A stretch of 64,000 nucleotides of DNA. Source: Streptomyces sp. NBC_00237. GTDB lineage: Bacteria; Actinomycetota; Actinomycetes; Streptomycetales; Streptomycetaceae. Both the position numbers and the translations under genes were made by a program. The notes under the pieces are model-generated. The model saw nothing but the letters and a program-made list of their open reading frames with translations, was not told the origin of the DNA and did no database searches. The stretch covers positions 2,040,501 through 2,104,500 of the forward strand of contig NZ_JAPEMT010000001.1 in NCBI RefSeq assembly GCF_026342435.1, read 5' to 3'. Shown piece by piece: positions 1-64,000 of this stretch. Position 1 is the first letter of the stretch. Every line of letters starts with the position of its first letter.

Positions 1-2
1 AC

Positions 3-437
3 CCCGTCGTCGGAGCCGCCTGGCTCCTCGACATCGAGGTCCTGGAACTTCCCGTCGGCGACGTCTTCGCCCGCCAGGACGGCGAGTTCAGCTGGATCAC
101 GGCCCGCGCCGACTGGGCGCCCCCGCGCACCCTCCGGCAGTACGCGAGCAGCGAAGAGGTCGACGCCCTCCCCGCGCCCCCGCCCGGCGAGGGCTGGCTG
201 TACGCCTGGGCCTGGGAGGACGAGGCCGCGGGAAGGGTCCGCGCGCGGGGGTTCCCCCGGCGTGACGACGGCATCGACGAGGACGAGGCGACCGGAGCGG
301 CGGCCCTCCAGCTCACCGCCGCGCTCGGGCGGGCGCTCAACATCACCCAGGGGAAGGGGTCGCAGCTCCTCACCGCCCCGGGGCCCGACGGAATCATCGA
401 GCTCGGCGGCAGGGTCAGGTTCGCCACCCACCTGTGA
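3..437 (+). CDS. PhzF family isomerase-like protein, 3' part (5'-truncated)
   Basis: The frame is open from the window edge and ends with TGA at 435-437, giving about 144 C-terminal residues. It opens with PVVGAAWLL, which matches the GNPxxG..L strand of PhzF-family proteins, and has the family motif DEDEATGAAA near residues 92-101. The end, IIELGGRVRF, matches the last strands of the fold. PhzF enzymes are two-lobed, diaminopimelate-epimerase-like isomerases; most actinobacterial members have no known substrate. The catalytic Glu lies in the missing N-terminal part. A strong hairpin follows. It faces the heme oxygenase gene convergently. Confidence 0.85.
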   Translation, partial: PVVGAAWLLDIEVLELPVGDVFARQDGEFSWITARADWAPPRTLRQYASSEEVDALPAPPPGEGWLYAWAWEDEAAGRVRARGFPRRDDGIDEDEATGAAALQLTAALGRALNITQGKGSQLLTAPGPDGIIELGGRVRFATHL

Positions 438-463
438 GGGGTGGTGCGAGAGGCGCGACGAAA

Positions 464-491
464 GGGCCCGCGCCGTCCCCGGCGCGGGCCC
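464..491. terminator. Bidirectional hairpin between convergent genes
   Basis: A perfect 12-bp inverted repeat (464-475 with 480-491) has a 4-nt loop, TCCC. It lies between the PhzF-like stop and the heme oxygenase stop, so it can end both transcripts. There is no U-tract, as is usual in Streptomyces. Confidence 0.75.
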
Positions 492-515
492 ACATTCCTC
501 ACGTACCGTCAGAGA

Positions 516-1166
516 TCACGCACTGAGCGGGAATTCACCGCCCAGCTCCCGGAACACCGCCCCGTTGAAGTCGAACGCCCGCTTGCACTCCTCGATGATC
601 CGCTTCTTTTCGAGGTCGTCCGCCGCGATGGCGTCCAGCAGTTCCCGGTAGTTCCGCTTGAAGGCGGCCGGGTTGGCGACGCTCTCGAAGACGTAGAAGC
701 GGACGCCGTCGCCCTTGCGCTCGAAGCCCCAGGTCTTCTCCGCCTTGTCGCGGATGATCTGGCCGCCGGAGAGGTCGCCCAGGTAGCGGGTGTAGTGGTG
801 GGCGACGTACCCGCCCGGCCAGGTGGCCGCGCACTCGGTGACACGTGCCGCGTATGCCGCTGTGGAGGGGAGGGCGACGAGGCCGTCGCGCCAGTTCTCG
901 CCGCGCAGGTGCGTGAGGTCGCGCTCCAGCTCCGCGACGCGCATCAGCTCGGGCTGTATGAACGGGCCCGCGACGGGGTCGGCGGCGAGCGAACCGGCCG
1001 CGTCCTCAAGGGCCTTGTAGACGAACCACAGCTGCTCGGTGTAGCGCGTGTACGCGTCCACGCCGAGCTTGCCGCCGAGGAGGTCGCTCATGAACGTCGA
1101 GGTCTCCGCCTCCGTGTGCTGCTCGTGCGAGGCGACACGGATCTGGGTGGAGAAGAGGGTGTCCAC
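516..1166 (-). CDS. Biliverdin-producing heme oxygenase (HmuO-like)
   Basis: A 216-residue protein, the usual length for bacterial heme oxygenases, which open heme to biliverdin, CO and Fe2+ using reductase-supplied electrons in the cytoplasm. The sequence around residues 14-30 (SHEQHTEAETSTFMSDLL) aligns with the proximal helix of HmuO, with His17 as the likely heme ligand. YLGDLSGGQ near residues 131-139 is the glycine-rich distal helix. The gene is monocistronic. An iron box lies about 90-107 bp upstream, so it is probably derepressed by DmdR/IdeR when iron is scarce and used to take iron from heme. No heme transporter lies beside it. Confidence 0.95.
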   Translation of the reverse strand: MDTLFSTQIRVASHEQHTEAETSTFMSDLLGGKLGVDAYTRYTEQLWFVYKALEDAAGSLAADPVAGPFIQPELMRVAELERDLTHLRGENWRDGLVALPSTAAYAARVTECAATWPGGYVAHHYTRYLGDLSGGQIIRDKAEKTWGFERKGDGVRFYVFESVANPAAFKRNYRELLDAIAADDLEKKRIIEECKRAFDFNGAVFRELGGEFPLSA

Positions 1167-1215
1167 AGCGGACCTCCGGGGGCAAAGGGGGACGGGATGA
1201 CCGGGAAAACGAGAG

Positions 1216-1248
1216 CGGTGGTGGCAGCGATGGCACCCGCCACCACCG
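1216..1248. promoter_or_regulatory. Hairpin in the heme oxygenase 5' region
   Basis: An inverted repeat (1216-1225 with 1239-1248) forms a 10-bp stem and a 13-nt loop. It lies between the iron box and the start codon of the heme oxygenase gene. If transcription starts near the iron box it would sit in the leader RNA; alternatively it ends read-through from map, which lies upstream on the same strand. Confidence 0.45.
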
Positions 1249-1254
1249 ATCTTC

Positions 1255-1273
1255 GCTGCTTAGGCTTACCTAA
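1255..1273 (-). promoter_or_regulatory. Iron box (DmdR/IdeR operator)
   Basis: The 19 bp GCTGCTTAGGCTTACCTAA match 14 of 19 positions of the IdeR/DmdR consensus as I recall it (TTAGGTTAGSCTAACCTAA). The right half is TTAGGCTTACCTAA. It is AT-rich for this genome and sits about 90 bp upstream of the heme oxygenase start, fitting Fe2+-dependent repression. Confidence 0.75.
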
Positions 1274-1319
1274 GTCAACCTGTTCCCGACGACCTGTCGG
1301 TAAAAACCGCCGGCTCCGA

Positions 1320-2177
1320 TTACGGGAGCGTGAGGATGTCGGCCCCCGTCTCCGTCACCACCAGCGTGTGCTCGAACTGGGCAGTGCGCCTGCGGTCCTT
1401 GGTGACGACCGTCCAGCCGTCCTCCCACATGTCGTACTCGTGCGTGCCGAGCGTGAGCATCGGCTCGATCGTGAAGGTCATGCCCGGCTGCATGACGGTG
1501 GTCGCGTGGGGGCTGTCGTAGTGCGGCACGATCAGGCCCGAGTGGAAGGACGTCGAGATGCCGTGCCCGGTGAAGTCCCGTACGACGCCGTAGCCGAAGC
1601 GCTTGGCGTACGACTCGATGACCCGCCCGATGACGTTGATCTGACGGCCCGGCTTGACCGCCTTGATGGCCCGGTTGAGGGATTCGCGGGTGCGCTCGAC
1701 GAGGAGCCTGGACTCCTCGTCGACGTCGCCGCAGAAGTAGGTGGCGTTGTTGTCGCCGTGCACGCCGTTGATGTACGCGGTCACGTCGAGGTTCACGATG
1801 TCGCCGTCGGCGAGGACGGTCGAGTCGGGAATGCCGTGGCAGATGACCTCGTTGACCGAGCTGCACAGCGACTTGGGGAAGCCCCGGTAACCGAGGGTCG
1901 AGGGGTACGCCCCGTGGTCCACCATGAACTCGTGCGCGACCCGGTCGAGCTCGTCGGTGGTCACGCCGGGTGCGATGTGCTTGGCGGCCTCCTCCATCGC
2001 CTGCGCGGCGATGCGGCCCGCGATGCGCATGCGCTCGATCGTGTCGGAGTCCTGGACCTCGGGCCCTGTGTACGGAGTCGGCGCGGGTTTCCCGACGTAC
2101 TCGGGGCGCCTGATGTTGCCGGGGACGGAACGGACGGGGGAGAGCTCGCCTGGTACGAGCAGCGACTGGCCAGACAT
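1320..2177 (-). CDS. map: Methionine aminopeptidase type I
   Basis: A 285-residue M24 metallopeptidase that removes the initiator Met from new proteins. The expected metal ligands are visible: Asp in [10 protein letters not shown], Asp in HGDNNATYF, His in FTGHGIS, Glu in FTIEPML and Glu in QFEHTLVV. The open frame reaches further upstream, but I chose the ATG at 2177 ([10 protein letters not shown]). A -10-like TACACT lies exactly 7 nt before it, the spacing of a leaderless transcript, and there is no Shine-Dalgarno. It is divergent from the small gene at 2242. Confidence 0.95.
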
Positions 2178-2187
2178 GCCGACGAGT

Positions 2188-2193
2188 GTAGTC
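2188..2193 (-). promoter_or_regulatory. Candidate -10 (TACACT) for leaderless map
   Basis: On the minus strand TACACT is followed by 7 nt (CGTCGGC) and then the map ATG. This puts the transcription start at or next to the start codon. The -35 is not obvious. Confidence 0.5.
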
Positions 2194-2241
2194 AGCACCG
2201 CGGGGGCACTATGGCTGTGACGAAGTGAGGAGTACGAGGCG

Positions 2242-2475
2242 ATGGCCCTGTTCAAACGCCGTACGACCGGCAAGCCCGGCGAGTGGTTCTACTGCCTGGA
2301 GCACAAGACCGTCGAGGAGGGCCCCCAGTGCCCCTCGAAGGACCGCTTCGGCCCCTACGCGAGCCGCGAGGAGGCCCAGCACGCCATGGAGACCGCCCGT
2401 GAGCGGAACCTGGAGTGGGAGAACGACCCCAACTGGCACGACAAGGGGGGCTCCGCCGGATCCTCCGGAACCTGA
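2242..2475 (+). CDS. Small conserved hypothetical protein
   Basis: A 77-residue protein with no signal peptide or membrane segment. The body, from [27 protein letters not shown] to [22 protein letters not shown], reads like a short compact domain with a Cys pair (Cys18 and Cys31 by my count) followed by a SPOR-like 'GPYxSREEA' helix. The tail is Gly/Ser-rich. I do not recognise a function. A GAGG lies just upstream of the ATG. It is divergent from map with a 64-bp gap, so the promoters share that space. Confidence 0.75.
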
Positions 2476-2971
2476 CGCCACCCCCCTCGGGCCGCGGGCC
2501 CTCCGCCTAACCCCCTCGGGCTCCGCCTCCACCCCGCCCCTCGGGCGGCGGGTCCTTTGCCTGGCCCCCTTGGGCGCCACTTCCGCCTAGCCTCCTTGGG
2601 CGGCGGGGCCGCCCCCGGGGGCGGAACGGGCGGGCAAGGGGGCGGCCCCCTCCGCTCCGGGCCCACCCCGGTGCCGCCCGCTGTTACCTCCGCCATCAGG
2701 TGCGCCGCACCAGGGTGCGCCTGCGGCGGGCTGCCCCTCCCCACCCCTTCACCTAAACCCTGCGGGGCTCGGTTGGGTTGCTGTTCAGGACTGGGGCTAT
2801 GCCCCTTGCCCCCTGCACGGGCTCCGCCCGCGCGTCCTCAATCGCCGGACGGGCTGAAGATGCTGCACCCTCAGGCGCCGACCGGGCTGAAGATGCCCGC
2901 ACCGTCAGGCGCCGGACGGGCTGAAGATGCTGCACCCTCAGGCGCCGACCGGGCTGAAGATGCCCATACCC
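2476..2971. repeat. Gene-free repeat region (dispersed element copy A and 33/34-bp array)
   Basis: About 500 bp between convergent genes. 2490-2590 is degenerate 'CTCGGGCTCCGCC' low-complexity DNA. 2591-2760 is one copy of a dispersed GC-rich element that recurs near 31200-31610, 49281-49365 and 57561-58008. 2770-2830 shows nothing I recognise. 2843-2989 is a tandem array described separately. Apparent ORFs here are compositional. Confidence 0.8.
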
Positions 2972-2989
2972 TCAGGCGCCGGACGGGCT
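2831..2989. repeat. Tandem 33/34-bp repeat array with CCGGACGGGCTGAAGATG core
   Basis: Four full units (2843-2875, 2876-2909, 2910-2942, 2943-2976) and a partial fifth alternate between 33 and 34 bp. The odd units carry GCCGGACGGGCTGAAGATGC, the even units GCCGACCGGGCTGAAGATGC. The left edge (2831-2852) is the reverse complement of the CCCGTCCGGCGATTGAGGACG motif also seen twice at 12778-12846. The array overlaps the stop codon of the MFS gene (2972-2974). Confidence 0.85.
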
Positions 2990-4252
2990 AAGAGCGGCCT
3001 CCCGCCGCAGCCTCGCGTCCTCGTCCGTCTCCGCGTCGTACGCCATCAGCTTCGGCAGCGCCACCGCCAGCAGCCCCACCGCCACCACACACGCCGCACC
3101 CCCGCTCCACACCGCGCCCCGCACGCCCGTCCAGCTCGCGACCGCACCGGCCCGCACCTGGCCGAGCTGGGGGCCGCAGCTGTACGAGAGGATCTCGATC
3201 CCGGCGAGCCGTCCCCGCAGCTCCTCCGGAATGGTCTGGTTCCAGATGGTGGAGCGGCCGAGGCCGCTGATCATGTCGCCGCCGCCCGCCACCGCGATGC
3301 ACAGCAGCACCAGCCAGATGTCGTCGGTCAGCCCGGCCGCAGCCATGGCGAGCCCCCACCCGACGGCACCCAGCACGACCATCCGCCCGTGCCGCCGCAC
3401 CTTCGACGCCCAGCCGCTGGTCAGGCCGACCACGCACGCGCCCAGCGGCATCGCCGCGTACATCAGCCCGAGCGCCCACTCCGCGTCCAGGTCCTTCGCG
3501 AGGAAGGGGAAGATCGCGGTCGGGAACGCCAGCAGCATCGCCGCCAGGTCGATCCCGTACGTCCCGAGCAGCACCGGCTTGCTCCAGGCGTAGCGCGCGC
3601 CCTCCGCTATGCCGCGCAGCGAGGGCTTCTCGGCGTTCGCGGCGGCGGGTGCGGGGGAGAGCCGCAGGCACATCAGCACGGACGCGGCGAACCCGACGAC
3701 GGTGACGGCGTACGCGGTGGGCGTCCCGGCGTACGCGACGACGACACCCGCGAGGGCGGGTCCGGCGATGGCCCCGACCTGCCAGCGCAGCCCGTTGAGC
3801 GCGGCGGCGGCGGTGAGCTGGTCGTGCGGGACGATCCGGGCCATCAACGAGTCCAGGGCGGGCCGCTGGAGCCCGGACAGCGCGGCGACGCCCGCCGCCA
3901 CCACGTACAGCGGCCACAGCATCGGCTCCGGCAACAGCGCGTTCACCAGCAGTACGACGGCCAGCACGCCGAGCCCGACCTCGGTGAGCAGGATGATCCG
4001 CTTCCGGTCGACGGCGTCGGCCAGCGCGCCCCCGTAGAGGCCGAAGACGATCAGCGGCACCAGCTCGACGGCCCCGATGGCACCGACGGCGAGCGGGGAG
4101 TCGGTGAGGTGGGCGATCTGGAGCGGCATGGCGACCAGGGCCATCGAACTGCCGAAGAAGGCGACGATGCCCTGCACCCAGAGCAGCCGGAAATCGGCCG
4201 AGGAGCGCCACGGGGAGAGGTCGGGGAGGAGAGAGCGGAGCTTGGAGGACAC
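2972..4252 (-). CDS. MFS transporter, EntS-like exporter
   Basis: A 426-residue inner-membrane protein with about 12 hydrophobic segments, belonging to the EntS/MFS_3 type. Those proteins export siderophores or drugs. The loop-2 motif is present as GGALADAVDRKRI (about residues 77-89), and GRLAGIEILSYSCGPQLGQ in the second half fits the family. The last residues (SPSGA) and the stop are encoded inside the downstream tandem array, so the original C-terminus has been replaced or extended by repeat DNA. The substrate is unknown. The iron-box heme oxygenase gene nearby makes a siderophore link tempting but unproven. Start at ATG 4252. Confidence 0.9.
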   Translation of the reverse strand: MSSKLRSLLPDLSPWRSSADFRLLWVQGIVAFFGSSMALVAMPLQIAHLTDSPLAVGAIGAVELVPLIVFGLYGGALADAVDRKRIILLTEVGLGVLAVVLLVNALLPEPMLWPLYVVAAGVAALSGLQRPALDSLMARIVPHDQLTAAAALNGLRWQVGAIAGPALAGVVVAYAGTPTAYAVTVVGFAASVLMCLRLSPAPAAANAEKPSLRGIAEGARYAWSKPVLLGTYGIDLAAMLLAFPTAIFPFLAKDLDAEWALGLMYAAMPLGACVVGLTSGWASKVRRHGRMVVLGAVGWGLAMAAAGLTDDIWLVLLCIAVAGGGDMISGLGRSTIWNQTIPEELRGRLAGIEILSYSCGPQLGQVRAGAVASWTGVRGAVWSGGAACVVAVGLLAVALPKLMAYDAETDEDARLRREAALSPSGA

Positions 4253-4344
4253 GAGGAGCCATGCTCCGCGTCCGGAATGGGGGGAGGCAACTCCATTTCG
4301 CCGGGCTCGGGCCGAGGCAGCTCTCCGGAGCCCTCAGGCCGGGT

Positions 4345-4389
4345 CCGGGGTGGCCGGGGTGGCCGGGGTGTCCGGGGGCCCGGGGTGGC
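4345..4389. repeat. 9-bp tandem repeat CCGGGGTGG
   Basis: Units at 4345-4353, 4354-4362, 4363-4371 (last base changed) and 4372-4380 (degenerate), then a partial unit. It lies in the 244-bp divergent gap between the MFS gene and the M50 protease gene. Confidence 0.7.
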
Positions 4390-4496
4390 CGTGGGCTCGG
4401 GGAACCCTCACCCCGGTTCCACGCGTTCTCTCCCGTACACCGGTACGGTCGACGCCCAGCCCGACATGACACCCCGCCACCCCAGGAGCAGCCCCC

Positions 4497-5303
4497 ATGA
4501 CCACCGCCATCAGCCGCAGGGAGCGCCGGATCAGCCCGGTCTTCCTCGGCATCGTCGCCGTCATGGCGGCCGCAGGCTGGGCAGTCTGGACGGACTTCGC
4601 GTCCTCCACCGGCTTCGCGGTGTTCCTCTTCGTGACGTCCGCCTGGATCGTCTCCCTGTGCCTGCACGAGTACGCGCACGCCCGCACGGCCCTGCACAGC
4701 GGCGACATCAGCATCGGGGCGAAGGGCTACCTCACCCTCAACCCGCTCAAGTACACGCACGTCCTGCTGAGCATCGTGCTGCCGATCGTGTTCGTGATCC
4801 TGGGCGGCATCGGCCTGCCCGGCGGCGCGGTCTTCATCGAGCGCGGACGCATCCAGGGGCGGTGGAAGCACAGCCTGATCTCGGCGGCGGGGCCGCTCAC
4901 GAACGTCCTCTTCGCGATCGTGTGCACCGCGCCGTTCTGGCTGGACGCGCTGGACGGCGTCCCGAGGCCCTTCCGGTACGCGCTGGCCTTCCTGGCCCTG
5001 CTCCAGGTTTCGGCGGCGCTGCTGAACTTCCTGCCGGTGCCGGGCCTCGACGGGTACGGCGTCATCGAGCCCTGGCTCTCGTACGGGATCCGGCGGCAGA
5101 TCGAGCCGTACGCGCCCTTCGGGCTGCTGTTCGTGTTCGCCCTGCTGTGGGTGCCGGAGGTGAACCGGGTCTTCTTCGACGTGATCTACGCGATCACCGG
5201 CGGGCTCGGCGTGCACGAGGTGGAGACCTACTGCGGACGCGACCTCTTCCAGTTCTGGAACGAATTCTGGGGCGAGGCGAACCCGGGCTGCGCCGTGCGC
5301 TGA
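4497..5303 (+). CDS. Site-2 protease family (M50) metalloprotease
   Basis: A 268-residue polytopic membrane protein. The zinc-site motif HEYAHA (HExxH) lies near residues 57-62 within a hydrophobic helix. The third ligand motif, NFLPVPGLDGYG, lies near residues 180-191. These two define intramembrane S2P proteases. An AGGAG sits 8 nt before the ATG. M50 proteins of this short form in actinobacteria mostly lack known substrates; S2P family members elsewhere release membrane-held transcription factors. The C-terminal 40 residues (VETYCGRDLFQFWNEF) are polar and unusual for the fold. Confidence 0.9.
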   Translation: MTTAISRRERRISPVFLGIVAVMAAAGWAVWTDFASSTGFAVFLFVTSAWIVSLCLHEYAHARTALHSGDISIGAKGYLTLNPLKYTHVLLSIVLPIVFVILGGIGLPGGAVFIERGRIQGRWKHSLISAAGPLTNVLFAIVCTAPFWLDALDGVPRPFRYALAFLALLQVSAALLNFLPVPGLDGYGVIEPWLSYGIRRQIEPYAPFGLLFVFALLWVPEVNRVFFDVIYAITGGLGVHEVETYCGRDLFQFWNEFWGEANPGCAVR

Positions 5304-5316
5304 CCCCCACCCGTGC

Positions 5317-5508
5317 TCAGGCGGCCGAGGCTTCCCGGTGCGCCTTCTCGGCCTTCGCCTTGCGCAGGTAGTACCAGGCCATGTTCGAGGAGAGGCCCGC
5401 CAGCAGGATCCAGACGATCCCGAGCAGGTTGCCCTCGACGAAGGAGACCACGGCCGCGACGACCGAGAGGGCGCAGACGACCAGGGCGTACAGAGCGAGG
5501 CGGGGCAT
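5317..5508 (-). CDS. Small two-helix membrane protein
   Basis: 63 residues starting MPRLALYALV. It has two hydrophobic segments (about residues 4-20 and 26-43) and a Lys/Ala-rich cytoplasmic tail, RKAKAEKAHREASAA. The open frame is longer, but the ATG at 5508 has a good CAGGAG 8 nt upstream and excludes a low-complexity Arg/Pro extension. It is convergent with the M50 gene, with 13 bp between the stops. Function unknown. Confidence 0.75.
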   Translation of the reverse strand: MPRLALYALVVCALSVVAAVVSFVEGNLLGIVWILLAGLSSNMAWYYLRKAKAEKAHREASAA

Positions 5509-5613
5509 GGGGGACGGCTCCTGTCGGGACGGACGGCGTACGACGTGCGCACCGCCCGGCGGACGGAGGCGTACGAAATCGGCCCGTCCAGTGTCCCCCA
5601 TGCCCGGATCGCC

Positions 5614-6333
5614 TTATACGTCGGTCACGCGCAGACCGGCGTGCGCCTTGTAGCGGCGGTTCACCGAGATCAGGTTGGCCACCAGGGACTCGACCTGGTG
5701 GGCGTTGCGCAGGCGGCCCGCGAAGACGCCGCGCATGCCGGGGATGCGGGCGGCCAGCGCCTGCACCAGGTCGGTGTCCGCGCGCGCCTCGCCCAGCACC
5801 ATCACGTCGGTGTCGATCTCCTCGACCGCCGGGTCCTGGAGCAGGACGGCCGAGAGGTGGTGGAAGGCGGCCGTGACGCGGGAGTCGGGGAGGAGCGCGG
5901 CGGCCTGCTCGGCGGCGCTGCCCTCCTCCGGCTTCAGCGCGTACGCGCCCTTCTTGTCGAAGCCCAGCGGGTTGACGCAGTCGACGACGAGCTTGCCGGC
6001 CAGCTCCTCGCGCAGCGACTCCAGCGTCTTCGCGTGCCCGTCCCACGGCACGGCGACGATCACGACGTCGCTGCGCCGCGCGCACTCGGCGTTGTCCGCG
6101 CCCTCGACGCCGAGCCCGAGCTCCTCGGCGGCCGACTGCGCGCGCTCGGCGGCCCGCGAGCCGATGATCACCTTCTGCCCGGCCCGCGCGAGCCGGTAGG
6201 CGAGGCCGCGCCCCTGGTCGCCGGTGCCGCCGAGGACGCCGACGACGAGCCCGGAGACGTCGGGCAGGTCCCACGGGTCCTTGACGGGCTTCTTCGGGGC
6301 CTCGGCCGGGGAGTTCTCTGAAGTGGAAGTCAT
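5614..6333 (-). CDS. npdG: NADPH:coenzyme F420 oxidoreductase
   Basis: A 239-residue member of the NpdG/Fno family, which moves hydride between NADP(H) and coenzyme F420. Streptomyces use F420H2 for several oxidoreductases. The Rossmann motif GVLGGTGDQGRGLAYRLA (about residues 33-50) is characteristic, as are VIIGSRAAERA for NADP phosphate binding and VVDCVNPLGFDKKG. The N-terminal 28 residues are an unconserved polar extension. It is monocistronic and divergent from the SIS-like gene. Confidence 0.93.
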   Translation of the reverse strand: MTSTSENSPAEAPKKPVKDPWDLPDVSGLVVGVLGGTGDQGRGLAYRLARAGQKVIIGSRAAERAQSAAEELGLGVEGADNAECARRSDVVIVAVPWDGHAKTLESLREELAGKLVVDCVNPLGFDKKGAYALKPEEGSAAEQAAALLPDSRVTAAFHHLSAVLLQDPAVEEIDTDVMVLGEARADTDLVQALAARIPGMRGVFAGRLRNAHQVESLVANLISVNRRYKAHAGLRVTDV

Positions 6334-6426
6334 GGCCCGACCCTACTTGCAGGTAGCGCCCCTCGTCCGGGTGAGCCGACCCCGACGCCGGGACGCGCCC
6401 TGGCCCCGCACGGCAGGCTCGCGCGC

Positions 6427-7032
6427 ATGGATGCCGTGAGGGTCGCACTGCTGCGAGAGGTCCTGGCCGGTACGGAATGGCTGGGGGCGACGAGGCGCTT
6501 CGCCGGAGTGCTCCGGTCCGCCGTGTCGCCGCCCGGCAGCGGCGGCCTGCTCCTGGTCGGCACGCGGACCTACGAACCCTGGCACCTGGCCGCGCACCTG
6601 ATGGACGAGGCCGCCTGGTCGGGCCTGCCGACCCTGGCCCCCACTCTCGTACGCCACGAAGTCGGTCCGCACGACCCGGCCCACCTCTCGGTCGGCCTGG
6701 GCCGCCTGTCGGCCACCGGCCGGGGCGAGACGCTGCTGGTGGTGTCGGGGGAGAGGGGCCCGGACGCGGGCCTGCTGGAGAGGGTGAACGACGTACGGCG
6801 GGCGGGCGCGACGGTCCTGGCCCTGTCGGGCTCGGCCACCGACACGGAACTCCCCTCGCTCGCCCACGAGTCGCTGTCCGTGCCGGAGGGCGGCGAGATC
6901 GACCTGGACACCGCCCAGCACCTGGTGAGCGCGGCGGCGGGGGAGAACACGGGGCGCGGACCGAGGGGGGCGAGGGGGCGGCTGTGGAAGGTGGTGGAGG
7001 GTTTGATGGGGCCGGGGCCCGAGCGGTGGTGA
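6427..7032 (+). CDS. SIS-like conserved hypothetical protein
   Basis: 201 residues. Three features read like a sugar-isomerase (SIS) Rossmann domain: GGLLLVGTRTYEPWHLAAHL (about residues 39-58), ETLLVVSGERG (101-111) and LLERVNDVRRAGATVLALSG (116-135). It is shorter than catalytic SIS enzymes and no active site can be assigned. The C-terminus (GRGPRGARGRLWKVV) is basic. There is no clear Shine-Dalgarno; the ATG at 6427 is the first in frame. The 27-bp minisatellite begins soon after the stop. Confidence 0.65.
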   Translation: MDAVRVALLREVLAGTEWLGATRRFAGVLRSAVSPPGSGGLLLVGTRTYEPWHLAAHLMDEAAWSGLPTLAPTLVRHEVGPHDPAHLSVGLGRLSATGRGETLLVVSGERGPDAGLLERVNDVRRAGATVLALSGSATDTELPSLAHESLSVPEGGEIDLDTAQHLVSAAAGENTGRGPRGARGRLWKVVEGLMGPGPERW

Positions 7033-7051
7033 GGTGCGGCCCGCCCGTGGG

Positions 7052-7340
7052 GGTGTGCCGTCCGTGAGGGTGTGCCGGGTGGTGCCGTCTGCGGGGGGTG
7101 CGCCCGGCGGCGCCGTCTGCGGGGGCTGCGCCGGGTGGCACCGTCCGCAGGGGTGCCGGGCCGTGCCGTCCGTAGGGGCGTGCCGGGTGGCCCCCTTCGC
7201 GGGGGTGTGCCGGGTGGTGCCGTCTGCGGGGGTGTGCCGGGTGGTGCCGTCTGCGGGGGGTGCCCCGGGCGGTGCCGTCCGGGCGTGCCGGGCCGTGCCG
7301 TCCGTAGGGGCGTGCCGGGTGGTGCCCTCCGCCGAGGGGC
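7052..7340. repeat. 27-bp minisatellite upstream of the SARP regulator
   Basis: About 11 degenerate copies of a 27-bp unit with core GTGTGCCGGGTGGTGCCGTC, including two adjacent identical copies at about 7201-7254. The gap from 7033 to 7390 holds nothing else except the promoter at its right end. Because 27 is divisible by 3, several frames stay open, which produces a spurious 5' extension of the next gene. Confidence 0.85.
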
Positions 7341-7375
7341 CATTGCCCGCCCATTGCCCGGCTTTCCCGCCGCCC

Positions 7376-7393
7376 GGCGACAATGGGCCGGTG
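7376..7393 (+). promoter_or_regulatory. Candidate leaderless promoter of the SARP-like gene
   Basis: A -10-like GACAAT lies a few nt before the GTG start at 7391 and there is no Shine-Dalgarno, the pattern of a leaderless Streptomyces transcript. The same local sequence (ACRATGGGCCG before the start) recurs at 59633. Confidence 0.45.
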
Positions 7394-10300
7394 CGCTACC
7401 AGATCCTCGGCCCCGCCCGAGCCTTCCGTGACGACGGAACCGCCGTCCCCCTCGGCGGTTCCCGCCTGCGCGCGGCGCTCTCCGTGCTGGCCCTGCGACC
7501 GGGCCGGGCCGTCCCGGTGTCCGTGTTCGTCGACGAGGTGTGGGGCGAGACGGACGCGCCGCCCGCCGACGCCCCCGCCGCCGCCCAGGCGCTGATCGCG
7601 CGGCTGCGCCGTGCGCTGGGCCGGGACGCCGTCGCGTTGCTGCACGGCGGGTACGCACTGGCCGCCGACCCCGACGACGTCGACCTGCACCGTTTCGAGC
7701 GGCTCACCTCGGAAGGCGTCCAGGCCCTCGCGGAGGGCGACCCCGCGAAGGCCGTCGCGCTCCTCGACGACGCGCTCGCCCTCTGGCAGAGCGAGAGCGG
7801 GCCCGCCCTCGCCGACCTCCCGGCCCTGACCGCCGACGCGGCCCGCTGGGAGGCGCGCAGGCTCGACGCCCGCCGCGCCCGCCTCGCGGGGGCCGTCGCG
7901 CTGGGCCGCGCCCCCCAGGTGCTTCCGGAGCTCGCCGCCCTGTGCGCCGAGCACCCCCTCGACGAGCCCCTCCAGGCCCTGCGGCTGCGCGCCCTGCACG
8001 CGACGGGCCGCACGGCCGAGGCCCTGGACGCGTACGAAACCGTCCGCAGGGACCTCGCCGACCGCCTCGGCATCGACCCGTCGGCCGAACTGCGCACCCT
8101 GCACGGCCAGTTGCTGGACACTGCGCCTACCCCGGCCCCGGCCCCTGCGGTGCCTTCGGCCCGGCCGGAGTCCCCCACCGGCAACCTCCGCGCCCGCCTG
8201 ACCTCCTTCGTCGGCCGCGAAGCCGACATCCAGGTGATCCGGGGCGACCTCTCCCGGGCCCGCCTCGTGACCCTGCTGGGCCCCGGCGGCGCGGGCAAGA
8301 CCCGCCTCTCGCAGGAGACCGCCGAACTCGCCGACAACACCCCCTGGCCGGACGGCGCCTGGATGGCCGAGCTCGCACCCGTCGACGATCCCGACGCCGT
8401 GGCCGACGCCGTGCTCACCGCGCTCGGCGCCCGCCAGACCGTGCTGCGCGGCGCCGGGGCCGAAACCATGCGGGTGGCCGAACCGCACACCGGCGATCCG
8501 CTGGTGCGCCTCACCGAGCACTGCGCCCGCCGCCGCATGCTGCTCCTGCTCGACAACTGCGAGCACCTGATCGACGCCGCCGCCCGCCTCGCCGAGCACC
8601 TCCTCGCCCACTGCCCGGGCCTGACGATCCTCGCGACGAGCCGCGAACCCCTGGGCGTACCGGGCGAGTTGGTGCGCCCCGTCGACCCGCTGCCGGAACC
8701 CGTCTCGCTACGGCTGCTCGCCGAGCGCGGGGCGTCCGCCAGGCCCGGGTTTCGCGTCGACGACGACCCGGAGGCGGCGGCCGAGATCTGCCGCCGCCTG
8801 GACGGCCTGCCGCTCGCGATCGAACTCGCCGCCGCCCGGCTACGGATGCTGACGCCGCGTCAGATCGCCGACCGGCTCGACGACCGGTTCAGACTGCTGA
8901 CCGGCGGCGCCAGGACCGTACTGCCCCGGCAGCAGACCCTTCGGGCCGTCGTCGACTGGTCGTGGGGGCTGCTGGAAGAGGAGGAGCGCCAGGTGCTCGC
9001 CGCGCTCTCCGTCTTCTCCGGCGGCTGCGACCTCGCCGCCGCCGAGGCCGTCTGCGGGCCCACCGCACTCGACCTGCTCGGCTCCCTCGTGGACAAGTCC
9101 CTGGTCGTCGCCGCGCCCGCCGAGGGGCACGGCGGCTCCGACGGCGGGATGCGCTACCGCCTGCTGGAGACCGTCGCGGAGTACGCCGCCGAACGCCTCA
9201 CCGAGTCCGGCGCGCGCCCCGATGCGGAACGCCGCCACCTCGTGCACTTCCGCGAACTCGCCAGGACCGGCGAGCCGTTGCTGCGCGGCCACGAGCAACT
9301 GCACTGGATGCACCGCTTCCAGGACGAGTACGAGAACCTGCGCACCGCCCTGCGCCGCGCCGTCGCCGCCCGGGACGAGCACGAGGTGCTCGTCCTCGTG
9401 CACTCCCTCTCCTGGTTCTGGCAGGTCCGCGACCTGCGCGGCGACGCCCGCCACTGGACCGAGGCCGCCATGGGGATGAGCGAGGACCCGTTCGCGGGCG
9501 AGGGCCCCGTCATACCCGCCGCCCCCGTCTTCGCGCAGTGCACCGACGCGCCCCCGCCGATGCGCCCCGACGTGCTCGAAGAGGCCCGGCGCGGCGTCCG
9601 GATCCTCAACCTTGTCTCCATGAACCACCGGGCGGGCACCTGGTTCAGCCCCGAGGCCAAGAAGTGGCTGGCCAGGGTCGTCGCCACCTACCGGCCCGGC
9701 CTGCCGCAAGCCTGCCGCACCCCCGGATCGCTGTGGATCATGGCCCTGCTGATGACCACCGAGCGCGGCGAACCGCTGCGCGAGGCGATCGACCTGACCG
9801 TCCAGGCGTGCCGCGACTACGGCTACGACTGGGAGCTGGCCTGCGCCCTGGAGATGCGCGCCAACATCTTCGCCAACCATGCGGCCTGGCTCGGTGACGC
9901 CCGCCGCGACGCCGAGGAGAGCCTGGAGATCTTCGTCCGGCTCGGCGACGCGTACGGAGCGGCCGAGGCCCTCTCGGCGCGCGGCGAGGCGTACGAGCGG
10001 ATCGGTGAGTACGACCGTGCCACCGAGGCGTACCGGGCCGCCATCGGCTACGTGGAGAAGCTGGACGCACGCGGCCAGACCATGCTGCTGCGGTCCCGGC
10101 TGGCCGGGGCGCTCATCGCGTCCGGCGACGACGTGGGCGGCGCGGAGGGCGAGGTCATGCTGCGCGCCGTGCTCGACGACCCGGAGGGGCCAGGGCTCGA
10201 AGCGGCCCCGTCGGCCCGGCTCGCCCTCGGTGTGCGGCTGGCCCACACCGGCCGCCTGGCCGAGGCCAGGGAGGAGTTCTCGCTGCTGCGTGACGACTTC

Positions 10301-10789
10301 GACAACGGCAACCTGATGATCTTCGACGGCTTCTCGCTCGGCCTGCTCGCCTGGGTGGCCAACCTGGACGCGTCGTACGAGGAAGGGCTGGTACTCGGCG
10401 CGCGGGCGCTGGACCGCGCCCAGGACCCGCTGTCGCTGCTGATCGCCCCGCAGATGCCCGCCGTCCACCTGATGACGGTGGCGGGATCGCTGGCGGGGCT
10501 GGCCGAGGCGGAGGCGGCTTCGGCAGCTCCCGCCACCGGGGCTGGCGCGTCCCTGGCGGCCGATGCCGCGAGGCTGCTCGGCGCCTACGCGGCACACCTT
10601 CCCGAGGGCCACTTCGTCGACAGGCAGGAGGCCGACAGCCGCGACACCGCGATCCGGCTGACCCGCACCTGCCTCGACGGCGCCGCCTACGACCGTGCGT
10701 ACGCCGAGGGCGGCGGCCTCTCCGTGCAGGAGGCCGCCGCCCTGGTGCACGCGCGACGCGACGAGTACCGGAAGGAAGAGCAGGACTAG
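7391..10789 (+). CDS. AfsR/SARP-type regulator: wHTH-BTAD-NB-ARC-TPR
   Basis: A 1132-residue cytoplasmic regulator. Residues about 1-85 are an OmpR-like winged helix (RYQILGPARAF, LRAALSVLALRPG, VDEVWGE). About 90-245 form the BTAD helical domain. The STAND ATPase follows, with P-loop LLGPGGAGKTRL near 293-304, Walker B MLLLLDNCEHL near 382 and ILATSREPLGV. The C-terminal 450 residues are TPR-like helices. The family binds direct repeats at target promoters and often activates antibiotic clusters, though members outside clusters are common. I chose GTG 7391 because the longer frame is only minisatellite translation. It converges on a DrrAB-type exporter operon; whether they are linked is unknown. 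Confidence 0.92.
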   Translation: MRYQILGPARAFRDDGTAVPLGGSRLRAALSVLALRPGRAVPVSVFVDEVWGETDAPPADAPAAAQALIARLRRALGRDAVALLHGGYALAADPDDVDLHRFERLTSEGVQALAEGDPAKAVALLDDALALWQSESGPALADLPALTADAARWEARRLDARRARLAGAVALGRAPQVLPELAALCAEHPLDEPLQALRLRALHATGRTAEALDAYETVRRDLADRLGIDPSAELRTLHGQLLDTAPTPAPAPAVPSARPESPTGNLRARLTSFVGREADIQVIRGDLSRARLVTLLGPGGAGKTRLSQETAELADNTPWPDGAWMAELAPVDDPDAVADAVLTALGARQTVLRGAGAETMRVAEPHTGDPLVRLTEHCARRRMLLLLDNCEHLIDAAARLAEHLLAHCPGLTILATSREPLGVPGELVRPVDPLPEPVSLRLLAERGASARPGFRVDDDPEAAAEICRRLDGLPLAIELAAARLRMLTPRQIADRLDDRFRLLTGGARTVLPRQQTLRAVVDWSWGLLEEEERQVLAALSVFSGGCDLAAAEAVCGPTALDLLGSLVDKSLVVAAPAEGHGGSDGGMRYRLLETVAEYAAERLTESGARPDAERRHLVHFRELARTGEPLLRGHEQLHWMHRFQDEYENLRTALRRAVAARDEHEVLVLVHSLSWFWQVRDLRGDARHWTEAAMGMSEDPFAGEGPVIPAAPVFAQCTDAPPPMRPDVLEEARRGVRILNLVSMNHRAGTWFSPEAKKWLARVVATYRPGLPQACRTPGSLWIMALLMTTERGEPLREAIDLTVQACRDYGYDWELACALEMRANIFANHAAWLGDARRDAEESLEIFVRLGDAYGAAEALSARGEAYERIGEYDRATEAYRAAIGYVEKLDARGQTMLLRSRLAGALIASGDDVGGAEGEVMLRAVLDDPEGPGLEAAPSARLALGVRLAHTGRLAEAREEFSLLRDDFDNGNLMIFDGFSLGLLAWVANLDASYEEGLVLGARALDRAQDPLSLLIAPQMPAVHLMTVAGSLAGLAEAEAASAAPATGAGASLAADAARLLGAYAAHLPEGHFVDRQEADSRDTAIRLTRTCLDGAAYDRAYAEGGGLSVQEAAALVHARRDEYRKEEQD

Positions 10790-10826
10790 GAGCGGCGCGG
10801 GGGGTACGGATCCTCCCGCCCGGCCG

Positions 10827-11684
10827 TCAGGTCTTGTTGCGGAACTTGCGGATCGCCAGCGGCGCGGTCGCCAGCGTGATCGCCGCCGACCAGGCCAGCA
10901 CCATCCACACGTCGTGGGCGATCGGCACGCCGCCCTGGAACAGGCCACGGGCCGCGTCCGCGAGGTTGGACAGCGGGTTGTAGTCGGTGAAGGTCTCCAG
11001 CCAGCCGGGCATCGTCGACGTCTGAGTGAAGATCGACGAGCCGAACTGGAGCGGCATCAGCACGATCATCGCGATGCCCTGCACGGCCTGTGCCGTCTTC
11101 ACGGTGAGCCCGATCAGGATGAAGATCCACATCAGCGAGGCGCCGAACAGCAGCGAAAGACCGACCGCCGCCAGCACGTGGAGCCAGGAGGTCCCGACGC
11201 TCATGCCCAGGATGATGCCGACGATCAGCAGGATCGTGAAGGCGACCAGCAGACGGCCGACCTCGACGACGATCTTCGCGATGAGGACCGAGGACCGGGC
11301 GATGGGCATCGTCCGGAAGCGGTCCATGATCCCCTTCTGGAAGTCCTCGTTGACCCCGCTGCCCACCGACATCGACACGTTCATGCCCATCATGGCCATC
11401 AGGCCGGGCACCAGATAGCTCACGTACGCGTCCTGGTTGCCCTTGCCCATCATCGCGCCGCCGAAGACGAACGTGAACAGCAGGGTGAAGACGATCGGCA
11501 TGAACAGGACGTCGAACATCGACTCCGGGTCCTGCTTGATCTGGAGCGTGTTGCGCCGGGCGAGGGCGCCGATGTGCCGCAGGTTGGCGCGCAGGCCGAT
11601 CCGGCCCTCGGCGTTCTCGACCACGGCGGGCCGCGTGGGGCCGGGCTGCCCGGTCTCCGGCTTCGTGAGTGTGGCCGTACTCAT
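10827..11684 (-). CDS. ABC-2 type transporter permease (DrrB-like)
   Basis: 285 residues with about six membrane helices and the ABC-2 pattern of daunorubicin-resistance permeases: IKQDPESMFDVLFMPIVFTL (about residues 50-69), FQKGIMDRFRTMPIARS (about 115-131) and YNPLSNLADAARGL (about 237-250). It is the membrane half of an exporter whose ATPase is the upstream gene. The start codon overlaps the ATPase stop by 4 nt (ATGA), so translation is coupled. Such pairs export hydrophobic drugs or lipids. The substrate is unknown. Confidence 0.93.
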   Translation of the reverse strand: MSTATLTKPETGQPGPTRPAVVENAEGRIGLRANLRHIGALARRNTLQIKQDPESMFDVLFMPIVFTLLFTFVFGGAMMGKGNQDAYVSYLVPGLMAMMGMNVSMSVGSGVNEDFQKGIMDRFRTMPIARSSVLIAKIVVEVGRLLVAFTILLIVGIILGMSVGTSWLHVLAAVGLSLLFGASLMWIFILIGLTVKTAQAVQGIAMIVLMPLQFGSSIFTQTSTMPGWLETFTDYNPLSNLADAARGLFQGGVPIAHDVWMVLAWSAAITLATAPLAIRKFRNKT

Positions 11685-12691
11685 GCCGCTACCTCTTCCT
11701 TCTGCGTGTCGCGGAGCGCGTCGCTCTCGCTGCTCTTCTCGCCGGTGATCGCCAGGAACACCTCGTCCAGGCTGGGCAGATGGGTGCCGATGTCGGCGAT
11801 CCCGAAGCCCTGCGCACCCAACAGGCCGACCACGGAGGTCAGTTGCTCGTCGCTGAGGATCGGCACGTACAGCAGGCCGTCCTCGACCGGCGCCTGCGCG
11901 CCCGCCACCCCGTCCAGGCCCGCCACGCGGACCGCGTCCGCCATCGCGGACAACTGCGCCGGATCGGACGGCCGGATCTGGAGCATGCGCCCGCCGACCT
12001 TGGCCTTCAGCTCGTCGACGCGGCCCTCCGCCACGACCTTTCCCCGGTCGATGACGGTCAGCTCGCTGGCCAGCTGCTCGGCCTCCTCCATGTACTGCGT
12101 GGTGAGCAGGACGGTGACGCCCTCACCCACCATCCGCTGGACCTCGGCCCACACCTCGTTACGGGTGCGGGGGTCGAGGCCGGTCGTCGGCTCGTCCAGG
12201 TACAGCACGGCGGGCTGCCCGATCATGGACGCGGCCAGGTCGAGCCTGCGGCGCATGCCGCCGGAGTACTGCCCGGCGGGCTTCTTCGCGGCGTCCGTGA
12301 GCGAGAACCGCTCCAGGAGGTCGTCCGACCGCTTCCGGGCGTCCTTGCGGGACAGGTCGAGCAGCCGCCCGATCATGTAGAGGTTCTCCCAGCCGGAGAG
12401 CTTCTCGTCGACCGAGGCGTACTGGCCGGTCAGCCCTATCGTGCGGCGCAGCTGGCGGGGCTGGCGGACCACGTCGTAACCGGCGACGGTGGCCGTGCCG
12501 GAGTCGGGGCGGATGAGGGTGGAGAGGCACCGCACGAGGGTGGTCTTGCCTGCTCCGTTGGGTCCCAGCACCCCGAGGACGGTGCCCTCGCGGACGTCCA
12601 GGTCGACGCCGTCGAGGGCTTTGGTCTCGCCGTAGTGCTTGACGAGGCCGCGGACCTCGATGGCGTGTGGTGCGTTGTCGTGTCGCGTCAT
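11681..12691 (-). CDS. ABC transporter ATP-binding protein (DrrA-like)
   Basis: 336 residues. The order is Walker A GPNGAGKTT (about residues 46-54), Q-loop GLTGQYASVDEKLSG, signature YSGGMRRRLD, Walker B AVLYLDEPTTGLD and H-loop TTQYMEEAE. The Q-loop sequence and the C-terminal regulatory domain of about 100 residues are typical of DrrA drug-resistance ATPases. I start at ATG 12691 (MTRHDNAPHAIEVRG), because the longer frame adds an unconserved Pro-rich stretch. It forms an operon with the overlapping permease. A GC-rich inverted repeat lies about 45-65 bp upstream. Confidence 0.94.
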   Translation of the reverse strand: MTRHDNAPHAIEVRGLVKHYGETKALDGVDLDVREGTVLGVLGPNGAGKTTLVRCLSTLIRPDSGTATVAGYDVVRQPRQLRRTIGLTGQYASVDEKLSGWENLYMIGRLLDLSRKDARKRSDDLLERFSLTDAAKKPAGQYSGGMRRRLDLAASMIGQPAVLYLDEPTTGLDPRTRNEVWAEVQRMVGEGVTVLLTTQYMEEAEQLASELTVIDRGKVVAEGRVDELKAKVGGRMLQIRPSDPAQLSAMADAVRVAGLDGVAGAQAPVEDGLLYVPILSDEQLTSVVGLLGAQGFGIADIGTHLPSLDEVFLAITGEKSSESDALRDTQKEEVAA

Positions 12692-12777
12692 GTCCCACAG
12701 TGGAGCAGGCACCACTGACAATCGGCCGACAGAGGCGGGGCGGGGCCCCGGCCCCGCCGACAAGTCACCGACAGATC

Positions 12778-12846
12778 AGCCCGTCCGGCGCTTGAGGAAG
12801 CGCGGGCGGACCCATTCCAGCCCGTCCGGCGTTTGAGGACGCGCGG
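12778..12846. repeat. Two copies of the CAGCCCGTCCGGCGNTTGAGGA repeat
   Basis: Copies at 12778-12806 and 12818-12846, 40 bp apart, differ at the N (C or T) and a few outer bases. The same motif, reversed, borders the array at 2831. It is a repeat I know to be widespread between genes in Streptomyces. It lies downstream of panB and upstream of the ABC operon. Confidence 0.8.
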
Positions 12847-12981
12847 CGGAGCCGTGCAGGGGGCGAGGGGCGTAGCCCCCAGCAGCGACATCAGCCCCGC
12901 CGCAGGCGAACCCGGGTGCCGCCCGACGGGGCGGACGAGCGGGGCGCACCACGCCCCACCCGCCCGAACCCCCGGAGGGCC

Positions 12982-13914
12982 TCAGTGGAAGGTGTGCTCC
13001 TCGCGCGGGAAGGCCCCGCCCGCGACCTCCTCCGCGAACGCCCTCGCCGCATCCCCCAGCGTCTGCCGCACATTCGCGTACTGCTTCGTGAAGCGCGGCA
13101 CCTTCCCGCCCGTCAGCCCGACCATGTCGGTGTACACGAGCACCTGCGCGTCGGTGTCGGCCCCCGCCCCGATCCCGATCGTCGGGATCGAGAGGCTCCG
13201 GGTCACCTCCGCCGCCAGCTCCGCCGGAACCAGCTCCAGTACGAGGGCGAAGGCCCCCGCGTCCTGCGCGGCCTTCGCGTCCCGCAGCAGCTGGTGCGCG
13301 GCCTCGTCGCTCCGCCCCTGGACCCGGTACCCGAGCGTGTTCACGGACTGCGGGGTGAGCCCCAGGTGGGACATCACCGGGATCCCGGAGGCGACCAGGA
13401 GCTCGGTCTGCGGCAGGGACCGCTCGCCGCCCTCCAGCTTGACCGCGCCGACGCCCGACTCCTTGATCAGCCGGGTGGCGTTGCGCAGGGCCTGCACGGG
13501 CCCTTCCTGGTACGAGCCGAACGGCAGGTCCGCGACGACCATCGCGCGCCGGGTCCCCCGGACGACGGCGGCCGAGAGGAACGCCATCTCGTCCATCGTG
13601 ACCGGCACGGTGGTCTCGTACCCGAGGTGGCAGTTGCCCATCGAGTCGCCGACGAGCAGCACCGGCACTCCGGCCTCGTCGAACACGGACGCCGTCATGG
13701 CGTCGTACGCGGTGAGCATGGGCCACTTCTCGCCGCGCTCCTTGGCGGCGGCGATCTGGTGGACGGTGATCCGGCGCGTGCCGGTCCCGCCGTAGAGGGC
13801 CTTGGGGTCGGCCTGCGGGGAGGTGCGCCCCTCGGGCGCGGTGCCCTGCGCGGTGTCCGGCACAGTGGTCTGCGCGGAGTCCTGGGCAGGGTTCTGGGCA
13901 GCCTGAAGCGTCAT
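12982..13914 (-). CDS. panB: 3-methyl-2-oxobutanoate hydroxymethyltransferase
   Basis: 310 residues. It transfers a hydroxymethyl group from methylene-tetrahydrofolate to alpha-ketoisovalerate, the first committed step to pantothenate and CoA. LTAYDAMTASVFDEAGV, LLVGDSMGNCHLGYETT, VVADLPFGSYQ and VMSHLGLTPQSV are PanB signatures with the Mg2+ and substrate residues. The first 40 residues are a Gln/Ala/Thr-rich extension that the enzyme does not need. The true start is ATG 13914, with AAGGAG 11 nt upstream. The longer open frame is chance. No panC or panD is adjacent. Confidence 0.96.
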   Translation of the reverse strand: MTLQAAQNPAQDSAQTTVPDTAQGTAPEGRTSPQADPKALYGGTGTRRITVHQIAAAKERGEKWPMLTAYDAMTASVFDEAGVPVLLVGDSMGNCHLGYETTVPVTMDEMAFLSAAVVRGTRRAMVVADLPFGSYQEGPVQALRNATRLIKESGVGAVKLEGGERSLPQTELLVASGIPVMSHLGLTPQSVNTLGYRVQGRSDEAAHQLLRDAKAAQDAGAFALVLELVPAELAAEVTRSLSIPTIGIGAGADTDAQVLVYTDMVGLTGGKVPRFTKQYANVRQTLGDAARAFAEEVAGGAFPREEHTFH

Positions 13915-14228
13915 GGCTGATACGGCTCCTTCGTCATCTCGAAGCGCCCTTACGGCGTCTCCGGACCGCATCCATGGTGGCATCCCGTGCCGCCCTCGGG
14001 AAGTGGGAGGTCGCAAGACCCTCCCCACCTGCCCTTTTGTGCGCGTTTCGTCACAGCCCCGGGTTCCGGGGCCACACCCGGAACCCCTCACCTGACCCCG
14101 TCGTCCTTCCCGCAGTACGACCATCCTGGATGGCGGCGGAGATGCGTCACGGTCATCGCCTAGGGTCAGGGGCGGGGCGGGAACGGCGTACGAGCAAGGC
14201 AAGCGGGCAAGGCAGTGAGGACAGCGGA

Positions 14229-15374
14229 ATGGCGCAGGCGTACAGGCCGGACACCGGGAACCAGGGGCCGAGGGCCGATCCCTCCCAGCACTCCGATCCC
14301 TCCCAGCACTCCGAACCCGCCCGGACCGACGGAACGACCTCCGGCAGCCAGGCCGGAGCCCCCGGCTCCACCGGAGCGGCCGGCGCCACCGGTTCCACCG
14401 GCGCACCCCGCTCCTCCCTCCGCCGCCTGACCGACGGCTGGCGCGGCGACCCCCGCATCTGGCGTCGCGGCATCTTCCTCGCCGTCGTCGCCGTACTGCT
14501 CGCCGTGGTGATGGTCTTCCACGCGCAGATCCCCAACACCGTCGGCAACCTCGGCAGCCTCACCGAGACCTTCCTGCCCTGGATCGGCCTGGCGATCCCG
14601 CTGCTGCTGGTTCTCGCGCTGCTGCGCCGCTCCGCGCTGGCGCTGGTGGTGCTGATCCTCCCCGCGGTGGTCTGGATCAACATCTTCGGCGGCCTCTACA
14701 CCGACAAGTCGACACCCGGCGGCGACCTCACCGTCGCCACCCACAACGTGAACGCCGAGAACGACGACCCCGCGGGCACCGTCGCCACCCTCGTCGCGTC
14801 CGGCGCCGACGTCGTCGCCCTGGAGGAGATCGCGGGCGACCGCCTCGCCGGGTACGAGAAGGCCATGGCGGCGACGTACAAGTACCACTCGGTGCAGGGC
14901 ACGGTCGGCCTGTGGAGCAAGTACCGGCTGACCGACGTGCGCAAGGTCGACATCCGGCTCGGCTGGGCCCGTGCCCTGCGCGCCACGGTCGCCGCCCCCA
15001 AGGGCGAGATCGCCGTCTACGTCGCCCACATGCCGTCCGTACGCGTCAAGCTCAACGCGGGCTTCACCGCAGGTCAGCGCGATGCCAGCGCCGACGCGCT
15101 CGGCGAGGCCATCGCCCGTGAGCCGCTGCGCCGCGTCGTCCTGCTCGGCGACCTCAACGGCACCATGAACGACCGCGCCCTCAACGGCATCACCGCCCAG
15201 ATGCGCTCCACCCAGGGCGCGGCGGGCGACGGCTTCGGCTTCAGCTGGCCCGCCGCGTTCCCGATGGCGCGGATCGACCAGATCATGGTCAGGGGCGTCG
15301 AGCCGACGTCCTCGTGGACGCTGCCGCGCACGGCGAGCGACCACCTGCCGATCGCCGCCCGGGTCACGTTCTAG
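14229..15374 (+). CDS. Membrane-anchored endonuclease/exonuclease/phosphatase family protein
   Basis: 381 residues. A disordered N-terminus with a duplicated SDPSQH-type unit (about residues 17-30) precedes three hydrophobic segments (about 80-155). The EEP domain follows: DLTVATHNVNAEN, DVVALEEIAG (the metal-binding Glu), YVAHMPSVRV, LLGDLNGTMNDRA and a final SDHLPI. All core EEP catalytic residues appear present. The fold covers nucleases, phosphatases and phosphodiesterases, and the exposed location suggests an extracytoplasmic substrate. Start at ATG 14229, with GTGAGG just upstream. It converges on nadE across a long terminator. Confidence 0.9.
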   Translation: MAQAYRPDTGNQGPRADPSQHSDPSQHSEPARTDGTTSGSQAGAPGSTGAAGATGSTGAPRSSLRRLTDGWRGDPRIWRRGIFLAVVAVLLAVVMVFHAQIPNTVGNLGSLTETFLPWIGLAIPLLLVLALLRRSALALVVLILPAVVWINIFGGLYTDKSTPGGDLTVATHNVNAENDDPAGTVATLVASGADVVALEEIAGDRLAGYEKAMAATYKYHSVQGTVGLWSKYRLTDVRKVDIRLGWARALRATVAAPKGEIAVYVAHMPSVRVKLNAGFTAGQRDASADALGEAIAREPLRRVVLLGDLNGTMNDRALNGITAQMRSTQGAAGDGFGFSWPAAFPMARIDQIMVRGVEPTSSWTLPRTASDHLPIAARVTF

Positions 15375-15385
15375 CCCCGAGCCGT

Positions 15386-15439
15386 ACGCACGCCGGAGGG
15401 GCCGCCCGCATCCACGCGGGCGGCCCCTCCGGCGTGCGT
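15386..15439. terminator. Perfect 24-bp-stem terminator between convergent genes
   Basis: Left arm 15386-15409 and right arm 15416-15439 are exact reverse complements around a 6-nt loop. It starts 11 bp after the EEP-family stop and ends 13 bp before the nadE stop, so it serves both directions. Confidence 0.9.
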
Positions 15440-15452
15440 GGTGCCCCAGGGC

Positions 15453-17219
15453 CTACCCCGCCCCCTCCCGCCACCTGTTCGTGACCGGCAGCCTGCGGTC
15501 CTTGCCGAACCCCTTCGGCGAGATCTTCGTCCCCGGCGGGTACTGGCGGCGCTTGTACTCCGCCGTGTCCACCATCCGGAGCGTCCTGGCGACCAGCGCC
15601 CGCTCGAAGCCCTCCCGGACGATCGCCTCCAGACCCTGGTCCCGGTCGACGTACAGCTCCAGGATCCGGTCGAGGACGTCGTAGTCGGGCAGCGCGTCGG
15701 TGTCGACCTGGCCGGGGCGCAGTTCGGCGCTCGGCGGCTTGGAGATCGAGTTCTCCGGGATCGGCGGGGTCTGGCCGCGTTCCTCGGCGGCCTTGTTGCG
15801 CCAGCGGGCCAGCTCGAAGACCCAGGTCTTGTAGACGTCCTTGATCGGGCCGTACGCGCCCACGGAGTCGCCGTACAGCGTCGAGTAGCCCACCGCCAGC
15901 TCGGACTTGTTGCCGGGGGCGAGGACGAGGTGGCCCTCCTGGTTGGAGAGCGCCATCAGGGTGGTGCCGCGCAGCCGCGACTGGAGGTTCTCCTCGGCGA
16001 GCCCGGTGAGGCCCAGCGCCGCCATGTACGCGTCGAACATCGGGCCGATCTCGACGGTCCGGTAGTGCAGCCCGGTGCGGCGGGCCAGCTCGGCGGCGTC
16101 GTCCCTGGAGTGCTCGGAGGAGTACTTCGACGGCATGGAGACGCCGTACACGTTCTGCGCGCCGACCGCGTCGCAGGCCAGCGCGGCGACGAGGGCGGAG
16201 TCGATGCCGCCGGAGAGCCCGATCAGGACCGAGCCGAATCCATTCTTCGCGAGGTACGCGCGCAGGCCCACGACCAGCGCCGTGTAGGTTTCCTCGGCGT
16301 CCTCCAGCCGCTCCGCGCAGCCCCCGGCCAGCTCGGCGTCGTACGGGGCGAGCGGCTCGGCCTGGAGCACCACGCGGTCGATGTGCAGCCCGTCGTCGAC
16401 GACGCCGGTGACCGGGTCGTCGGAGGCGGCGGGCAGGTCCAGGTCGAGCAGCATGCTGCCCTCGCTGAACTGCGGGGCGCGGGCGATCACCTCGCCGTGC
16501 CGGTCGCAGACGATCGAGTCGCCGTCGTAGACGAGTTCGTCCTGACCGCCGGTCATCGCGACGTACGCCGTCGTGCACCCGGCCTCGCGGGCCCGCCTGC
16601 GCACCAGGTCGAGGCGGGTGTCGTCCTTGTCCACCTCGTACGGCGAGGCGTTGACCGACAGCAGCAGTCCGGCCCCGGCGGTGCGGGCGGCGGGCACCCG
16701 GCCGCCGTCCTGCCACAGGTCCTCGCAGATCGCGAGGGCGACGTCGACGCCGTGCACCCGGATCACGGGCAGCGAGTCGCCCGGCACGAAGTAGCGGAAC
16801 TCGTCGAAGACGCCGTAGTTGGGCAGGTGGTGCTTGGCGAAGGACAGTGCCACCCGGCCCCCGAAGAGCACGGCGGCGGCGTCCTGCGGGGCCCCGGCGG
16901 GCTGGCCGTAACGCCCGGGGGCCTGCGCGGACCGGTCGAGGTACCCGACGACGACCGGCACGTCCCCGAACCCCTCGTCCGCCAGCCGCGCCGCGAGCGC
17001 GCGCACGGCCTCCCGGGACGCCTCGACGAACGAGGAGCGCAGGGCGAGGTCCTCGACGGGATAGCCGGTGAGGACCATCTCGGGGAAGGCGATCAGGTGC
17101 GCGCCCTGGTCGGCGGCGTGCCGGGTCCAGTGGACGATCGCCTCGGCGTTGCCGGTGAGGTCGCCGACGGTGGAGTCGATCTGGTTGAGGGCCAGGCGTA
17201 GTTGAGGCACGTACGCCAC
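15453..17219 (-). CDS. nadE: Glutamine-dependent NAD+ synthetase
   Basis: 588 residues, a two-domain enzyme that makes NAD+ from deamido-NAD+, ATP and glutamine. The N-terminal nitrilase-type glutaminase shows the triad: Glu in AFPEMVLTGYP, Lys in AKHHLPNYGVFDE and Cys near residue 164 in AICEDLWQ. The C-terminal synthetase has the pyrophosphatase loop IGLSGGIDSAL (about 331-341), then PGNKSELAVGYSTLYGD and the Mg/ATP-site lysines. It starts with GTG at 17219. It is monocistronic. Confidence 0.97.
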   Translation of the reverse strand: MAYVPQLRLALNQIDSTVGDLTGNAEAIVHWTRHAADQGAHLIAFPEMVLTGYPVEDLALRSSFVEASREAVRALAARLADEGFGDVPVVVGYLDRSAQAPGRYGQPAGAPQDAAAVLFGGRVALSFAKHHLPNYGVFDEFRYFVPGDSLPVIRVHGVDVALAICEDLWQDGGRVPAARTAGAGLLLSVNASPYEVDKDDTRLDLVRRRAREAGCTTAYVAMTGGQDELVYDGDSIVCDRHGEVIARAPQFSEGSMLLDLDLPAASDDPVTGVVDDGLHIDRVVLQAEPLAPYDAELAGGCAERLEDAEETYTALVVGLRAYLAKNGFGSVLIGLSGGIDSALVAALACDAVGAQNVYGVSMPSKYSSEHSRDDAAELARRTGLHYRTVEIGPMFDAYMAALGLTGLAEENLQSRLRGTTLMALSNQEGHLVLAPGNKSELAVGYSTLYGDSVGAYGPIKDVYKTWVFELARWRNKAAEERGQTPPIPENSISKPPSAELRPGQVDTDALPDYDVLDRILELYVDRDQGLEAIVREGFERALVARTLRMVDTAEYKRRQYPPGTKISPKGFGKDRRLPVTNRWREGAG

Positions 17220-17293
17220 TCTAATCGTCTACTTGACGCGATGTCCTGGCGTACGTGCCTCGGGGAGCTGGGAGGGGTACGGCCCCGAGGCCG

Positions 17294-18370
17294 TTACCTG
17301 GTCGGTCCCGACCAGACCGCCTTGGGGTAGCCGACGCCCGGCGCCATCTCCACGGACGCGGTCCCGGCGGCCTCCGGCGGCAGGTCGAAGGCGTACGTGC
17401 CGGTCTTGGTCTTGCCCGGGTGCAGCGAACCCCGGAACGAGGAGGGCACGTTGCCGTCGAAGACCATCTGGACCTCGGCCTCGTCGGCGTCCTTGAAGCG
17501 CGGGAGCGCGTACAGGGTGTCGAACTTCTTCTGCGAGCCGTTCGTCATGGTGATCTTCACCTTGAACGTCTTGTAGCCCTTGGTGTGCCCGGCGGCGATG
17601 GAGTCGGCGGTGTACGGGACCGGCTTGTCGACCTTGATCGTGACGCCGTCCCGGAACGTGTACGTCGTGCCGAACGTCTTGGGCTTCGCGGCGTCGGCCT
17701 CCGCGGCGTCCTCGGCTGACCGGGAAGCCTCCAGCTCGGCCAGCTTCTTCTCCGCGTCGGTGAGCTCCTTGCTCTTGGGCGCGGGCGTCTCGCTCGCCTC
17801 GACCTGGAGGACGCGGTCGTACTCGTCGACGCCGGACTTGACCAGCGCGAAGCTGATGATCGCGCCGATGATCGCCAGCGCGAGGCCGAGCGCGCCCGTT
17901 ATCAGGCCGAAGATGGCCATGACCTTGCCGGTCGCGGTGCCCTTGTTGATCTGCCCGAGCGCGATGATGCCGAAGATCAGGCCCAGCAGCGACGGCAGCC
18001 AGCTCAGCCAGAACAGGACGATCGGAACGCCGAGCGCGAAGCCGACGATGCCGAGCACCAGGGAGGTGACGACCATGCCGTTGCGCGGGGCCTGGGGCTG
18101 CGGGGCGTAGCCGTACCCGTAGGGCGGCGTCGGCCCGTACCCGTAACCCGGACCGGGTGCGTACGGAGCGGACGGCGGGCCGCCGATCAGGGTGTCCTGC
18201 TGAGCGGTGCCCGGGGCGGTCGGGTCCGGTGCGTGGGTGCCCTCCTGGGGCGGGGCCCACGGATTCGGCTGGTCCGGCTGATCCGGCTGATCCGGCTGGA
18301 CGGGCTGGACCGGCTGATCCGGCTGGACCGGCTGGACCGGCTGCTCGGAGGGGGCGGGGGGCTGGCTCAT
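17294..18370 (-). CDS. DUF4190-type membrane protein with a Pro/Gln repeat leader
   Basis: 358 residues. Residues 1-110 are disordered, with repeated QPVQPDQ units (DNA repeats of about 9 bp at 18270-18340) and a Tyr/Pro/Gly-rich stretch. Two membrane helices (about 122-185) flank IFGIIALGQINKGTATGKVMA, the DUF4190 pattern. A helical linker (TDAEKKLAELEASRSAEDA) leads to an extracytoplasmic beta domain resembling DUF4352. Start at ATG 18370. Function unknown; the layout suggests an envelope protein with an exposed domain. Confidence 0.75.
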   Translation of the reverse strand: MSQPPAPSEQPVQPVQPDQPVQPVQPDQPDQPDQPNPWAPPQEGTHAPDPTAPGTAQQDTLIGGPPSAPYAPGPGYGYGPTPPYGYGYAPQPQAPRNGMVVTSLVLGIVGFALGVPIVLFWLSWLPSLLGLIFGIIALGQINKGTATGKVMAIFGLITGALGLALAIIGAIISFALVKSGVDEYDRVLQVEASETPAPKSKELTDAEKKLAELEASRSAEDAAEADAAKPKTFGTTYTFRDGVTIKVDKPVPYTADSIAAGHTKGYKTFKVKITMTNGSQKKFDTLYALPRFKDADEAEVQMVFDGNVPSSFRGSLHPGKTKTGTYAFDLPPEAAGTASVEMAPGVGYPKAVWSGPTR

Positions 18371-18496
18371 GCGCGGGACCTCGGCTGGGCAGGGCGAATG
18401 CGAGTTCGACTTCGCGGGCTTCGAGGACACTAACAGCGCCTTCACGCTTTGCTTACATTCTTTTGCGGCGGCCCGGAGCGGGAGCCGGAGCAGGAG

Positions 18497-18527
18497 CCGG
18501 GGCGGGGGCGGTCGGCCCCCGCCCCGG
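18497..18527. terminator. Hairpin after the multicopper oxidase gene
   Basis: A perfect 13-bp stem (18497-18509 with 18515-18527) and a 5-nt loop, GGTCG, lie 24 bp beyond the oxidase stop and upstream of the DUF4190 gene on the same strand. Confidence 0.8.
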
Positions 18528-18550
18528 CGGTCGTCCGGGCCCGCCCCCGG

Positions 18551-20194
18551 TCAGCGCCGGTAGCCGAGCACCGTCATCATCCCGGCCTCCGAGTGGTACA
18601 CGTTGTGGCAGTGCACCATCCACAGGCCCGGATTGTCCGCGTCGAAGTCGACGGTCAGCCGCCCGTTCGGCAGCACGATCGCGGTGTCCTTGCGCGCGCC
18701 GCCGGGGGAGCTCCCGAGCGCGAAGGTGTGCCCGTGCAGATGCACCGGGTGCCACATCGTCGTCGCGTTGGTGACGTCGAGCCGCACCCGCTCGCCCGCC
18801 CTCACCGGGTGCCGCTGGTCCGGCGAGTACGGCTTCCCGTCGAAGGCCCAGTCGTACTTCGCCATCCCGCCGGTCATCCGGAGCCGAACCGTCCGGTCGG
18901 GCTTGCGGGGCGTCAGCGCCACCGACTCCGCCGCCCGCAGCCTGTCGGCCGTCACCAGCTTCCCCGTCAGCTCCTTCGGCCGTACGGACGCGGAGGGCGC
19001 GGCCCCCGAACCGGTGCGCAGCAGCGCAAGCCCCGCCGCCTTCTTGCCCTCCGCGACGGCGGTCAGCGGGAAGACCCCGTCGCCCGCGGTCACCACGACG
19101 TCGTACCGCTCGCCCATCCCCAGCAGCAGCGCGTCCGTGGTGGCGTGCTCGACCGGGAAGCCGTCGGTGTGCGTGACGGTCATGCGGTGCCCGCCGAGCG
19201 CGACCCGGAAGGCGGTGTCGCCGCCCGCGTTGACGATCCGCAGCCTGATCCGCTCGCCCGGCTTGGCGCGGCAGGTGGAAGGAGCCTGTGGGGTGCGGCC
19301 GTTGACCAGGTAGTGCGGGTGGGCGACGTCCCCGGCGTCAGCGCCGAGGAGGTCGCTGGAGGAGCCCATCATCATGCGGGAGGGCCCGGCCCCTTTGGGG
19401 GGCGCGGTCGTGGGAGCGGCCATGCCGTGCCCCTCGTGACCGCCGCCGCTCGTGCCACCGCCGTGGTCCATGCCGCCCATGCCCTTGCTGAGTTCGGCGA
19501 GTACGGCGTCCGGAGTGGAGCCCTCCACCCCGTCCACCCAGTCGTCCAGCACCACGACCCACTCCCGGTCGTACGCCAGCGGCTCCTTCGGGTCCTCGAC
19601 GATCAGCGGCGCGTACAGCCCCCGGTCCTGCTGGACGCCGGAGTGCGGGTGGAACCAGTACGTCCCCGGGTCCGGCACCTTGAAGCGGTACGTGAACTGG
19701 CCCCCGGGCGCGATCTCCTTCTGTGTCAGCCCCGGCACGCCGTCCATGTCGTTGCGCAGGGCGAGGCCGTGCCAGTGCAGCGACGTGGCGGCGGGGAGGT
19801 GGTTGGCGAGGGTCAGGGCGAGGGTCTCGCCCGAGGTGACCCGCACCTCCTTGCCGGGCAGGGCGTCCCCGTACGCCCAGGACCTGACGGTGACGCCGCC
19901 GCCGAGGTCGAGGGTGCCGGGAGTGGCGGTGAGCTTCACGGTGCGGGTCGGGCCGTTGCCCCGGGCGGCCTCGGCGGCGGCGACCTCCTTGTCGTACGGA
20001 GCGACGAAGCCGCCGGGCGCGGCGGGGGAGGAGGGCGCGGGAGCGGAGCCGCCGTGCCCCGTTCCGGCGTGGTCGGTGGCGTCGCCACCGGACGAACAGG
20101 CGGCCAGGAAACCGGTCCCGGCGACGGCGACACCCGCGCCGAGCACGGAACGGCGGGTGGGAAGGGCGGGCGGCGTGCGATGCGTATCGCGCAT
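18551..20194 (-). CDS. Multicopper oxidase, Tat-type lipoprotein
   Basis: 547 residues. The N-terminus has twin arginines (14-15, TRRSVLGAG) and a lipobox ending at Cys33 (FLAAC), so it is probably exported folded by Tat and lipid-anchored. The copper-ligand motifs are complete: LHWHG (about 140), WFHPHSG (about 178), HPVHLHGH (about 480) and HCHNVYHSEAGMM (about 526). A Met/His-rich insert (GMGGMDHGGG, HEGHGM, about 245-275) resembles the Cu-binding insert of CueO-like oxidases. It likely oxidises Cu(I) or phenolics outside the membrane. Start at ATG 20194, with CGAGG about 10 nt upstream. A His-rich DUF6153-like gene precedes it. Confidence 0.93.
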   Translation of the reverse strand: MRDTHRTPPALPTRRSVLGAGVAVAGTGFLAACSSGGDATDHAGTGHGGSAPAPSSPAAPGGFVAPYDKEVAAAEAARGNGPTRTVKLTATPGTLDLGGGVTVRSWAYGDALPGKEVRVTSGETLALTLANHLPAATSLHWHGLALRNDMDGVPGLTQKEIAPGGQFTYRFKVPDPGTYWFHPHSGVQQDRGLYAPLIVEDPKEPLAYDREWVVVLDDWVDGVEGSTPDAVLAELSKGMGGMDHGGGTSGGGHEGHGMAAPTTAPPKGAGPSRMMMGSSSDLLGADAGDVAHPHYLVNGRTPQAPSTCRAKPGERIRLRIVNAGGDTAFRVALGGHRMTVTHTDGFPVEHATTDALLLGMGERYDVVVTAGDGVFPLTAVAEGKKAAGLALLRTGSGAAPSASVRPKELTGKLVTADRLRAAESVALTPRKPDRTVRLRMTGGMAKYDWAFDGKPYSPDQRHPVRAGERVRLDVTNATTMWHPVHLHGHTFALGSSPGGARKDTAIVLPNGRLTVDFDADNPGLWMVHCHNVYHSEAGMMTVLGYRR

Positions 20195-20325
20195 GACGGA
20201 GTACCTCGTGGGTCTGCGGTGGATGGCCGTCTTCCGCAGCCGCCCGCGGTGCAGCCGTGCGGCGTGCAGGTGTGCGGGCAGGCGGAAACGACGGATGTAC
20301 GAAGCGGGGGAGGGGGGAGCCGCTT

Positions 20326-20811
20326 CTAGATCCGCAGGACCGACAGTCGGGCGAGCGCGACGCGCAGGGGCGGCGGGTGGGGCCACAGGGAGCGCAACAG
20401 GCCGCTGTCGCGCACGGGTTCGGCCCACCCCTGCGGGCGTCGTGCCGACGCGAGCGCGCACAGGAGGGCGAGGCCCCAGGCGGTGAGTACGGCGAGACAG
20501 ACGGACATCGGGTCCATGCCGTGCACGGGGGGCTCGGAGGTCGCGGCGAGGGAGGTCGTCGCGCGGGTGGGGGCTGCGGCTTCCTGGCGGGAGGCTCCCT
20601 CGCCGGGGCCGTCCACACCGTGTGCCTGATGTGCCTGATGTGCCTGATGCGCCTGGTGATCCGGCGTCGGTGAGCCTGCGGCCGGGTGCGCCGGGCCTCC
20701 GTGCTCCTCGGCGGGGTGCCCCAGCGTGTGCATCGTGACGATGCCGAACAGGAGCGCGGTGAGCAGCAACAGCCGCCCGCCCCACCCGCCTCGTCCGCGC
20801 GCCGCCACCAT
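20326..20811 (-). CDS. DUF6153-like His-rich membrane protein
   Basis: 161 residues. A first helix (LLLLTALLFGIVTMHTLGH) is followed by an exposed loop with four HQA repeats, from a tandem 9-bp DNA repeat near 20626-20660. A second helix (SVCLAVLTAWGLALLCALA) and a polar tail follow. It looks like the DUF6153 family, and the His-rich loop beside a multicopper oxidase suggests metal binding. That role is inference. A -10-like TAGGGT lies 7 nt before ATG 20811, the leaderless pattern; a GTG at 20820 is an alternative. The oxidase gene follows on the same strand after 131 bp. Confidence 0.7.
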   Translation of the reverse strand: MVAARGRGGWGGRLLLLTALLFGIVTMHTLGHPAEEHGGPAHPAAGSPTPDHQAHQAHQAHQAHGVDGPGEGASRQEAAAPTRATTSLAATSEPPVHGMDPMSVCLAVLTAWGLALLCALASARRPQGWAEPVRDSGLLRSLWPHPPPLRVALARLSVLRI

Positions 20812-20883
20812 GCCCCGCACCCTACCCCCGCCGGGTATCGCTCCCGAAGGAGGGCGGGTCTAAGAATTAGCATCAATACCACT

Positions 20884-21609
20884 ATGTCCCGATTTGAAGC
20901 CAGCTTCGAACCTCCAGCCTCCCCCTCCCCTTCAAGCACTCCCGACTCCTCCCGCCCCATCTCGCTCCTCCTCGGCCTCGGCGCGGCCGCGTACACCGCG
21001 TGGGTGCTCGAAGTCCTCGTGTGGACGGGCCTGAACCCCATCGACACGTACGTCAGTGAACTCGCCGCAGCGGACCAGCCGTTGGGCGGTGTCTTCCGCG
21101 CCACCGACCTGCTCGCGGGCACCCTCCTCTTCCTCGGCGCGTCCTGGGCGCTGCTGCGCACCCCGCGCCGCCCCTGGCTGGTGGCGGGATGGGCCGGACT
21201 CGTGCTGTTCGGAGCGGCGACGGTGGCGGACTCCCGGCTTCCGCTGAGCTGCGCCCCCACCGTGGACCCGGTGTGCGCCGCGCGGGAGACCGCCGGGCTC
21301 GTTCCCGCCACCCACGCCGCCCACGCGTGGAGCAGCAGCCTCGCCATGACCGGCGCGCTCACCGGGGTCGTCGCGCTCACCGTCGCGGCGCGCCGCTACC
21401 GGCAGTGGACCCCGTTGTACCGCCGGGGCCCGCTCCTGACCTGTCTCGTACTGGCCGCGACCGCCTGGACCTTGACCTCCGTCGCCCTCTTTCAGGCCGG
21501 GAGGGGGACCTGGGCGCTCGGCGCGGGGCAGCGGCTCCAGGTGCTGCTGGTGGCGATCTGGCTGGCGGTGCTCGCGTACGCGGTGCGGCGCGAGAAGCTG
21601 TCCCCATGA
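20884..21609 (+). CDS. DUF998-family membrane protein
   Basis: 241 residues with about six hydrophobic helices. NPIDTYVSELAAADQPLGGVFRATDLLAG (about 52-80) and ADSRLPLSCAPTVDPVC (about 119-135) match the DUF998 pattern, which has conserved Cys and Asp residues in an external loop. Start at ATG 20884. The upstream 63 bp (20821-20883) is unusually AT-rich and holds divergent promoters with the DUF6153-like gene. Its stop overlaps the next start by 4 nt (ATGA), so it is coupled to the hydrolase. Function unknown. Confidence 0.8.
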   Translation: MSRFEASFEPPASPSPSSTPDSSRPISLLLGLGAAAYTAWVLEVLVWTGLNPIDTYVSELAAADQPLGGVFRATDLLAGTLLFLGASWALLRTPRRPWLVAGWAGLVLFGAATVADSRLPLSCAPTVDPVCAARETAGLVPATHAAHAWSSSLAMTGALTGVVALTVAARRYRQWTPLYRRGPLLTCLVLAATAWTLTSVALFQAGRGTWALGAGQRLQVLLVAIWLAVLAYAVRREKLSP

Positions 21610-22490
21610 CGATCATCGGGGCAGGTCCTGGCGCAGGCGGATTCGTACGCATCCAAGGGGTGCCGCACCACGTGGTGGTGGAGGGCGGCGGCCCGGTGTG
21701 CGTACTGAGCGCGGGGCTCGCGATGAGCTGGTACGACTGGGAGCCGGTCGTGCCGCTGCTGACGCCGCACCGCACGGTGGTCCGCTTCGACCGGCCGGGA
21801 CACGGGCTTTCGGGCCCCGCGCAGGCGCCCCCGACCGCGGCGGGAGAGGCCCACCGCATAGCGGCGCTCCTGGACGCGCTGGGACTGACCGCCCCCGCCA
21901 CCGTCGTCGGCCACTCCATCGCCGGGTTCCACGCCGAAGCCTTCGCCCGCCTGTACCCCGAACGCACCGAGGGCGTCGTCCTGGTGGACTCCAGCACGGA
22001 GCCGCGCGCGCGGGCCTCGTCGGCCCCCGCCGTACGGACAGGGGCCACGCGCGCCCTGGCCACGGCCCTCGCCGCTGCCGGAATCCCCGCCCTGCTGGGC
22101 CCCGTCGCCCGCCGCGCGCTGGTACGCGCCTCCCGCGCGCGCCGTGCCCACGACCCGGCCCCGACCCCGCTCGTCCGCCGCACGTACCGCACGACGCGCG
22201 TGCTGCGCGGAACGCTCCTGGAGAACAGCTCCTACCTGGCGGTCGCCGCCGAACTCCTCGCCCTGCGCGACACCCACCCCCTCCCTTCGGACCTCCCCCT
22301 CACCGTGCTCGCCGCCTACGACGGCCGCCCCACCCACCCCTCCGTCCACTGGCTGGACCGCCAGCGCGACCTGGCCGACGTCCTCGCCGCCCGCTTCGAG
22401 ATCGTCGCCGGAGCGGGCCACCTCCTGATGCTGGACCGGCCCGAGCGGGTGGCGGAGGCGGTCCTCTGTCAGACCCGTGTGCTCGTATGA
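21606..22490 (+). CDS. Alpha/beta-hydrolase
   Basis: 294 residues. The nucleophile elbow is VVGHSIAGFHA (Ser near residue 104), preceded by VRFDRPGHGLS. The acid is likely the Asp in LTVLAAYDGRP, and the catalytic His is in GAGHLLMLDRPERVAEA. The fold matches small-molecule esterases, C-C hydrolases and haloperoxidase-like enzymes, and the substrate cannot be read from sequence. It overlaps the DUF998 gene by 4 nt and the DUF5990 gene follows after 4 nt, a tight three-gene operon. Confidence 0.9.
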   Translation: MTIIGAGPGAGGFVRIQGVPHHVVVEGGGPVCVLSAGLAMSWYDWEPVVPLLTPHRTVVRFDRPGHGLSGPAQAPPTAAGEAHRIAALLDALGLTAPATVVGHSIAGFHAEAFARLYPERTEGVVLVDSSTEPRARASSAPAVRTGATRALATALAAAGIPALLGPVARRALVRASRARRAHDPAPTPLVRRTYRTTRVLRGTLLENSSYLAVAAELLALRDTHPLPSDLPLTVLAAYDGRPTHPSVHWLDRQRDLADVLAARFEIVAGAGHLLMLDRPERVAEAVLCQTRVLV

Positions 22491-22494
22491 ACCC

Positions 22495-22995
22495 ATGACC
22501 GCATCGAAAGCCACGCCGAAAGCCGCGTCGAAAGCCGCGTCGAAAGCCACGCCGAAAGTCGCACCGAAGGACACGCCGAAGGCCACGCTGAAGGTACGCA
22601 TCGTCGGGCACGACCTGCCGGGGGCGGAGTGCGGGGAGTTCCGGGACGTGCACGTGGCGGTGCAGCGGAAGAAGGACCCCGAGGGGCCGGTCCGAGGGGA
22701 CGCGGCCGAGGCGGTCTGGGACTTCACGGTGGACGTCGTCCCGGGCGGCGGCGGCCCGGACTTCCGGGGCCCGTACGTGCAGGGCCGCCCGGGGGAGCGG
22801 TTCCTCTACCTGACGTGGGGCGAGGTGGGCCCGGACGGCGCCTTCGAGATGTTCCGCCGGGCGAAGGTCTTCTGGGCGGACCTGCCGGCGGAACTGGTGG
22901 AACGGGGCGAGGCGGAGGGCCACGTCTCCCTCACGGACGACAAGGGCATGCCCCTGTGCGCGGCCGTCCGCCCCCCGAGAATCACATGGACCTGA
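22495..22995 (+). CDS. DUF5990-type protein with a Lys/Ala/Pro repeat leader
   Basis: 166 residues. The first 33 residues are repeats of KATPK/KAASK type, encoded by tandem 12-15-bp DNA repeats. They resemble the basic tails of actinobacterial HU or histone-like proteins. A compact beta domain follows: LKVRIVGHDLPGAECGEF, VHVAVQRKKDPEGPV, FRGPYVQGRPGERFLYLTWGEV and MFRRAKVFWADLP. I take this to be DUF5990. Start at ATG 22495, since GTG 22477 would overlap the hydrolase. Function unknown. Confidence 0.75.
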   Translation: MTASKATPKAASKAASKATPKVAPKDTPKATLKVRIVGHDLPGAECGEFRDVHVAVQRKKDPEGPVRGDAAEAVWDFTVDVVPGGGGPDFRGPYVQGRPGERFLYLTWGEVGPDGAFEMFRRAKVFWADLPAELVERGEAEGHVSLTDDKGMPLCAAVRPPRITWT

Positions 22996-23010
22996 GCCCC
23001 CGCCCGCCCC

Positions 23011-23715
23011 CTACTCCACTCCCCTCTCCCGCAGCATCCCCTCCATCAACTCCATCTCCGACCGCTGCGCGTCCACCATCCCCTGCGCCAGCTCCTTCTC
23101 CACCCCCACCGAGCACAGGGTCACGCACCCCCGAGCCATCTCCACCCCGCCCTTGTGGTGCGCGATCATCAAGCGCAGGTACCGCACCTCAGCGTCCCGC
23201 CCGGACGCCTCCCCGAGCGCCTTCAACTGCGCCCGCGTCGCCATCCCCGGCATCAGCCCGTCCTGGCGGGACGCGTGCTCGGAGTGCGCCGCATCCCCCG
23301 TCCACCCCATCACCGGGGCCTCCGCCGACGCCACCTTCGGCAGCCCCCACAGATCGAGCCAGCCCAGCATCATGCCCCGCTGGTTCGCCTGCGTATTGGC
23401 GATGTCGTACGCGAGACGCCGTACGTCCGCGTCCTTCGTCCGGTCCCTGACCAGGAACGACATCTCCACCGCCTGCTGGTGGTGCGCCGCCATGTCCCGC
23501 GCGAACCCCGCATCCGCCGAGTCCTCCCGAGGGCTCCCGGCCACCCCGGACCCGGCCGCCGCGCCCGCCGACGACGCGGACCCCGACCCCGACCCCGGCT
23601 CCGGAGCCGACGTCATCGCCGCCCGCGTCACGGTCACCGTCCCCGCCACCACCGCCAGCGCGAACACCACCGCCCCCACGGCCTGCCACCACGTACGGCT
23701 CACGAAGCGGCCCAC
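23011..23715 (-). CDS. DUF305 family membrane-anchored protein
   Basis: 234 residues. A signal anchor (WWQAVGAVVFALAVVAGTV) and a Ser/Gly/Ala linker precede two DUF305 halves with MAAHHQQAVEMS and MIAHHKGGVEMA, whose His and Met residues are conserved in this ferritin-like family. Members are often tied to copper or metal handling outside the membrane, but their biochemistry is uncertain. The GTG start shares its G with the TAG stop of the upstream DUF3105 gene (TAGTG at 23717-23713), so translation is probably coupled. Only 15 bp separate it from the convergent DUF5990 gene. Confidence 0.9.
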   Translation of the reverse strand: MGRFVSRTWWQAVGAVVFALAVVAGTVTVTRAAMTSAPEPGSGSGSASSAGAAAGSGVAGSPREDSADAGFARDMAAHHQQAVEMSFLVRDRTKDADVRRLAYDIANTQANQRGMMLGWLDLWGLPKVASAEAPVMGWTGDAAHSEHASRQDGLMPGMATRAQLKALGEASGRDAEVRYLRLMIAHHKGGVEMARGCVTLCSVGVEKELAQGMVDAQRSEMELMEGMLRERGVE

Positions 23716-24392
23716 TACTCCATGCCCCCGCCCAGCACCGGAGTGCCGGCCTCGTCCAGCGTCACGCCGTTCGAGCACGCCGCGCCCGGCTCCGGGGTCT
23801 GCTTGCCCATCACGTACCGGGTGAAGAACTGGTTCACCCGGGGGTCGTCCGCCCCGTCCACGGTGACCTGCTTGCCCCACGCGCTCAGCATGATCGGCCC
23901 GGACTGCCCCTGCACCGGGCTCATCAGCGAGTACTGCGTCTTCTTGACCTTCGCCGCCAGCTTGTCGACATCGCCCTTGGGGGCCTTGTCGTTGTACGTC
24001 ACCCACACCGCGCCGTGCTCCAGCGAGTGCACGGCGTGCTTGTTCGGGACCGGCTTCGCGTAGACGTCGCCCTGGCAGTTCATCCACGCTTGGTGGTGGT
24101 CGCCGCCGACCGGCGGGGCCATCGGGTACGTGACCTCCTTGGCCACGTGGTTGCGGCCCAGCTTCTTCGCGTCCCAGGTCTTCTCGTCCTTGATCGGCGC
24201 CTTCGCGGCGGCGACCTGGGCGTCCTTCTTGTCGGACTCCTTGGTGAAGACGTACACCCCGAAGCCGACGACCCCGGCGAGGACGGCTCCGCCGACCGTG
24301 AACGCGATGATCTTGTTGCGGCGGTCGCGGGACTTCTCGGCGCGCCGCATCTCGTCTATTCGGGCCTTGCGGGAGGAGGAGGTGGTGGACAT
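23715..24392 (-). CDS. DUF3105 family membrane-anchored protein
   Basis: 225 residues starting MSTTSSSRKARIDEM, with AAGGAAG about 7 nt upstream. A basic cytoplasmic stretch leads to one membrane helix (about 28-48) and a DUF3105 domain. Visible DUF3105 features are PPVGGDHHQAWMNCQGDVY, HSLEHGAVWVTYN and the final ACSNGVTLDEAGTP. The paired His and Cys residues suggest metal binding. It sits between an unrecognised secreted or membrane protein (90 bp upstream) and DUF305 (overlapping), which suggests one extracytoplasmic unit. Confidence 0.9.
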   Translation of the reverse strand: MSTTSSSRKARIDEMRRAEKSRDRRNKIIAFTVGGAVLAGVVGFGVYVFTKESDKKDAQVAAAKAPIKDEKTWDAKKLGRNHVAKEVTYPMAPPVGGDHHQAWMNCQGDVYAKPVPNKHAVHSLEHGAVWVTYNDKAPKGDVDKLAAKVKKTQYSLMSPVQGQSGPIMLSAWGKQVTVDGADDPRVNQFFTRYVMGKQTPEPGAACSNGVTLDEAGTPVLGGGME

Positions 24393-24482
24393 GGCTGACT
24401 TCCTTGTCTGGAGGGAGAGATGGAGGGAGGAACCGCTGCCGGAACCGTCGTCGGGCACGCCGAAGCGCAGCCCTTCCCTCTC

Positions 24483-24893
24483 CTACCTCCGCAGCACCCC
24501 CAACGCGTGCTTCCCGGGAGCCCGGGCCCGCACCTCGCCGTCGCGCCCTGTTCTGGGCACCTCGCCGTTCTTCGCGTACCGCACCGCGAGCAGGGCCGTG
24601 CCGGGGGCGGAGTCCTGGGGCGGAGCCGTCAGCACGGCGGGGGACAGGTGCGGGAAGACCCCGCAGCCCCCTCGGTCGTACGGGCAGTTGTACGCGGGTG
24701 CGGTCGCGTACGGGACGGCCGTCGCGTGATGAGGCGTACGCCAGGTGTCCGGCCCGCCCGTGCTCGCCCGGCTGCCGGGACTCAAGCAGGTCAGCAGGGC
24801 GCCGAGGAGGGCCGTGGCGGCGCACAGCAGTGCCACGCCGCGCCGGAAGCGGCAGGTGGTGCTCCCGGTGCGGATGTGCCGCAGGCCCCCCAT
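24483..24893 (-). CDS. Hypothetical membrane/secreted protein, first gene of the DUF3105-DUF305 operon
   Basis: 136 residues with a basic N-terminus, one hydrophobic helix (about 19-38) and an exported part containing NCPYDRGGCGVFPHL. That stretch has a CxxxxxxC pair that could form a disulfide or a metal site. A second strand-like part (TALLAVRYAKNGEVPR) follows. I do not recognise the family. A -10-like TACCAT lies 8 nt before the ATG, so it may be leaderless. It is divergent from the glnA2-type gene. Confidence 0.65.
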   Translation of the reverse strand: MGGLRHIRTGSTTCRFRRGVALLCAATALLGALLTCLSPGSRASTGGPDTWRTPHHATAVPYATAPAYNCPYDRGGCGVFPHLSPAVLTAPPQDSAPGTALLAVRYAKNGEVPRTGRDGEVRARAPGKHALGVLRR

Positions 24894-25150
24894 GAGCCGA
24901 GATGGTAACGGGCCCCTCGCCCGACGTCACCGTTTCGCCGGAGGCGGGCCGCCGGGGCGCGGGGCGGCGCGGGGCGCGGCGCGGGGTGGTGGGTGCGGCT
25001 GCGGGCCCGGCGGCCGGGAGCCACGATTCTTTCCCCGGTCCGAGGGGCACTGCGCAACCTGCGCGAAACCGTGTGGTGGGATGCTGGAAGCCCCGAGTGT
25101 GTCCCGAGGCGCGGGAGCAGGCGGCCTGACCAGTAAGAATGGAAGTGAAA

Positions 25151-26512
25151 ATGGACAAGCAGCAGGAATTCGTGCTCCGTACCCTGGAGGAGCGTGACAT
25201 CCGCTTCGTGCGCCTGTGGTTCACCGATGTGCTCGGCTTCCTGAAATCGGTCGCGGTCGCTCCGGCCGAGCTGGAGCAGGCATTCGACGAGGGCATCGGG
25301 TTCGACGGCTCCGCCATCGAGGGCTTCGCCCGGGTCTACGAGTCCGACATGATCGCCAAGCCGGACCCGAGCACCTTCCAGATCCTCCCGTGGCGTGCGG
25401 AGGCCCCCGGCACCGCCCGGATGTTCTGCGACATCCTGATGCCGGACGGCTCGCCGTCCTTCGCCGACCCGCGCTACGTCCTCAAGCGCATCCTGAACAA
25501 GACCTCCGACCTCGGCTTCACCTTCTACACCCACCCCGAGATCGAGTTCTTCCTGCTGAAGGACAAGCCGCTGGACGGGTCGAAGCCGGTCCCGGCCGAC
25601 AACTCGGGGTACTTCGACCACACCCCCCAGAACGTGGGCATGGACTTCCGCCGGCAGGCGATCACCATGCTCGAATCGATGGGCATCTCGGTCGAGTTCA
25701 GCCACCACGAGGGTGCGCCGGGGCAGCAGGAGATCGACCTGCGGTACGCGGACGCGCTGTCGACAGCCGACAACATCATGACCTTCCGCCTCGTCATGAA
25801 GCAGGTCGCGCTGGAGCAGGGCGTGCAGGCCACCTTCATGCCGAAGCCGTTCAGCGAGTTCCCCGGCTCGGGCATGCACACGCACCTGTCGCTGTTCGAG
25901 GGGGACCGGAACGCGTTCTACGAGTCCGGTGCCGAGTACCAACTGTCCAAGGTGGGGCGGTCGTTCATCGCGGGACTGCTGAAGCACGCGGCGGAGATCT
26001 CCGCCGTCACCAACCAGTGGGTCAACTCGTACAAGAGGATCTGGGGCGGCTCCGCGCGCACGGCGGGCTCGGGCGGCGAGGCTCCGTCGTACATCTGCTG
26101 GGGGCACAACAACCGCTCCGCCCTCATCCGCGTACCCATGTACAAGCCCGGCAAGACGGGCTCGTCGCGGGTCGAGGTCCGGTCGATCGACTCGGGCGCC
26201 AATCCGTACCTGACGTACGCGGTTCTGCTGGCCGCCGGTCTCAAGGGGATCGAGGAGGGGTACGAGCTTCCGCCGGGCGCGGACGACGACGTGTGGGCGC
26301 TCTCGGACGCCGAGCGCCGCGCGATGGGCATCGAGCCGCTGCCGCAGAACCTCGGTGAGGCGATCGCGCTGATGGAGCGGAGCGAGCTGGTCGCCGAGAC
26401 GCTCGGCGAGCACGTCTTCGACTTCTTCCTGCGCAACAAGAAGCAGGAGTGGGAGGAGTACCGCTCCGAGGTCACCGCCTTCGAGCTACGGAAGAACCTG
26501 CCGGTGCTGTGA
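25151..26512 (+). CDS. glnA2: Glutamine synthetase-like ligase, GlnA2 type
   Basis: 453 residues, a complete GSI fold. Signatures are GFDGSAIEGFARVYESDM (about 46-63), EFSHHEGAPGQQEIDLRYAD with ATP/metal residues, KPFSEFPGSGMHTHLSLF, and the NRSALIRVP and RSIDSGANPYL substrate residues. The adenylylation site of true GlnA (NLYxLP) is replaced by DDDVWALSDAER, so there is no target Tyr. As I recall, the S. coelicolor homologue GlnA2 (SCO2241) acts on polyamines as a gamma-glutamylpolyamine synthetase. I start at ATG 25151 because GGAAG lies 5 nt upstream. glnE lies 1.6 kb downstream. Confidence 0.85.
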   Translation: MDKQQEFVLRTLEERDIRFVRLWFTDVLGFLKSVAVAPAELEQAFDEGIGFDGSAIEGFARVYESDMIAKPDPSTFQILPWRAEAPGTARMFCDILMPDGSPSFADPRYVLKRILNKTSDLGFTFYTHPEIEFFLLKDKPLDGSKPVPADNSGYFDHTPQNVGMDFRRQAITMLESMGISVEFSHHEGAPGQQEIDLRYADALSTADNIMTFRLVMKQVALEQGVQATFMPKPFSEFPGSGMHTHLSLFEGDRNAFYESGAEYQLSKVGRSFIAGLLKHAAEISAVTNQWVNSYKRIWGGSARTAGSGGEAPSYICWGHNNRSALIRVPMYKPGKTGSSRVEVRSIDSGANPYLTYAVLLAAGLKGIEEGYELPPGADDDVWALSDAERRAMGIEPLPQNLGEAIALMERSELVAETLGEHVFDFFLRNKKQEWEEYRSEVTAFELRKNLPVL

Positions 26513-26541
26513 CCGGGCGGATCGTGGGGTGAGCGCCCGTG

Positions 26542-26590
26542 CCGCCGCACCCGTTGACCGGCCCCGTTGTCGGAAAAATGGGTGCGGCGG
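26542..26590 (+). terminator. Inverted repeat after glnA2
   Basis: An 11-bp perfect stem (CCGCCGCACCC at 26542-26552 with 26580-26590) encloses 27 nt. It lies 30-80 bp after the glnA2 stop and just before the methyltransferase gene. Confidence 0.6.
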
Positions 26591-26616
26591 AGGGCTACCG
26601 CTGAGACCCTGCCCGG

Positions 26617-27354
26617 ATGGAACGTTCACGCAGGTCCCAGCTGGCTCACGTACACCACCCGATCGCGGCCCCGCTCGACGACGCAGCCGTACGTAGGGTG
26701 ATCGGCCGGGCCGTCACCCGGGACGACGCCCGCATCCTCGACCTCGGATGTGGCCAGGCGGAATGGCTGATCCGGGCGCTGGAGGCGCATCCCGGAGCGA
26801 CGGCGGTCGGTGTTGACATCGCCTCCAACGCCCTGGAAGAGGCGCGGGCGCAGGCCGTCGCGCGAGGGGTGGGGGACCGGCTCGAACTGCGGGTCGGGGA
26901 TGCCGGGGAGGTCGCTCCCTCCGGTCCCTTCGACGTGGTCGTCAGCGTCGGTGCCACCCACGCCTTCGGTGGGCTTCTGGGGACTCTGGCCGCTGCCCGC
27001 AAGCACCTCGCTCCCGGCGGAACGGTGCTGGTCGGGGATGCGTACTGGCTCACCGAGCCGACCGCCGACGCGGTCGAGATGCTCGGGGAGTACGAGGACC
27101 TGGCGACCACCGTGGAGAAGATCACCGCTGACGGGTGGGTGCCGGTGTACGGCCACCTCAGCACGCGGCACGAGCTCGACGACTACGAGTGGTGCTGGAC
27201 CGGCTCGCTCGCGGAGTGGGCCGTGGACCATCCCGATGATCCGGACAGCGCGGCGGCCCTGGAGGCGTCGGCCATGCACCGGACGGAGTGGCTGCGCGGG
27301 TACCGGGAGAGCTTCGGTTTCCACACGCTCGTGCTGCGTCCGACGGAAGGCTGA
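26617..27354 (+). CDS. Class I SAM-dependent methyltransferase
   Basis: 245 residues. Motif I is ILDLGCGQAEW (about 40-50), followed by AVGVDIASNALEEA and VGDAGEVAPSGPFDVVVS, with LAPGGTVLVGDAYW later. These define the SAM-binding Rossmann core. There is no recognisable substrate domain, and the resemblance is to small-molecule methyltransferases. The DinB-family gene follows after 3 bp, so the two are probably co-transcribed. Confidence 0.88.
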   Translation: MERSRRSQLAHVHHPIAAPLDDAAVRRVIGRAVTRDDARILDLGCGQAEWLIRALEAHPGATAVGVDIASNALEEARAQAVARGVGDRLELRVGDAGEVAPSGPFDVVVSVGATHAFGGLLGTLAAARKHLAPGGTVLVGDAYWLTEPTADAVEMLGEYEDLATTVEKITADGWVPVYGHLSTRHELDDYEWCWTGSLAEWAVDHPDDPDSAAALEASAMHRTEWLRGYRESFGFHTLVLRPTEG

Positions 27355-27357
27355 CCC

Positions 27358-27879
27358 GTGCCCATGAACGTTGTCGACGATCGGCCCGAACCGCCCAAGC
27401 GCGGCAGCGAGCGCGAGATGCTGCGCGCGTACCTTGATTTTCACCGGGCGACGCTCGCCATGAAGTGCCAGGGGCTGAGCGACGAGGAACTACGGCAGCA
27501 GTCGATGCCGCCGTCGACGCTGTCGCTGCTGGGGCTGGTGCGGCACATGGCGGAGGTCGAGCGGACGTGGTTCCGGCGCGTCATCGGGCGGGAGGAGGGG
27601 CTGCCCTTCGTCTGGTCGGAGAAGGGCGACTTCCAGGAGGCGTACGAGGCGGGTGCCTCGACGCGGGCGGAGGCGTTCGCCGCGTGGGAGGCGGAGGTGG
27701 AGCATGCGCGGCGCATCGAGCGGGAGGCCGAGACGCTGGATGTGCAGGCCCATTTCGCGCGGTGGGGCGAGGATGTTTCGCTGCGGTTCGTGATGCTGCA
27801 TCTGGTGCATGAGTATGCGCGGCACAACGGGCATGCGGACTTTTTGCGGGAGGGGGTGGACGGGGTCGTCGGGGCGTAG
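27358..27879 (+). CDS. DinB superfamily (DUF664) protein
   Basis: 173 residues in a four-helix DinB fold. LVRHMAEVERTWFR (about 60-73) and HLVHEYARHNGHADFLRE (about 148-165) give three His in the usual metal positions. This family includes mycothiol-dependent thiol transferases, fitting an actinomycete; the substrate is unknown. I chose GTG 27358 over ATG 27364 because GGAAGG lies 7 nt before it. It shares an operon with the methyltransferase. Confidence 0.85.
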   Translation: MPMNVVDDRPEPPKRGSEREMLRAYLDFHRATLAMKCQGLSDEELRQQSMPPSTLSLLGLVRHMAEVERTWFRRVIGREEGLPFVWSEKGDFQEAYEAGASTRAEAFAAWEAEVEHARRIEREAETLDVQAHFARWGEDVSLRFVMLHLVHEYARHNGHADFLREGVDGVVGA

Positions 27880-27971
27880 CGCTCGGGCCGCGCGGGGGCG
27901 GGGTGGGGTCTTGGCTTCGGGCCCGGGGGTGGCTCGGGTTACTGCCGGGGGCTCCGCCCCCGGGCCCCCGG

Positions 27972-27990
27972 CCCGCCTTCGGCGGGTTTT
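27972..27990 (+). terminator. UUCG-loop terminator after the DinB gene
   Basis: CCCGCC (27972-27977) pairs with GGCGGG (27981-27986) around TTC, giving the stable C(UUCG)G tetraloop, followed by TTTT. A second GC hairpin (GGGGGC/GCCCCC) lies just upstream. This is a classic intrinsic terminator. Confidence 0.8.
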
Positions 27991-28002
27991 GGCCCCTCCC
28001 CG

Positions 28003-28097
28003 CCCCTTCACCTCAAGCGCTTGCCGCGCGGCTGGGTTTGTACGTGCGGGTGCGTCGTGGCTGGTCGCGCAGTTCCCCGCGCCCCTGAAGGGGCGTC
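28003..28097 (+). repeat. Dispersed element, tail module (copy E)
   Basis: CCTTCACCTCAAGCG, then GTACGTGCGGGTGCGTCGTG, then GCGCAGTTCCCCGCGCCCCT closely match the tail of the full copies at 31200-31370 (reversed) and 57751-57843. It ends 1-2 bp from the glnE stop codon. Confidence 0.75.
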
Positions 28098-28098
28098 C

Positions 28099-31092
28099 CT
28101 AAAGGGTGCCGTAGAAGAGGTCTTCCATGACGGCGCGGGCGCGGCGGGTGGTGCGGCGGTAGTCGTCGAGCATTTCGCCCACGTGGCCCGCTCCGTAGCC
28201 CAAGTAGCGGCCCAGGGCGGCCAGTTCGCGGCCGTCGGAGGGGAAGGTGTCGCCCGCCCTGCCGCGGACGAGCATGACGCCGTTGCGTACGCGGGAGGCC
28301 AGCACCCAGGCGTCGTCCAGGATCTGGGCCTCCTCCGTCGGGATCAGTCCGGCCGCGTGTGCCGCGCGCAGCGCCTCGCGGGTGCGGGTGGTGCGCAGGC
28401 CGGGTTCCGCCCAGCCGTGCCGCATCTGGATGAGCTGGACGGTCCACTCGACGTCGCTCAGGCCGCCTCGGCCCAGTTTGGTGTGGAGGGTGGGGTCGGC
28501 GCCGCGCGGCATGCGTTCGGATTCCATCCGTGCCTTCAGTCGGCGGATCTCGCGGACCGCGTCCTCGCCCAGGCCCTCCGCCGGGTAGCGCAGCGGGTCG
28601 ACCAGGTCGATGAAGCGGCGGCCCAGGTCCGGGTCGCCCGCCATCGGGTCGGCGCGCAGGAGGGCCTGGCTCTCCCAGACCAGGGACCAGCGGCGGTAGT
28701 ACGCCTCGTAGGACTTCAGGGAGCGGACCAGGGGGCCGCTCTTGCCCTCCGGGCGCAGGTCCGCGTCGATCAGCAACGGCGGGTCGGAGGTGGGGAGTTG
28801 GAGGAGTCGGCGCATCTCGGTGACGACCTTGTTGGCGGCCTGGGCCGCTTCCTGGTCGTCGACCCCCTCGCGGGGTTCGTGCACGAAGAGGACGTCCGCG
28901 TCGGAGCCGTAGGCGAGTTCGTGGCCGCCGAAGCGGCCCATGCCGATGACGGCGAAGCGGGTGGGGAGTTCGTCGCCCCACTGCGCGCGGACGGCCGCGC
29001 GCAGGGCTCCGGCGAGAGTGGCGGCGTTCAGGGCGGTGACCGCCCCGCCGACGCGGTCGACCAGGGCGCCGGGGTCGGATTCCGCCGGGCTGTCCTCCGT
29101 ACCGTACGAGCCGATGATGTCGGCGGCGGTGGTGCGGAAGAGCTCGCGGCGGCGGACCCCGCGGGCCGAGGCGACGGCTGCCTCGGCGCCGTCGGCGCGG
29201 CCCACGGCGGCCAGTACCTCCTGCTCCAGGTGCTCGCGGGTGCGCGGGTTGAGGCCCTTGAGGTCGCCGAGGATGGCGACCGCCTCGGGGGCGCGCAGCA
29301 GGAGGTCGGGGGCGAGGCGTCCGGCGGACAGGACGCGGGCGAGGTTCTCGGCGGCTGCCCCCTCGTCGCGCAGCAGGCGCAGGTACCAGGGGGTCTTGCC
29401 GAGGGCGTCCGACACCTTGCGGAAGCCGAGCAGGCCCGCGTCCGGGTCGGCGGAGTCCGCGAACCAGCCGAGGAGGACGGGCAGCAGGGTGCGCTGGATG
29501 GCGGCCTTGCGGGTGACGCCGGAGGAGAGCGCTTCGAGGTGGCGCAGCGCGCCGACCGGGTCCGCGTAGCCGAGGGCCTGGAGGCGCTGCCCGGCGGCGC
29601 GGGGGCTCAACCGGGCCTCGCCAGGGGCGAGTTGGGCGACGGCGTCGAGCAGTGGCCGGTAGAAGAGCTTCTCGTGGAGGCGGCGCACGACGGAGGCGTG
29701 CCGCCGCCACGCCTGCTGGAGCTCGGTGACCGGCTCCCCGCGCAGGCCGAGCGAGCGGCCGAGGCGGCGCAGGTCGGCCACGTCCTCGGGGACCAGGTGG
29801 GTGCGGCGCAGGCGGTACAGCTGGATGCGGTGTTCCATCTTCCGCAGGAAGCGGTACGCCTCGTCGAGCTGCGCGGCGTCCGCCCGGCCCACGTACCCTC
29901 CGGCGGCGAGCGCCTGCAACGCTTCGAGCGTCGTACCGCTGTGCAGGGACGCATCGCTCCTGCCGTGCACCAACTGGAGGAGCTGTACGGCGAATTCGAC
30001 GTCCCGCAGCCCGCCGGGGCCGAGCTTCAGCTCGCGCTCCGCCTGTCCGGCCGGGATGTTGTCGACGACGCGGCGGCGCATCCGCTGGACGTCGGGCACG
30101 AAGTTCTCGCGCTCGGCGGCCTGCCACACCATGGGGGAGAGGGCGTCGACGTACTCCTCGCCGAGGGAGAGGTCACCGGCCACCGGGCGGGCCTTGAGCA
30201 GGGCCTGGAACTCCCAGGTCTTCGCCCAGCGGTGGTAGTAGGCGACGTGGCTGGAGAGGGTGCGGACGAGGGGGCCGTTGCGGCCTTCGGGGCGGAGGTT
30301 GGCGTCGACGGGCCAGATCGTCCCCTCGACGGTCGTCTCCGAGCAGATGCGCATGAGGTGGGAGGCGAGGCGGGTCGCGGCGCGCACGGTCTTGTCCTCG
30401 TCGACGCCGTCGACGGCTTCCGCCACGAAGATCACGTCGACGTCGGACACGTAGTTCAGCTCGTGGCCGCCGCACTTGCCCATGGCGATCACGGCGAGGC
30501 GGCACATCGACGCGTCGTCGGGTGCGGCGCGGCGGGCGATGGCGAGGGCGGCGCGCAGGGTGGCCGTCGCGAGGTCGGCCAGCTCGGCCGCCGTCTGGGC
30601 GACGTCCGTGGTCCCGCACACGTCGCGTGCCGCTATCGAGAGGAGGCAGCGGCGGTAGGCGACGCGCAGGGCGTTGGGCTCCTCGGCCACGGCGAGGTGC
30701 CGTTCGAACTCCGCCACGCCCGGGTGGAGGTCGGCCGCCTCGTACCGCAGGAGGGCGTGCCAGTCGCCGGGGTGGCGGGCGAGGTGGTCGGCGAGGGCCT
30801 CGGACGCGCCCATGACGCCGAGGAGACGGTCGCGGAGGGGCTTGGCCGAGACGAGCGTCCGCAGGAACTCGTGCCGCTCCGTCTCGTCCTGCTGCGCTTC
30901 GGCGAGCCGTACGAGGCCGAGCAGGGCGAGGTCGGGGTCGGCGGTCGCGCCGAGGGCGTCGAGGAGGACGGGGTCGTGGCGCACGAGAGCGAGGGAGTAC
31001 TCGTCGAGGAGGCGCTCGGCGGTGGAGGGGTCGGTGAAGCCGTGCCGGATGAGGCGGGTGAAGGTGCTGCTGCGGCGGCCTGGCACGGTCAT
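28099..31092 (-). CDS. glnE: Bifunctional glutamine-synthetase adenylyltransferase/deadenylase
   Basis: 997 residues, the expected length for actinobacterial GlnE. Two nucleotidyltransferase domains are clear. The N-terminal (deadenylylating) one has GKCGGHELNYVSDVDVIFV (about 205-223) and the C-terminal (adenylylating) one has GRFGGHELAYGSDADVLFV (about 715-733). Each keeps the SDxD metal pair, and helical GlnD-UTase-like parts follow each. GlnE switches GSI on and off by adding AMP to a Tyr, in response to PII. Start at ATG 31092, with AAGGGAC upstream. The GS it would act on (glnA) is not in this window, and the nearby GlnA2 lacks the Tyr motif. Confidence 0.97.
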   Translation of the reverse strand: MTVPGRRSSTFTRLIRHGFTDPSTAERLLDEYSLALVRHDPVLLDALGATADPDLALLGLVRLAEAQQDETERHEFLRTLVSAKPLRDRLLGVMGASEALADHLARHPGDWHALLRYEAADLHPGVAEFERHLAVAEEPNALRVAYRRCLLSIAARDVCGTTDVAQTAAELADLATATLRAALAIARRAAPDDASMCRLAVIAMGKCGGHELNYVSDVDVIFVAEAVDGVDEDKTVRAATRLASHLMRICSETTVEGTIWPVDANLRPEGRNGPLVRTLSSHVAYYHRWAKTWEFQALLKARPVAGDLSLGEEYVDALSPMVWQAAERENFVPDVQRMRRRVVDNIPAGQAERELKLGPGGLRDVEFAVQLLQLVHGRSDASLHSGTTLEALQALAAGGYVGRADAAQLDEAYRFLRKMEHRIQLYRLRRTHLVPEDVADLRRLGRSLGLRGEPVTELQQAWRRHASVVRRLHEKLFYRPLLDAVAQLAPGEARLSPRAAGQRLQALGYADPVGALRHLEALSSGVTRKAAIQRTLLPVLLGWFADSADPDAGLLGFRKVSDALGKTPWYLRLLRDEGAAAENLARVLSAGRLAPDLLLRAPEAVAILGDLKGLNPRTREHLEQEVLAAVGRADGAEAAVASARGVRRRELFRTTAADIIGSYGTEDSPAESDPGALVDRVGGAVTALNAATLAGALRAAVRAQWGDELPTRFAVIGMGRFGGHELAYGSDADVLFVHEPREGVDDQEAAQAANKVVTEMRRLLQLPTSDPPLLIDADLRPEGKSGPLVRSLKSYEAYYRRWSLVWESQALLRADPMAGDPDLGRRFIDLVDPLRYPAEGLGEDAVREIRRLKARMESERMPRGADPTLHTKLGRGGLSDVEWTVQLIQMRHGWAEPGLRTTRTREALRAAHAAGLIPTEEAQILDDAWVLASRVRNGVMLVRGRAGDTFPSDGRELAALGRYLGYGAGHVGEMLDDYRRTTRRARAVMEDLFYGTL

Positions 31093-31194
31093 GCGGGTCC
31101 CTTGGGCGGTGGGCGGTGGGCGTGCGGCTTCCGAGCCTAGTCGTCGGGGGCGGTGGGAGCGGGGTGGGCGGGGGTGGCGATGGACGCCCCCCAG

Positions 31195-31610
31195 GGCCGC
31201 GGGACTGCGTCCCGGGGCTGCGTCCCTGTGCGGCTCCGCCGCGCTCTCTGCTCGCTGGGGCTGCGGAGCATGCCCTCAGGGGCGCGGGGAACTGCGCGGC
31301 CAGCCCCCACGCACCCGCACGTACGCCCCCCAAGCCTCGCGAGTTTAGGTGAAGGATGGGGTCTCCCCTGCTCGAACGAAGTTGAGAGCTTGGGGAAGGG
31401 TCTGGGGCGGCCCGCCGCAGGCGCACCCGGGTGCGGCGCACCTATAGGCGGAGGTAACGGCGGGCGGCACCGGGGCGGGCCCCTTGCGGGGTGCGGGCGG
31501 TACCGGGGCTAGTCGGGGCCGCTCCGGGGTGGGCCCGGAGCGAGGGGGGCCGCCCCCTTGCCCGCCCGTTCCGCCCCCGGGGGGCGGCCCCGCCGCCCAA
31601 GGAGGCTAGG
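31195..31610 (-). repeat. Dispersed GC-rich element, full copy B
   Basis: Reading on the minus strand from 31610: CCTCCTTGGGCGGCGGGGC, a GC-rich hairpin-forming part, GGTGCGCCGCACCCGGGTGC, the CTCAACTTCGTTCGAGCAGG stretch, CCTTCACCTAAACTCGCGAG, then GCGCAGTTCCCCGCGCCCCT and a GGCGGAGCCGCACAG-like end. It is nearly identical over about 280 bp to 57561-57843 read on the plus strand. Confidence 0.88.
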
Positions 31611-31997
31611 CGGAAGCGGAAGGGGCTGGGCCAGCCGCCCAAGGAGGCTAGGCGGAAGCGAAGAGGGGCAGGCCCCGCCCGAGGGGCTGGGGAAGCGGAA
31701 GGGGCAGGCCGCCCGAGGGGGCTAGGCGGAAGCGGAGAGGGGCAGGCTCCGCCCGAGGGGGCTGGGCGGAAGCGGAGCGGGGGAGCGGGCGGTCCAGGGG
31801 CTGGGAAAGGGGAAGGGGCGGAGTCCTGGAGAGCACGTTCCGGGGGAGGGCGAGGGAGTACGCCCCACGGGGAGGGAGTACGCCCCACGGGGAGGGAGTA
31901 CGCCCCACGGGGGGGGAGTACGCCCCACGGGGAGGGAGTACGCCCCACGGGGAGGGAGGGCACCCCAGGAGGAGGGAGTGAGCCCCAGGGGGGAGGG
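31611..31997. repeat. Gene-free low-complexity tract with a 20-bp tandem repeat
   Basis: 31611-31800 is degenerate AGGGGGCTAGGCGGAAGCGG-like DNA, several imperfect copies of about 35 bp. 31854-31953 holds five 20-bp units (GGGAGTACGCCCCACGGGGA), nearly identical, then degenerate units up to the PAP2 stop. I see no gene in 31093-31997 apart from these repeats. Confidence 0.8.
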
Positions 31998-32933
31998 CTA
32001 GGCCCGGGCTGGGAGCAAGGTGCTGCGGGGGCCCACCAGCTTCGGCAGCCGGTGGGGGAGCGAGCCGTACCACGCATAAGCCACCGCGTACCCGAAGGAC
32101 AGACAGAGCAGCCCGCCCACAGCATCCAGCCAGAAGTGGTTGGCCGTGGCGACGATCACGACCAGCGTCAGCGTCGGGTACAGCAGCCCCAGGATCCGCG
32201 CCCACGGCGCCGAGGCCAGGAAGAAGATCGTCAGCCCGCACCACGTCGACCACCCGATGTGCATCGAGGGCATCGCCGCGTACTGGTTCGACATGTTCTT
32301 CAGGTCGCCCGACGCCATCGATCCCCACGTGTGGTGCACGAGCACGGTGTCGACGAACCCGCCCCCGTTCATCAGCCGGGGCGGGGCAAGCGGGTACAGG
32401 TAGTACCCCACCAGCGCCACCCCCGTCGTCGCGAAGAGGATCGTCCGCGCCGCCGCGTACCGCCCCGGCTGCCAGCGGTACAGCCACACCAGCACGCCGA
32501 TCGTCACGATGAAGTGCAACGTCGCGTAGTAGTAGTTCATCGACACGATCAGCCAGGTGACGGAGTCGACCGCGTGGTTGATCGTCTTCTCGACGGCGAT
32601 CCCGAGGTCCTGCTCGACCTTCCAGATCCAGTCGGCGTTGGCGAGCGCCTTCGTCCTCTGCTCGGGGACGGCGTTGCGGATCATCGAGTAGATCCAGTAG
32701 CTGACCAGAATCAGCAGGATCTCGAACCAGATCCTCGGCCGACGCGGCGACCGCACCCTCTTGACCAGCGAAGCAACGCCACGCCCCACCCCGCCGAGTC
32801 GCCCGGAACGACGGGAGGGGTCCTCCGCCGCCGCTCCCTCCTCGCTCACCTTGGGTGACGGGATGGTGGCACGCCGGCCCTCTTCGGGGGCCGCCCCCTG
32901 GCCTGCCTCGGTTCTCGTCGTCGCTTCACCCAT
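31998..32933 (-). CDS. PAP2-superfamily membrane protein (inositol phosphorylceramide synthase-like)
   Basis: 311 residues. A polar, Glu/Arg-rich cytoplasmic leader of about 65 residues precedes about six membrane helices. The PAP2 catalytic signatures are YYLYPLAPPRLM (about 190-201), NQYAAMPSMHIGWSTW (about 230-245, SxxH) and ANHFWLDAVGG (about 278-288, HxxxD). This is the layout of the Aur1/Ipt1-like 'PAP2_3' group, which transfers phospho-head groups such as phosphoinositol. The active site would face outside. A lipid role is likely, but the exact donor and acceptor are unknown. Confidence 0.87.
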   Translation of the reverse strand: MGEATTRTEAGQGAAPEEGRRATIPSPKVSEEGAAAEDPSRRSGRLGGVGRGVASLVKRVRSPRRPRIWFEILLILVSYWIYSMIRNAVPEQRTKALANADWIWKVEQDLGIAVEKTINHAVDSVTWLIVSMNYYYATLHFIVTIGVLVWLYRWQPGRYAAARTILFATTGVALVGYYLYPLAPPRLMNGGGFVDTVLVHHTWGSMASGDLKNMSNQYAAMPSMHIGWSTWCGLTIFFLASAPWARILGLLYPTLTLVVIVATANHFWLDAVGGLLCLSFGYAVAYAWYGSLPHRLPKLVGPRSTLLPARA

Positions 32934-33009
32934 GGGAGACGAGTCTGCCAGATCGTCATCCGCGCACGATCATCCCTCGGACGGTTCCGAGCTGCCTCGC
33001 GTACGACTC

Positions 33010-33035
33010 AGGTACTACTTATTTACTACTTATTG
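33010..33035 (-). promoter_or_regulatory. AT-rich direct repeat between malR and the PAP2 gene
   Basis: On the minus strand TAAGTAGTAAATAAGTAGTA is a direct repeat of TAAGTAGTA at 11-bp period, starting at the malR stop codon itself. It is strikingly AT-rich for this genome. It is upstream of the PAP2 gene, where it could be a regulator site or promoter, and it supplies several extra stop codons after malR. Confidence 0.4.
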
Positions 33036-34049
33036 CCGGGGGCCGGAGGCCGTGGAGCCCCGCACCACCAGCTCCGGCATGAACACGAATTCGCTGTGCG
33101 GCGCGGGCGTCCCGCCGACCTCTTCGAGGAGGGCCCGCACGGCCGCCTGGCCCATCGCCGTCACCGGTTTGCGGATGGTCGTCAGCGGCGGATCGGTGAA
33201 CGCTATGAGCGGCGAGTCGTCGAACCCGACCACCGACACGTCCTTCGGCACGTCGAGGCCCAGCCGCCTGGCCGCCCGTATCGCACCGAGCGCCATCATG
33301 TCGCTCGCGCACACGATCGCCGTGCAGCCCCGCTCGATGAGCGCGGAGGCGGCCGCCTGGCCGCCCTCCAGGGTGTACAGCGAGTGCTGGACGAGCTCCT
33401 CGGTCCCCTCCGACGTCAGCCCGAGGCGCTCCTGCATGCTGGCCCGGAAGCCCTCGATCTTGCGCAGTACGGGCACGAACCGCTTCGGCCCGACCGCGAG
33501 CCCGATCCGGGTGTGCCCGAGCGCCGCGAGGTGCGTGACCGCGAGGCGCATCGCCGCCCGGTCGTCGGGCGAGATGAAGGGGGCCTGCACCTTCGGCGAG
33601 AAGCCGTCGACCAGGACGAAGGGAACGTTCTGGGCGCGCAGCTGCTCGTACCGCTGCATGTCGGCGGTGGTGTCGGCGTGCAGCCCGGAGACGAAGATGA
33701 TCCCCGCGACGCCCCGCGCCACCAGCATCTCCGTCAGCTCGTCCTCGGTGGAGCCGCCGGGGGTCTGGGTGGCGAGCACCGGGGTGTAGCCCTGGCGGGT
33801 CAGCGCCTGCCCTATCACCTGGGCGAGCGCCGGGAAGATGGGGTTTTCCAGTTCGGGGGTTATCAGCCCGACGAGGCCCGCGCTGAGCCGGCGCAGCCGG
33901 ACCGGGCGCTCGTACCCGAGGACGTCGAGTGCGGCGAGTACGGATTCGCGGGTGCCCGAGGCAACACCGGGCTTGCCGTTCAGGACCCGGCTGACCGTCG
34001 CTTCGCTGACTCCCGCCTGGGCTGCGATGTCGGAGAGCCGCGCGGTCAT
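33030..34049 (-). CDS. malR: Maltose-operon repressor, LacI family
   Basis: 339 residues. The N-terminal HTH (LSDIAAQAGVSEATVSRVLNG, about 5-25) and hinge helix are followed by a periplasmic-binding-like sugar domain ending in PELVVRGSTA. It lies upstream of, and divergent from, malEFG, as in other Streptomyces, where MalR represses maltose uptake and amylase genes until maltodextrins appear. Its likely sites are the CTGCAAG/CTTGCAG repeats upstream of malE, the two amylase genes and the small secreted gene. A candidate -10 (TAGGGT) lies about 72 nt before the start. It closely resembles the second LacI protein at 40149. Confidence 0.93.
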   Translation of the reverse strand: MTARLSDIAAQAGVSEATVSRVLNGKPGVASGTRESVLAALDVLGYERPVRLRRLSAGLVGLITPELENPIFPALAQVIGQALTRQGYTPVLATQTPGGSTEDELTEMLVARGVAGIIFVSGLHADTTADMQRYEQLRAQNVPFVLVDGFSPKVQAPFISPDDRAAMRLAVTHLAALGHTRIGLAVGPKRFVPVLRKIEGFRASMQERLGLTSEGTEELVQHSLYTLEGGQAAASALIERGCTAIVCASDMMALGAIRAARRLGLDVPKDVSVVGFDDSPLIAFTDPPLTTIRKPVTAMGQAAVRALLEEVGGTPAPHSEFVFMPELVVRGSTASGPRQ

Positions 34050-34253
34050 TCCTGGTGTTCGGCACGATGCCAGGTCCTTGCCTGGGCGCTGTGCCTGCCT
34101 CCTTCGTCGTGTCGGGCAACCCTATACGGCCGTGTCGGCGTGGGGTACCGGTTCCGGCGACTCGGGCCGGGCGGGCGCCCCGCCCGGCCGGGGCCCGGTG
34201 ACCCGCGCAAGCGGAATCCGCTCCACCACTTCCCACGTGATGAAAACTCCTTC

Positions 34254-34290
34254 GCAAGATCTTGCAGGCTCGTGAAACCCCGGCTACGTT
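34254..34290 (+). promoter_or_regulatory. MalR-type operator and promoter of the small secreted gene
   Basis: The perfect 12-bp palindrome GCAAGATCTTGC (34254-34265) overlaps a -35-like TTGCAG (34262-34267). Seventeen bp later comes TACGTT (34285-34290). The TACGTTCCTGG around the -10 is identical in the malE promoter. The 303-bp gap from 34050 to 34352 otherwise holds the divergent malR promoter (TAGGGT at 34121-34126, minus strand). Confidence 0.65.
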
Positions 34291-34352
34291 CCTGGACTTG
34301 ACCGATGTTCGGTGCGCCGGTGACGGCGCACGATGACGGAAGACGGGGAACT

Positions 34353-34688
34353 GTGATCAAGAACGTCAAGCGGGGAGCGGTGGCCGCCGTCGGCGCCCTC
34401 GCCCTCATGGGACTGTCCGCGGCTCCTGCCTCCGCGGCGACCTACAAGGGCCCCTCGGGGTGTGCGGTGAAGACCGGCTACGACTACTGGCAGAACATGT
34501 ACGAGTGGTCGGCGAAGTGTTCCGGGCGCGGGGAGAAGAACTGGCGGGTCACCGTGACCTTCGAGTACCTCACCAGCCCTGGTGTGTACACGAACTACAC
34601 GGTTCCGTGGACCGGCATGGGCGGCTCGCAGCAGGGCGCCAGCACCAACGCCCGCGTGGTGAGCGCCTACGGCTGGCAGCTCAAGTAG
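34353..34688 (+). CDS. Small secreted protein of the mal locus, unknown
   Basis: 111 residues. A Sec signal (basic start, AAVGALALMGLSAAPASA) cleaves after Ala28 and leaves an 83-residue mature protein. It has two Cys (37 and 56, probably one disulfide), many aromatics (YDYWQNMYEW) and alternating beta-strand patterns (NWRVTVTFEYL, YTNYTVPW). I do not recognise it. Size, disulfide and all-beta look recall the tendamistat-type alpha-amylase inhibitors of Streptomyces, but the WRY motif is absent. Start at GTG 34353, after GGGGAA. Its promoter matches the malE promoter, so it is probably MalR-controlled and induced with the amylases. Confidence 0.8.
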   Translation: MIKNVKRGAVAAVGALALMGLSAAPASAATYKGPSGCAVKTGYDYWQNMYEWSAKCSGRGEKNWRVTVTFEYLTSPGVYTNYTVPWTGMGGSQQGASTNARVVSAYGWQLK

Positions 34689-34756
34689 GGGACCCTCTCC
34701 GCGGTCCTTCCTGACAGGTGACAGGGGAGTGCCGCGGCGTTCGGCGCGTGAGGCGC

Positions 34757-34796
34757 GGGGCGGTCCGGTCCGGGACGACCGGGACCGGGCCGCCCC
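34757..34796 (+). terminator. Hairpin after the small secreted gene
   Basis: GGGGCGG (34757-34763) pairs with CCGCCCC (34790-34796), with an inner GGTCC/GGACC pairing, about 70 bp past the stop. It separates the small gene from malEFG, so malE relies on its own promoter. The rest of 34689-35079 holds the malE promoter and leader. Confidence 0.7.
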
Positions 34797-34953
34797 TCTG
34801 TGGTCTGTGGCCCGCGCGGACTGCCGCCCCCGAGGCTGTCGCAGCGTACGGATGGACCGTCGGCCCGAGCCCGCCGATCGGTCCTGTCAAGAGGGTTTTC
34901 GACTACGCCCTGGACACACGGATGTAACGATCCCTTCGTCTTGCTGAAAAAAT

Positions 34954-34992
34954 CTGCAAGCTCTTTCAGTTGGCTTGCAGCCCTGTTACGTT
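34954..34992 (+). promoter_or_regulatory. malE promoter with MalR-type inverted repeat
   Basis: CTGCAAG (34954-34960) and CTTGCAG (34974-34980) form a perfect 7-bp inverted repeat with a 13-bp gap. A -35-like TTTCAG (34964-34969) lies in the gap and TACGTT (34987-34992) follows at 17 bp. A repressor on this site would cover the -35. Confidence 0.75.
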
Positions 34993-35079
34993 CCTGGCAA
35001 CCCGGGCGCCGCGAGGGAGCGGACGGCAGGAGGTGTGGGTTTCACCTCTGCCCTACCGGGCTTCTATGAAGGAGTTCAC

Positions 35080-36354
35080 ATGCGGCGTGGCATAGCGGCC
35101 ACCGCACTGGTGGCGGCACTGGCGCTCTCGGCGACGGCGTGCGGGGGAGGCGGCGGCGAAGGCGGTGCCGCCGACGGACCGGTCACCGTCACGTGGTGGG
35201 ACACCTCGAACGCGACGAACGAGGCGCCGAACTACAAGGCCCTCGTCAAGGAGTTCGAGGCGGCGAACAAGGACATCAAGGTCGAGTACGTCAACGTCCC
35301 CTTCGAGCAGGCGCAGAACAAGTTCCAGACCGCCGCGGGCAGCAAGGGCGCTCCGGACGTCATCCGGGCCGACGTCGGGTGGACCGGGGCCTGGGCGAAG
35401 CAGCAGTTCCTCGCCCCGCTCGACGGCACCGAGGCGCTCGCCAAGGGCGATGACTTCACTCCCGCCCTGCTGGAGCAGGCCAAGTACGCGGGCAAGACGT
35501 ACGGCGTCCCGCTCGTCACCGACAGCCTCGCGCTCATGTGGAACAAGGACCTCCTCAAGAAGGCCGGTTTCGACAAGGCGCCCACCACCTGGGACGAGCT
35601 GAAGAAGGTGTCCAAGGCGGTCGCCGACAAGACCGACGCGGACGGCTTCTGGCTGAACAAGGCCGGCTACTACCAGATGCCGTTCCTCTACGGCGAAGGC
35701 GTCGACCTCATCGACGCGGGCAAGAAGAAGATCACCGTCAACTCCCCCCAGGCCGCGAAGGCCATGGAGACGAGCAAGAGCCTGCTGGCCTCCGACGGCG
35801 TGGCGAAACTCGACGTCTCCGCCGACGCCTACGCCCACATGCAGGACGCCTTCGTCACCGGCAAGGTCGCGATGATCGTCCAGGGGCCGTGGGAACTCAC
35901 GAACATCTACAAGGGCGCGGCGTTCAAGGACGCGGCGAACCTGGGCATCTCCACGGTTCCGGCCGGTTCGACCGGCACCGCTGGCGCCCCGATCGGCGGT
36001 CACAACCTGTCGGTCTACGCCGGTTCCGACGCGAAGCGGCAGAAGGCGGCGCAGAAGTTCGTCGCCTTCATGACGTCCGGCGCGACCCAGGCGAAGATCG
36101 CGCTGAAGAACAGCACCCTGCCCACCCGTACCTCCGCGTACACCGCCGAGGTCACGGCGCTGCCCGGCTTCGCCGAGATGCAGAAGGTGCTCGCGCAGAG
36201 CGGCAAGGCGCGCGGCTCGGACCCGAGTTACAGCTCGCTCTACACGGACTTCGAGACCCAGGTCGCCCAGATCCTCCAGGACAAGGTCTCGGTGCCGCAG
36301 GGCCTGGACAACACCGCCGGTGCCTTCAAGAAGTTGCTGAAGGACTACTCCTGA
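35080..36354 (+). CDS. malE: Maltose/maltodextrin-binding lipoprotein
   Basis: 424 residues. The signal peptide ends in a lipobox (SATAC, Cys21). The mature protein is a family 1 solute-binding protein: VTVTWWDTSNATNEAPNY, KVEYVNVPFEQAQNKFQ, APDVIRADVGWTGAWAKQ and YGVPLVTDSLALMWNKDLL. It is the external receptor for the MalFG importer. AAGGAG lies 5 nt before ATG 35080. It is the first gene of malEFG-aglA-lacI2. A strong hairpin after it should raise its yield over malF. Confidence 0.95.
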   Translation: MRRGIAATALVAALALSATACGGGGGEGGAADGPVTVTWWDTSNATNEAPNYKALVKEFEAANKDIKVEYVNVPFEQAQNKFQTAAGSKGAPDVIRADVGWTGAWAKQQFLAPLDGTEALAKGDDFTPALLEQAKYAGKTYGVPLVTDSLALMWNKDLLKKAGFDKAPTTWDELKKVSKAVADKTDADGFWLNKAGYYQMPFLYGEGVDLIDAGKKKITVNSPQAAKAMETSKSLLASDGVAKLDVSADAYAHMQDAFVTGKVAMIVQGPWELTNIYKGAAFKDAANLGISTVPAGSTGTAGAPIGGHNLSVYAGSDAKRQKAAQKFVAFMTSGATQAKIALKNSTLPTRTSAYTAEVTALPGFAEMQKVLAQSGKARGSDPSYSSLYTDFETQVAQILQDKVSVPQGLDNTAGAFKKLLKDYS

Positions 36355-36360
36355 CCGAGC

Positions 36361-36402
36361 GCGGCCGGTCCGTCGCCGCCAGCACGGCGACGGACCGGCC
36401 GC
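36361..36402 (+). promoter_or_regulatory. Intercistronic hairpin between malE and malF
   Basis: A perfect 18-bp stem (36361-36378 with 36385-36402) has a 6-nt loop. It starts 6 bp after the malE stop, with 67 bp still to go to malF. It probably acts as a partial terminator or 3'-end protector, giving more malE than malFG mRNA. Confidence 0.8.
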
Positions 36403-36469
36403 GGGCTTGTCCAGAACCCAAGTGGGGCAGTGAACTGCCGTGAAGACCCGCCGAGAAGGTGCCTGAAAG

Positions 36470-37477
36470 ATGACTGTCGCCGACGAGACCGCGATGGCGA
36501 AGCGTGGGAGGGGCGAGCCTCCCCGCCCCGCACGCCCTGGGCTGTTCGCCCGGATGAAGCAGTCCTATGAGAAGCACTGGTACGCGTGGGCGATGGTCGC
36601 CCCCGTCGTCCTCGTGCTCGGCATATTGGTGCTCTATCCGCTCATCCGCGGCATCTATCTGTCGATGACCGACGCCAGCAGCCTGAACATCGGGCGGACC
36701 ATCGGCGTCAACGAGATCCCGGACTCCTTCTCCTGGGTCGGATTCGGCAACTACACCGAGATCCTCTCCGGCGCCGACGGGCAGTTCTGGCCGCACTTCG
36801 GCTGGACGATCGTGTGGACCGTCGTCTGTGTCGCCTGCCACTACGGCATCGGGCTCGGTCTGGCGATGCTGCTCAACCGCAAGCTCCGGGGGCGTACGTT
36901 CTACCGGCTCGTCCTGGTGCTGCCGTGGGCCGTACCCACCTTCGTCACCGTCTTCTCGTGGCGGCTGATCCTCGCCGACGAGGGCGGCATCCTGAACACG
37001 GCTCTCGGGTGGCTGAGCCTTCCCCAGCCGGGCTGGCTGAGCGACGTCTTCTGGCAGCGGACCTCGGCCATCATGGTCAACGTCTGGGTCGGTGTGCCCT
37101 TCATGATGGTCTCGCTCCTCGGCGGTCTGCAGTCCATCAACGGCGACCTGTACGAGGCGGCCGAAATGGACGGCGCGAGCGCCTGGCAGCGGTTCCGCCA
37201 CGTCACGCTGCCCGGTCTGCGCGCGGTCAGCTCCACCGTCGTGCTGCTCGGTGTCATCTGGACGTTCAACCAGTTCGTCGTGATCTTCCTTCTGTTCGGC
37301 GCGACCGGCGCACCCGAGGCGCAGATCCTCGTCACCTGGGCCTACCGACTCGGCTTCGGCCAGGACCCGAGGGACTACGCGGGCTCGGCGGCCTACGGCG
37401 TGATCATCCTGTCGATGCTCATCGTCTTCGCCTCCTTCTACCGACGATGGCTCGCCCGCAGCGAGCAGTCCGCCTGA
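36470..37477 (+). CDS. malF: Maltose/maltodextrin ABC transporter permease
   Basis: 335 residues. A cytoplasmic leader is followed by six membrane helices and the EAA loop EAAEMDGASAWQRFRHVTLP (about 229-248), which contacts the ATPase. It is one half of the import channel. malG follows after 24 bp. No ATPase gene is present in the operon; in Streptomyces the shared MsiK protein, encoded elsewhere, normally powers such importers. Confidence 0.95.
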   Translation: MTVADETAMAKRGRGEPPRPARPGLFARMKQSYEKHWYAWAMVAPVVLVLGILVLYPLIRGIYLSMTDASSLNIGRTIGVNEIPDSFSWVGFGNYTEILSGADGQFWPHFGWTIVWTVVCVACHYGIGLGLAMLLNRKLRGRTFYRLVLVLPWAVPTFVTVFSWRLILADEGGILNTALGWLSLPQPGWLSDVFWQRTSAIMVNVWVGVPFMMVSLLGGLQSINGDLYEAAEMDGASAWQRFRHVTLPGLRAVSSTVVLLGVIWTFNQFVVIFLLFGATGAPEAQILVTWAYRLGFGQDPRDYAGSAAYGVIILSMLIVFASFYRRWLARSEQSA

Positions 37478-37501
37478 CGCAGACATAAGGACACCCACGT
37501 C

Positions 37502-38407
37502 ATGAGCACTGACATCGACTCCCCCGCACCCTCCGCCAAGCGGCCCGCCGCCGCGGTCCGGCCGTCCTCCGCGGGACGGGGCAGGCGCAGCCCTCTCGCC
37601 TCGTTCGCGATCCACGCCACCCTGATCGTCGCGAGCTTCATCGCCTTCTTCCCCGTCGGCTGGATCGCCTGGATCTCCCTGGGGCCGGACAAGACGGACT
37701 TCCTGCACCCCGAAGACATCGCGGGAAAGATCAGCTTCGAGAACTACTCGGCGGTTCTGGGCGACACGGAGTTCCTCACCTGGTTCGCCAACTCGATGAT
37801 CGTGGCGCTCGGCACCTGCGTGCTGGGAGTGTTCATCGCGGCCAGCGCGGGCTACGCGATCTCCCGCATGCGCTTCCCCGGGCACCGGCAGCTGATGTGG
37901 GTCTTCCTGCTGACCCAGATGTTCCCGGTGGCCATCCTCATGGTGCCCCTCTACAAGATCGTCGCGGATCTGGGGCTGCTGGACACCTACGGGGCGTTGA
38001 TCCTGGTCTACTGCACCACGGCCGTCCCCTACTGCGCTTGGCTGCTCAAGGGCTACTTCGACACGATTCCGCACGAGATAGACGAGGCGGGGCGCGTCGA
38101 CGGACTCACCCCGTTCGGTACCTTCTACCGGCTCATCCTGCCGCTCGCCCGGCCGGGACTCGCCGTGGCGGCCTTCTACACCTTCCTCACGGCATGGGGC
38201 GAGGTCGCCTACGCCTCCGTCTTCATGCTCAGCGAGGGCAAGCGCACGCTGGCGATCGGCCTCACCACCTTCGTCAGCCAGTACGACACCCAGTGGGACC
38301 TGATGGCCGCGACCGCGGTTCTCATCGCCCTGCCCGCCTCGCTCGTCTTCTATCTCGTGCAGCGTCACCTGATCGCCGGTCTCACCGCCGGCGCCGCGAA
38401 GTCGTGA
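37502..38407 (+). CDS. malG: Maltose/maltodextrin ABC transporter permease
   Basis: 301 residues with six membrane helices after a polar leader. The EAA motif DEAGRVDGLTPFGTFYRLIL (about 194-213) and the end (VQRHLIAGLTAGAAKS) are typical MalG features. AAGGA lies 9 nt before ATG 37502. It is the second half of the channel with MalF. The gap to aglA is 68 bp. Confidence 0.95.
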   Translation: MSTDIDSPAPSAKRPAAAVRPSSAGRGRRSPLASFAIHATLIVASFIAFFPVGWIAWISLGPDKTDFLHPEDIAGKISFENYSAVLGDTEFLTWFANSMIVALGTCVLGVFIAASAGYAISRMRFPGHRQLMWVFLLTQMFPVAILMVPLYKIVADLGLLDTYGALILVYCTTAVPYCAWLLKGYFDTIPHEIDEAGRVDGLTPFGTFYRLILPLARPGLAVAAFYTFLTAWGEVAYASVFMLSEGKRTLAIGLTTFVSQYDTQWDLMAATAVLIALPASLVFYLVQRHLIAGLTAGAAKS

Positions 38408-38475
38408 CGCGCGCGATTCCCACCCCGAGCACCTCCGTACGCCTCTCCGCATCTCCCAGACCTCCCAGGGACGAC

Positions 38476-40152
38476 ATGACCCAGCACCTCGCTGCCCCTG
38501 CCCCGCACGCCACGAACGCGGCCCCGCACACCCCCGACTGGTGGCGCTCCGCCGTGATCTACCAGGTCTACCCCCGCAGCTTCGCCGACGGAAACGGCGA
38601 CGGCATGGGCGACCTCGCCGGAGTCCGCTCCCGCCTGCCCTACCTCCGCGACCTCGGTGTGGACGCCGTCTGGCTGAGCCCCTTCTACGCCTCCCCCCAG
38701 GCGGACGCGGGCTACGACGTCTCCGACTACCGGGCCATCGATCCCATGTTCGGCACCCTCCTCGACGCCGACGGGCTCATCCGCGACGCCCACGCGCTGG
38801 GCCTGCGCGTCATCACGGACCTCGTCCCCAACCACTCCTCCGACCAGCACGAGTGGTTCAAGCGCGCCCTCGCGGACGGCCCCGCCTCGCCCCTCCGGGC
38901 CCGCTACCACTTCCGTCCGGGGAAGGGCGAGGACGGCGAACTCCCCCCGAACGACTGGGAGTCCGTCTTCGGCGGCCCCGCCTGGACCCGTACCACCAAC
39001 CCCGACGGCACCGACGGCGACTGGTACCTCCACCTCTTCGCCCCGGAGCAGCCCGACTTCAACTGGGACCACCCGGCCGTCGCCGACGAGTTCCGCTCGA
39101 TCCTGCGCTTCTGGCTCGACATGGGCGTCGACGGCTTCCGCATCGACGTCGCGCACGGCCTCGTCAAGGCCGAGGGGCTGCCGGACATCGGCTCCCACGA
39201 CCAGCTCAAGCTGCTCGGCAATGACGTCATGCCCTTCTTCGACCAGGACGGCGTCCACGCCATCTACCGCGCCTGGCGGAAGATCCTCGACGAGTACCCG
39301 GGGGAGCGGATCGGCGTCGCCGAAGCCTGGACCCCCACCGTCGAGCGGACCGCCAACTACGTCCGCCCCGACGAACTCCACCAGGCGTTCAACTTCCAGT
39401 ACCTGGGCACCCATTGGGACGCGGACGCGCTGCGCGACGTCATCGACGTCTCCCTCGCCGCGATGCGCCCCGTCGACGCCCCCGCCACCTGGGTCCTCTC
39501 CAACCACGACGTGACCCGCCACGCCACCCGCTTCGCGAACCCGCCCGGCCTCGGCACCCAGATCCGCACCGCAGGCGACCGCGAACTCGGCCTGCGCCGC
39601 GCCCGCGCCGCCACGCTCCTCATGCTGGCCCTCCCGGGTTCGGCGTACGTCTACCAGGGCGAGGAACTCGGCCTCCCGGACGTCACGGACCTCCCCGACG
39701 AGTTCCGCCAGGACCCGTCCTTCTTCCGCGCGGCGGGCCAGGACGGCTTCCGCGACGGCTGCCGGGTACCGATCCCGTGGACCGCCACCGGGCCCTCGTA
39801 CGGCTTCGGCGACGGCGGCAGCTGGCTCCCGCAGCCGACGTCCTGGGCGGGGCTGTCGGTCGAGTCCCAGACCGGCGACCCGGACTCCACCCTGGAGCTC
39901 TACCGCTCCGCCCTCGCCGCCCGCCGCTCCCACCCGGGCCTCGGCGCGGGCACGGACGTGACCTGGCTCCCGGGCACCCCGCCGGGCGTCCTCGCCTTCG
40001 CCCGCGACGGCTTCGTCTGCACGGCCAACACCACGGCCGGGCCGGTCCGCGTCACCGCTCCCGGCCGTGTGCTCCTCTCCAGTGCCGAAGTGCGCGTCGA
40101 CGCAACGGAGTTCGACCTTCCCGCCGACACCACCGTCTGGTGGTCCGTGTGA
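38476..40152 (+). CDS. aglA: Alpha-glucosidase, GH13, cytoplasmic
   Basis: 558 residues without a signal peptide. GH13 regions are in order: TDLVPNHSS, DGFRIDVAHGL (nucleophile Asp, about 222), GVAEAW (acid/base Glu, about 283) and LSNHDVTRH (transition-state Asp, about 343). It resembles oligo-1,6-glucosidase/alpha-glucosidase enzymes that release glucose from imported maltose and dextrins. Its place after malEFG fits the role. AGGGA lies 5 nt before ATG 38476. Its stop overlaps the next GTG start. Confidence 0.93.
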   Translation: MTQHLAAPAPHATNAAPHTPDWWRSAVIYQVYPRSFADGNGDGMGDLAGVRSRLPYLRDLGVDAVWLSPFYASPQADAGYDVSDYRAIDPMFGTLLDADGLIRDAHALGLRVITDLVPNHSSDQHEWFKRALADGPASPLRARYHFRPGKGEDGELPPNDWESVFGGPAWTRTTNPDGTDGDWYLHLFAPEQPDFNWDHPAVADEFRSILRFWLDMGVDGFRIDVAHGLVKAEGLPDIGSHDQLKLLGNDVMPFFDQDGVHAIYRAWRKILDEYPGERIGVAEAWTPTVERTANYVRPDELHQAFNFQYLGTHWDADALRDVIDVSLAAMRPVDAPATWVLSNHDVTRHATRFANPPGLGTQIRTAGDRELGLRRARAATLLMLALPGSAYVYQGEELGLPDVTDLPDEFRQDPSFFRAAGQDGFRDGCRVPIPWTATGPSYGFGDGGSWLPQPTSWAGLSVESQTGDPDSTLELYRSALAARRSHPGLGAGTDVTWLPGTPPGVLAFARDGFVCTANTTAGPVRVTAPGRVLLSSAEVRVDATEFDLPADTTVWWSV

Positions 40153-41174
40153 CGTTCTCCGCGCCGGGGAGTGGTGCGCCCACTCCCCGGCTGGCCCACA
40201 TCGCCTCGCAGGCCAAGGTCAGCGAGGCGACGGTGAGCCGTGTCCTGAACGGCAAACCGGGGGTGGCGGACACGACCCGTCAGCGCGTCCTGGCCGCCCT
40301 GGACGTCCTGGGCCACGCCCGGCCCGTACGCCTCAAGCCCCGCGTGACCGACCTGATCGGCCTGGTCACCCCCGAACTCACCAACCCGATCTTCCCCGCC
40401 TTCGCCCAGATCATCGAGCAACAGCTCGCGGGCCGCGGGTACACCCCCATCCTCTGCACCCAGATCCCCGGCGGAGCGACGGAGGACGAACTCGTCGAGC
40501 AACTCGTCGACCGGGGCGTCGGCGGCATCATCTTCCTCTCCGGCCTCCACGCGGACCTCTCCACCGACCCCGCCCGCTACGAAGCCCTCACCGCCGCCCA
40601 CATCCCCTACGTCCTCATCAACGGCTACAACGACCGCATCAGCGCACCCTTCGTCTCCCCCGACGACCACGCCGCGGTCCGCATGGCCGTCACCCACCTC
40701 GCCGACCTCGGCCACTCCCGCATCGGCCTGGCGGTGGGCCCGGTCCGCTACGTCCCCTCCCACCGCAAGCGCGAGGCGTTCATCGAGGCCCTCACGCCGT
40801 CGGCCGAACCGCCCATCCAGCACACCCTGTTCAGCGTCGAGGGCGGACAGGCCGCCGCGGTCGCCCTCCTCGACCAGGGCTGCACGGGAATCATCTGCGG
40901 CAGCGACATGATGGCCCTCGGCGTCGTCCGCGCCGCCCGCGACCGGGGCCTGCGCGTCCCCCAGGACGTCTCCGTCGTCGGCTACGACGACTCCCCCCTG
41001 ATCCCCTTCACCGACCCGCCCCTCACCACCGTCCGCCAGCCGGTCCACGCCATGGCCTCGGCGGCGGTCGGCGCGCTCCTGGAGGAGCTGGGCGGGAACC
41101 CCGTACAACGCACCGAGTACGTCTTCCAGCCGGAGCTGGTGGTACGGGGGTCCACGGCGCACGTACCGGTCTGA
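40149..41174 (+). CDS. Second MalR-like LacI-family regulator
   Basis: 341 residues. HTH LAHIASQAKVSEATVSRVLNG and the whole sugar domain run parallel to MalR; compare GGSTEDELTEMLVARGVAG in MalR with GGATEDELVEQLVDRGVGG here. The start GTG overlaps the aglA stop by 4 nt (GTGA), so it is made with AglA. The recognition helix is nearly the same as MalR, so it could bind the same operators with a different effector, or serve as feedback when aglA is on. This arrangement is not something I recall from described mal operons. Confidence 0.92.
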   Translation: MTFSAPGSGAPTPRLAHIASQAKVSEATVSRVLNGKPGVADTTRQRVLAALDVLGHARPVRLKPRVTDLIGLVTPELTNPIFPAFAQIIEQQLAGRGYTPILCTQIPGGATEDELVEQLVDRGVGGIIFLSGLHADLSTDPARYEALTAAHIPYVLINGYNDRISAPFVSPDDHAAVRMAVTHLADLGHSRIGLAVGPVRYVPSHRKREAFIEALTPSAEPPIQHTLFSVEGGQAAAVALLDQGCTGIICGSDMMALGVVRAARDRGLRVPQDVSVVGYDDSPLIPFTDPPLTTVRQPVHAMASAAVGALLEELGGNPVQRTEYVFQPELVVRGSTAHVPV

Positions 41175-41229
41175 CCCGGCCCGACCTGCCCGGTCCCGGT
41201 CCGGTAGGCGGCCGTGCGGCGGGTGCCGC

Positions 41230-41259
41230 CTGACCTCTCGCGCGTGACCTCTCGCGCGT
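41230..41259. repeat. Short direct repeat TGACCTCTCGCGCG
   Basis: Two adjacent 14-bp copies lie in the convergent gap between the second lacI gene and the small membrane-protein gene. No other structure stands out. Confidence 0.6.
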
Positions 41260-41281
41260 CGGTCCGCCAGCCGGTGCAGCT

Positions 41282-41599
41282 CTACTCCGGCCCGGTGGTG
41301 CCCGACCCGGCTGAAGGGCTGCTCGGCAGCGGAGGGGCCGGTGGGCGGCGGAGGGTGACCATGAGCACGGCGACGGCCCCCAGCAGCGCACCCAGCCCCG
41401 CGCCCGCCGCACCGAGCGTTCTGACGATCTCCCACGCGGTGCTCTCCGCCGGGCGGCAGCCCGGGTCGCACACCCGCGGACGGGCGCCGTCCGTCCGCGC
41501 GGCCACGAGAGCGGCCAGGCCCAGCAGCAACAGGACGATGCCGGACCAGAACGTCCGGCGAGCTGCTGCCTCGTACCGTCGCGAGCGGGTGTTGACCAT
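41282..41599 (-). CDS. Small membrane protein, unknown
   Basis: 105 residues from ATG 41599 (MVNTRSRRYEAAARR). There are two hydrophobic helices (about 19-35 and 66-86). Between them lies an external loop with a Cys pair in RVCDPGCRPAES, and the tail is Pro/Ser-rich. Residues 1-18 are basic and cytoplasmic. I recognise no family. An alternative start 9 bp upstream adds MGG. There is no clear Shine-Dalgarno. Confidence 0.6.
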   Translation of the reverse strand: MVNTRSRRYEAAARRTFWSGIVLLLLGLAALVAARTDGARPRVCDPGCRPAESTAWEIVRTLGAAGAGLGALLGAVAVLMVTLRRPPAPPLPSSPSAGSGTTGPE

Positions 41600-41719
41600 G
41601 CCGCCCACGGTCCCACCCCGGGGAACGGGTCGGCAACGGCGCGGATCGAAGAAGGCCGGAGGTATGTGCGGGCTCGCGCCGGCCGTGATCGTCCGGCGGT
41701 TTCGTCGGGCAGCCGGGCA

Positions 41720-42025
41720 TCAGTCCTCCGGTACTTCGACGATCACCAGCGTGCCCCTGCTCCCGGGGCGGACCGTGTGCGCGGCTCCCGCCGGGACCAG
41801 GAACAGCTCGCCCGGTCCTACCGACACCGCCGTGCCCGCCACCGTGAGTTCCAGTCGGCCGTCGAGGACGAGGAGAGCCTCGGCGGACCCGTGGCTCTCC
41901 TCCACGACCGGCAGTCCGTCCATGCGCAGGACCTTCACGCAGGCCGTTCCGACCTCGCCGAGGCGGTGCGAACTCCAGGCTTCCGGCAGTCCCTTCGCGC
42001 TCTCCAGCAGATTGACCACACTCAT
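41720..42025 (-). CDS. Cupin-domain protein
   Basis: 101 residues forming a single cupin barrel. EESHGSAEALLVLDGRLELTV (about 42-62) and GPGELFLVPAGAAHTVRPG (about 70-88) are the two cupin motifs. The motif 1 His pair is reduced (SHGSAE), so metal binding is uncertain. AAGGGG lies just before the ATG. It is divergent from the secreted amylase gene, and its promoter shares the 322-bp gap that also holds the amylase operator. Confidence 0.85.
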   Translation of the reverse strand: MSVVNLLESAKGLPEAWSSHRLGEVGTACVKVLRMDGLPVVEESHGSAEALLVLDGRLELTVAGTAVSVGPGELFLVPAGAAHTVRPGSRGTLVIVEVPED

Positions 42026-42194
42026 GGCACACCCCTTGTGGCGACCCCGTCCGGTCGTGCCGGAAGCGGTCGCTCGTCGCGATCAGTGGATGTCTCGGAA
42101 GCTACCTGAGCAGGGACAACCGGTGGTCGACCGTTGGGCAAAGGCTGAAGGAGAGCCGGGGGCGTCGTCCGTGGATCCGGGTCTGCGTGAAGGG

Positions 42195-42252
42195 TTGACC
42201 ACGTACGGGCCTCCTCATAGCGTCACCTGCAAGAACTTCCCGGTACTTGCAG
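42195..42252 (+). promoter_or_regulatory. Amylase promoter with MalR-type operator
   Basis: TTGACC (42195-42200), 17 bp, TAGCGT (42218-42223) is a near-consensus vegetative promoter. Right after the -10 comes CTGCAAG (42227-42233), a 12-bp gap and CTTGCAG (42246-42252), so a bound repressor would sit on the start site. The promoter at 43776 has the same boxes and spacing. Confidence 0.85.
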
Positions 42253-42347
42253 AAAGAATCTTCAGCGGGTGCGGTGCGCGGGACGTGCGCCGCACCCGTG
42301 AAGTGCGAAGTGCCCCCCACTGAGACGCGCCCACCGAAGGAATCCCC

Positions 42348-43724
42348 GTGACCCGCAGGCTTCCCCTTGCCCTCGCACTCCTCTCCGCCACCGCGGCCCT
42401 CCTCTCCGCACCCTCCTCCGCGCAGGCGGCTCCGCCCGGCGGCAAGGACGTCACCGCCGTCCTCTTCGAGTGGAGGTTCGCCTCGGTCGCCAAGGCGTGC
42501 ACGGAGCGGCTCGGTCCCGCCGGGTACGGGTACGTCCAGGTGTCCCCGCCGCAGGAGCACATCCAGGGCGGGCAGTGGTGGACCTCGTACCAGCCCGTCA
42601 GCTACAGGATCGCGGGGCGGCTCGGCGACCGGGCCGCCTTCAAGGGCATGGTCGACACGTGCCACGCGGCCGGGGTGAAGGTCGTCGCGGACGCGGTCAT
42701 CAATCACATGGCGGCCGGGGACGGGACCGGAACGGGCGGGTCGGCGTACCGGAAGTACGACTACCCGGGGCTCTACTCCGGCTTCGACCTGGACGACTGC
42801 CGTGCTCAGGTCAACGACTACCGCAACCGCTCGAACGTACAGAACTGCGAGCTGGTGGGCCTCGCCGACCTCGACACGGGGGAGGAGTACGTCCGGGGCC
42901 GGATAGCCGCCTACCTGGATGACCTCCGGTCGCTCGGGGTCGACGGCTTCCGGATCGACGGGGCGAAGCACGTTCCCGCCGCCGACCTCGCCGCCATCAA
43001 GGGGAAGCTGAGCGACCCGGGCGTCTACTGGAAGCAGGAGGCGATCTTCGGGGAGGGCGAGGCGGTCTCCCCGAGCGAGTACCTGGGGACGGGTGACGTC
43101 CAGGAGTTCCGGTACGGGCGCGGGCTCAAGCACGCCTTCCAGGGCGGCAGCCTGGCCTGGCTGAAGAACTTCGGCGAGGGGTGGGGCTTCATGGGGTCCG
43201 GGAAGTCGGCGGTCTTCGTCGACAACCACGACACGGAGCGGGGCGGCGACACCCTCAACTACAAGGCCGGCAGCACCTACACCCTCGCCAATGTCTTCAT
43301 GCTGGCGTGGCCCTACGGTGCGCCGGACGTCCACTCCGGGTACGAGTGGACCGACAAGGACGCGGGCCCGCCCAACGGGGGTCAGGTGAACGCCTGTTAC
43401 TCCGACGGGTGGAAGTGCCAGCACGACTGGCGCGAGATCGCCTCGATGGTGAAGCTGCGCAACACCGCCCAGGGGCAGCCCGTCACCGACTGGTGGGACA
43501 ACGGGGGCAACCAGATCGCCTTCGGCCGGGGCGACAAGGCGTACGTCGTCATCAACCGCGACGGCTCCTCCATGACCCGCACCTTCCAGACCCGGCTCCC
43601 GGGCGGAACCTACTGCGACGTCCAGAGCAACCGCCCGGTGGCCGTGGACGGCGGGGGCCGCTTCACGGCAACTGCCGGACCCGGTACGGCGATTGCCCTG
43701 CACACGGGCGCACGCACCTGTTAG
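42348..43724 (+). CDS. Secreted alpha-amylase, GH13
   Basis: 458 residues. The signal peptide ends SSAQA (cleaved after Ala27). The GH13 motifs are [20 protein letters not shown] (nucleophile Asp, about 205), QEAIFGEGE (acid/base Glu) and [10 protein letters not shown] (Asp, about 293). [13 protein letters not shown] is typical of the actinobacterial/animal-like GH13_32 amylases. There is a C-terminal all-beta domain but no starch-binding CBM20. Start is GTG 42348, with GAAGGAA upstream. The operator upstream predicts MalR control. Confidence 0.95.
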
Positions 43725-43775
43725 CCGTCGGCGGCGGGCGGGGTGGAAGCGGAAGTGCCCGCCCCGTCCGAAGCC

Positions 43776-43834
43776 TTGACCTGCCCCCGGCCCCCTCGTA
43801 GCGTCTCGCGCAAGAACTTTCTGACGTCTTGCAG
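43776..43834 (+). promoter_or_regulatory. Amylopullulanase promoter with MalR-type operator
   Basis: TTGACC (43776-43781), 17 bp, TAGCGT (43799-43804), then CGCAAG (43809-43814), a 13-bp gap and CTTGCAG (43828-43834). The boxes and spacing match the amylase promoter exactly, and GCAAGAACTT is shared after the -10. Confidence 0.85.
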
Positions 43835-43918
43835 CAAGAACATTCAACGGTGGTCCCGGACGTGTCCCGCCCGATCCGGCCCATCCGTACTCCGTACTCC
43901 GTACGAGGAGAGCCGCCC

Positions 43919-46900
43919 GTGATACCCGTCCCCCTGCGAAGAGCCGCCGTCGGCGTCGTGAGTGCGGCCCTCTGCGCCGCACTCGCCCCCGCCGCGCCCG
44001 CGTCCGCCGCACCGAAGCCGCCCACGGCGCCCGCAGCCCCCGCGGCCCCCGCCCCGCCCTCCGACGCCGAGCTGGCCGCCCGGCCCGCCCGGCACGACCT
44101 CACCCGCGACCAGTTCTACTTCGTCCTCCCGGACCGCTTCGCGAACGGCGACCCCAAGAACGACCGGGGCGGCCTCACCGGCTCCCGCCTCGACCACGGC
44201 TTCGACCCCGCCGACAAGGGCTTCTACCAGGGCGGCGACCTCAAGGGCCTGGCCGACCGGCTCGACTACATCAAGGGCCTCGGGACCACCGCCATCTGGC
44301 TGGCCCCGATCTTCAAGAACAAGCCCGTGCAGGGGTCAGGGAAGGACGCCTCCGCCGGGTACCACGGCTACTGGATCACCGACTTCACCCAGGTCGACCC
44401 CCACTTCGGCACCAACGCCGACCTCGAAAGGCTCATCGACAAGGCCCACGCCAAGGGCATGAAGGTCTTCTTCGACGTCATCACCAACCACACCGCCGAC
44501 ACCGTCGACTACGCCGAGAAGAAGTACGGGTACCGGCCGAAGGGTGCGTATCCGTACCTCGACCGGACGGGGCGGCCGTTCGACGACCGGCAGGGAACGC
44601 GCGGCAAGGTCGACCGGGACTCCTTCCCGTACACCCCCGTGCCCCGCGCGGGCGAGCGCAAGGTCCCGGCCTGGCTCAACGACCCTGCCATGTACCACAA
44701 TCGCGGCGATTCCACCTTCGCCGGGGAGAGCGCCGAGTACGGCGACTTCTCCGGCCTCGACGACCTCTGGACCGAGCGGCCCGAAGTCGTCGACGGCATG
44801 GCGGAGATCTACCAGAAGTGGGTCCGCGACTTCGACATCGACGGCTTCCGCATCGACACCGTCAAACACGTCGACATGGACTTCTGGACCCGGTGGGCGA
44901 CCGCCCTCGACGCGTACGCGAAGAAGCAGGGCCGAGACGACTTCTTCCTGTTCGGCGAGATCTACGACTCCAACCCGGCCGCCACCGCCCCGTACGTCAC
45001 CCGTGGCCGCCTCGACGCCACCCTCGACTTCCCCCTCCAGGACGCCCTGCGCTCGTACGCCTCCCAGGGCGGCGGCGCGGACAAGCTCGGCAAGGTCTAC
45101 GGGGCCGACTACCGCTACACCACCGACAAGGCCAACGCGTACGAGCAGGTCGCCTTCACCGGCAACCACGACATGGGCCGCATCGGCACCTTCCTGAAGC
45201 AGGACAACCCGAAGGCCGGTGACGCCGAACTCCTCCGGCGTGCCCGTCTCGCCAACGAGCTGATGTTCTTCGGGCGCGGAAACCCGGTGATCTACTACGG
45301 CGACGAGCAGGGCTTCACCGGCGCGGGCGGCGACAAGGACTCCCGCCAGACCCTCTTCGCCTCCCGCACCCCCGACTACCTCGACGACGACCAGCTCGGC
45401 ACCGACCGCACCCACGCGAGCGACGCCTACGACACCACGCACCCGATCTACCGGTCCATCGCCGAACTGTCCCAGCTCACCAAGGCCCACCCCGCCCTCC
45501 GCGACGGCGTCCAGGAGGAGCGGTACGCGGAAGGCTCCGTGTACGCCTTCTCCCGTACGGACAGCAGGCGCAAGGTCGAGTACGTCGTGGCGACGAACAG
45601 CGCCGCCGAGGCGAAGACCGTCGAGGTCCCCGTCGCCAGTGCGGGCTTCCGTACGATCTACGGCGGCACCGGGGCCGTGACCGCCGCCGACCGGAAGATC
45701 AAGGTCACCGTCCCCGCCCTCTCCAGCCTCGTCCTCCAGGCGGACCGGCCCCTCGGAACGCCCGGTGCCCGGCCCGGAACCACCCTCAGGGCCCCGGCGG
45801 CCGGAGCGACCGGCACCGTCGAGATCGAGGCCGCCCCGACCGGCGGGCAGCTCAACCGGGTCGTCTTCGCCGCACAGGTCGGCAACGGGCCCTGGCGCAC
45901 CCTCGGCTCCGCCGACCACGCGCCGTACAAGGTCACCCAGTACCTCGACGCCACGACGCATGCGGGAACCGCCTTGCGGTACAAGGCAGTCGTGGTGGAC
46001 AGTGCCGGACGCACGGCCAGTGCCCTCGCCGCGTCGACGGCGGGGCAGACGCCCCCGCCCGAGAAGCCGCGCGCCGGAGAGCGTACGTACGCGGTCGTCC
46101 ACTACCGGCGGGCGGACGGCGACTACGACGGCTGGCAGCTGAAGTCCCCTGCCGGGAACGGGGTGTTCAGCGGCCGGGACGCCTACGGTGCCTTCGCCTG
46201 GGTGAAGCTCGCCGAAGGCGCGACCTCCTTCCCCTACACCGTCGAGAAGGACGGAAAGGCGGACGGTCCCGCCCGGACCGTGGACCTCGCCGCGACCGGT
46301 GAGGTGTGGGTCGAGCAGGGCAAGGGCGGCCAGCTGACGAAGGCCCCCGAGGGGACGTATCCGCCGCAGGACAAGACCAAGGCGGTCATCCACTACCAGC
46401 GTCCCGACGGGAACCACGACGGCTGGGGCCTGCACGTCTGGACCGGGGCCAAGGACCCGACGGACTGGGCGAAGCCCGTGCTGCCGGTGCGGAAGGACGC
46501 GTACGGGGCGACGTACGAGGTGCCGCTCGCGGCCGGGGCGACGTCGCTGTCGTACATCCTGCACAAGGGCGACGAGAAGGACCTGCCGACCGACCAGTCC
46601 CTCGACCTCGTGACGTACGGGCACGAGGTGTGGGCGCTCGCCGGGCAGCCCACGTACGTGCTGCCGCAGGCCGGTGGCGCGGGCGCGCTCGACCTGGCCA
46701 AGGCCGAGGCGCAGTGGATCGACCGGGACACCGTGGTGTGGAAGGTCAAGGCGACGGAGGCGACCAGCCAGCAGCTCGTGTACGCACGGGACGGCGGGAT
46801 CAAGGTCGTCGACGGGGCGCTGTCCGACGAGGGGCGGTGGCTGCGGCTGAACGCGGCGGAGCTGAGTGCCGCGCAGAAGGCCAAGTACCCGCACCTGAAG

Positions 46901-49255
46901 GACTATCCGGCGTTCAGCGTGGACGCGCGGGACCGGGATCGGGTGGAGGGTGCGCTGCGCGGGCAGGTCATCGCCACGCAACGGGCCGCGAACGGGGCGC
47001 TGTTGGCGGCGACCGGGGTGCAGATTCCGGGGGTTCTCGACGCGTTCTATGCCGCGAGCGCGGAGAAGGCCGCGCTCGGGCCGGTGTTCCGGGACGGACG
47101 GCCGACGCTGTCCGTGTGGGCGCCGACCGCTCAGGAAGTGGTACTGGACCTGGCCGGGCGGAAGGTCCCGATGCGGCGGGACGCGCGTAGTGGGGTCTGG
47201 TCCGTGCAGGGCGAGCGGGGCTGGGCCGGAAAGCCGTACGTGTACGAGGTGACCGTGTGGGCCCCGAGCGTCCAGAAGGTCGTGCAGAACCGGGTCACCG
47301 ACCCGTACTCGACCGCGCTGACCACGGACTCTGCGCGGAGCCTGGTGGTGGACCTGCGTGATGCGAAGCTCGCCCCCAAGGGGTGGGGCGGGCTGAAGAA
47401 GCCCGCCGCCGTGCCGCTGCGGAACGCGCAGATCCAGGAACTCCACGTACGGGACTTCTCGGTCGAGGACCGGACGGCGAAGCACCCCGGGCAGTACCTC
47501 GCCTTCGCGGACCGCGCATCGAAGGGCTCCCAGCACTTGCGGAAGCTGGCCGAGGCAGGGACGTCGTACGTACATCTGCTGCCCGTCTTCGACATCGGGA
47601 CCATCCCGGAGAGGAAGTCCGAACAGGCCGTTCCCGCTTGTGACGTGACGTCGTATGCGAAGGACTCGGAGGAGCAGCAGGCGTGCGTGGGGAAGGTTGC
47701 GGGGAAGGACGCGTACAACTGGGGGTACGACCCGCTGCACTACACCGTCCCGGAGGGGTCGTACGCGAGTGATCCGGAGGGGACGCGGCGGACGGTCGAG
47801 TTCCGGCAGATGGTGCAGGCGCTCAACGGGAGCGGGCTGCGGACCGTGATGGACGTGGTCTACAACCACACCGTCGCCGCCGGGCAGTCGGACAAGTCGG
47901 TGCTGGACCGGATCGTGCCGGGGTACTACCAGCGGCTGATGGCCGACGGGTCGGTCGCCACGTCGACGTGCTGTGCGAACACCGCGCCCGAGAACGCCAT
48001 GATGGGGAAGCTGGTCGTGGACTCCGTCGTCACCTGGGCGCGGGAGTACAAGGTCGACGGGTTCCGCTTCGACCTGATGGGACACCACCCGAAGGCCAAC
48101 ATCCTCGCGGTGCGCAAGGCGCTGGACGCCCTGACGCTCGCGAAGGACGGCGTCGACGGCAAGGCGATCGTCCTGTACGGGGAAGGGTGGAACTTCGGCG
48201 AGATCGCCGACGACGCGCGCTTCGTGCAGGCCACGCAGAAGAACATGGCGGGGACGGGCGTCGCGACCTTCTCCGACCGGGCGCGGGACGCGGTGCGCGG
48301 CGGTGGGCCCTTCGACGAGGACCCGGGGGTCCAGGGATTCGCCTCGGGGCTGTTCACCGACCCCAACTCCTCGGCGGCCAACGGGAGTCCGGCCGAACAG
48401 CGGTCCCGGCTGCTGCACTACCAGGACCTGCTGAAGGTCGGGCTGAGCGGGAACCTCGCCGGGTACTCCTTCGTGGACAGCGGCGGACGTACGGTCAAGG
48501 GTTCCGAGGTCGACTACAACGGCGCCCCCGCGGGGTACGCGGCGGCGCCCGGGGACGCGCTCGCGTACGCGGACGCGCACGACAACGAGACCCTGTTCGA
48601 CGCGCTGGCCTTCAAGCTGCCGGTGAAGACCTCGGCGGGGGACCGGGCGCGGATGCAGGTGCTGGGGATGGCGACCGCCGCCCTCTCGCAGGGGCCCGCG
48701 CTGTCGCAGGCCGGGAGTGACGTGCTCCGGTCGAAGTCGCTGGACCGCAACTCGTACGACAGCGGGGACTGGTTCAACGCGATCCACTGGGACTGCCGGG
48801 AGGGGAACGGCTTCGGGCGGGGACTGCCGATGGCGGCCGACAACCGCTCCAAGTGGGGCTTCGGAAAGCCGCTGCTGACGGCCGTCTCGGTGGGTTGCCC
48901 GGAGATCGAAGGGGCTTCGGGGGCGTACCGGGACCTGCTGAGGATCCGTACGACGGAGGCGGACTTCGCTCTGGCCACCGCCGGGGAGGTACAGGAACGG
49001 CTGTCCTTCCCGCTGTCGGGCAAGGGGGAGACGCCCGGGGTGGTGACCATGCGGCTCGGGGGGCTGGTGGTGGTGTTCAACGCCACGCCGGGTCCGCAGC
49101 AGCAGGTGGTGGCCGGAGCTTCGGGCACTGCTTACGGACTGCACCCGGTGCAGGCGGGGGGCTCCGACCCCGTGGTCAAGGGTGCCTCCTACGACGCAGC
49201 CTCGGGAACCTTCACCGTCCCGGGCCGGACGGTGGCCGTCTTCAAGGCTCGCTGA
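43919..49255 (+). CDS. Secreted double-catalytic amylopullulanase
   Basis: 1778 residues. A signal peptide (ending PASAA) is followed by a full GH13 amylase domain (about 55-560), with DGFRIDTVKH, FLFGEIYDS and FTGNHDMGR. An Ig-like linker and two CBM41 pullulan/starch-binding modules (about 724-805 and 820-917) follow. A complete pullulanase comes next: N2 and CBM48-like parts, YNWGYDP (about 1266), DGFRFDLMGHH (about 1379), LYGEGWNFGE (about 1418) and ADAHDNETLF (about 1550). A DUF3372-like end completes it. It should cut alpha-1,4 and alpha-1,6 bonds in one chain. GAGGAG lies 8 nt before GTG 43919. I recall a similar bifunctional enzyme at SCO2226. Confidence 0.95.
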   Translation: MIPVPLRRAAVGVVSAALCAALAPAAPASAAPKPPTAPAAPAAPAPPSDAELAARPARHDLTRDQFYFVLPDRFANGDPKNDRGGLTGSRLDHGFDPADKGFYQGGDLKGLADRLDYIKGLGTTAIWLAPIFKNKPVQGSGKDASAGYHGYWITDFTQVDPHFGTNADLERLIDKAHAKGMKVFFDVITNHTADTVDYAEKKYGYRPKGAYPYLDRTGRPFDDRQGTRGKVDRDSFPYTPVPRAGERKVPAWLNDPAMYHNRGDSTFAGESAEYGDFSGLDDLWTERPEVVDGMAEIYQKWVRDFDIDGFRIDTVKHVDMDFWTRWATALDAYAKKQGRDDFFLFGEIYDSNPAATAPYVTRGRLDATLDFPLQDALRSYASQGGGADKLGKVYGADYRYTTDKANAYEQVAFTGNHDMGRIGTFLKQDNPKAGDAELLRRARLANELMFFGRGNPVIYYGDEQGFTGAGGDKDSRQTLFASRTPDYLDDDQLGTDRTHASDAYDTTHPIYRSIAELSQLTKAHPALRDGVQEERYAEGSVYAFSRTDSRRKVEYVVATNSAAEAKTVEVPVASAGFRTIYGGTGAVTAADRKIKVTVPALSSLVLQADRPLGTPGARPGTTLRAPAAGATGTVEIEAAPTGGQLNRVVFAAQVGNGPWRTLGSADHAPYKVTQYLDATTHAGTALRYKAVVVDSAGRTASALAASTAGQTPPPEKPRAGERTYAVVHYRRADGDYDGWQLKSPAGNGVFSGRDAYGAFAWVKLAEGATSFPYTVEKDGKADGPARTVDLAATGEVWVEQGKGGQLTKAPEGTYPPQDKTKAVIHYQRPDGNHDGWGLHVWTGAKDPTDWAKPVLPVRKDAYGATYEVPLAAGATSLSYILHKGDEKDLPTDQSLDLVTYGHEVWALAGQPTYVLPQAGGAGALDLAKAEAQWIDRDTVVWKVKATEATSQQLVYARDGGIKVVDGALSDEGRWLRLNAAELSAAQKAKYPHLKDYPAFSVDARDRDRVEGALRGQVIATQRAANGALLAATGVQIPGVLDAFYAASAEKAALGPVFRDGRPTLSVWAPTAQEVVLDLAGRKVPMRRDARSGVWSVQGERGWAGKPYVYEVTVWAPSVQKVVQNRVTDPYSTALTTDSARSLVVDLRDAKLAPKGWGGLKKPAAVPLRNAQIQELHVRDFSVEDRTAKHPGQYLAFADRASKGSQHLRKLAEAGTSYVHLLPVFDIGTIPERKSEQAVPACDVTSYAKDSEEQQACVGKVAGKDAYNWGYDPLHYTVPEGSYASDPEGTRRTVEFRQMVQALNGSGLRTVMDVVYNHTVAAGQSDKSVLDRIVPGYYQRLMADGSVATSTCCANTAPENAMMGKLVVDSVVTWAREYKVDGFRFDLMGHHPKANILAVRKALDALTLAKDGVDGKAIVLYGEGWNFGEIADDARFVQATQKNMAGTGVATFSDRARDAVRGGGPFDEDPGVQGFASGLFTDPNSSAANGSPAEQRSRLLHYQDLLKVGLSGNLAGYSFVDSGGRTVKGSEVDYNGAPAGYAAAPGDALAYADAHDNETLFDALAFKLPVKTSAGDRARMQVLGMATAALSQGPALSQAGSDVLRSKSLDRNSYDSGDWFNAIHWDCREGNGFGRGLPMAADNRSKWGFGKPLLTAVSVGCPEIEGASGAYRDLLRIRTTEADFALATAGEVQERLSFPLSGKGETPGVVTMRLGGLVVVFNATPGPQQQVVAGASGTAYGLHPVQAGGSDPVVKGASYDAASGTFTVPGRTVAVFKAR

Positions 49256-49280
49256 GGCGATCCTGAGCCCCGCCGCCCAG

Positions 49281-49365
49281 CCCCCTTGGGCGGCGGGGCC
49301 GCCCCGGGGGCGGAACGGGCGGGCAAGGGGGCGGCACCCCTCGCTCCGGGCCCACCCCGGAGCGC
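49281..49365 (+). repeat. Dispersed GC-rich element, head module (copy C)
   Basis: CCCCTTGGGCGGCGGGGCC to GCTCCGGGCCCACCCCGG matches the first about 85 bp of copies A, B and D. It starts 25 bp after the amylopullulanase stop. The gap to 49451 holds only this and the next gene's promoter. Confidence 0.8.
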
Positions 49366-49451
49366 CCCCGCCCCACCCCCGGGGCCCGCACTTACCCCGG
49401 GAGCCCGACCCCCGGAACCCCCGCCCCCACCAAGTGGTCCAGAATGACACC

Positions 49452-51506
49452 GTGTTGGGACACCTCCCCGAGGAAGCCACGACCTTCGTGGGCCGCCGCG
49501 CCGATCTGGCCCGCGTCGCCCACCTCCTCACCACGCACCGCCTCGTCACCCTCACCGGCCCCCCGGGCGTCGGCAAGACCCGCCTCGCCCTGCGCGCCGC
49601 CCAGCAGGAGCAACGGGGAGCCCGGCACCCCGACGGCGTCTGGTGGGCCGACCTCTCGCCCCTCCGCGACGAGGCCCTCCTCGTCGCCTCCGTCTCCGAC
49701 GCCGTCGACTTCGCCGACCACACCCTCCGCATGCCCGCCGAAGCCCTCTGCGAGTGGCTTCAGCTCAAAAGGGTCCTCCTCGTCCTCGACTGCTGCGAGC
49801 GCCTCGCCGCCCCCGTCGCCCACCTGGTCGGCGAACTCCTCACCACCGTCCCCCGGTTGACGATCCTCGCCACCAGCCGACAGGCCCTCGGGAGCAGGAG
49901 CGAGGCCGTCGTCGACGTACCGCCCCTTCCCCTGGACGGGCCGGACGGCGCCGCCGACCTCTTCCGCGACCGGGCCCGCCGGGCCGTACCGGGGCTGGCC
50001 CTCGACGACCCCTCCGTCGACACCGCGGTCCACGCCATCTGCACCCACCTCGAAGGGCTCCCCCTCGCCCTCGAACTCGCCTGCGCCCAGCTCGCCGAGG
50101 ACCGCACCGTGCAGGACGTCGCGCAGCGGCTCACCGCCCGCGCCGGGGCCCGGCTCGACGTCCTGGCCCAGGACGGCACCTGGCCGCAGCGGCACCGCGC
50201 CCTGCGCACCGCCATTGGCTGGAGCCACGAGCTCTGCACCCCGCTGGAGCGGCTGCTCTGGGCCCGGCTGTCCGTCTTCCGGGGGGACTTCGGCGAGTTG
50301 GAGGCCGCCGAGATCTGCGCCGGCGGGCCGCTCGACGCGGACACCGTCGGGCGCGCCCTGCGCGGGCTCGTCCGCAAGTCCGTCGTACGGCAGCGGCCCG
50401 ACGGGTCCTGCCGCATGCTCGACACGCTGCGGGAGTACGGGGCGATGTGGCTGCGGGAGCTGGGGGAGGCCCCCGGGGCCGAGGCCCGGCACGCCGCCTT
50501 CCACGCCGACCTCGTCCGCCGCGCCGACGAGGGCTGGCTCGGGGCGGAACAGGCCGCCTGGTACCGGCGGATCGGCGACGCGCACGCCGACCTGTGCGCC
50601 GCACTCGACCACCTCCTGGAGGCCGACCCGGTGGCCGCCCTGGAGATGGCCGGGCGGGTCGGCTTCTTCTGGAGCTGCTGCGGGCACCTCCACGAGGCCC
50701 GCACCTACCTCACCCGCGTGCTGGAGACCCAGAGCGTCCCCGGCCCGCACCGCTCCCGCGCCCTGTGGGCCCTCGGCGTCACCACCATGCTCCAGGGGGA
50801 CCACGAGGCCGCCCGCTGGCTCGGGGAGCAGTGCGCGGTGGCGGCGTGGCAGGCCAAGGACCCGGAGGACATGCTCAGTGCCGCCTATCTGCTGGGGATC
50901 ACGTATCTGATGATGGGGCGTCCGCGAGCCGCCCACACCGTCGCCGACCGGTGCCTCGTCGCCCGCCCCGGCGACGCCTTCTCCTCGCCCTCCCAGCTCC
51001 GCTGCCGTCTCGTCCGGGTCTTCGCCCTCACCGGCATGGGCCTGCTCGCCGAGGCCGAGGAGGCCGCGGCCGAACTGCGGCGGATCTGCGCCGAGCAGGG
51101 CGAGTGCTGGACGCGGGCGTACGCGGACTACCAGCTCGCGCTCATCGCCCTCCTCCAGGGGCGGCCCGACACCGCCGCCGCGCACGCGCGTGCCATGGTC
51201 GACTCCAAGTACCGGATCAGGGACAGCTTCGGCATCGCGCTCGGCCTCGACGTGCTGGCCGCCGCGCTCGCCGCCCAGGGGGAGGGGGAACAGGCGGCCA
51301 GGGTGTACGGGACCGGTTTCACCTACTGGGGGCAGGTAGGCCACCCCCAGCGCGGCACCCCCGAACTCGAGCCCGTACGGGCGGAGTGCGAGCGGCGGGC
51401 CCGGTCGCTGATCGGTGACGCCGCCTACGAGCACGCCTACGCGGAGGGCGTCGCCGCCGAGCAGGACACCGCCGTGGCCCTCGCCCTGCTCGGCCCGCAT
51501 CCGTGA
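49452..51506 (+). CDS. STAND (NB-ARC) ATPase with TPR-like repeats, no DNA-binding domain
   Basis: 684 residues. The ATPase begins almost at once: TTFVGRRADLARV, P-loop LTGPPGVGKTRLAL (about 34-47), Walker B RVLLVLDCCERL (about 106-117) and ILATSRQALGSRSE. The winged-helix arm includes LDTLREYG. About 300 residues of TPR-like helices follow. It resembles the ATPase half of the AfsR-like protein at 7391 but has neither SARP nor LuxR-type HTH, so it must act through a partner. A -10-like CAGAAT lies 6 nt before GTG 49452 with no Shine-Dalgarno, so it may be leaderless. Confidence 0.88.
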   Translation: MLGHLPEEATTFVGRRADLARVAHLLTTHRLVTLTGPPGVGKTRLALRAAQQEQRGARHPDGVWWADLSPLRDEALLVASVSDAVDFADHTLRMPAEALCEWLQLKRVLLVLDCCERLAAPVAHLVGELLTTVPRLTILATSRQALGSRSEAVVDVPPLPLDGPDGAADLFRDRARRAVPGLALDDPSVDTAVHAICTHLEGLPLALELACAQLAEDRTVQDVAQRLTARAGARLDVLAQDGTWPQRHRALRTAIGWSHELCTPLERLLWARLSVFRGDFGELEAAEICAGGPLDADTVGRALRGLVRKSVVRQRPDGSCRMLDTLREYGAMWLRELGEAPGAEARHAAFHADLVRRADEGWLGAEQAAWYRRIGDAHADLCAALDHLLEADPVAALEMAGRVGFFWSCCGHLHEARTYLTRVLETQSVPGPHRSRALWALGVTTMLQGDHEAARWLGEQCAVAAWQAKDPEDMLSAAYLLGITYLMMGRPRAAHTVADRCLVARPGDAFSSPSQLRCRLVRVFALTGMGLLAEAEEAAAELRRICAEQGECWTRAYADYQLALIALLQGRPDTAAAHARAMVDSKYRIRDSFGIALGLDVLAAALAAQGEGEQAARVYGTGFTYWGQVGHPQRGTPELEPVRAECERRARSLIGDAAYEHAYAEGVAAEQDTAVALALLGPHP

Positions 51507-51566
51507 CACGGGACCCGGCCCGGAAGTCGTGGGTGACCATCGCACGAATCGCTCGTTCTGCGTAAC

Positions 51567-53534
51567 GTGCGCCGCCCTCAGGATGTTCTCAGCCGCCCCC
51601 GCAAGCCCACCGACGCCCCCGCCGCCCCGCCCCCGGCAGACCCCACCGTCGCCGTCGGCGTCGCGCAGGCCGAGGCCGCTCTCGTCGAGCACTACCCGAG
51701 ACTCGTGCGCCTCGCCTACCTGGTGCTCCCGCCGCACCTCGGGCGCAACCGCCGGGTGCTGACCGCTCACTCCCTCGTCCAGCGTTCCCTTCCCCGGGGC
51801 CGCACCGGCCGTACCCCCGAGGCCGTCGCCCGGATTCCCGGGCCCCGCCGCACGGAGGGGGACGCCTCGGGCGGGCGCGGCGGCGGTGGGCACGCGTTCG
51901 TGCGGCAGCAGGTGCTGCGGCAGGCGCTGGAGGCCGAGCCCCCGCTGCGGTGGAAGGCATGGCCGAAGAGGGCCCAACTGCCGCCCGTGCTCCCGCAGGT
52001 GTGGGGGGTGCGGCTGTTCCCGAAGTCGGGGGGCGCCGACGAGCTCGCGCTGGACCAGCGGCTCGCCGCCCTGTCCGGTGCCGGGCGTGCCGCGTACGTA
52101 CTGCGCGGTCTGGAGGGGCTGGACGCGGCAGGCGTACGGAGTGTGCTGCGGGCCGCCGGGGTCGCGGAGCCCGATGCCGCGCTCGCGGAGGCGGACACCG
52201 TCGAGCCGTCCCCGCTCCTGGAGTCCGCCGAGTTCGACCCGTGCTCCCTCCAGGCCCGCCCCACCGACCTCATGCGCCGCCGCCAGCACGCCCGTATCGG
52301 CGTCGCGGCCCTCGCCGCCCTGGTGGTGGGCACGGTGGTCCTCGGCGGGTCGCGGGAGAGCGGGTCGAGCGCGCGGGACGTGGCCGAGGAAGAGGCTCTG
52401 GACCCGGGGCAGTTGACGGTCGCGGCAGCCGCCGCCTGGAAGGTGTCCGACCGTACCGACTTCTCCGCCTGGCCGGTCCGGGGCTCCCTCGCCGACGACA
52501 GCGAGCTGCTGCGCCGGGCGCTCGGGGTGTGGGCGGCCCCCGGCGACGCCGTACGGATCTCCGCGACCCCGTACACCGCCACCGGGCCCGCTGCGGGCGC
52601 GCCCCAGCTCCTGTACGCGGGCGAACTCGACGGGGCGCGCGTCGTCGTCCTGTACGACGGGCTGCGGCTCGTGCGGTACGCGGAGCCCCTGGACGGGAGC
52701 GAGGACGCGGCCCTGGACTTCGCGCGGGTCGACGGGGCGCAGGAGGCCACCGCCAACGCCGTCGTCGTCTCGCGCACGGACACCCAGGTGCGGTATCTGA
52801 CGGCTCCGTGGGCGGACCGGACCTCGGTGCGCGACCTGCTCGACCCGGCCGCCCCGCCCCGCGCCCTCAAGCGGGGGCCCGACGGCGTCACCGGGCCCGT
52901 GGCCGCGTCCTCGATGGCCCGGGACTGCACGAGCTGGGACGCCGTGGAGGTGCGGGACACGACCGGGGTCCGTACGCTCACCGACCTCGGAGAGCTGGTC
53001 CCGGCACGGCTGACGGCCGGTACGCCCGCCGCTCCCGCCGACATCAAGTCCACCGCGGACAGGGCGAGTTGGGCACGCGCCGCGTGTCAGCTGCCGACCG
53101 TGCGGGCGCAGGGCGTGCGGAGCGTCCAGGTGTGGTCGTACGCCTCCCAGAGCCTTCCCGAGGGCGGCGGCACCGCGCAGTGGGTGTGTACCCGCGCCGA
53201 GACCTGGCAGGGGTCCGGGAGCCGGGTGCTGGCGCAGTTCCAGCCGCCGCAGGCCGGGCCGCCCGCACCCGGTGCGGTCGCCGCGAGGGCGGAGGACTCG
53301 GCGGCCTGCGGGGCGAAGGCCCCCCAGGTGCTCGCCGGGGTGCTGTGGAAGTCCAAGAGCGACAAGTGGTACCTGCTGGCGGCGGGGAACGAGGCGTTCC
53401 GGTCGGTCGCGGTGAGCGGCGGGGTGACCGGGTCGGCGGACGGCAACGTCCTGGCCGTCCCCGCCAAGAAGGGGGCGCAGGCGCAGCTCAACGGCACGCT
53501 GGCGGACGGCACGAAGGTCGCCTCGCTGCGCTGA
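51567..53534 (+). CDS. Membrane protein with sigma-factor-like cytoplasmic domain
   Basis: 655 residues. In the N-terminal cytoplasmic part, VEHYPRLVRLAYLVLP (about 40-55) resembles ECF sigma region 2. LDQRLAALSGAGRAAYVLRG (162-181), continuing LEGLDAAGVRSVL, resembles region 4. A single membrane helix (about 244-261) leads to a 390-residue extracytoplasmic part with four or more Cys and no family I recognise. The sigma likeness is my reading of weak pattern, and the HTH may be degenerate. It follows the STAND ATPase after 60 bp on the same strand. Start is GTG 51567. Confidence 0.7.
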   Translation: MRRPQDVLSRPRKPTDAPAAPPPADPTVAVGVAQAEAALVEHYPRLVRLAYLVLPPHLGRNRRVLTAHSLVQRSLPRGRTGRTPEAVARIPGPRRTEGDASGGRGGGGHAFVRQQVLRQALEAEPPLRWKAWPKRAQLPPVLPQVWGVRLFPKSGGADELALDQRLAALSGAGRAAYVLRGLEGLDAAGVRSVLRAAGVAEPDAALAEADTVEPSPLLESAEFDPCSLQARPTDLMRRRQHARIGVAALAALVVGTVVLGGSRESGSSARDVAEEEALDPGQLTVAAAAAWKVSDRTDFSAWPVRGSLADDSELLRRALGVWAAPGDAVRISATPYTATGPAAGAPQLLYAGELDGARVVVLYDGLRLVRYAEPLDGSEDAALDFARVDGAQEATANAVVVSRTDTQVRYLTAPWADRTSVRDLLDPAAPPRALKRGPDGVTGPVAASSMARDCTSWDAVEVRDTTGVRTLTDLGELVPARLTAGTPAAPADIKSTADRASWARAACQLPTVRAQGVRSVQVWSYASQSLPEGGGTAQWVCTRAETWQGSGSRVLAQFQPPQAGPPAPGAVAARAEDSAACGAKAPQVLAGVLWKSKSDKWYLLAAGNEAFRSVAVSGGVTGSADGNVLAVPAKKGAQAQLNGTLADGTKVASLR

Positions 53535-53614
53535 CCGCCTCGGCCGAGGCCGTCAGGGGGCGGCTGCGGGTGGTGTTGGTCGTGTGGCGTCAAAGTTCTG
53601 ACTGCACAGACCTG

Positions 53615-53648
53615 TTGCCAAGGTCGTACCCGTCAGTACATTGACGCC
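53615..53648 (+). promoter_or_regulatory. Promoter of the diiron/reductase operon, probably leaderless
   Basis: TTGCCA (53615-53620), 16 bp, TACATT (53637-53642), 6 nt, then ATG 53649. An imperfect palindrome, GTCAGTACATTGAC (53632-53645), overlaps the -10 and could be the TetR operator; that is inference. Confidence 0.6.
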
Positions 53649-54578
53649 ATGTCTAATACGCAGCAGGGGCCGGTCCCGGTGGCGTCGGAGTGGACGCCGC
53701 TGAAGGCCCGCCACGTGTCCTTCGACTGGGCGGACACCCCGCTCCACTGGCTCCCGGGGCAGCCCTTCGCCACCCACACCATCAACGTCCTGCACCTGCT
53801 GCTCCCGGCGGGGGAGCGCTGGTTCGTGCACGTCTACCGGCAGGCGCTGCCGCTGATCACCGACGAGCGGCTGCGGGGGGACGTCATCGGGTTCATCGGC
53901 CAGGAGGCCATGCACTCCCAGGCCCACGACGACGTCCTGCCGCACCTCAAGGCGCAGGGGCTCGACCCCACCCCGTACACCGCGCAGGTCGACTGGCTCT
54001 TCGAGAAGCTGCTCGGGGACCGGACGCTGCCGCCCGGCAGGGCGCGCCGGTGGTGGCTCCTCGAGCGGATCGCGATCATCGCGGCCATCGAGCACTACAC
54101 CGCCTTCCTCGGCGACTGGGTCCTCAACGCCGACGAGCTCGACCGGCGCGGCGCCGACCCGACCATGCTCGACCTGCTGCGCTGGCACGGGGCCGAGGAG
54201 GTCGAACACCGCTCGGTGGCCTTCGAGTTGTTCGAGCACGTCGACGGCAGCTACCGGCGCAGGGCCCGCACCTGGGCCACCGCCTTCACCGCCCTGGTCT
54301 TCCTGTGGCAGCGCGGCGCCCGCTTCTTCATGGAGAACGACCCGACGCTGAACGGGACGGGCCGGGCCCGCGTCTCGGACTTCGTACGGGACGGGCGGCG
54401 GGGGCTGCTCCCGGCCCCCGGCGCGATGGCCAGGTCCATCCCCCGCTACCTGAGCAGGAGTTACCACCCCTCCCAGGAGGGCAGCACCGCCCAGGCCGTC
54501 GCCTACCTCGCCTCGTCCCCCGCCGCCACGGCCGCCGAAGCCCGCACCGCAGAGGCCCGCACTTCCGGAGGTTCCTGA
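53649..54578 (+). CDS. PF10118-type predicted metal-dependent hydrolase, ferritin-like diiron candidate
   Basis: 309 residues in a helical protein. Two ExxH motifs and an extra Glu are in ferritin-like order: E86-AM-H89 in GQEAMHSQAHDD, E148 in AIEHYTAF and E184-VE-H187 in GAEEVEHRSVAFE. That is the ligand set of a carboxylate-bridged diiron site. The family is usually labelled 'metal-dependent hydrolase', without proof. The next gene is a ferredoxin-type reductase, which fits a diiron oxygenase or desaturase better. N-terminal ARHVSFDWADTPLHWLPG is typical of the family. Likely leaderless. Confidence 0.88.
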   Translation: MSNTQQGPVPVASEWTPLKARHVSFDWADTPLHWLPGQPFATHTINVLHLLLPAGERWFVHVYRQALPLITDERLRGDVIGFIGQEAMHSQAHDDVLPHLKAQGLDPTPYTAQVDWLFEKLLGDRTLPPGRARRWWLLERIAIIAAIEHYTAFLGDWVLNADELDRRGADPTMLDLLRWHGAEEVEHRSVAFELFEHVDGSYRRRARTWATAFTALVFLWQRGARFFMENDPTLNGTGRARVSDFVRDGRRGLLPAPGAMARSIPRYLSRSYHPSQEGSTAQAVAYLASSPAATAAEARTAEARTSGGS

Positions 54579-54581
54579 ACC

Positions 54582-55697
54582 ATGTCCCGTGCTCGTATGC
54601 CCCGTGTTCGTACGTCCCGTGCTCGTACGTATCTGATCGCGGCCACAGCCGCCTCGCTCGCGGTCGTCGCCCGGCGGGCCCTGCGCGGCCGCGTGCGGCG
54701 GTCGCCGCTGTGGCCCCTGCCCGCGCTGGAGGAACCCATATCGGGGCAGCGGGGCCGGTCCGGCTCCATCCGCGTCCTGGTCAGCGGGCGCGACGAGCCC
54801 GCCGAAGGCGTCGTACGGCTGCATCTGGAGGCCATGGACGCGGGCGACCTGCCGCGCTGGGAGCCCGGCGCGCACCTGGACCTGGTGCTGCCTTCGGGGC
54901 TCGTGCGGCAGTACTCGCTGTGCGGCGATCCGTCCGACCGGGCCTCGTACACCGTCGCGACGCGGCTGATCTGCGAGGAGGAGGGCGGGCGGGGCGGCTC
55001 GCGGGAGGTGCACGAGCAGCTCCACGAGGGCTCGGAGATCGAGGTCCGAGGGCCGCGCAACCGCTTCGCGCTGGTCTCTTCGGCGTCGTACGTCTTCGTC
55101 GCGGGCGGGATCGGCATCACCCCGCTGCTGCCCATGCTGCGGGCGGCACAGGCGGCGGGCGCTGACTGGCGGCTGCTGTACGGGGGGCGGAGCCGGGCCA
55201 CGATGCCGTTCCTGGCGGAGGTCGAGAACCTCGGCGGGCCCGAGCGGGTGCGGATCGTCGCCGAGGACGAGGACGGGCTGCCGGATCTCGGCGGGCTGTG
55301 GGCCGATGTGCCGCAGGGGACCGCTGTGTACGCGTGTGGCCCCGAGGGGCTGTTGGGAGCGGTGGAGGGATCGCTGCCGGAGCACTGTTCGTTGCACGTG
55401 GAGAGGTTCGCGCCGGGCGCGAGCGCCGGGGGCTCCGGCGCTTTCGAGGTGGAGCTGCGCAGGAGCGGGACCGTCGTCCAGGTGGCCGCCGGCCAGTCGG
55501 TGCTCGCGGCGCTCAAGCCGGTCGTGCCGAACGTCTCGTACTCCTGTGAGCAGGGGTTCTGCGGCACCTGCCAGCAGCGGGTCGTCGAGGGCGAGATCGA
55601 GCACAGGGACGAGCTGCTGACGGATTCGGAGCGTGACGACTCGCTGCTGATCTGCGTCTCGCGGGCGCGCGGGGAGCGGCTGGTGCTGGACCTGTAG
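54582..55697 (+). CDS. Membrane-anchored flavin/2Fe-2S oxidoreductase
   Basis: 371 residues. An N-terminal hydrophobic anchor (about 17-31) follows repeated Arg-rich residues from a 15-bp DNA repeat. The flavin domain has LVRQYSLCGDP (about 106-116) and the NAD(P) domain has VAGGIGITPLLPML. The C-terminal plant-type ferredoxin domain has Cys322, Cys327, Cys330 and Cys358 (CEQGFCGTCQ, LLIC). This PDR/VanB-like layout carries electrons from NAD(P)H to a one-electron partner. It starts 3 bp after the PF10118 gene, so the two likely act together, with TetR behind. Confidence 0.93.
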   Translation: MSRARMPRVRTSRARTYLIAATAASLAVVARRALRGRVRRSPLWPLPALEEPISGQRGRSGSIRVLVSGRDEPAEGVVRLHLEAMDAGDLPRWEPGAHLDLVLPSGLVRQYSLCGDPSDRASYTVATRLICEEEGGRGGSREVHEQLHEGSEIEVRGPRNRFALVSSASYVFVAGGIGITPLLPMLRAAQAAGADWRLLYGGRSRATMPFLAEVENLGGPERVRIVAEDEDGLPDLGGLWADVPQGTAVYACGPEGLLGAVEGSLPEHCSLHVERFAPGASAGGSGAFEVELRRSGTVVQVAAGQSVLAALKPVVPNVSYSCEQGFCGTCQQRVVEGEIEHRDELLTDSERDDSLLICVSRARGERLVLDL

Positions 55698-55710
55698 CAG
55701 GAGGGGGGCC

Positions 55711-55739
55711 GGGGCCGGGTGAAGATCCTTACCGGCCCC
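55711..55739 (+). terminator. Hairpin after the reductase gene
   Basis: GGGGCCGG (55711-55718) pairs with CCGGCCCC (55732-55739), 13 bp after the stop. It partly separates the TetR gene from the operon. Confidence 0.55.
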
Positions 55740-55780
55740 TGGGGGTCCCCCGGGCGGGGGCCGAAGGTTAGTCTGGTGGA

Positions 55781-56509
55781 ATGACGACCGGGGTGCGCCG
55801 CAGGATGGGCGTCGAAGAGCGCAGGCAGCAACTGATCGGTGTGGCGCTGGAGTTGTTCAGCCACCGCTCGCCCGACGAGGTCTCGATAGACGAGATAGCC
55901 GCCGCCGCGGGAATCTCCCGGCCGCTCGTCTACCACTACTTCCCCGGCAAGCAGAGCCTGTACGAGGCGGCCCTGCGGCGTGCCGCCGACGAGCTCGCCG
56001 CGCGCTTCGACGAGCCGCGTGAAGGGCCGTTGGGCGCCCGGTTGCTGAGGGTGATGGGCCGGTTCTTCGGGTTCGTCGACGAACACGGGCCCGGTTTCTC
56101 GGCGTTGATGCGCGGCGGACCCGCGGTCGGGTCCTCGACGACGAACGCGATGATCGACGAGGTGCGGCAGGCGGCGTACGAGCAGATCCTCGACCACCTG
56201 GGCGTGGGCGAGCCGCCCGCCCGGCTCGCGCTGGTCGTACGGTCCTGGGTGTCGCTCGCCGAATCGACGGCGCTGCTGTGGCTCGACGGGCGGGAAATCC
56301 CGCGCGGCGAGCTGGAGTTGCAGCTCGTCCACGATTTCGCCGCACTGATGGCGGTCGGCGCGGCGTACGACCCGTCGATGGCTCAGATCGTCCTGCGGAT
56401 ACTGGCGGACGAACCGGCGGACGGGCCGTTCGGGGAACTGATGGGGCGGCTGACGGGGCTGGCGGGGGCCCTGCCGGTGGTGCCGGGGCCCCGGACCGCT
56501 GTGGAGTAG
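55781..56509 (+). CDS. TetR family regulator
   Basis: 242 residues. The N-terminal HTH is clear (VALELFSHRSPDEVSIDEI, AAAAGISRPLVYHYFPGKQSLYEAAL, about 17-62). The C-terminal ligand domain is TetR_C-like, with GFSALMRGGP. A -10 TAGTCT lies 6 nt before ATG 55781, so it is probably leaderless with its own promoter. Its position right behind the diiron/reductase pair, same strand, suggests that it controls them. Ligand unknown; such trios are often linked to lipid or hydrophobic compound oxidation. Confidence 0.92.
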   Translation: MTTGVRRRMGVEERRQQLIGVALELFSHRSPDEVSIDEIAAAAGISRPLVYHYFPGKQSLYEAALRRAADELAARFDEPREGPLGARLLRVMGRFFGFVDEHGPGFSALMRGGPAVGSSTTNAMIDEVRQAAYEQILDHLGVGEPPARLALVVRSWVSLAESTALLWLDGREIPRGELELQLVHDFAALMAVGAAYDPSMAQIVLRILADEPADGPFGELMGRLTGLAGALPVVPGPRTAVE

Positions 56510-56552
56510 CCGCCGCTTGTGCGTGATGGTGGACGTGATGGTGGAGCGTCCG

Positions 56553-57263
56553 TCACTCCTTGTACGTGACGCTGACGTCCTGGAAGCCCAGGGAGCGCAG
56601 GAGGCCCTGGAGCATGCTCGTCGTGTTCTTCTCGGCGCGGGCGGCGAGTTCGCTCTCCTGGGCGGCCTCGCCGATGCGCTGTGCGGCCAGCTTGTGGACG
56701 GCCTGCTCGTCGTTCGGGTTGTCCGAGAAGAAGTCGCCGAGGCGGTCGAGGAGGCCGCGCTGCTTGGACACGGCGTACGAGCGGTCCGGGTCGAGGGCCG
56801 GTTTGCCGAGGGTGGCGTGCGGGAGCCGGATGGTGGCGGCGGTGCGGTCCTCGTTGACGGTGACGTCGTTCTTGCCGAGGCCGCCCAGGGCGACACTGGC
56901 GCCGACGGTGCCCGCGCCGACGTACAGGGTGCGGGTGCCTCGGATGGCGTCGGGCAGGAACTTGGCGTCCTTCTCCAGGTCGACGACCACCTGGAAGTTT
57001 CCGGCCGCCGCCTCGTAACTGCTCATGTCCTGGAGGGACTTGAGGACGGCCGGGCCGGTGCGGTCCTTGGTCTCGGTGCCGAAGAGGTCGCCGAGGCCGG
57101 GGATGAGGAAGAGGCGGGTGCCGAGGAGGAGGACGGCGAAGAGGGCGAGGAGGACGCCCGGGATCGTGATCCAGAGGGGGACGCGGCGGCGGGGTCGCGG
57201 CGGGGAGGGGGAGCGGGGACTTGCGGTGTCCCCGGCCTCCGTGCGCGCTTCGGTGCGGTCCAT
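56553..57263 (-). CDS. DUF4230 membrane-anchored protein
   Basis: 236 residues from ATG 57263. A basic, Ser/Pro-rich leader is followed by one membrane helix (VPLWITIPGVLLALFAVLLLG, about 28-48). The extracytoplasmic DUF4230 domain follows: VLKSLQDMSSYEAAAGNFQ, TLYVGAGTVGASVALGGL and VTVNEDRTAATIRLPHA. The domain occurs across bacteria with no known function. It is convergent with the TetR gene (43-bp gap) and has a GGAGGGG upstream at a rather long distance. Confidence 0.88.
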   Translation of the reverse strand: MDRTEARTEAGDTASPRSPSPPRPRRRVPLWITIPGVLLALFAVLLLGTRLFLIPGLGDLFGTETKDRTGPAVLKSLQDMSSYEAAAGNFQVVVDLEKDAKFLPDAIRGTRTLYVGAGTVGASVALGGLGKNDVTVNEDRTAATIRLPHATLGKPALDPDRSYAVSKQRGLLDRLGDFFSDNPNDEQAVHKLAAQRIGEAAQESELAARAEKNTTSMLQGLLRSLGFQDVSVTYKE

Positions 57264-57560
57264 GGTTTCCGAATGCCCCTCCACAGCCCCCTCACGCACC
57301 GCCCCCCTCGCCCTCCCACCCTCCACCTCCCCTCAGGCTCCACCCCACCTCACCCCTTCGGGCTCCACCCCACCTCACCCCTTCGGGCTCCACCCCCGCC
57401 CATCCCCTTCGGGCTCCGCCCCGCCTCACCCCTTCGGGCCTCCTCGCCTCGCCCCTTTGGGCTCCGCCTCCGCCCATCCCCCTCGGGCTCCGCCCTGCCT
57501 TGCCCCTTCGCGCCCCGCCTCCGCCTGGGCCCCTTGGGCTCCGCCCTCCGCTTCCCTCGC
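57264..57560. repeat. Degenerate CCCCTTCGGGCTCCRCC tract
   Basis: From about 57330 to 57545 about 11 imperfect copies of a 20-22-bp unit (ACCCCTTCGGGCTCC core) run up to the dispersed element. Similar tracts precede copies A and B. No gene is visible in 57264-57994. Confidence 0.75.
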
Positions 57561-58008
57561 CTCCTTGGGCGGCGGGGCCGCCCCCCGGGGGCGGGACGGG
57601 CGGGCAAGGGGGCGGCCCCCCTCGCTCCGGGCCCGCCCCGGTGCCGCCCGCTGTTACCTCGCCCTATGGGTGCGCCGCACCCCGGTGCGCCTGCGGCGGG
57701 CTGCCCCAGACCCTTCCCCAAGCTCTCAACTTCGTTCGAGCAGGGGAGACACCATCCTTCACCTAAACTCGCGAGGCTTGGGGGTCGGACGTGCGGGCGC
57801 GTTGGGGCTGGGCGCGCAGTTCCCCGCGCCCCTAACGGGGCGCACCCCTCCCAGACCCAGCGGAGCCGGGAGCGCACGCGCGGCGGAGCCGCACAGTGAT
57901 ACAGCCCCGCGCCCCTGAAGGGGCACACCCCCCAGCCCCGGCGGAGCCGGGAGTGCACGCGCGGCCGAGCCGCACAGTGACACAGCCCGCACCCCTAAAG
58001 GGGCACAG
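57561..58008 (+). repeat. Dispersed GC-rich element, full copy D with duplicated tail
   Basis: 57561-57843 carries head, CTCAACTTCGTTCGAGCAGG, CCTTCACCTAAACTCGCGAG and GCGCAGTTCCCCGCGCCCCT as in copy B. Two tandem units of about 85 bp follow (about 57837-57921 and 57919-58008), each with CGGAGCCGGGAG, CGCACGCGCGGC and GAGCCGCACAGTGA. The last unit supplies the stop codon (57995-57997) of the phosphatase gene. Confidence 0.88.
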
Positions 58009-58828
58009 AGCCCCCCCGCGTCAGCCGCTCGCGCAGCCGGGCCACCCCCTCGTCCGGGATGCCGAGGCCGTCCCGTACGTACGCCTCCATCGAGCCGTGC
58101 CGAGCGTCCACCTCCGCCAGCGCCGCCTTCAAATACTCGGGTGCGACCCCGATGATGGCCTGCGCGATCTCCGGATCGCCCCCCTTCGCCACGAACCCCG
58201 CGATCATCGGCTCGAAAGCGGCCCGGACCGCCGGGTTCACCGCCAGGTACTCCGACTCCACCGTCTCCGCCGAAGCCCCCAGCAGGGTCAGTACGATCGT
58301 CGCCCCCCACCCCGTCCGGTCCTTGCCCGCCGTGCAGTGGAAGAGCAGCGGACCCGCGTCCGGCGCGGTCAGTTCGAGCAGGAAGGCGCGGTACGCGGCG
58401 CGCGCCGAGTCCGAGGACACCAGCGCCCGGTAGGTGTCCGCGAAGAGGGCCTGTGCCCGGCCCCCGCCGAGGTGCTCCTCGGCCATCGCCGGGTCCGACA
58501 GCACGTTCTTCAGCTGGGCCGCCGCAGGCTTGTCGTCGGCGTTCCCGTGTGCCACCGCCGCCGCGATCGTGTCGGCGAGCGCGTCGGCGACGACGAGGCG
58601 GGCCCCCTGCGGCACCCGGTCCGGGTGGTCCGCCCGCTCGGCGGCACTGCGGAAGTCCACGATCGTCTCGATGCCGAGCGCGGCCACCACCGGGTCCGCC
58701 GCCGGGTCCATCCGGTCCAGCTGCCCGGCCCGCAGGACCAGTCCTGGACGTACGGTACGGCCGTCGGCGAGGGGGAGCCCGCCGAGGTCGCGGAGGTTGG
58801 CGACGGTGGTCGACGCGAGTGCGGTCAT
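57995..58828 (-). CDS. Tyrosine/lipid phosphatase, PF13350-like
   Basis: 277 residues. The phosphatase P-loop is FHCTAGKDRTGWGA (Cys near 164, CX5R), in the form seen in the Mycobacterium PtpB-like 'tyrosine phosphatase family'. The start (TVANLRDLGGLPLADGRTVRPGLVLRAGQL) is the family hallmark. PtpB-like enzymes act on phosphotyrosine, phosphoserine and phosphoinositides. The C-terminal GGSVPL and stop come from the downstream repeat, so the natural end may have been altered. Start at ATG 58828. Confidence 0.93.
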   Translation of the reverse strand: MTALASTTVANLRDLGGLPLADGRTVRPGLVLRAGQLDRMDPAADPVVAALGIETIVDFRSAAERADHPDRVPQGARLVVADALADTIAAAVAHGNADDKPAAAQLKNVLSDPAMAEEHLGGGRAQALFADTYRALVSSDSARAAYRAFLLELTAPDAGPLLFHCTAGKDRTGWGATIVLTLLGASAETVESEYLAVNPAVRAAFEPMIAGFVAKGGDPEIAQAIIGVAPEYLKAALAEVDARHGSMEAYVRDGLGIPDEGVARLRERLTRGGSVPL

Positions 58829-58906
58829 GGCGGGGTGACTCCTGGGCTGAGGTGCGCGTGCAGCGGGCCGAACGGGCGTTCTCCGCCCACCGTACGTGCC
58901 CCGTCC

Positions 58907-59500
58907 TCAACCGGCTCGACGGCCCCCGACCAGCACCGATCCCGCCCCCATCCCCAGCGCGAGCGCCGCGAAGTGGCCGACGTCCGTGAAGGTGGGGCGG
59001 TCCTTGTTGAGGAGCGGGCGCGCGCCCAGTGCCAGGAGTCCCGCCCGTGCCGCCAGGCGCAGCGGGCCCCTCGGCACCGCCGCCGTCAGTGCGCCCAGCA
59101 CCGCGTTGAACCCGTAGCTCGTCCCGACGTCCACCGCCGAGCGGGTCGCCGCGTCCGCACCGGTCGCGCGCAGTCCTCCGTACACGAGGACCGTGGCCGA
59201 GGTGTGGCCGAGGAGGAAGACCCCGGCCGTCCACCAGGCCCCGTACGCGTACTCGGCGTACCCGAGGACCGCCAGGAGCAGCAGCGCGTACGGCAGCGGC
59301 ATCGGCTCCTCGACGACGAGCGCGCTGGTCAGCAGGGTCTCCCAGCGGCCCGCTTCGAGCTGGTCGACGTTGGTGGAGCAGGAGCGCAGGAAGTCGTGGT
59401 GGGAGCCGGGCTCGGGCAGGTGACGGCGCGCGGCGTGCGCGCCGAGCTGTACTCCGCCGACGTACGCGGGGGCCAGGACGGGCAGGTCCGAGAGGTGCAT
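58907..59500 (-). CDS. Rhomboid-like intramembrane protein
   Basis: 197 residues with about six membrane helices. NVDQLEAGRWETLLTSALVVEEP (about 44-66) is typical of the Streptomyces rhomboid-like group. The catalytic-Ser region reads DVGTSYGFNAVLGA, a variant of GxSG, and the His would be in DVGHFAALALG. Whether it is an active protease is unclear, because a Tyr splits the usual SG pair. ATG 59500 is my choice; GTG 59518 is possible. Neither has a good Shine-Dalgarno. Confidence 0.8.
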   Translation of the reverse strand: MHLSDLPVLAPAYVGGVQLGAHAARRHLPEPGSHHDFLRSCSTNVDQLEAGRWETLLTSALVVEEPMPLPYALLLLAVLGYAEYAYGAWWTAGVFLLGHTSATVLVYGGLRATGADAATRSAVDVGTSYGFNAVLGALTAAVPRGPLRLAARAGLLALGARPLLNKDRPTFTDVGHFAALALGMGAGSVLVGGRRAG

Positions 59501-59632
59501 GGGGGCATGATCGCGCACCCCGGTTAACGGGTGTGTCAGAAGGCGGCGTTCGTGAGTACGGCCGGTGTCCGTGCCGGTACGGGAAGCAGGGTTTCGCCTC
59601 GCCGATCACCGGTCCCGCGCCACGATGGGCCG

Positions 59633-60103
59633 ATGCGCAAGCGAACGGCCACGATGCTGACCTGCCTCCTCCTCGCAACGACCGCAACGACCGCGCTGAC
59701 CGGGTGCGGGAAGCAGCCGCCGCCCGCCGAGGCCACCGGCACCCTGGAGGAGATCGCCGCCCGCGCGGGCTGCGTACCCGACATCGGCACGGACGCGGCG
59801 GAGATCCGGCAGGCCAACTGCCGTACGGGTCAAGCGCGTTACGTGCTGGCGACCTTCGCGTCCGACCGTGGCCGCCAGGAGTGGCTGGACCAGGCGAACG
59901 ACTACGGCGGCACCTACCTCGTCGGCCGTCAGTGGGTCGCGGTCGGCGACGAGCCGACGCTCACCGCGCTGCGGGACCGGCTCGGCGGGAGCGTCGAGCG
60001 GTCGGCGGGGCATGCGGCGACTCCCGGAGCGAGTCATGGAGGGAGCCATGGAGGGAGCAGTGGAGCGAGTCATGGAGGGAGCAGTGGGGGCCACGAGGGG
60101 TGA
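59633..60103 (+). CDS. Lipoprotein with His/Gly/Ser-rich tail
   Basis: 156 residues. The signal peptide ends with lipobox LTGC (Cys25). The body has a Cys pair (GCVPDI, ANCRTG) and FASDRGRQEWLDQANDYGG to GRQWVAVGD, a small alpha/beta unit I do not recognise. The last 25 residues are repeats of SHGGS/SGASHGG from 15-bp DNA repeats, possibly metal-binding. A -10-like CACGAT lies 6 nt before ATG 59633, so it is probably leaderless. The final codons form the left arm of the terminator. Confidence 0.75.
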   Translation: MRKRTATMLTCLLLATTATTALTGCGKQPPPAEATGTLEEIAARAGCVPDIGTDAAEIRQANCRTGQARYVLATFASDRGRQEWLDQANDYGGTYLVGRQWVAVGDEPTLTALRDRLGGSVERSAGHAATPGASHGGSHGGSSGASHGGSSGGHEG

Positions 60104-60120
60104 AGTCCCTCGTGGCCCCC
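60086..60120. terminator. Convergent terminator overlapping the lipoprotein stop
   Basis: A perfect 14-bp stem (60086-60099 with 60107-60120) and 7-nt loop. The left arm encodes the last residues of the lipoprotein. It lies 11 bp from the DUF1996 stop and serves both genes. Confidence 0.85.
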
Positions 60121-60130
60121 GCCAGTCCGG

Positions 60131-61579
60131 TCAGCGGCAGCGCTCTCCGCCGTTGATGCAGCTCACCATCCGCCGCATCACCTTCTCGTCGAACACGTTG
60201 ATGAAGTCCCCGTGGTCGGTGACCGGCTTGTGCAACTGCTCCGGGAAGGAGTCCACGGCGAACCCCGGCCCCCGGGGCACCGCGTACACCACCCGCTGCA
60301 CCAGCTGCGGAATCGGCGAGAAGCCCAGCCCGCACGATCCGTCGGGGCGCGCGAAGGCAACATGGGTGCGGTGGTTGGCGCTGTCGGCGTTGCGCCCGTC
60401 CCAGCAGCTCTGGAACCGGAAGGTGCGGACCACCTGGCTGCCGCGCGGGCAGATCGGGTAAGCGTCCTTCAGCTGACGGTTCTCGAAGCCGGTGCAGCTC
60501 CACGACGCGTTGGCGTTCGTCGTGCCGTTCGTGAACGCCTTCGCGTCACCCGTGATGATCCGCAGGAAGCGCGGCATCGCGGTGACCTTCCCCGTCGGGT
60601 TGCCGACGAAATCGAGGGTGACCTGTCGCGGTGTCTGGATCTCTCCGACGTTCTGGTCCTTTCCGCCGCCGTCCGCCTCGGAATCGTCCTCGGAATTTCC
60701 GTTCTGGAGACGCAGGACCGGCCAGTAATACGTCGACCGGTCGCCGGGATTCCGGCAGGTGGTGCGGCCCGAAGCGAGGACGTCGTCACTCGCGAAGGCG
60801 TCCGTGGCCTGATTTCCGACGTAATCGTGCATGTGGTGGGCACCATTGCTCACACCGGGAGCGACGATGACGTTGTCGGGATTGAATTTGCCGTTTTCGT
60901 TGCGCCCGCAGAACGTGCTGAAGGTGCCCCGGGAAGCGCCCCGACGATTGCGCACCTGCGGGGCGTTGGGGCGTACGGAACGGATGTCGACGAAGTCGGA
61001 CCGGTCGGGGCCGTTGCCCCGCCGGGCCCCGTCGGGCGCGGTGTCCCCTGTCCCGTCGTCTCCTTCGGCCGAGTCGGGCGCCGGGGGCTCCCCGGACCCG
61101 GTCTTCCGCTCCTCCGCCCGCTGCATCGTGCACGGGGCCAGCGCGTCCAGGCCCTGCGGGCGGTCCGCCCCTGGCTGGCGCTCGACGGCGTCGCCGATCC
61201 GGGCGAGCGAGGCCGCCCGCCGGTCTTTCAGTGGGCCCAGCACCGCGTCCTGGTCGGCGGCCTCTCCGTTCCCGGCCTCTCCGTTCCCTGCCTCCGCGAA
61301 CGCGCGGTACGCCTCCGTGAGCTGGCTGTCCATGTCCGCCAGTTCCCGGTCGACCTCCTGCCGCGCGCCCTGCGGAACGTCGGGCAGCGCGTTCGACACG
61401 TCCGGGCAGTTGATCGTCGCCATGCGTGGTCCGGCGGCGGCCGACGACGCGGCGGGGTCCTCGTTCGCGGAGGCGGTCACGTTCAGGGCGATCAGGCCGC
61501 CGCCCCCGAGGACGAGCGCGGCGGTTGCCGCGATCGTCCTGTTCGCCAAGGTAGAACGCTTGTGTTGTTTGTGGCCCAT
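60131..61579 (-). CDS. Secreted DUF1996-domain protein
   Basis: 482 residues. The N-terminus has a long Sec-type signal (NRTIAATAALVLGGGGLIALNV) and a helical, Ala/Glu-rich stretch with GNGEAGNGEA repeats (about 40-150). A Pro/Asp/Gly linker leads to a DUF1996 domain. Its signatures are GVSNGAHHMHDYVGNQATDAF, TTCRNPGDRSTYYWPVLRL, CPRGSQVVRTFRFQSCWDG and GDFINVFDEKVM. The domain is common in fungal secreted proteins and actinobacteria; its function is unknown. Many Cys suggest disulfides. Start at ATG 61579. Confidence 0.9.
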   Translation of the reverse strand: MGHKQHKRSTLANRTIAATAALVLGGGGLIALNVTASANEDPAASSAAAGPRMATINCPDVSNALPDVPQGARQEVDRELADMDSQLTEAYRAFAEAGNGEAGNGEAADQDAVLGPLKDRRAASLARIGDAVERQPGADRPQGLDALAPCTMQRAEERKTGSGEPPAPDSAEGDDGTGDTAPDGARRGNGPDRSDFVDIRSVRPNAPQVRNRRGASRGTFSTFCGRNENGKFNPDNVIVAPGVSNGAHHMHDYVGNQATDAFASDDVLASGRTTCRNPGDRSTYYWPVLRLQNGNSEDDSEADGGGKDQNVGEIQTPRQVTLDFVGNPTGKVTAMPRFLRIITGDAKAFTNGTTNANASWSCTGFENRQLKDAYPICPRGSQVVRTFRFQSCWDGRNADSANHRTHVAFARPDGSCGLGFSPIPQLVQRVVYAVPRGPGFAVDSFPEQLHKPVTDHGDFINVFDEKVMRRMVSCINGGERCR

Positions 61580-61630
61580 GGAGGTTTCCTTCGGGGTATT
61601 GCTTCCGGTACCGGGCGAAGTCCCATACGT

Positions 61631-61661
61631 AAAAGAGGGACGGCGCGTTCAACCGTCCCTC
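61631..61661 (-). terminator. Intrinsic terminator of the protease gene
   Basis: On the minus strand GAGGGACGG/CCGTCCCTC forms a 9-bp stem with a 9-nt loop (61635-61643 with 61653-61661), followed by TTTT. It sits between the protease gene and the DUF1996 gene. Confidence 0.8.
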
Positions 61662-61721
61662 ACGCACCCCACGCTTTTCCCGGAATCCCCTCTTACTCCG
61701 GGGATCTCCCCGGAAACACCC

Positions 61722-62510
61722 TCACTCCTTCAGCGCCCGCTGATAAAGCGCCTTCGCCGGAGGTCCGAAGAGCGCGGCCGTCGACTCCGCGTCGGTGTCG
61801 CCGCCGCTCAGCACGCCGATCAGCCTGCCGGGGCGGTCCGGGCCCCGGTAGCCGGTCAGCCAGGGGCTGCCGCTGGTGCCGTTCCAGAAACCGGCGCACT
61901 CCATGCGCACCATGCCGGGCAGGTCCTTGTCGGCGGTGCTGTCGGTGGTGCAGGTGACGGGCCGGTTGTCGGGGTTGTGGTCGGGGTCGGGGTAGCCGAC
62001 CACGGTCACCTGGCGCTCGGTCCCGGACTCCCAGTCGAGCCCTGCGGCCCCGACGACCTCCTGCACGTTGCGGCCCTGCTCGTCCGGTTCCAGGGCGAGG
62101 AAGGCGAAGTCGTACGGATCGTCCTCCTGCTCCTGCCACCGCTCGTCGACCTGCACGGACCGCACCTTCCAGCTCCCGTACGGCTGCTTGCCCGCGCCCT
62201 GCCCGGAGAAGCCGGGGGCGAAGGAGATCGTCCGGGGCTCGGAGCTGTCCACCTCGTACACGCAGTGGGCGGCCGTGGCGACGATGTTGCCCTTGGGGCT
62301 GTCCACCACGCTGGCCGTGCACCAGTGCTCCTTGCCGTCGACGAGGACACCGATGAACGGGGGGTAGTCGATGACGGCGGCCGATTTCTGCGGTACGGGC
62401 GAGGTGCCCGGATCCAGCCGGGGTGCGGAGGCCACCGGCCCGCCACACGCGCTGACCAGCGTCATCAGTGCCAGGCTCCCGGCCACGGCCACGCTCCGGG
62501 ACCTCGACAT
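61722..62510 (-). CDS. Trypsin-like serine protease, lipoprotein
   Basis: 262 residues from ATG 62510. The signal ends in a lipobox (LVSAC, Cys22). The S1 triad is visible: His in IVATAAHCVYE, Asp in PYDFAFLALE and Ser in NGTSGSPWLTGY. It resembles extracellular V8/trypsin-like proteases of actinomycetes and lacks an obvious propeptide. The Ser-Gly-Ser-Pro form points to a V8-like member. An upstream alternative start (62561) would hide the signal peptide. Monocistronic. Confidence 0.9.
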   Translation of the reverse strand: MSRSRSVAVAGSLALMTLVSACGGPVASAPRLDPGTSPVPQKSAAVIDYPPFIGVLVDGKEHWCTASVVDSPKGNIVATAAHCVYEVDSSEPRTISFAPGFSGQGAGKQPYGSWKVRSVQVDERWQEQEDDPYDFAFLALEPDEQGRNVQEVVGAAGLDWESGTERQVTVVGYPDPDHNPDNRPVTCTTDSTADKDLPGMVRMECAGFWNGTSGSPWLTGYRGPDRPGRLIGVLSGGDTDAESTAALFGPPAKALYQRALKE

Positions 62511-62700
62511 CCACTGCTCACGCACGTCGGCAATCTCCCTCACCCGCTCGCATCCGGCCACTGGACCACAGGTTATGCATGTGTCCCGGGAAAGTCGTGA
62601 CTATGCAGGTCCCGGGTACACGCGTACGGGTCTTCAGCCCGGCGGGTAAGGGCCCGGCAGGTACAAGACCGGCGTGTACGGGCCTTCCGCCCGGCCGGGC

Positions 62701-63345
62701 CTACCGGTCCAGGTACGCCAGCACGGCAAGCACGCGCCGGTTGTCGTCGTCGGACACCGTCAGGTCGAGCTTTCCGAAGATGTTCGAGGTGTGCTTCGCC
62801 ACCGCCCGCTCCGTCACGAAGAGCTGCGCCGCGATCGCCGCGTTCGACCTGCCCTGCGCCATCAGCTCCATGACCTCCTTCTCACGGGGGGTGAGCTGGG
62901 CTATCGGTCTGTCCTGCGCCCGCCGCGACAGCAACTGCTGGATGACCTGCGGGTCCATCGCCGTACCGCCGCCTGCCACCCGGCGCACCGCGTCGATGAA
63001 CTGTTCCGCGTCGAAGACCCGGTCCTTCAGCAGGTACCCGATCCCCCCGTTCCCGTCCGCGAGCAACTCCCGCGCGTACAACTGCTCCACGTGCTGGGAC
63101 AGCACCAGTACGGGCAGTCCCGGCCTCGCCCGTCGCGCCGCCAGTGCGCACTGGAGTCCCTCGTCGGTGTGGGACGGCGGAAGCCGGACGTCGACGACGG
63201 CGACGTCCGGCTCCAGCTCCTCGAAGGCCCGGGTCAGTTCCGGGCCGGTCTCGACGGCGGCCAGGACTTCGAAGTCGAACGCTTCGAGCATCCTGACCAG
63301 GCCGTCGCGGAGCAGAAAGAGGTCTTCGGCTAGAAGGACTCGCAA
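62701..63345 (-). CDS. NarL/LuxR-type response regulator
   Basis: 214 residues. The receiver has LLAEDLFLLRDGL (acidic pocket), VAVVDVRLPPSHTDEG (phospho-Asp near 50) and LKDRVF (Lys). The C-terminal LuxR HTH is LTPREKEVMELMAQG to VTERAVAKHTSNIFGKL. It starts with TTG at 63345, inside the kinase gene (16-bp overlap), with GGAG 5 nt upstream; no in-frame ATG is available nearby. It forms a two-component pair with the kinase. Confidence 0.93.
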   Translation of the reverse strand: MRVLLAEDLFLLRDGLVRMLEAFDFEVLAAVETGPELTRAFEELEPDVAVVDVRLPPSHTDEGLQCALAARRARPGLPVLVLSQHVEQLYARELLADGNGGIGYLLKDRVFDAEQFIDAVRRVAGGGTAMDPQVIQQLLSRRAQDRPIAQLTPREKEVMELMAQGRSNAAIAAQLFVTERAVAKHTSNIFGKLDLTVSDDDNRRVLAVLAYLDR

Positions 63346-64000
63346 GGAATCTCCATGGTCACCATGGTGGGACCGCCTGCGGGACTGCTGACGGCCAGAA
63401 CACCGTCGAATGTACCGAGTCGGCGCTCGACCCCGCTCAGCCCCGAGCCCGCCCCGATCCGGGCCCCGCCCTGCCCGTTGTCGGTGACCGACGCGCGCAG
63501 CATGCCGTCCGCGCCGTGCAGGTCGACCCAGATGCGGTCCGCGCCCGCGTGCTTGACCGCGTTGGTGAGGAGCTCGCTGATCGCGAAGTACGCCGCCGAC
63601 TCGACCGGTGCGTCCACCCGTCCCGGCAGGTCCACCTCGACCTCGGTGCCGATCGGCAGCCGCAGCGCCAGCGCCCGTACCGCGTCGCCCAGTCCGCGCT
63701 CCGCCAGCACCGGCGGGTGGATGCCCCGTACCAGGTCACGCAGTTCGGTCAGGGCCTCGGCGGACGACGCGCGGGCCATGCCGATCAGCTTCTTCGCCTG
63801 CGCGGGGTCCTTCTCGACCAGCGCCTCGATGGTGCCGAGGTTCATGCCCATGGCGACCAGGCGGGCCTGCGCGCCGTCGTGCAGGTCCCGCTCGATGCGG
63901 CGCAGTTCGGCCGCCGAGGTGTCCAGGGCGTCGTGCCGGGTCACGGTCAGCTTGTCCACGCGCCGGGCGAGCGCGGCTTCCTTCGTCGGCGCGAGGAAGG
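63330..64000 (-). CDS. Sensor histidine kinase, C-terminal part (cut by window end)
   Basis: About 223 residues of the C-terminus; the frame stays open to the window edge. The HisKA_3 motif ERDLHDGAQARLVAMGMNL holds the phospho-His. The ATPase has SELLTNAVKHAGA (N box) and DNGQGGARIGAGSGLSGVE (G box), as in NarX/DesK-type kinases. The sensing part lies beyond the window. Its 3' end overlaps the regulator gene. Confidence 0.92.
   Translation of the reverse strand, partial: FLAPTKEAALARRVDKLTVTRHDALDTSAAELRRIERDLHDGAQARLVAMGMNLGTIEALVEKDPAQAKKLIGMARASSAEALTELRDLVRGIHPPVLAERGLGDAVRALALRLPIGTEVEVDLPGRVDAPVESAAYFAISELLTNAVKHAGADRIWVDLHGADGMLRASVTDNGQGGARIGAGSGLSGVERRLGTFDGVLAVSSPAGGPTMVTMEIPCESF

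Follow-up and report, generated by a model that had tools for sequence, protein, structure and literature searches.

The malR-X-malE locus

The window analysed here is a stretch of 64,000 nucleotides from Streptomyces sp. NBC_00237. It contains a maltose locus in which a small gene, which we call X, lies between malR and malE. The genes of the locus, and the parts of X, are as follows.

33030-34049, minus strand: malR, LacI-family repressor gene, divergent from X (Pfam LacI and Peripla_BP_3)
34345-34349, plus strand: GGGGA, possible ribosome-binding stretch of X, read from the sequence
34353-34688, plus strand: gene X, GTG start, stop included, encoding a 111-residue precursor, read from the sequence
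34353-34436, plus strand: Sec-type signal peptide of X, 28 residues, predicted cut after APASA, found by inspection
34437-34685, plus strand: mature X, 83 residues with Cys9 and Cys28, 5 Trp and 8 Tyr, pI 9.2, 9.2 kDa
35080-36354, plus strand: malE, maltodextrin-binding protein (Pfam SBP_bac_1 and SBP_bac_8), named by position and likeness
40182-41171: second LacI-family regulator, in the same cluster, 66% identical to MalR
42348-43724: alpha-amylase gene, with MalR-like sites in 42227-42252
43829-49255 (frame): amylase-pullulanase gene, with MalR-like sites in 43810-43834

The first-pass annotation of this DNA had described X as a gene between malR and malE that encodes a signal peptide and an 83-residue mature part with two cysteines, and both its coordinates and this anatomy are borne out. 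By inspection, the signal peptide comprises the residues KNVKR, a hydrophobic core and an ASA end, with an AXA cut site MIKNVKRGAVAAVGALALMGLSAAPASA, and aromatic residues make up 17% of the mature protein. The GC contents of X at the three codon positions are 0.54/0.55/0.92, resembling those of malR, malE, malF and malG (GC3 of 0.92-0.94). Since its codon-position GC matches that of the neighbouring genes, X is supported as a coding sequence, and what can be read from the nucleotides supports a genuine gene with an export signal. The gene, the operator, the malE-type module and the export signal are all directly visible in the DNA.

The regulator gene next to X, malR, has a match in all 61 same-genus genomes searched (our own included) at E<=1e-80. 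The neighbours named in the first-pass annotation are borne out by Pfam, with LacI for malR and a solute-binding protein for malE. Further along the window, Pfam identifies a GH13 gene, the second LacI regulator, the alpha-amylase and the amylase-pullulanase listed above.

The operator of X and the module it has in common with malE

Upstream of X and of malE we find the following elements.

34254-34265, palindromic: perfect palindrome GCAAGATCTTGC, MalR-type operator of X, from pattern counts and likeness to the published core
34262-34267, plus strand: TTGCAG, putative -35 hexamer overlapping the operator, at a position matching TTTCAG of malE (34964-34969)
34285-34295, plus strand: TACGTTCCTGG at X, putative -10 region, identical to the malE copy
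34956-34997, plus strand: malE operator GCAAGCTCTTTC through TACGTTCCTGG, the module that X resembles, from pattern scan and alignment

PMC5526262 gives CTTGCAG as the core of the MalR site in S. lividans, and describes operator O2 of AcrC as two half-sites 2 bp apart, an arrangement that the X operator has likewise. The right half of the X operator together with its flank reads CTTGCAG (34261-34267), so that the right half-site agrees exactly with this core, while the left agrees at 5 of 7 bases. With at most one mismatch allowed, the window contains 6 instances of GCAAGNNCTTGC where 1.29 are expected; none of 100 shuffles reached 6. The palindrome of mal-type half-sites that had been claimed at X is thus confirmed at 34254-34265, and its pattern is enriched in the window. 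The whole genome of 9.2 Mb has only 3 exact copies of GCAAGNNCTTGC (at X, upstream of one regulator-like gene, and at one seemingly intragenic site), and 24 of the pattern read backwards. The copy upstream of the regulator-like gene is the palindrome GCAAGTGCTTGC, at positions 1501-1512 of locus L132, and the gene downstream of it appears by eye to encode a helix-turn-helix regulator.

The resemblance between X and malE extends beyond the operator. At both genes the layout is an operator (GCAAGATCTTGC or GCAAGCTCTTTC), 19 bases, and then TACGTTCCTGG; the malE copy of the last element starts at 34987, and the offset from the start of the operator is 31 bases in each case. Among 199 same-genus genomes, with ours counted in, 154 contain the pattern GCAAGNNCTTKC-N19-TACGTTC and 0 contain the reversed control. 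Our genome holds two copies of operator-N19-TACGTTC, at X and at malE, and one other genome among the 199 (G170) also has two copies of the module. Local alignment of the regions upstream of X and malE recovers the module together with its left flank (TGATGAAAA versus TGCTGAAAA), with a score of 43 that was equalled by 1 of 500 dinucleotide shuffles; the parts further upstream align no better than shuffles do (370 of 500 as good). Across a wider collection of contigs, the perfect palindrome followed by N19-TACGTTC gave 12 matches, 2 of them actinobacterial and none Streptomyces by title, which we read as chance.

It is important to distinguish the module itself from the role that we assign to it. 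TTGCAG at X and TTTCAG at malE are each followed by 17 bases and then by TACGTT, and TTGCAG-N17-TACGTT could, from its sequence, be the promoter of X, with the operator lying over the -35 hexamer. TACGTTC or TACCTTC near malE is kept in 15 of the 16 relatives that have adjacent malR and malE. Several observations count against this part of the proposal. A strict sigma-70 scan of 34050-35100 found no promoter, with the malE region included in the scan; the TAACGAT element that lies upstream of the malE operator has no counterpart upstream of X in the region compared; and PMC5526262 places the MalR sites of S. lividans downstream of the malE promoter.

The TAACGAT element is found at 34925-34931 of the window. 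In 14 of the 16 relatives (L009-L018, L022, L024, L035 and L037) the malE operator is preceded by TAACGAT or TAACCAT, the TAACCAT variant being that of L035 and L037 and TAACGAT that of the other 12, and the element precedes TACGTTC or TACCTTC by 62 bases wherever both occur. Judged by this pattern, it may be TAACGAT that truly serves as the promoter element of malE. In the window, the MalR-like sites of both amylase genes sit 3' of a promoter-like TTGACC-N17-TAGCGT, unlike the layout that we propose for malE and X. The promoter role of the module common to X and malE is accordingly our own reading, and an unproven one. Of the malE-type -10 region that had been reported at X, the identity of TACGTTCCTGG to the malE copy and the equal spacing stand, and as a -10 it is a candidate.

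With its CTTGCAG half-site and its malE-type operator-TACGTTC module, X resembles the members of the MalR regulon of Streptomyces (malEFG and the amylases). It differs from them as an added gene within the malR-malE gap, and the proposed layout of its control region differs from that of the window's amylase genes, whose sites follow the promoter-like stretch. We consider it likely that X is controlled by MalR and that its product is exported. The earlier suggestion that X is made while starch is being broken down is likewise probable, given the malE-type operator module and the export signal. The regulator itself may be a different one: the second LacI-family protein may share operators with MalR, and it could be this protein, rather than MalR, that binds the X operator.

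The malR-malE gap in relatives

We examined 30 malR loci, comprising our own, 16 with malE adjoining, and 13 without malE within 1.5 kb. The gap between malR and malE measures 1030 bases in the window versus 327-425 bases in all 16 relatives with adjacent genes, none of which has room for X in the gap. At 12 of the 13 loci without nearby malE (L019-L021, L023, L025-L028, L030-L033 and L036, with a wrong frame picked in the thirteenth), the longest adjoining frame is by eye a GH13 glucosidase. Since 13 of the 30 loci have no malE within 1.5 kb, and mostly a glucosidase instead, the gap between malR and malE counts as a variable site.

The comparison bears on the origin of the X operator. Each of the 16 relatives whose malR and malE adjoin has a malR-side operator, GCAARNNYTTGC. 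The X operator may be this old malR-proximal operator after the gain of a TACGTTC, or it may have been copied from the malE region. The former origin is favoured by position, the latter by the alignment of the flanks.

The same comparison raises the question of whether X matters at all. X could be a young or decaying orphan that lacks an important function, or it could lie outside MalR control, its operator being the malR-proximal one that serves malR. Consistent with this account, the malR-proximal operator occurs in 16 of 16 relatives in a gap too short for X; moreover, purifying selection on X is unmeasurable since no homologue was found, and its promoter is unproven. Against it, not one of the 19 malR-proximal sites that these 16 relatives have is accompanied by a TA...T hexamer spaced as at malE, while X has the full TACGTTCCTGG; the left flank of the X operator resembles that of malE; and X retains both an intact secretion signal and a codon-position GC equal to that of its neighbours. 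We regard an unimportant or unregulated X as quite unlikely.

Relatives, fold and possible roles of the X protein

We searched for relatives of X in several collections. Nothing in Pfam or NCBIfam matched at E up to 10, the best match in PHROGs had an E of 0.38, the phmmer matches among PDB sequences all looked like chance (one was to an antibody chain, E 0.0031), and no match was found in plasmids and phages or, by a peptide-pattern scan, in the wider genome contigs. Matches to X, in each case with our own genome included, were obtained in 6 of 100 relatives at E<=0.01, in 19 of 392 same-genus genomes at E<=0.05, which is approximately the number expected by chance, and in 3 of 296 class-level genomes at E<=0.001. 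Frames were read at the matched loci; at L003, L004 and L006, three of the loci matched among the 100 relatives, this reading, for which the mature part alone was used, fell elsewhere than at the original match.

Individual candidates were rejected on inspection. The match at L118 is a 31% alignment that lacks the cysteines and lies inside a 702-residue open frame, and that at L119 was not reproduced by tblastn. L005 has a 121-residue frame that looks secreted, and its likeness to X amounts to just 7 of 14 residues near the first hairpin; we claim no homology.

As far as sequence comparison goes, X is a lineage-restricted orphan with no convincing homologue in the sets searched. Because the genomes searched are samples of larger groups, X may be present in other strains of its species. 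Conservation of the gene beside malR had been put forward as a check, and it fails, since no homologue is convincing and the 16 relatives with adjacent genes have only the short gap. Copies of X scattered away from mal genes, which the first-pass annotation had named as evidence that would tell against it, were also looked for, and none was found in the searched genomes.

Proteins of competition that evolve fast are often small, basic, secreted and without relatives. X fits this description, being small, basic (pI 9.2), secreted, capable of a disulphide, and with no relatives found, and it could serve as a signal or have antimicrobial or antifungal activity, its production coinciding with growth on starch and its target lying outside starch metabolism. 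The malE-like module and the place of X inside the mal locus point instead to a role in starch use, and there is nothing positive for another target, so that we give such a function only a small chance.

In the absence of relatives, the fold of X was modelled by AlphaFold2 from its single sequence. The model of the mature protein has six strands (residues 2-4, 9-16, 21-28, 35-47, 50-61 and 68-75), with a mean pLDDT of 64 and a pTM of 0.54. A model of the precursor (pLDDT 57) places the strands identically, though the two have input in common and are not independent. On the basis of this low-confidence, single-sequence model, X is probably all-beta. Fold searches with the model turned up nothing better than ordinary beta sandwiches. 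With Foldseek, neither the PDB (best E 0.24) nor the viral models yielded a match at E<=0.001; among the latter one row, an uncharacterised phage protein, had a probability of 0.98, a TM of 0.62 and an E of 0.41. The best Z values in VIA searches were 6.0 and 4.7, below the level that the tool regards as meaningful. Tendamistat is absent among the fold matches listed, which carries no weight either way. Thus, of the structural check proposed for mature X, the prediction yielded six strands, and the fold search yielded no significant match.

The middling VIA matches are largely beta-sandwich domains, many of them from glycoside hydrolases, and they fit a reading in which X is a stand-alone binder of starch or maltodextrin under the MalR switch, coating starch or keeping oligosaccharides near the mycelium and so helping the host's amylases. 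The share of aromatic residues, with 5 Trp and 8 Tyr among 83 residues, fits as well. A precedent for patchily distributed small helper proteins is provided by Cgt of Actinoplanes sp. SE50/110, a small, secreted, single-domain CBM20 protein that binds starch, is highly expressed and is linked to maltose. In PMC7275007, Cgt is proposed to coat starch or to retain oligosaccharides near the mycelium, aiding the host's amylases, and single-domain relatives of it are reported in only 17 other species. X is likewise small, secreted and patchy. Unlike Cgt, however, it matches neither CBM20 nor any other carbohydrate-binding module or family in Pfam and NCBIfam at E up to 10, its fold matches fall below the meaningful level, and it is shorter than Cgt (149 residues), whose deletion, according to the same source, had no growth phenotype. 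Taken by itself a binding role is somewhat unlikely, although we find it almost equally likely as the alternative that we favour, namely that X inhibits amylases.

The inhibitor reading draws on the tendamistat family (PF01356), to which the first-pass annotation had likened X. Members of this family fold as a six-stranded beta-sandwich, and their inhibitory triad is WRY. X has in common with tendamistat, Gaim and Scaim its small size, its secretion, its Streptomyces origin and a Cys pair that brackets a predicted early hairpin. In the family alignment the R of WRY lies midway between the first two cysteines, and in the X model strands 9-16 and 21-28 bring Cys9 face to face with Cys28, the turn between them holding W18. 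A hairpin that carries W18 between the two cysteines recalls the PF01356 layout; it is a lead only, because a Trp near the turn is unsurprising in a protein with so many aromatic residues.

Membership in the family is another matter. The PF01356 profile is among those that X failed to match in Pfam at E up to 10, and hhalign of X against it gives a probability of 1.15%, equalled by 8 of 100 shuffles that preserve the cysteines. WRY is absent from X, which has YWQN at the corresponding place; mature X has no second Cys pair, Cys9 and Cys28 being its only cysteines, whereas the family has two pairs; and the first pair is spaced by 19 in X versus 16 in the family. Since the profile, WRY and Cys-pair tests all failed, X is not placed in the tendamistat family, and the earlier likening to tendamistat is unsupported as far as membership goes. 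These results, together with the weak fold model, count against the inhibitor reading.

The family is nonetheless informative with regard to regulation. PF01356 members above the Pfam cut-off occur in 24 of 199 genomes, and we examined the 19 best-scoring loci (L088-L106), all of which show C...[WR]RY...C; the triad is WRY in 18 and RRY in L105, picked with a regular expression that requires [WR]RY. Each stretch compared was 300 bases long and stopped 120 bases short of the codon for the first mature Cys, so that it may include first codons; in L106 it is coding. The 19 stretches contain 36 MalR-type half-sites, compared with a mean of 4.3 and a maximum of 12 in 300 shuffles. Such half-sites lie upstream of 15 of the 19 members, as they do upstream of X, with at least 2 in 9 of the 19 stretches and none in 4. 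The strict form CTTGCA[AG] or its complement occurs 19 times (mean 1.6) and is spread over 10 of the 19 stretches, and control stretches far upstream and far downstream of the genes (the latter without L101) contain 0 and 1 half-sites. These counts should be read with the knowledge that the half-site variants were picked after viewing the sequences, that overlapping half-sites are counted twice (in the shuffles too), and that the PF01356 genes are related to one another. The word MalR is absent from the main text of a genus-wide survey of amylase inhibitors (PMC13240717), and we found no MalR link to tendamistat-type genes described in the literature covered, which included the accessible parts of PMC5526262, PMC7275007 and PMC8234114 and took in few subscription journals. 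Our own genome has no PF01356 match at E<=0.1. Because genes of the tendamistat family carry MalR-type sites, and because this genome is without a PF01356 member, the inhibitor reading gains. The like sites of the amylase and the amylase-pullulanase in the same window also count for it.

We therefore propose, tentatively and as a possibility that we still hold doubtful, that X is an amylase inhibitor exported under the same MalR switch as the maltodextrin importer. When maltodextrin is absent, MalR on GCAAGATCTTGC would block transcription of X, the operator lying over the -35 in our reading. Starch products would cause MalR to leave, upon which X would be transcribed and its product exported through the Sec pathway. 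Beyond the cell X, as a compact, disulphide-stapled, aromatic-rich beta protein, would act in the starch phase, where it would block the alpha-amylases of competitors through the Trp-bearing hairpin closed by Cys9-Cys28; it would in this way do the job of tendamistat with no recognisable kinship to it. In this scheme we infer where the promoter lies, that the repressor binds, that X is induced, that the disulphide forms, and what the fold and the target are.

In its widest form the proposal is that Streptomyces couples the uptake of starch products to the jamming of its rivals' amylases by one MalR switch, and that in this species, which has no tendamistat-type gene, X is an unrelated protein with the same task beside malR, representing a second origin of the bacterial protein amylase inhibitor, under a copied malE control region. 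We think this combination improbable as a whole. If it were true, secreted amylase inhibitors would be part of the bacterial maltose regulon rather than curiosities of secondary metabolism, and the uptake of a sugar and the blocking of others' access to it would form a single programme. The timing of inhibitor production would be explained, new inhibitor scaffolds for amylase control would suggest themselves, and there would be relevance to starch-fed Streptomyces fermentations. Even if X is a starch binder, it would be a new secreted gene recruited to the regulon, in the gap that separates the regulator gene from its principal target.

A distant link between X and tendamistat through proteins on the fringe of PF01356 was considered and rejected, since the hhalign score of X against a fringe profile was equalled by 42 of 100 shuffles, and that against a profile of fringe and family together by 12 of 100. 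The fringe loci themselves (L107-L112, L114 and L115) encode small secreted proteins with the pattern C...N.C...V...C and a weak PF01356 match, and, judging from these sequences, they perhaps form a wider family around tendamistat.
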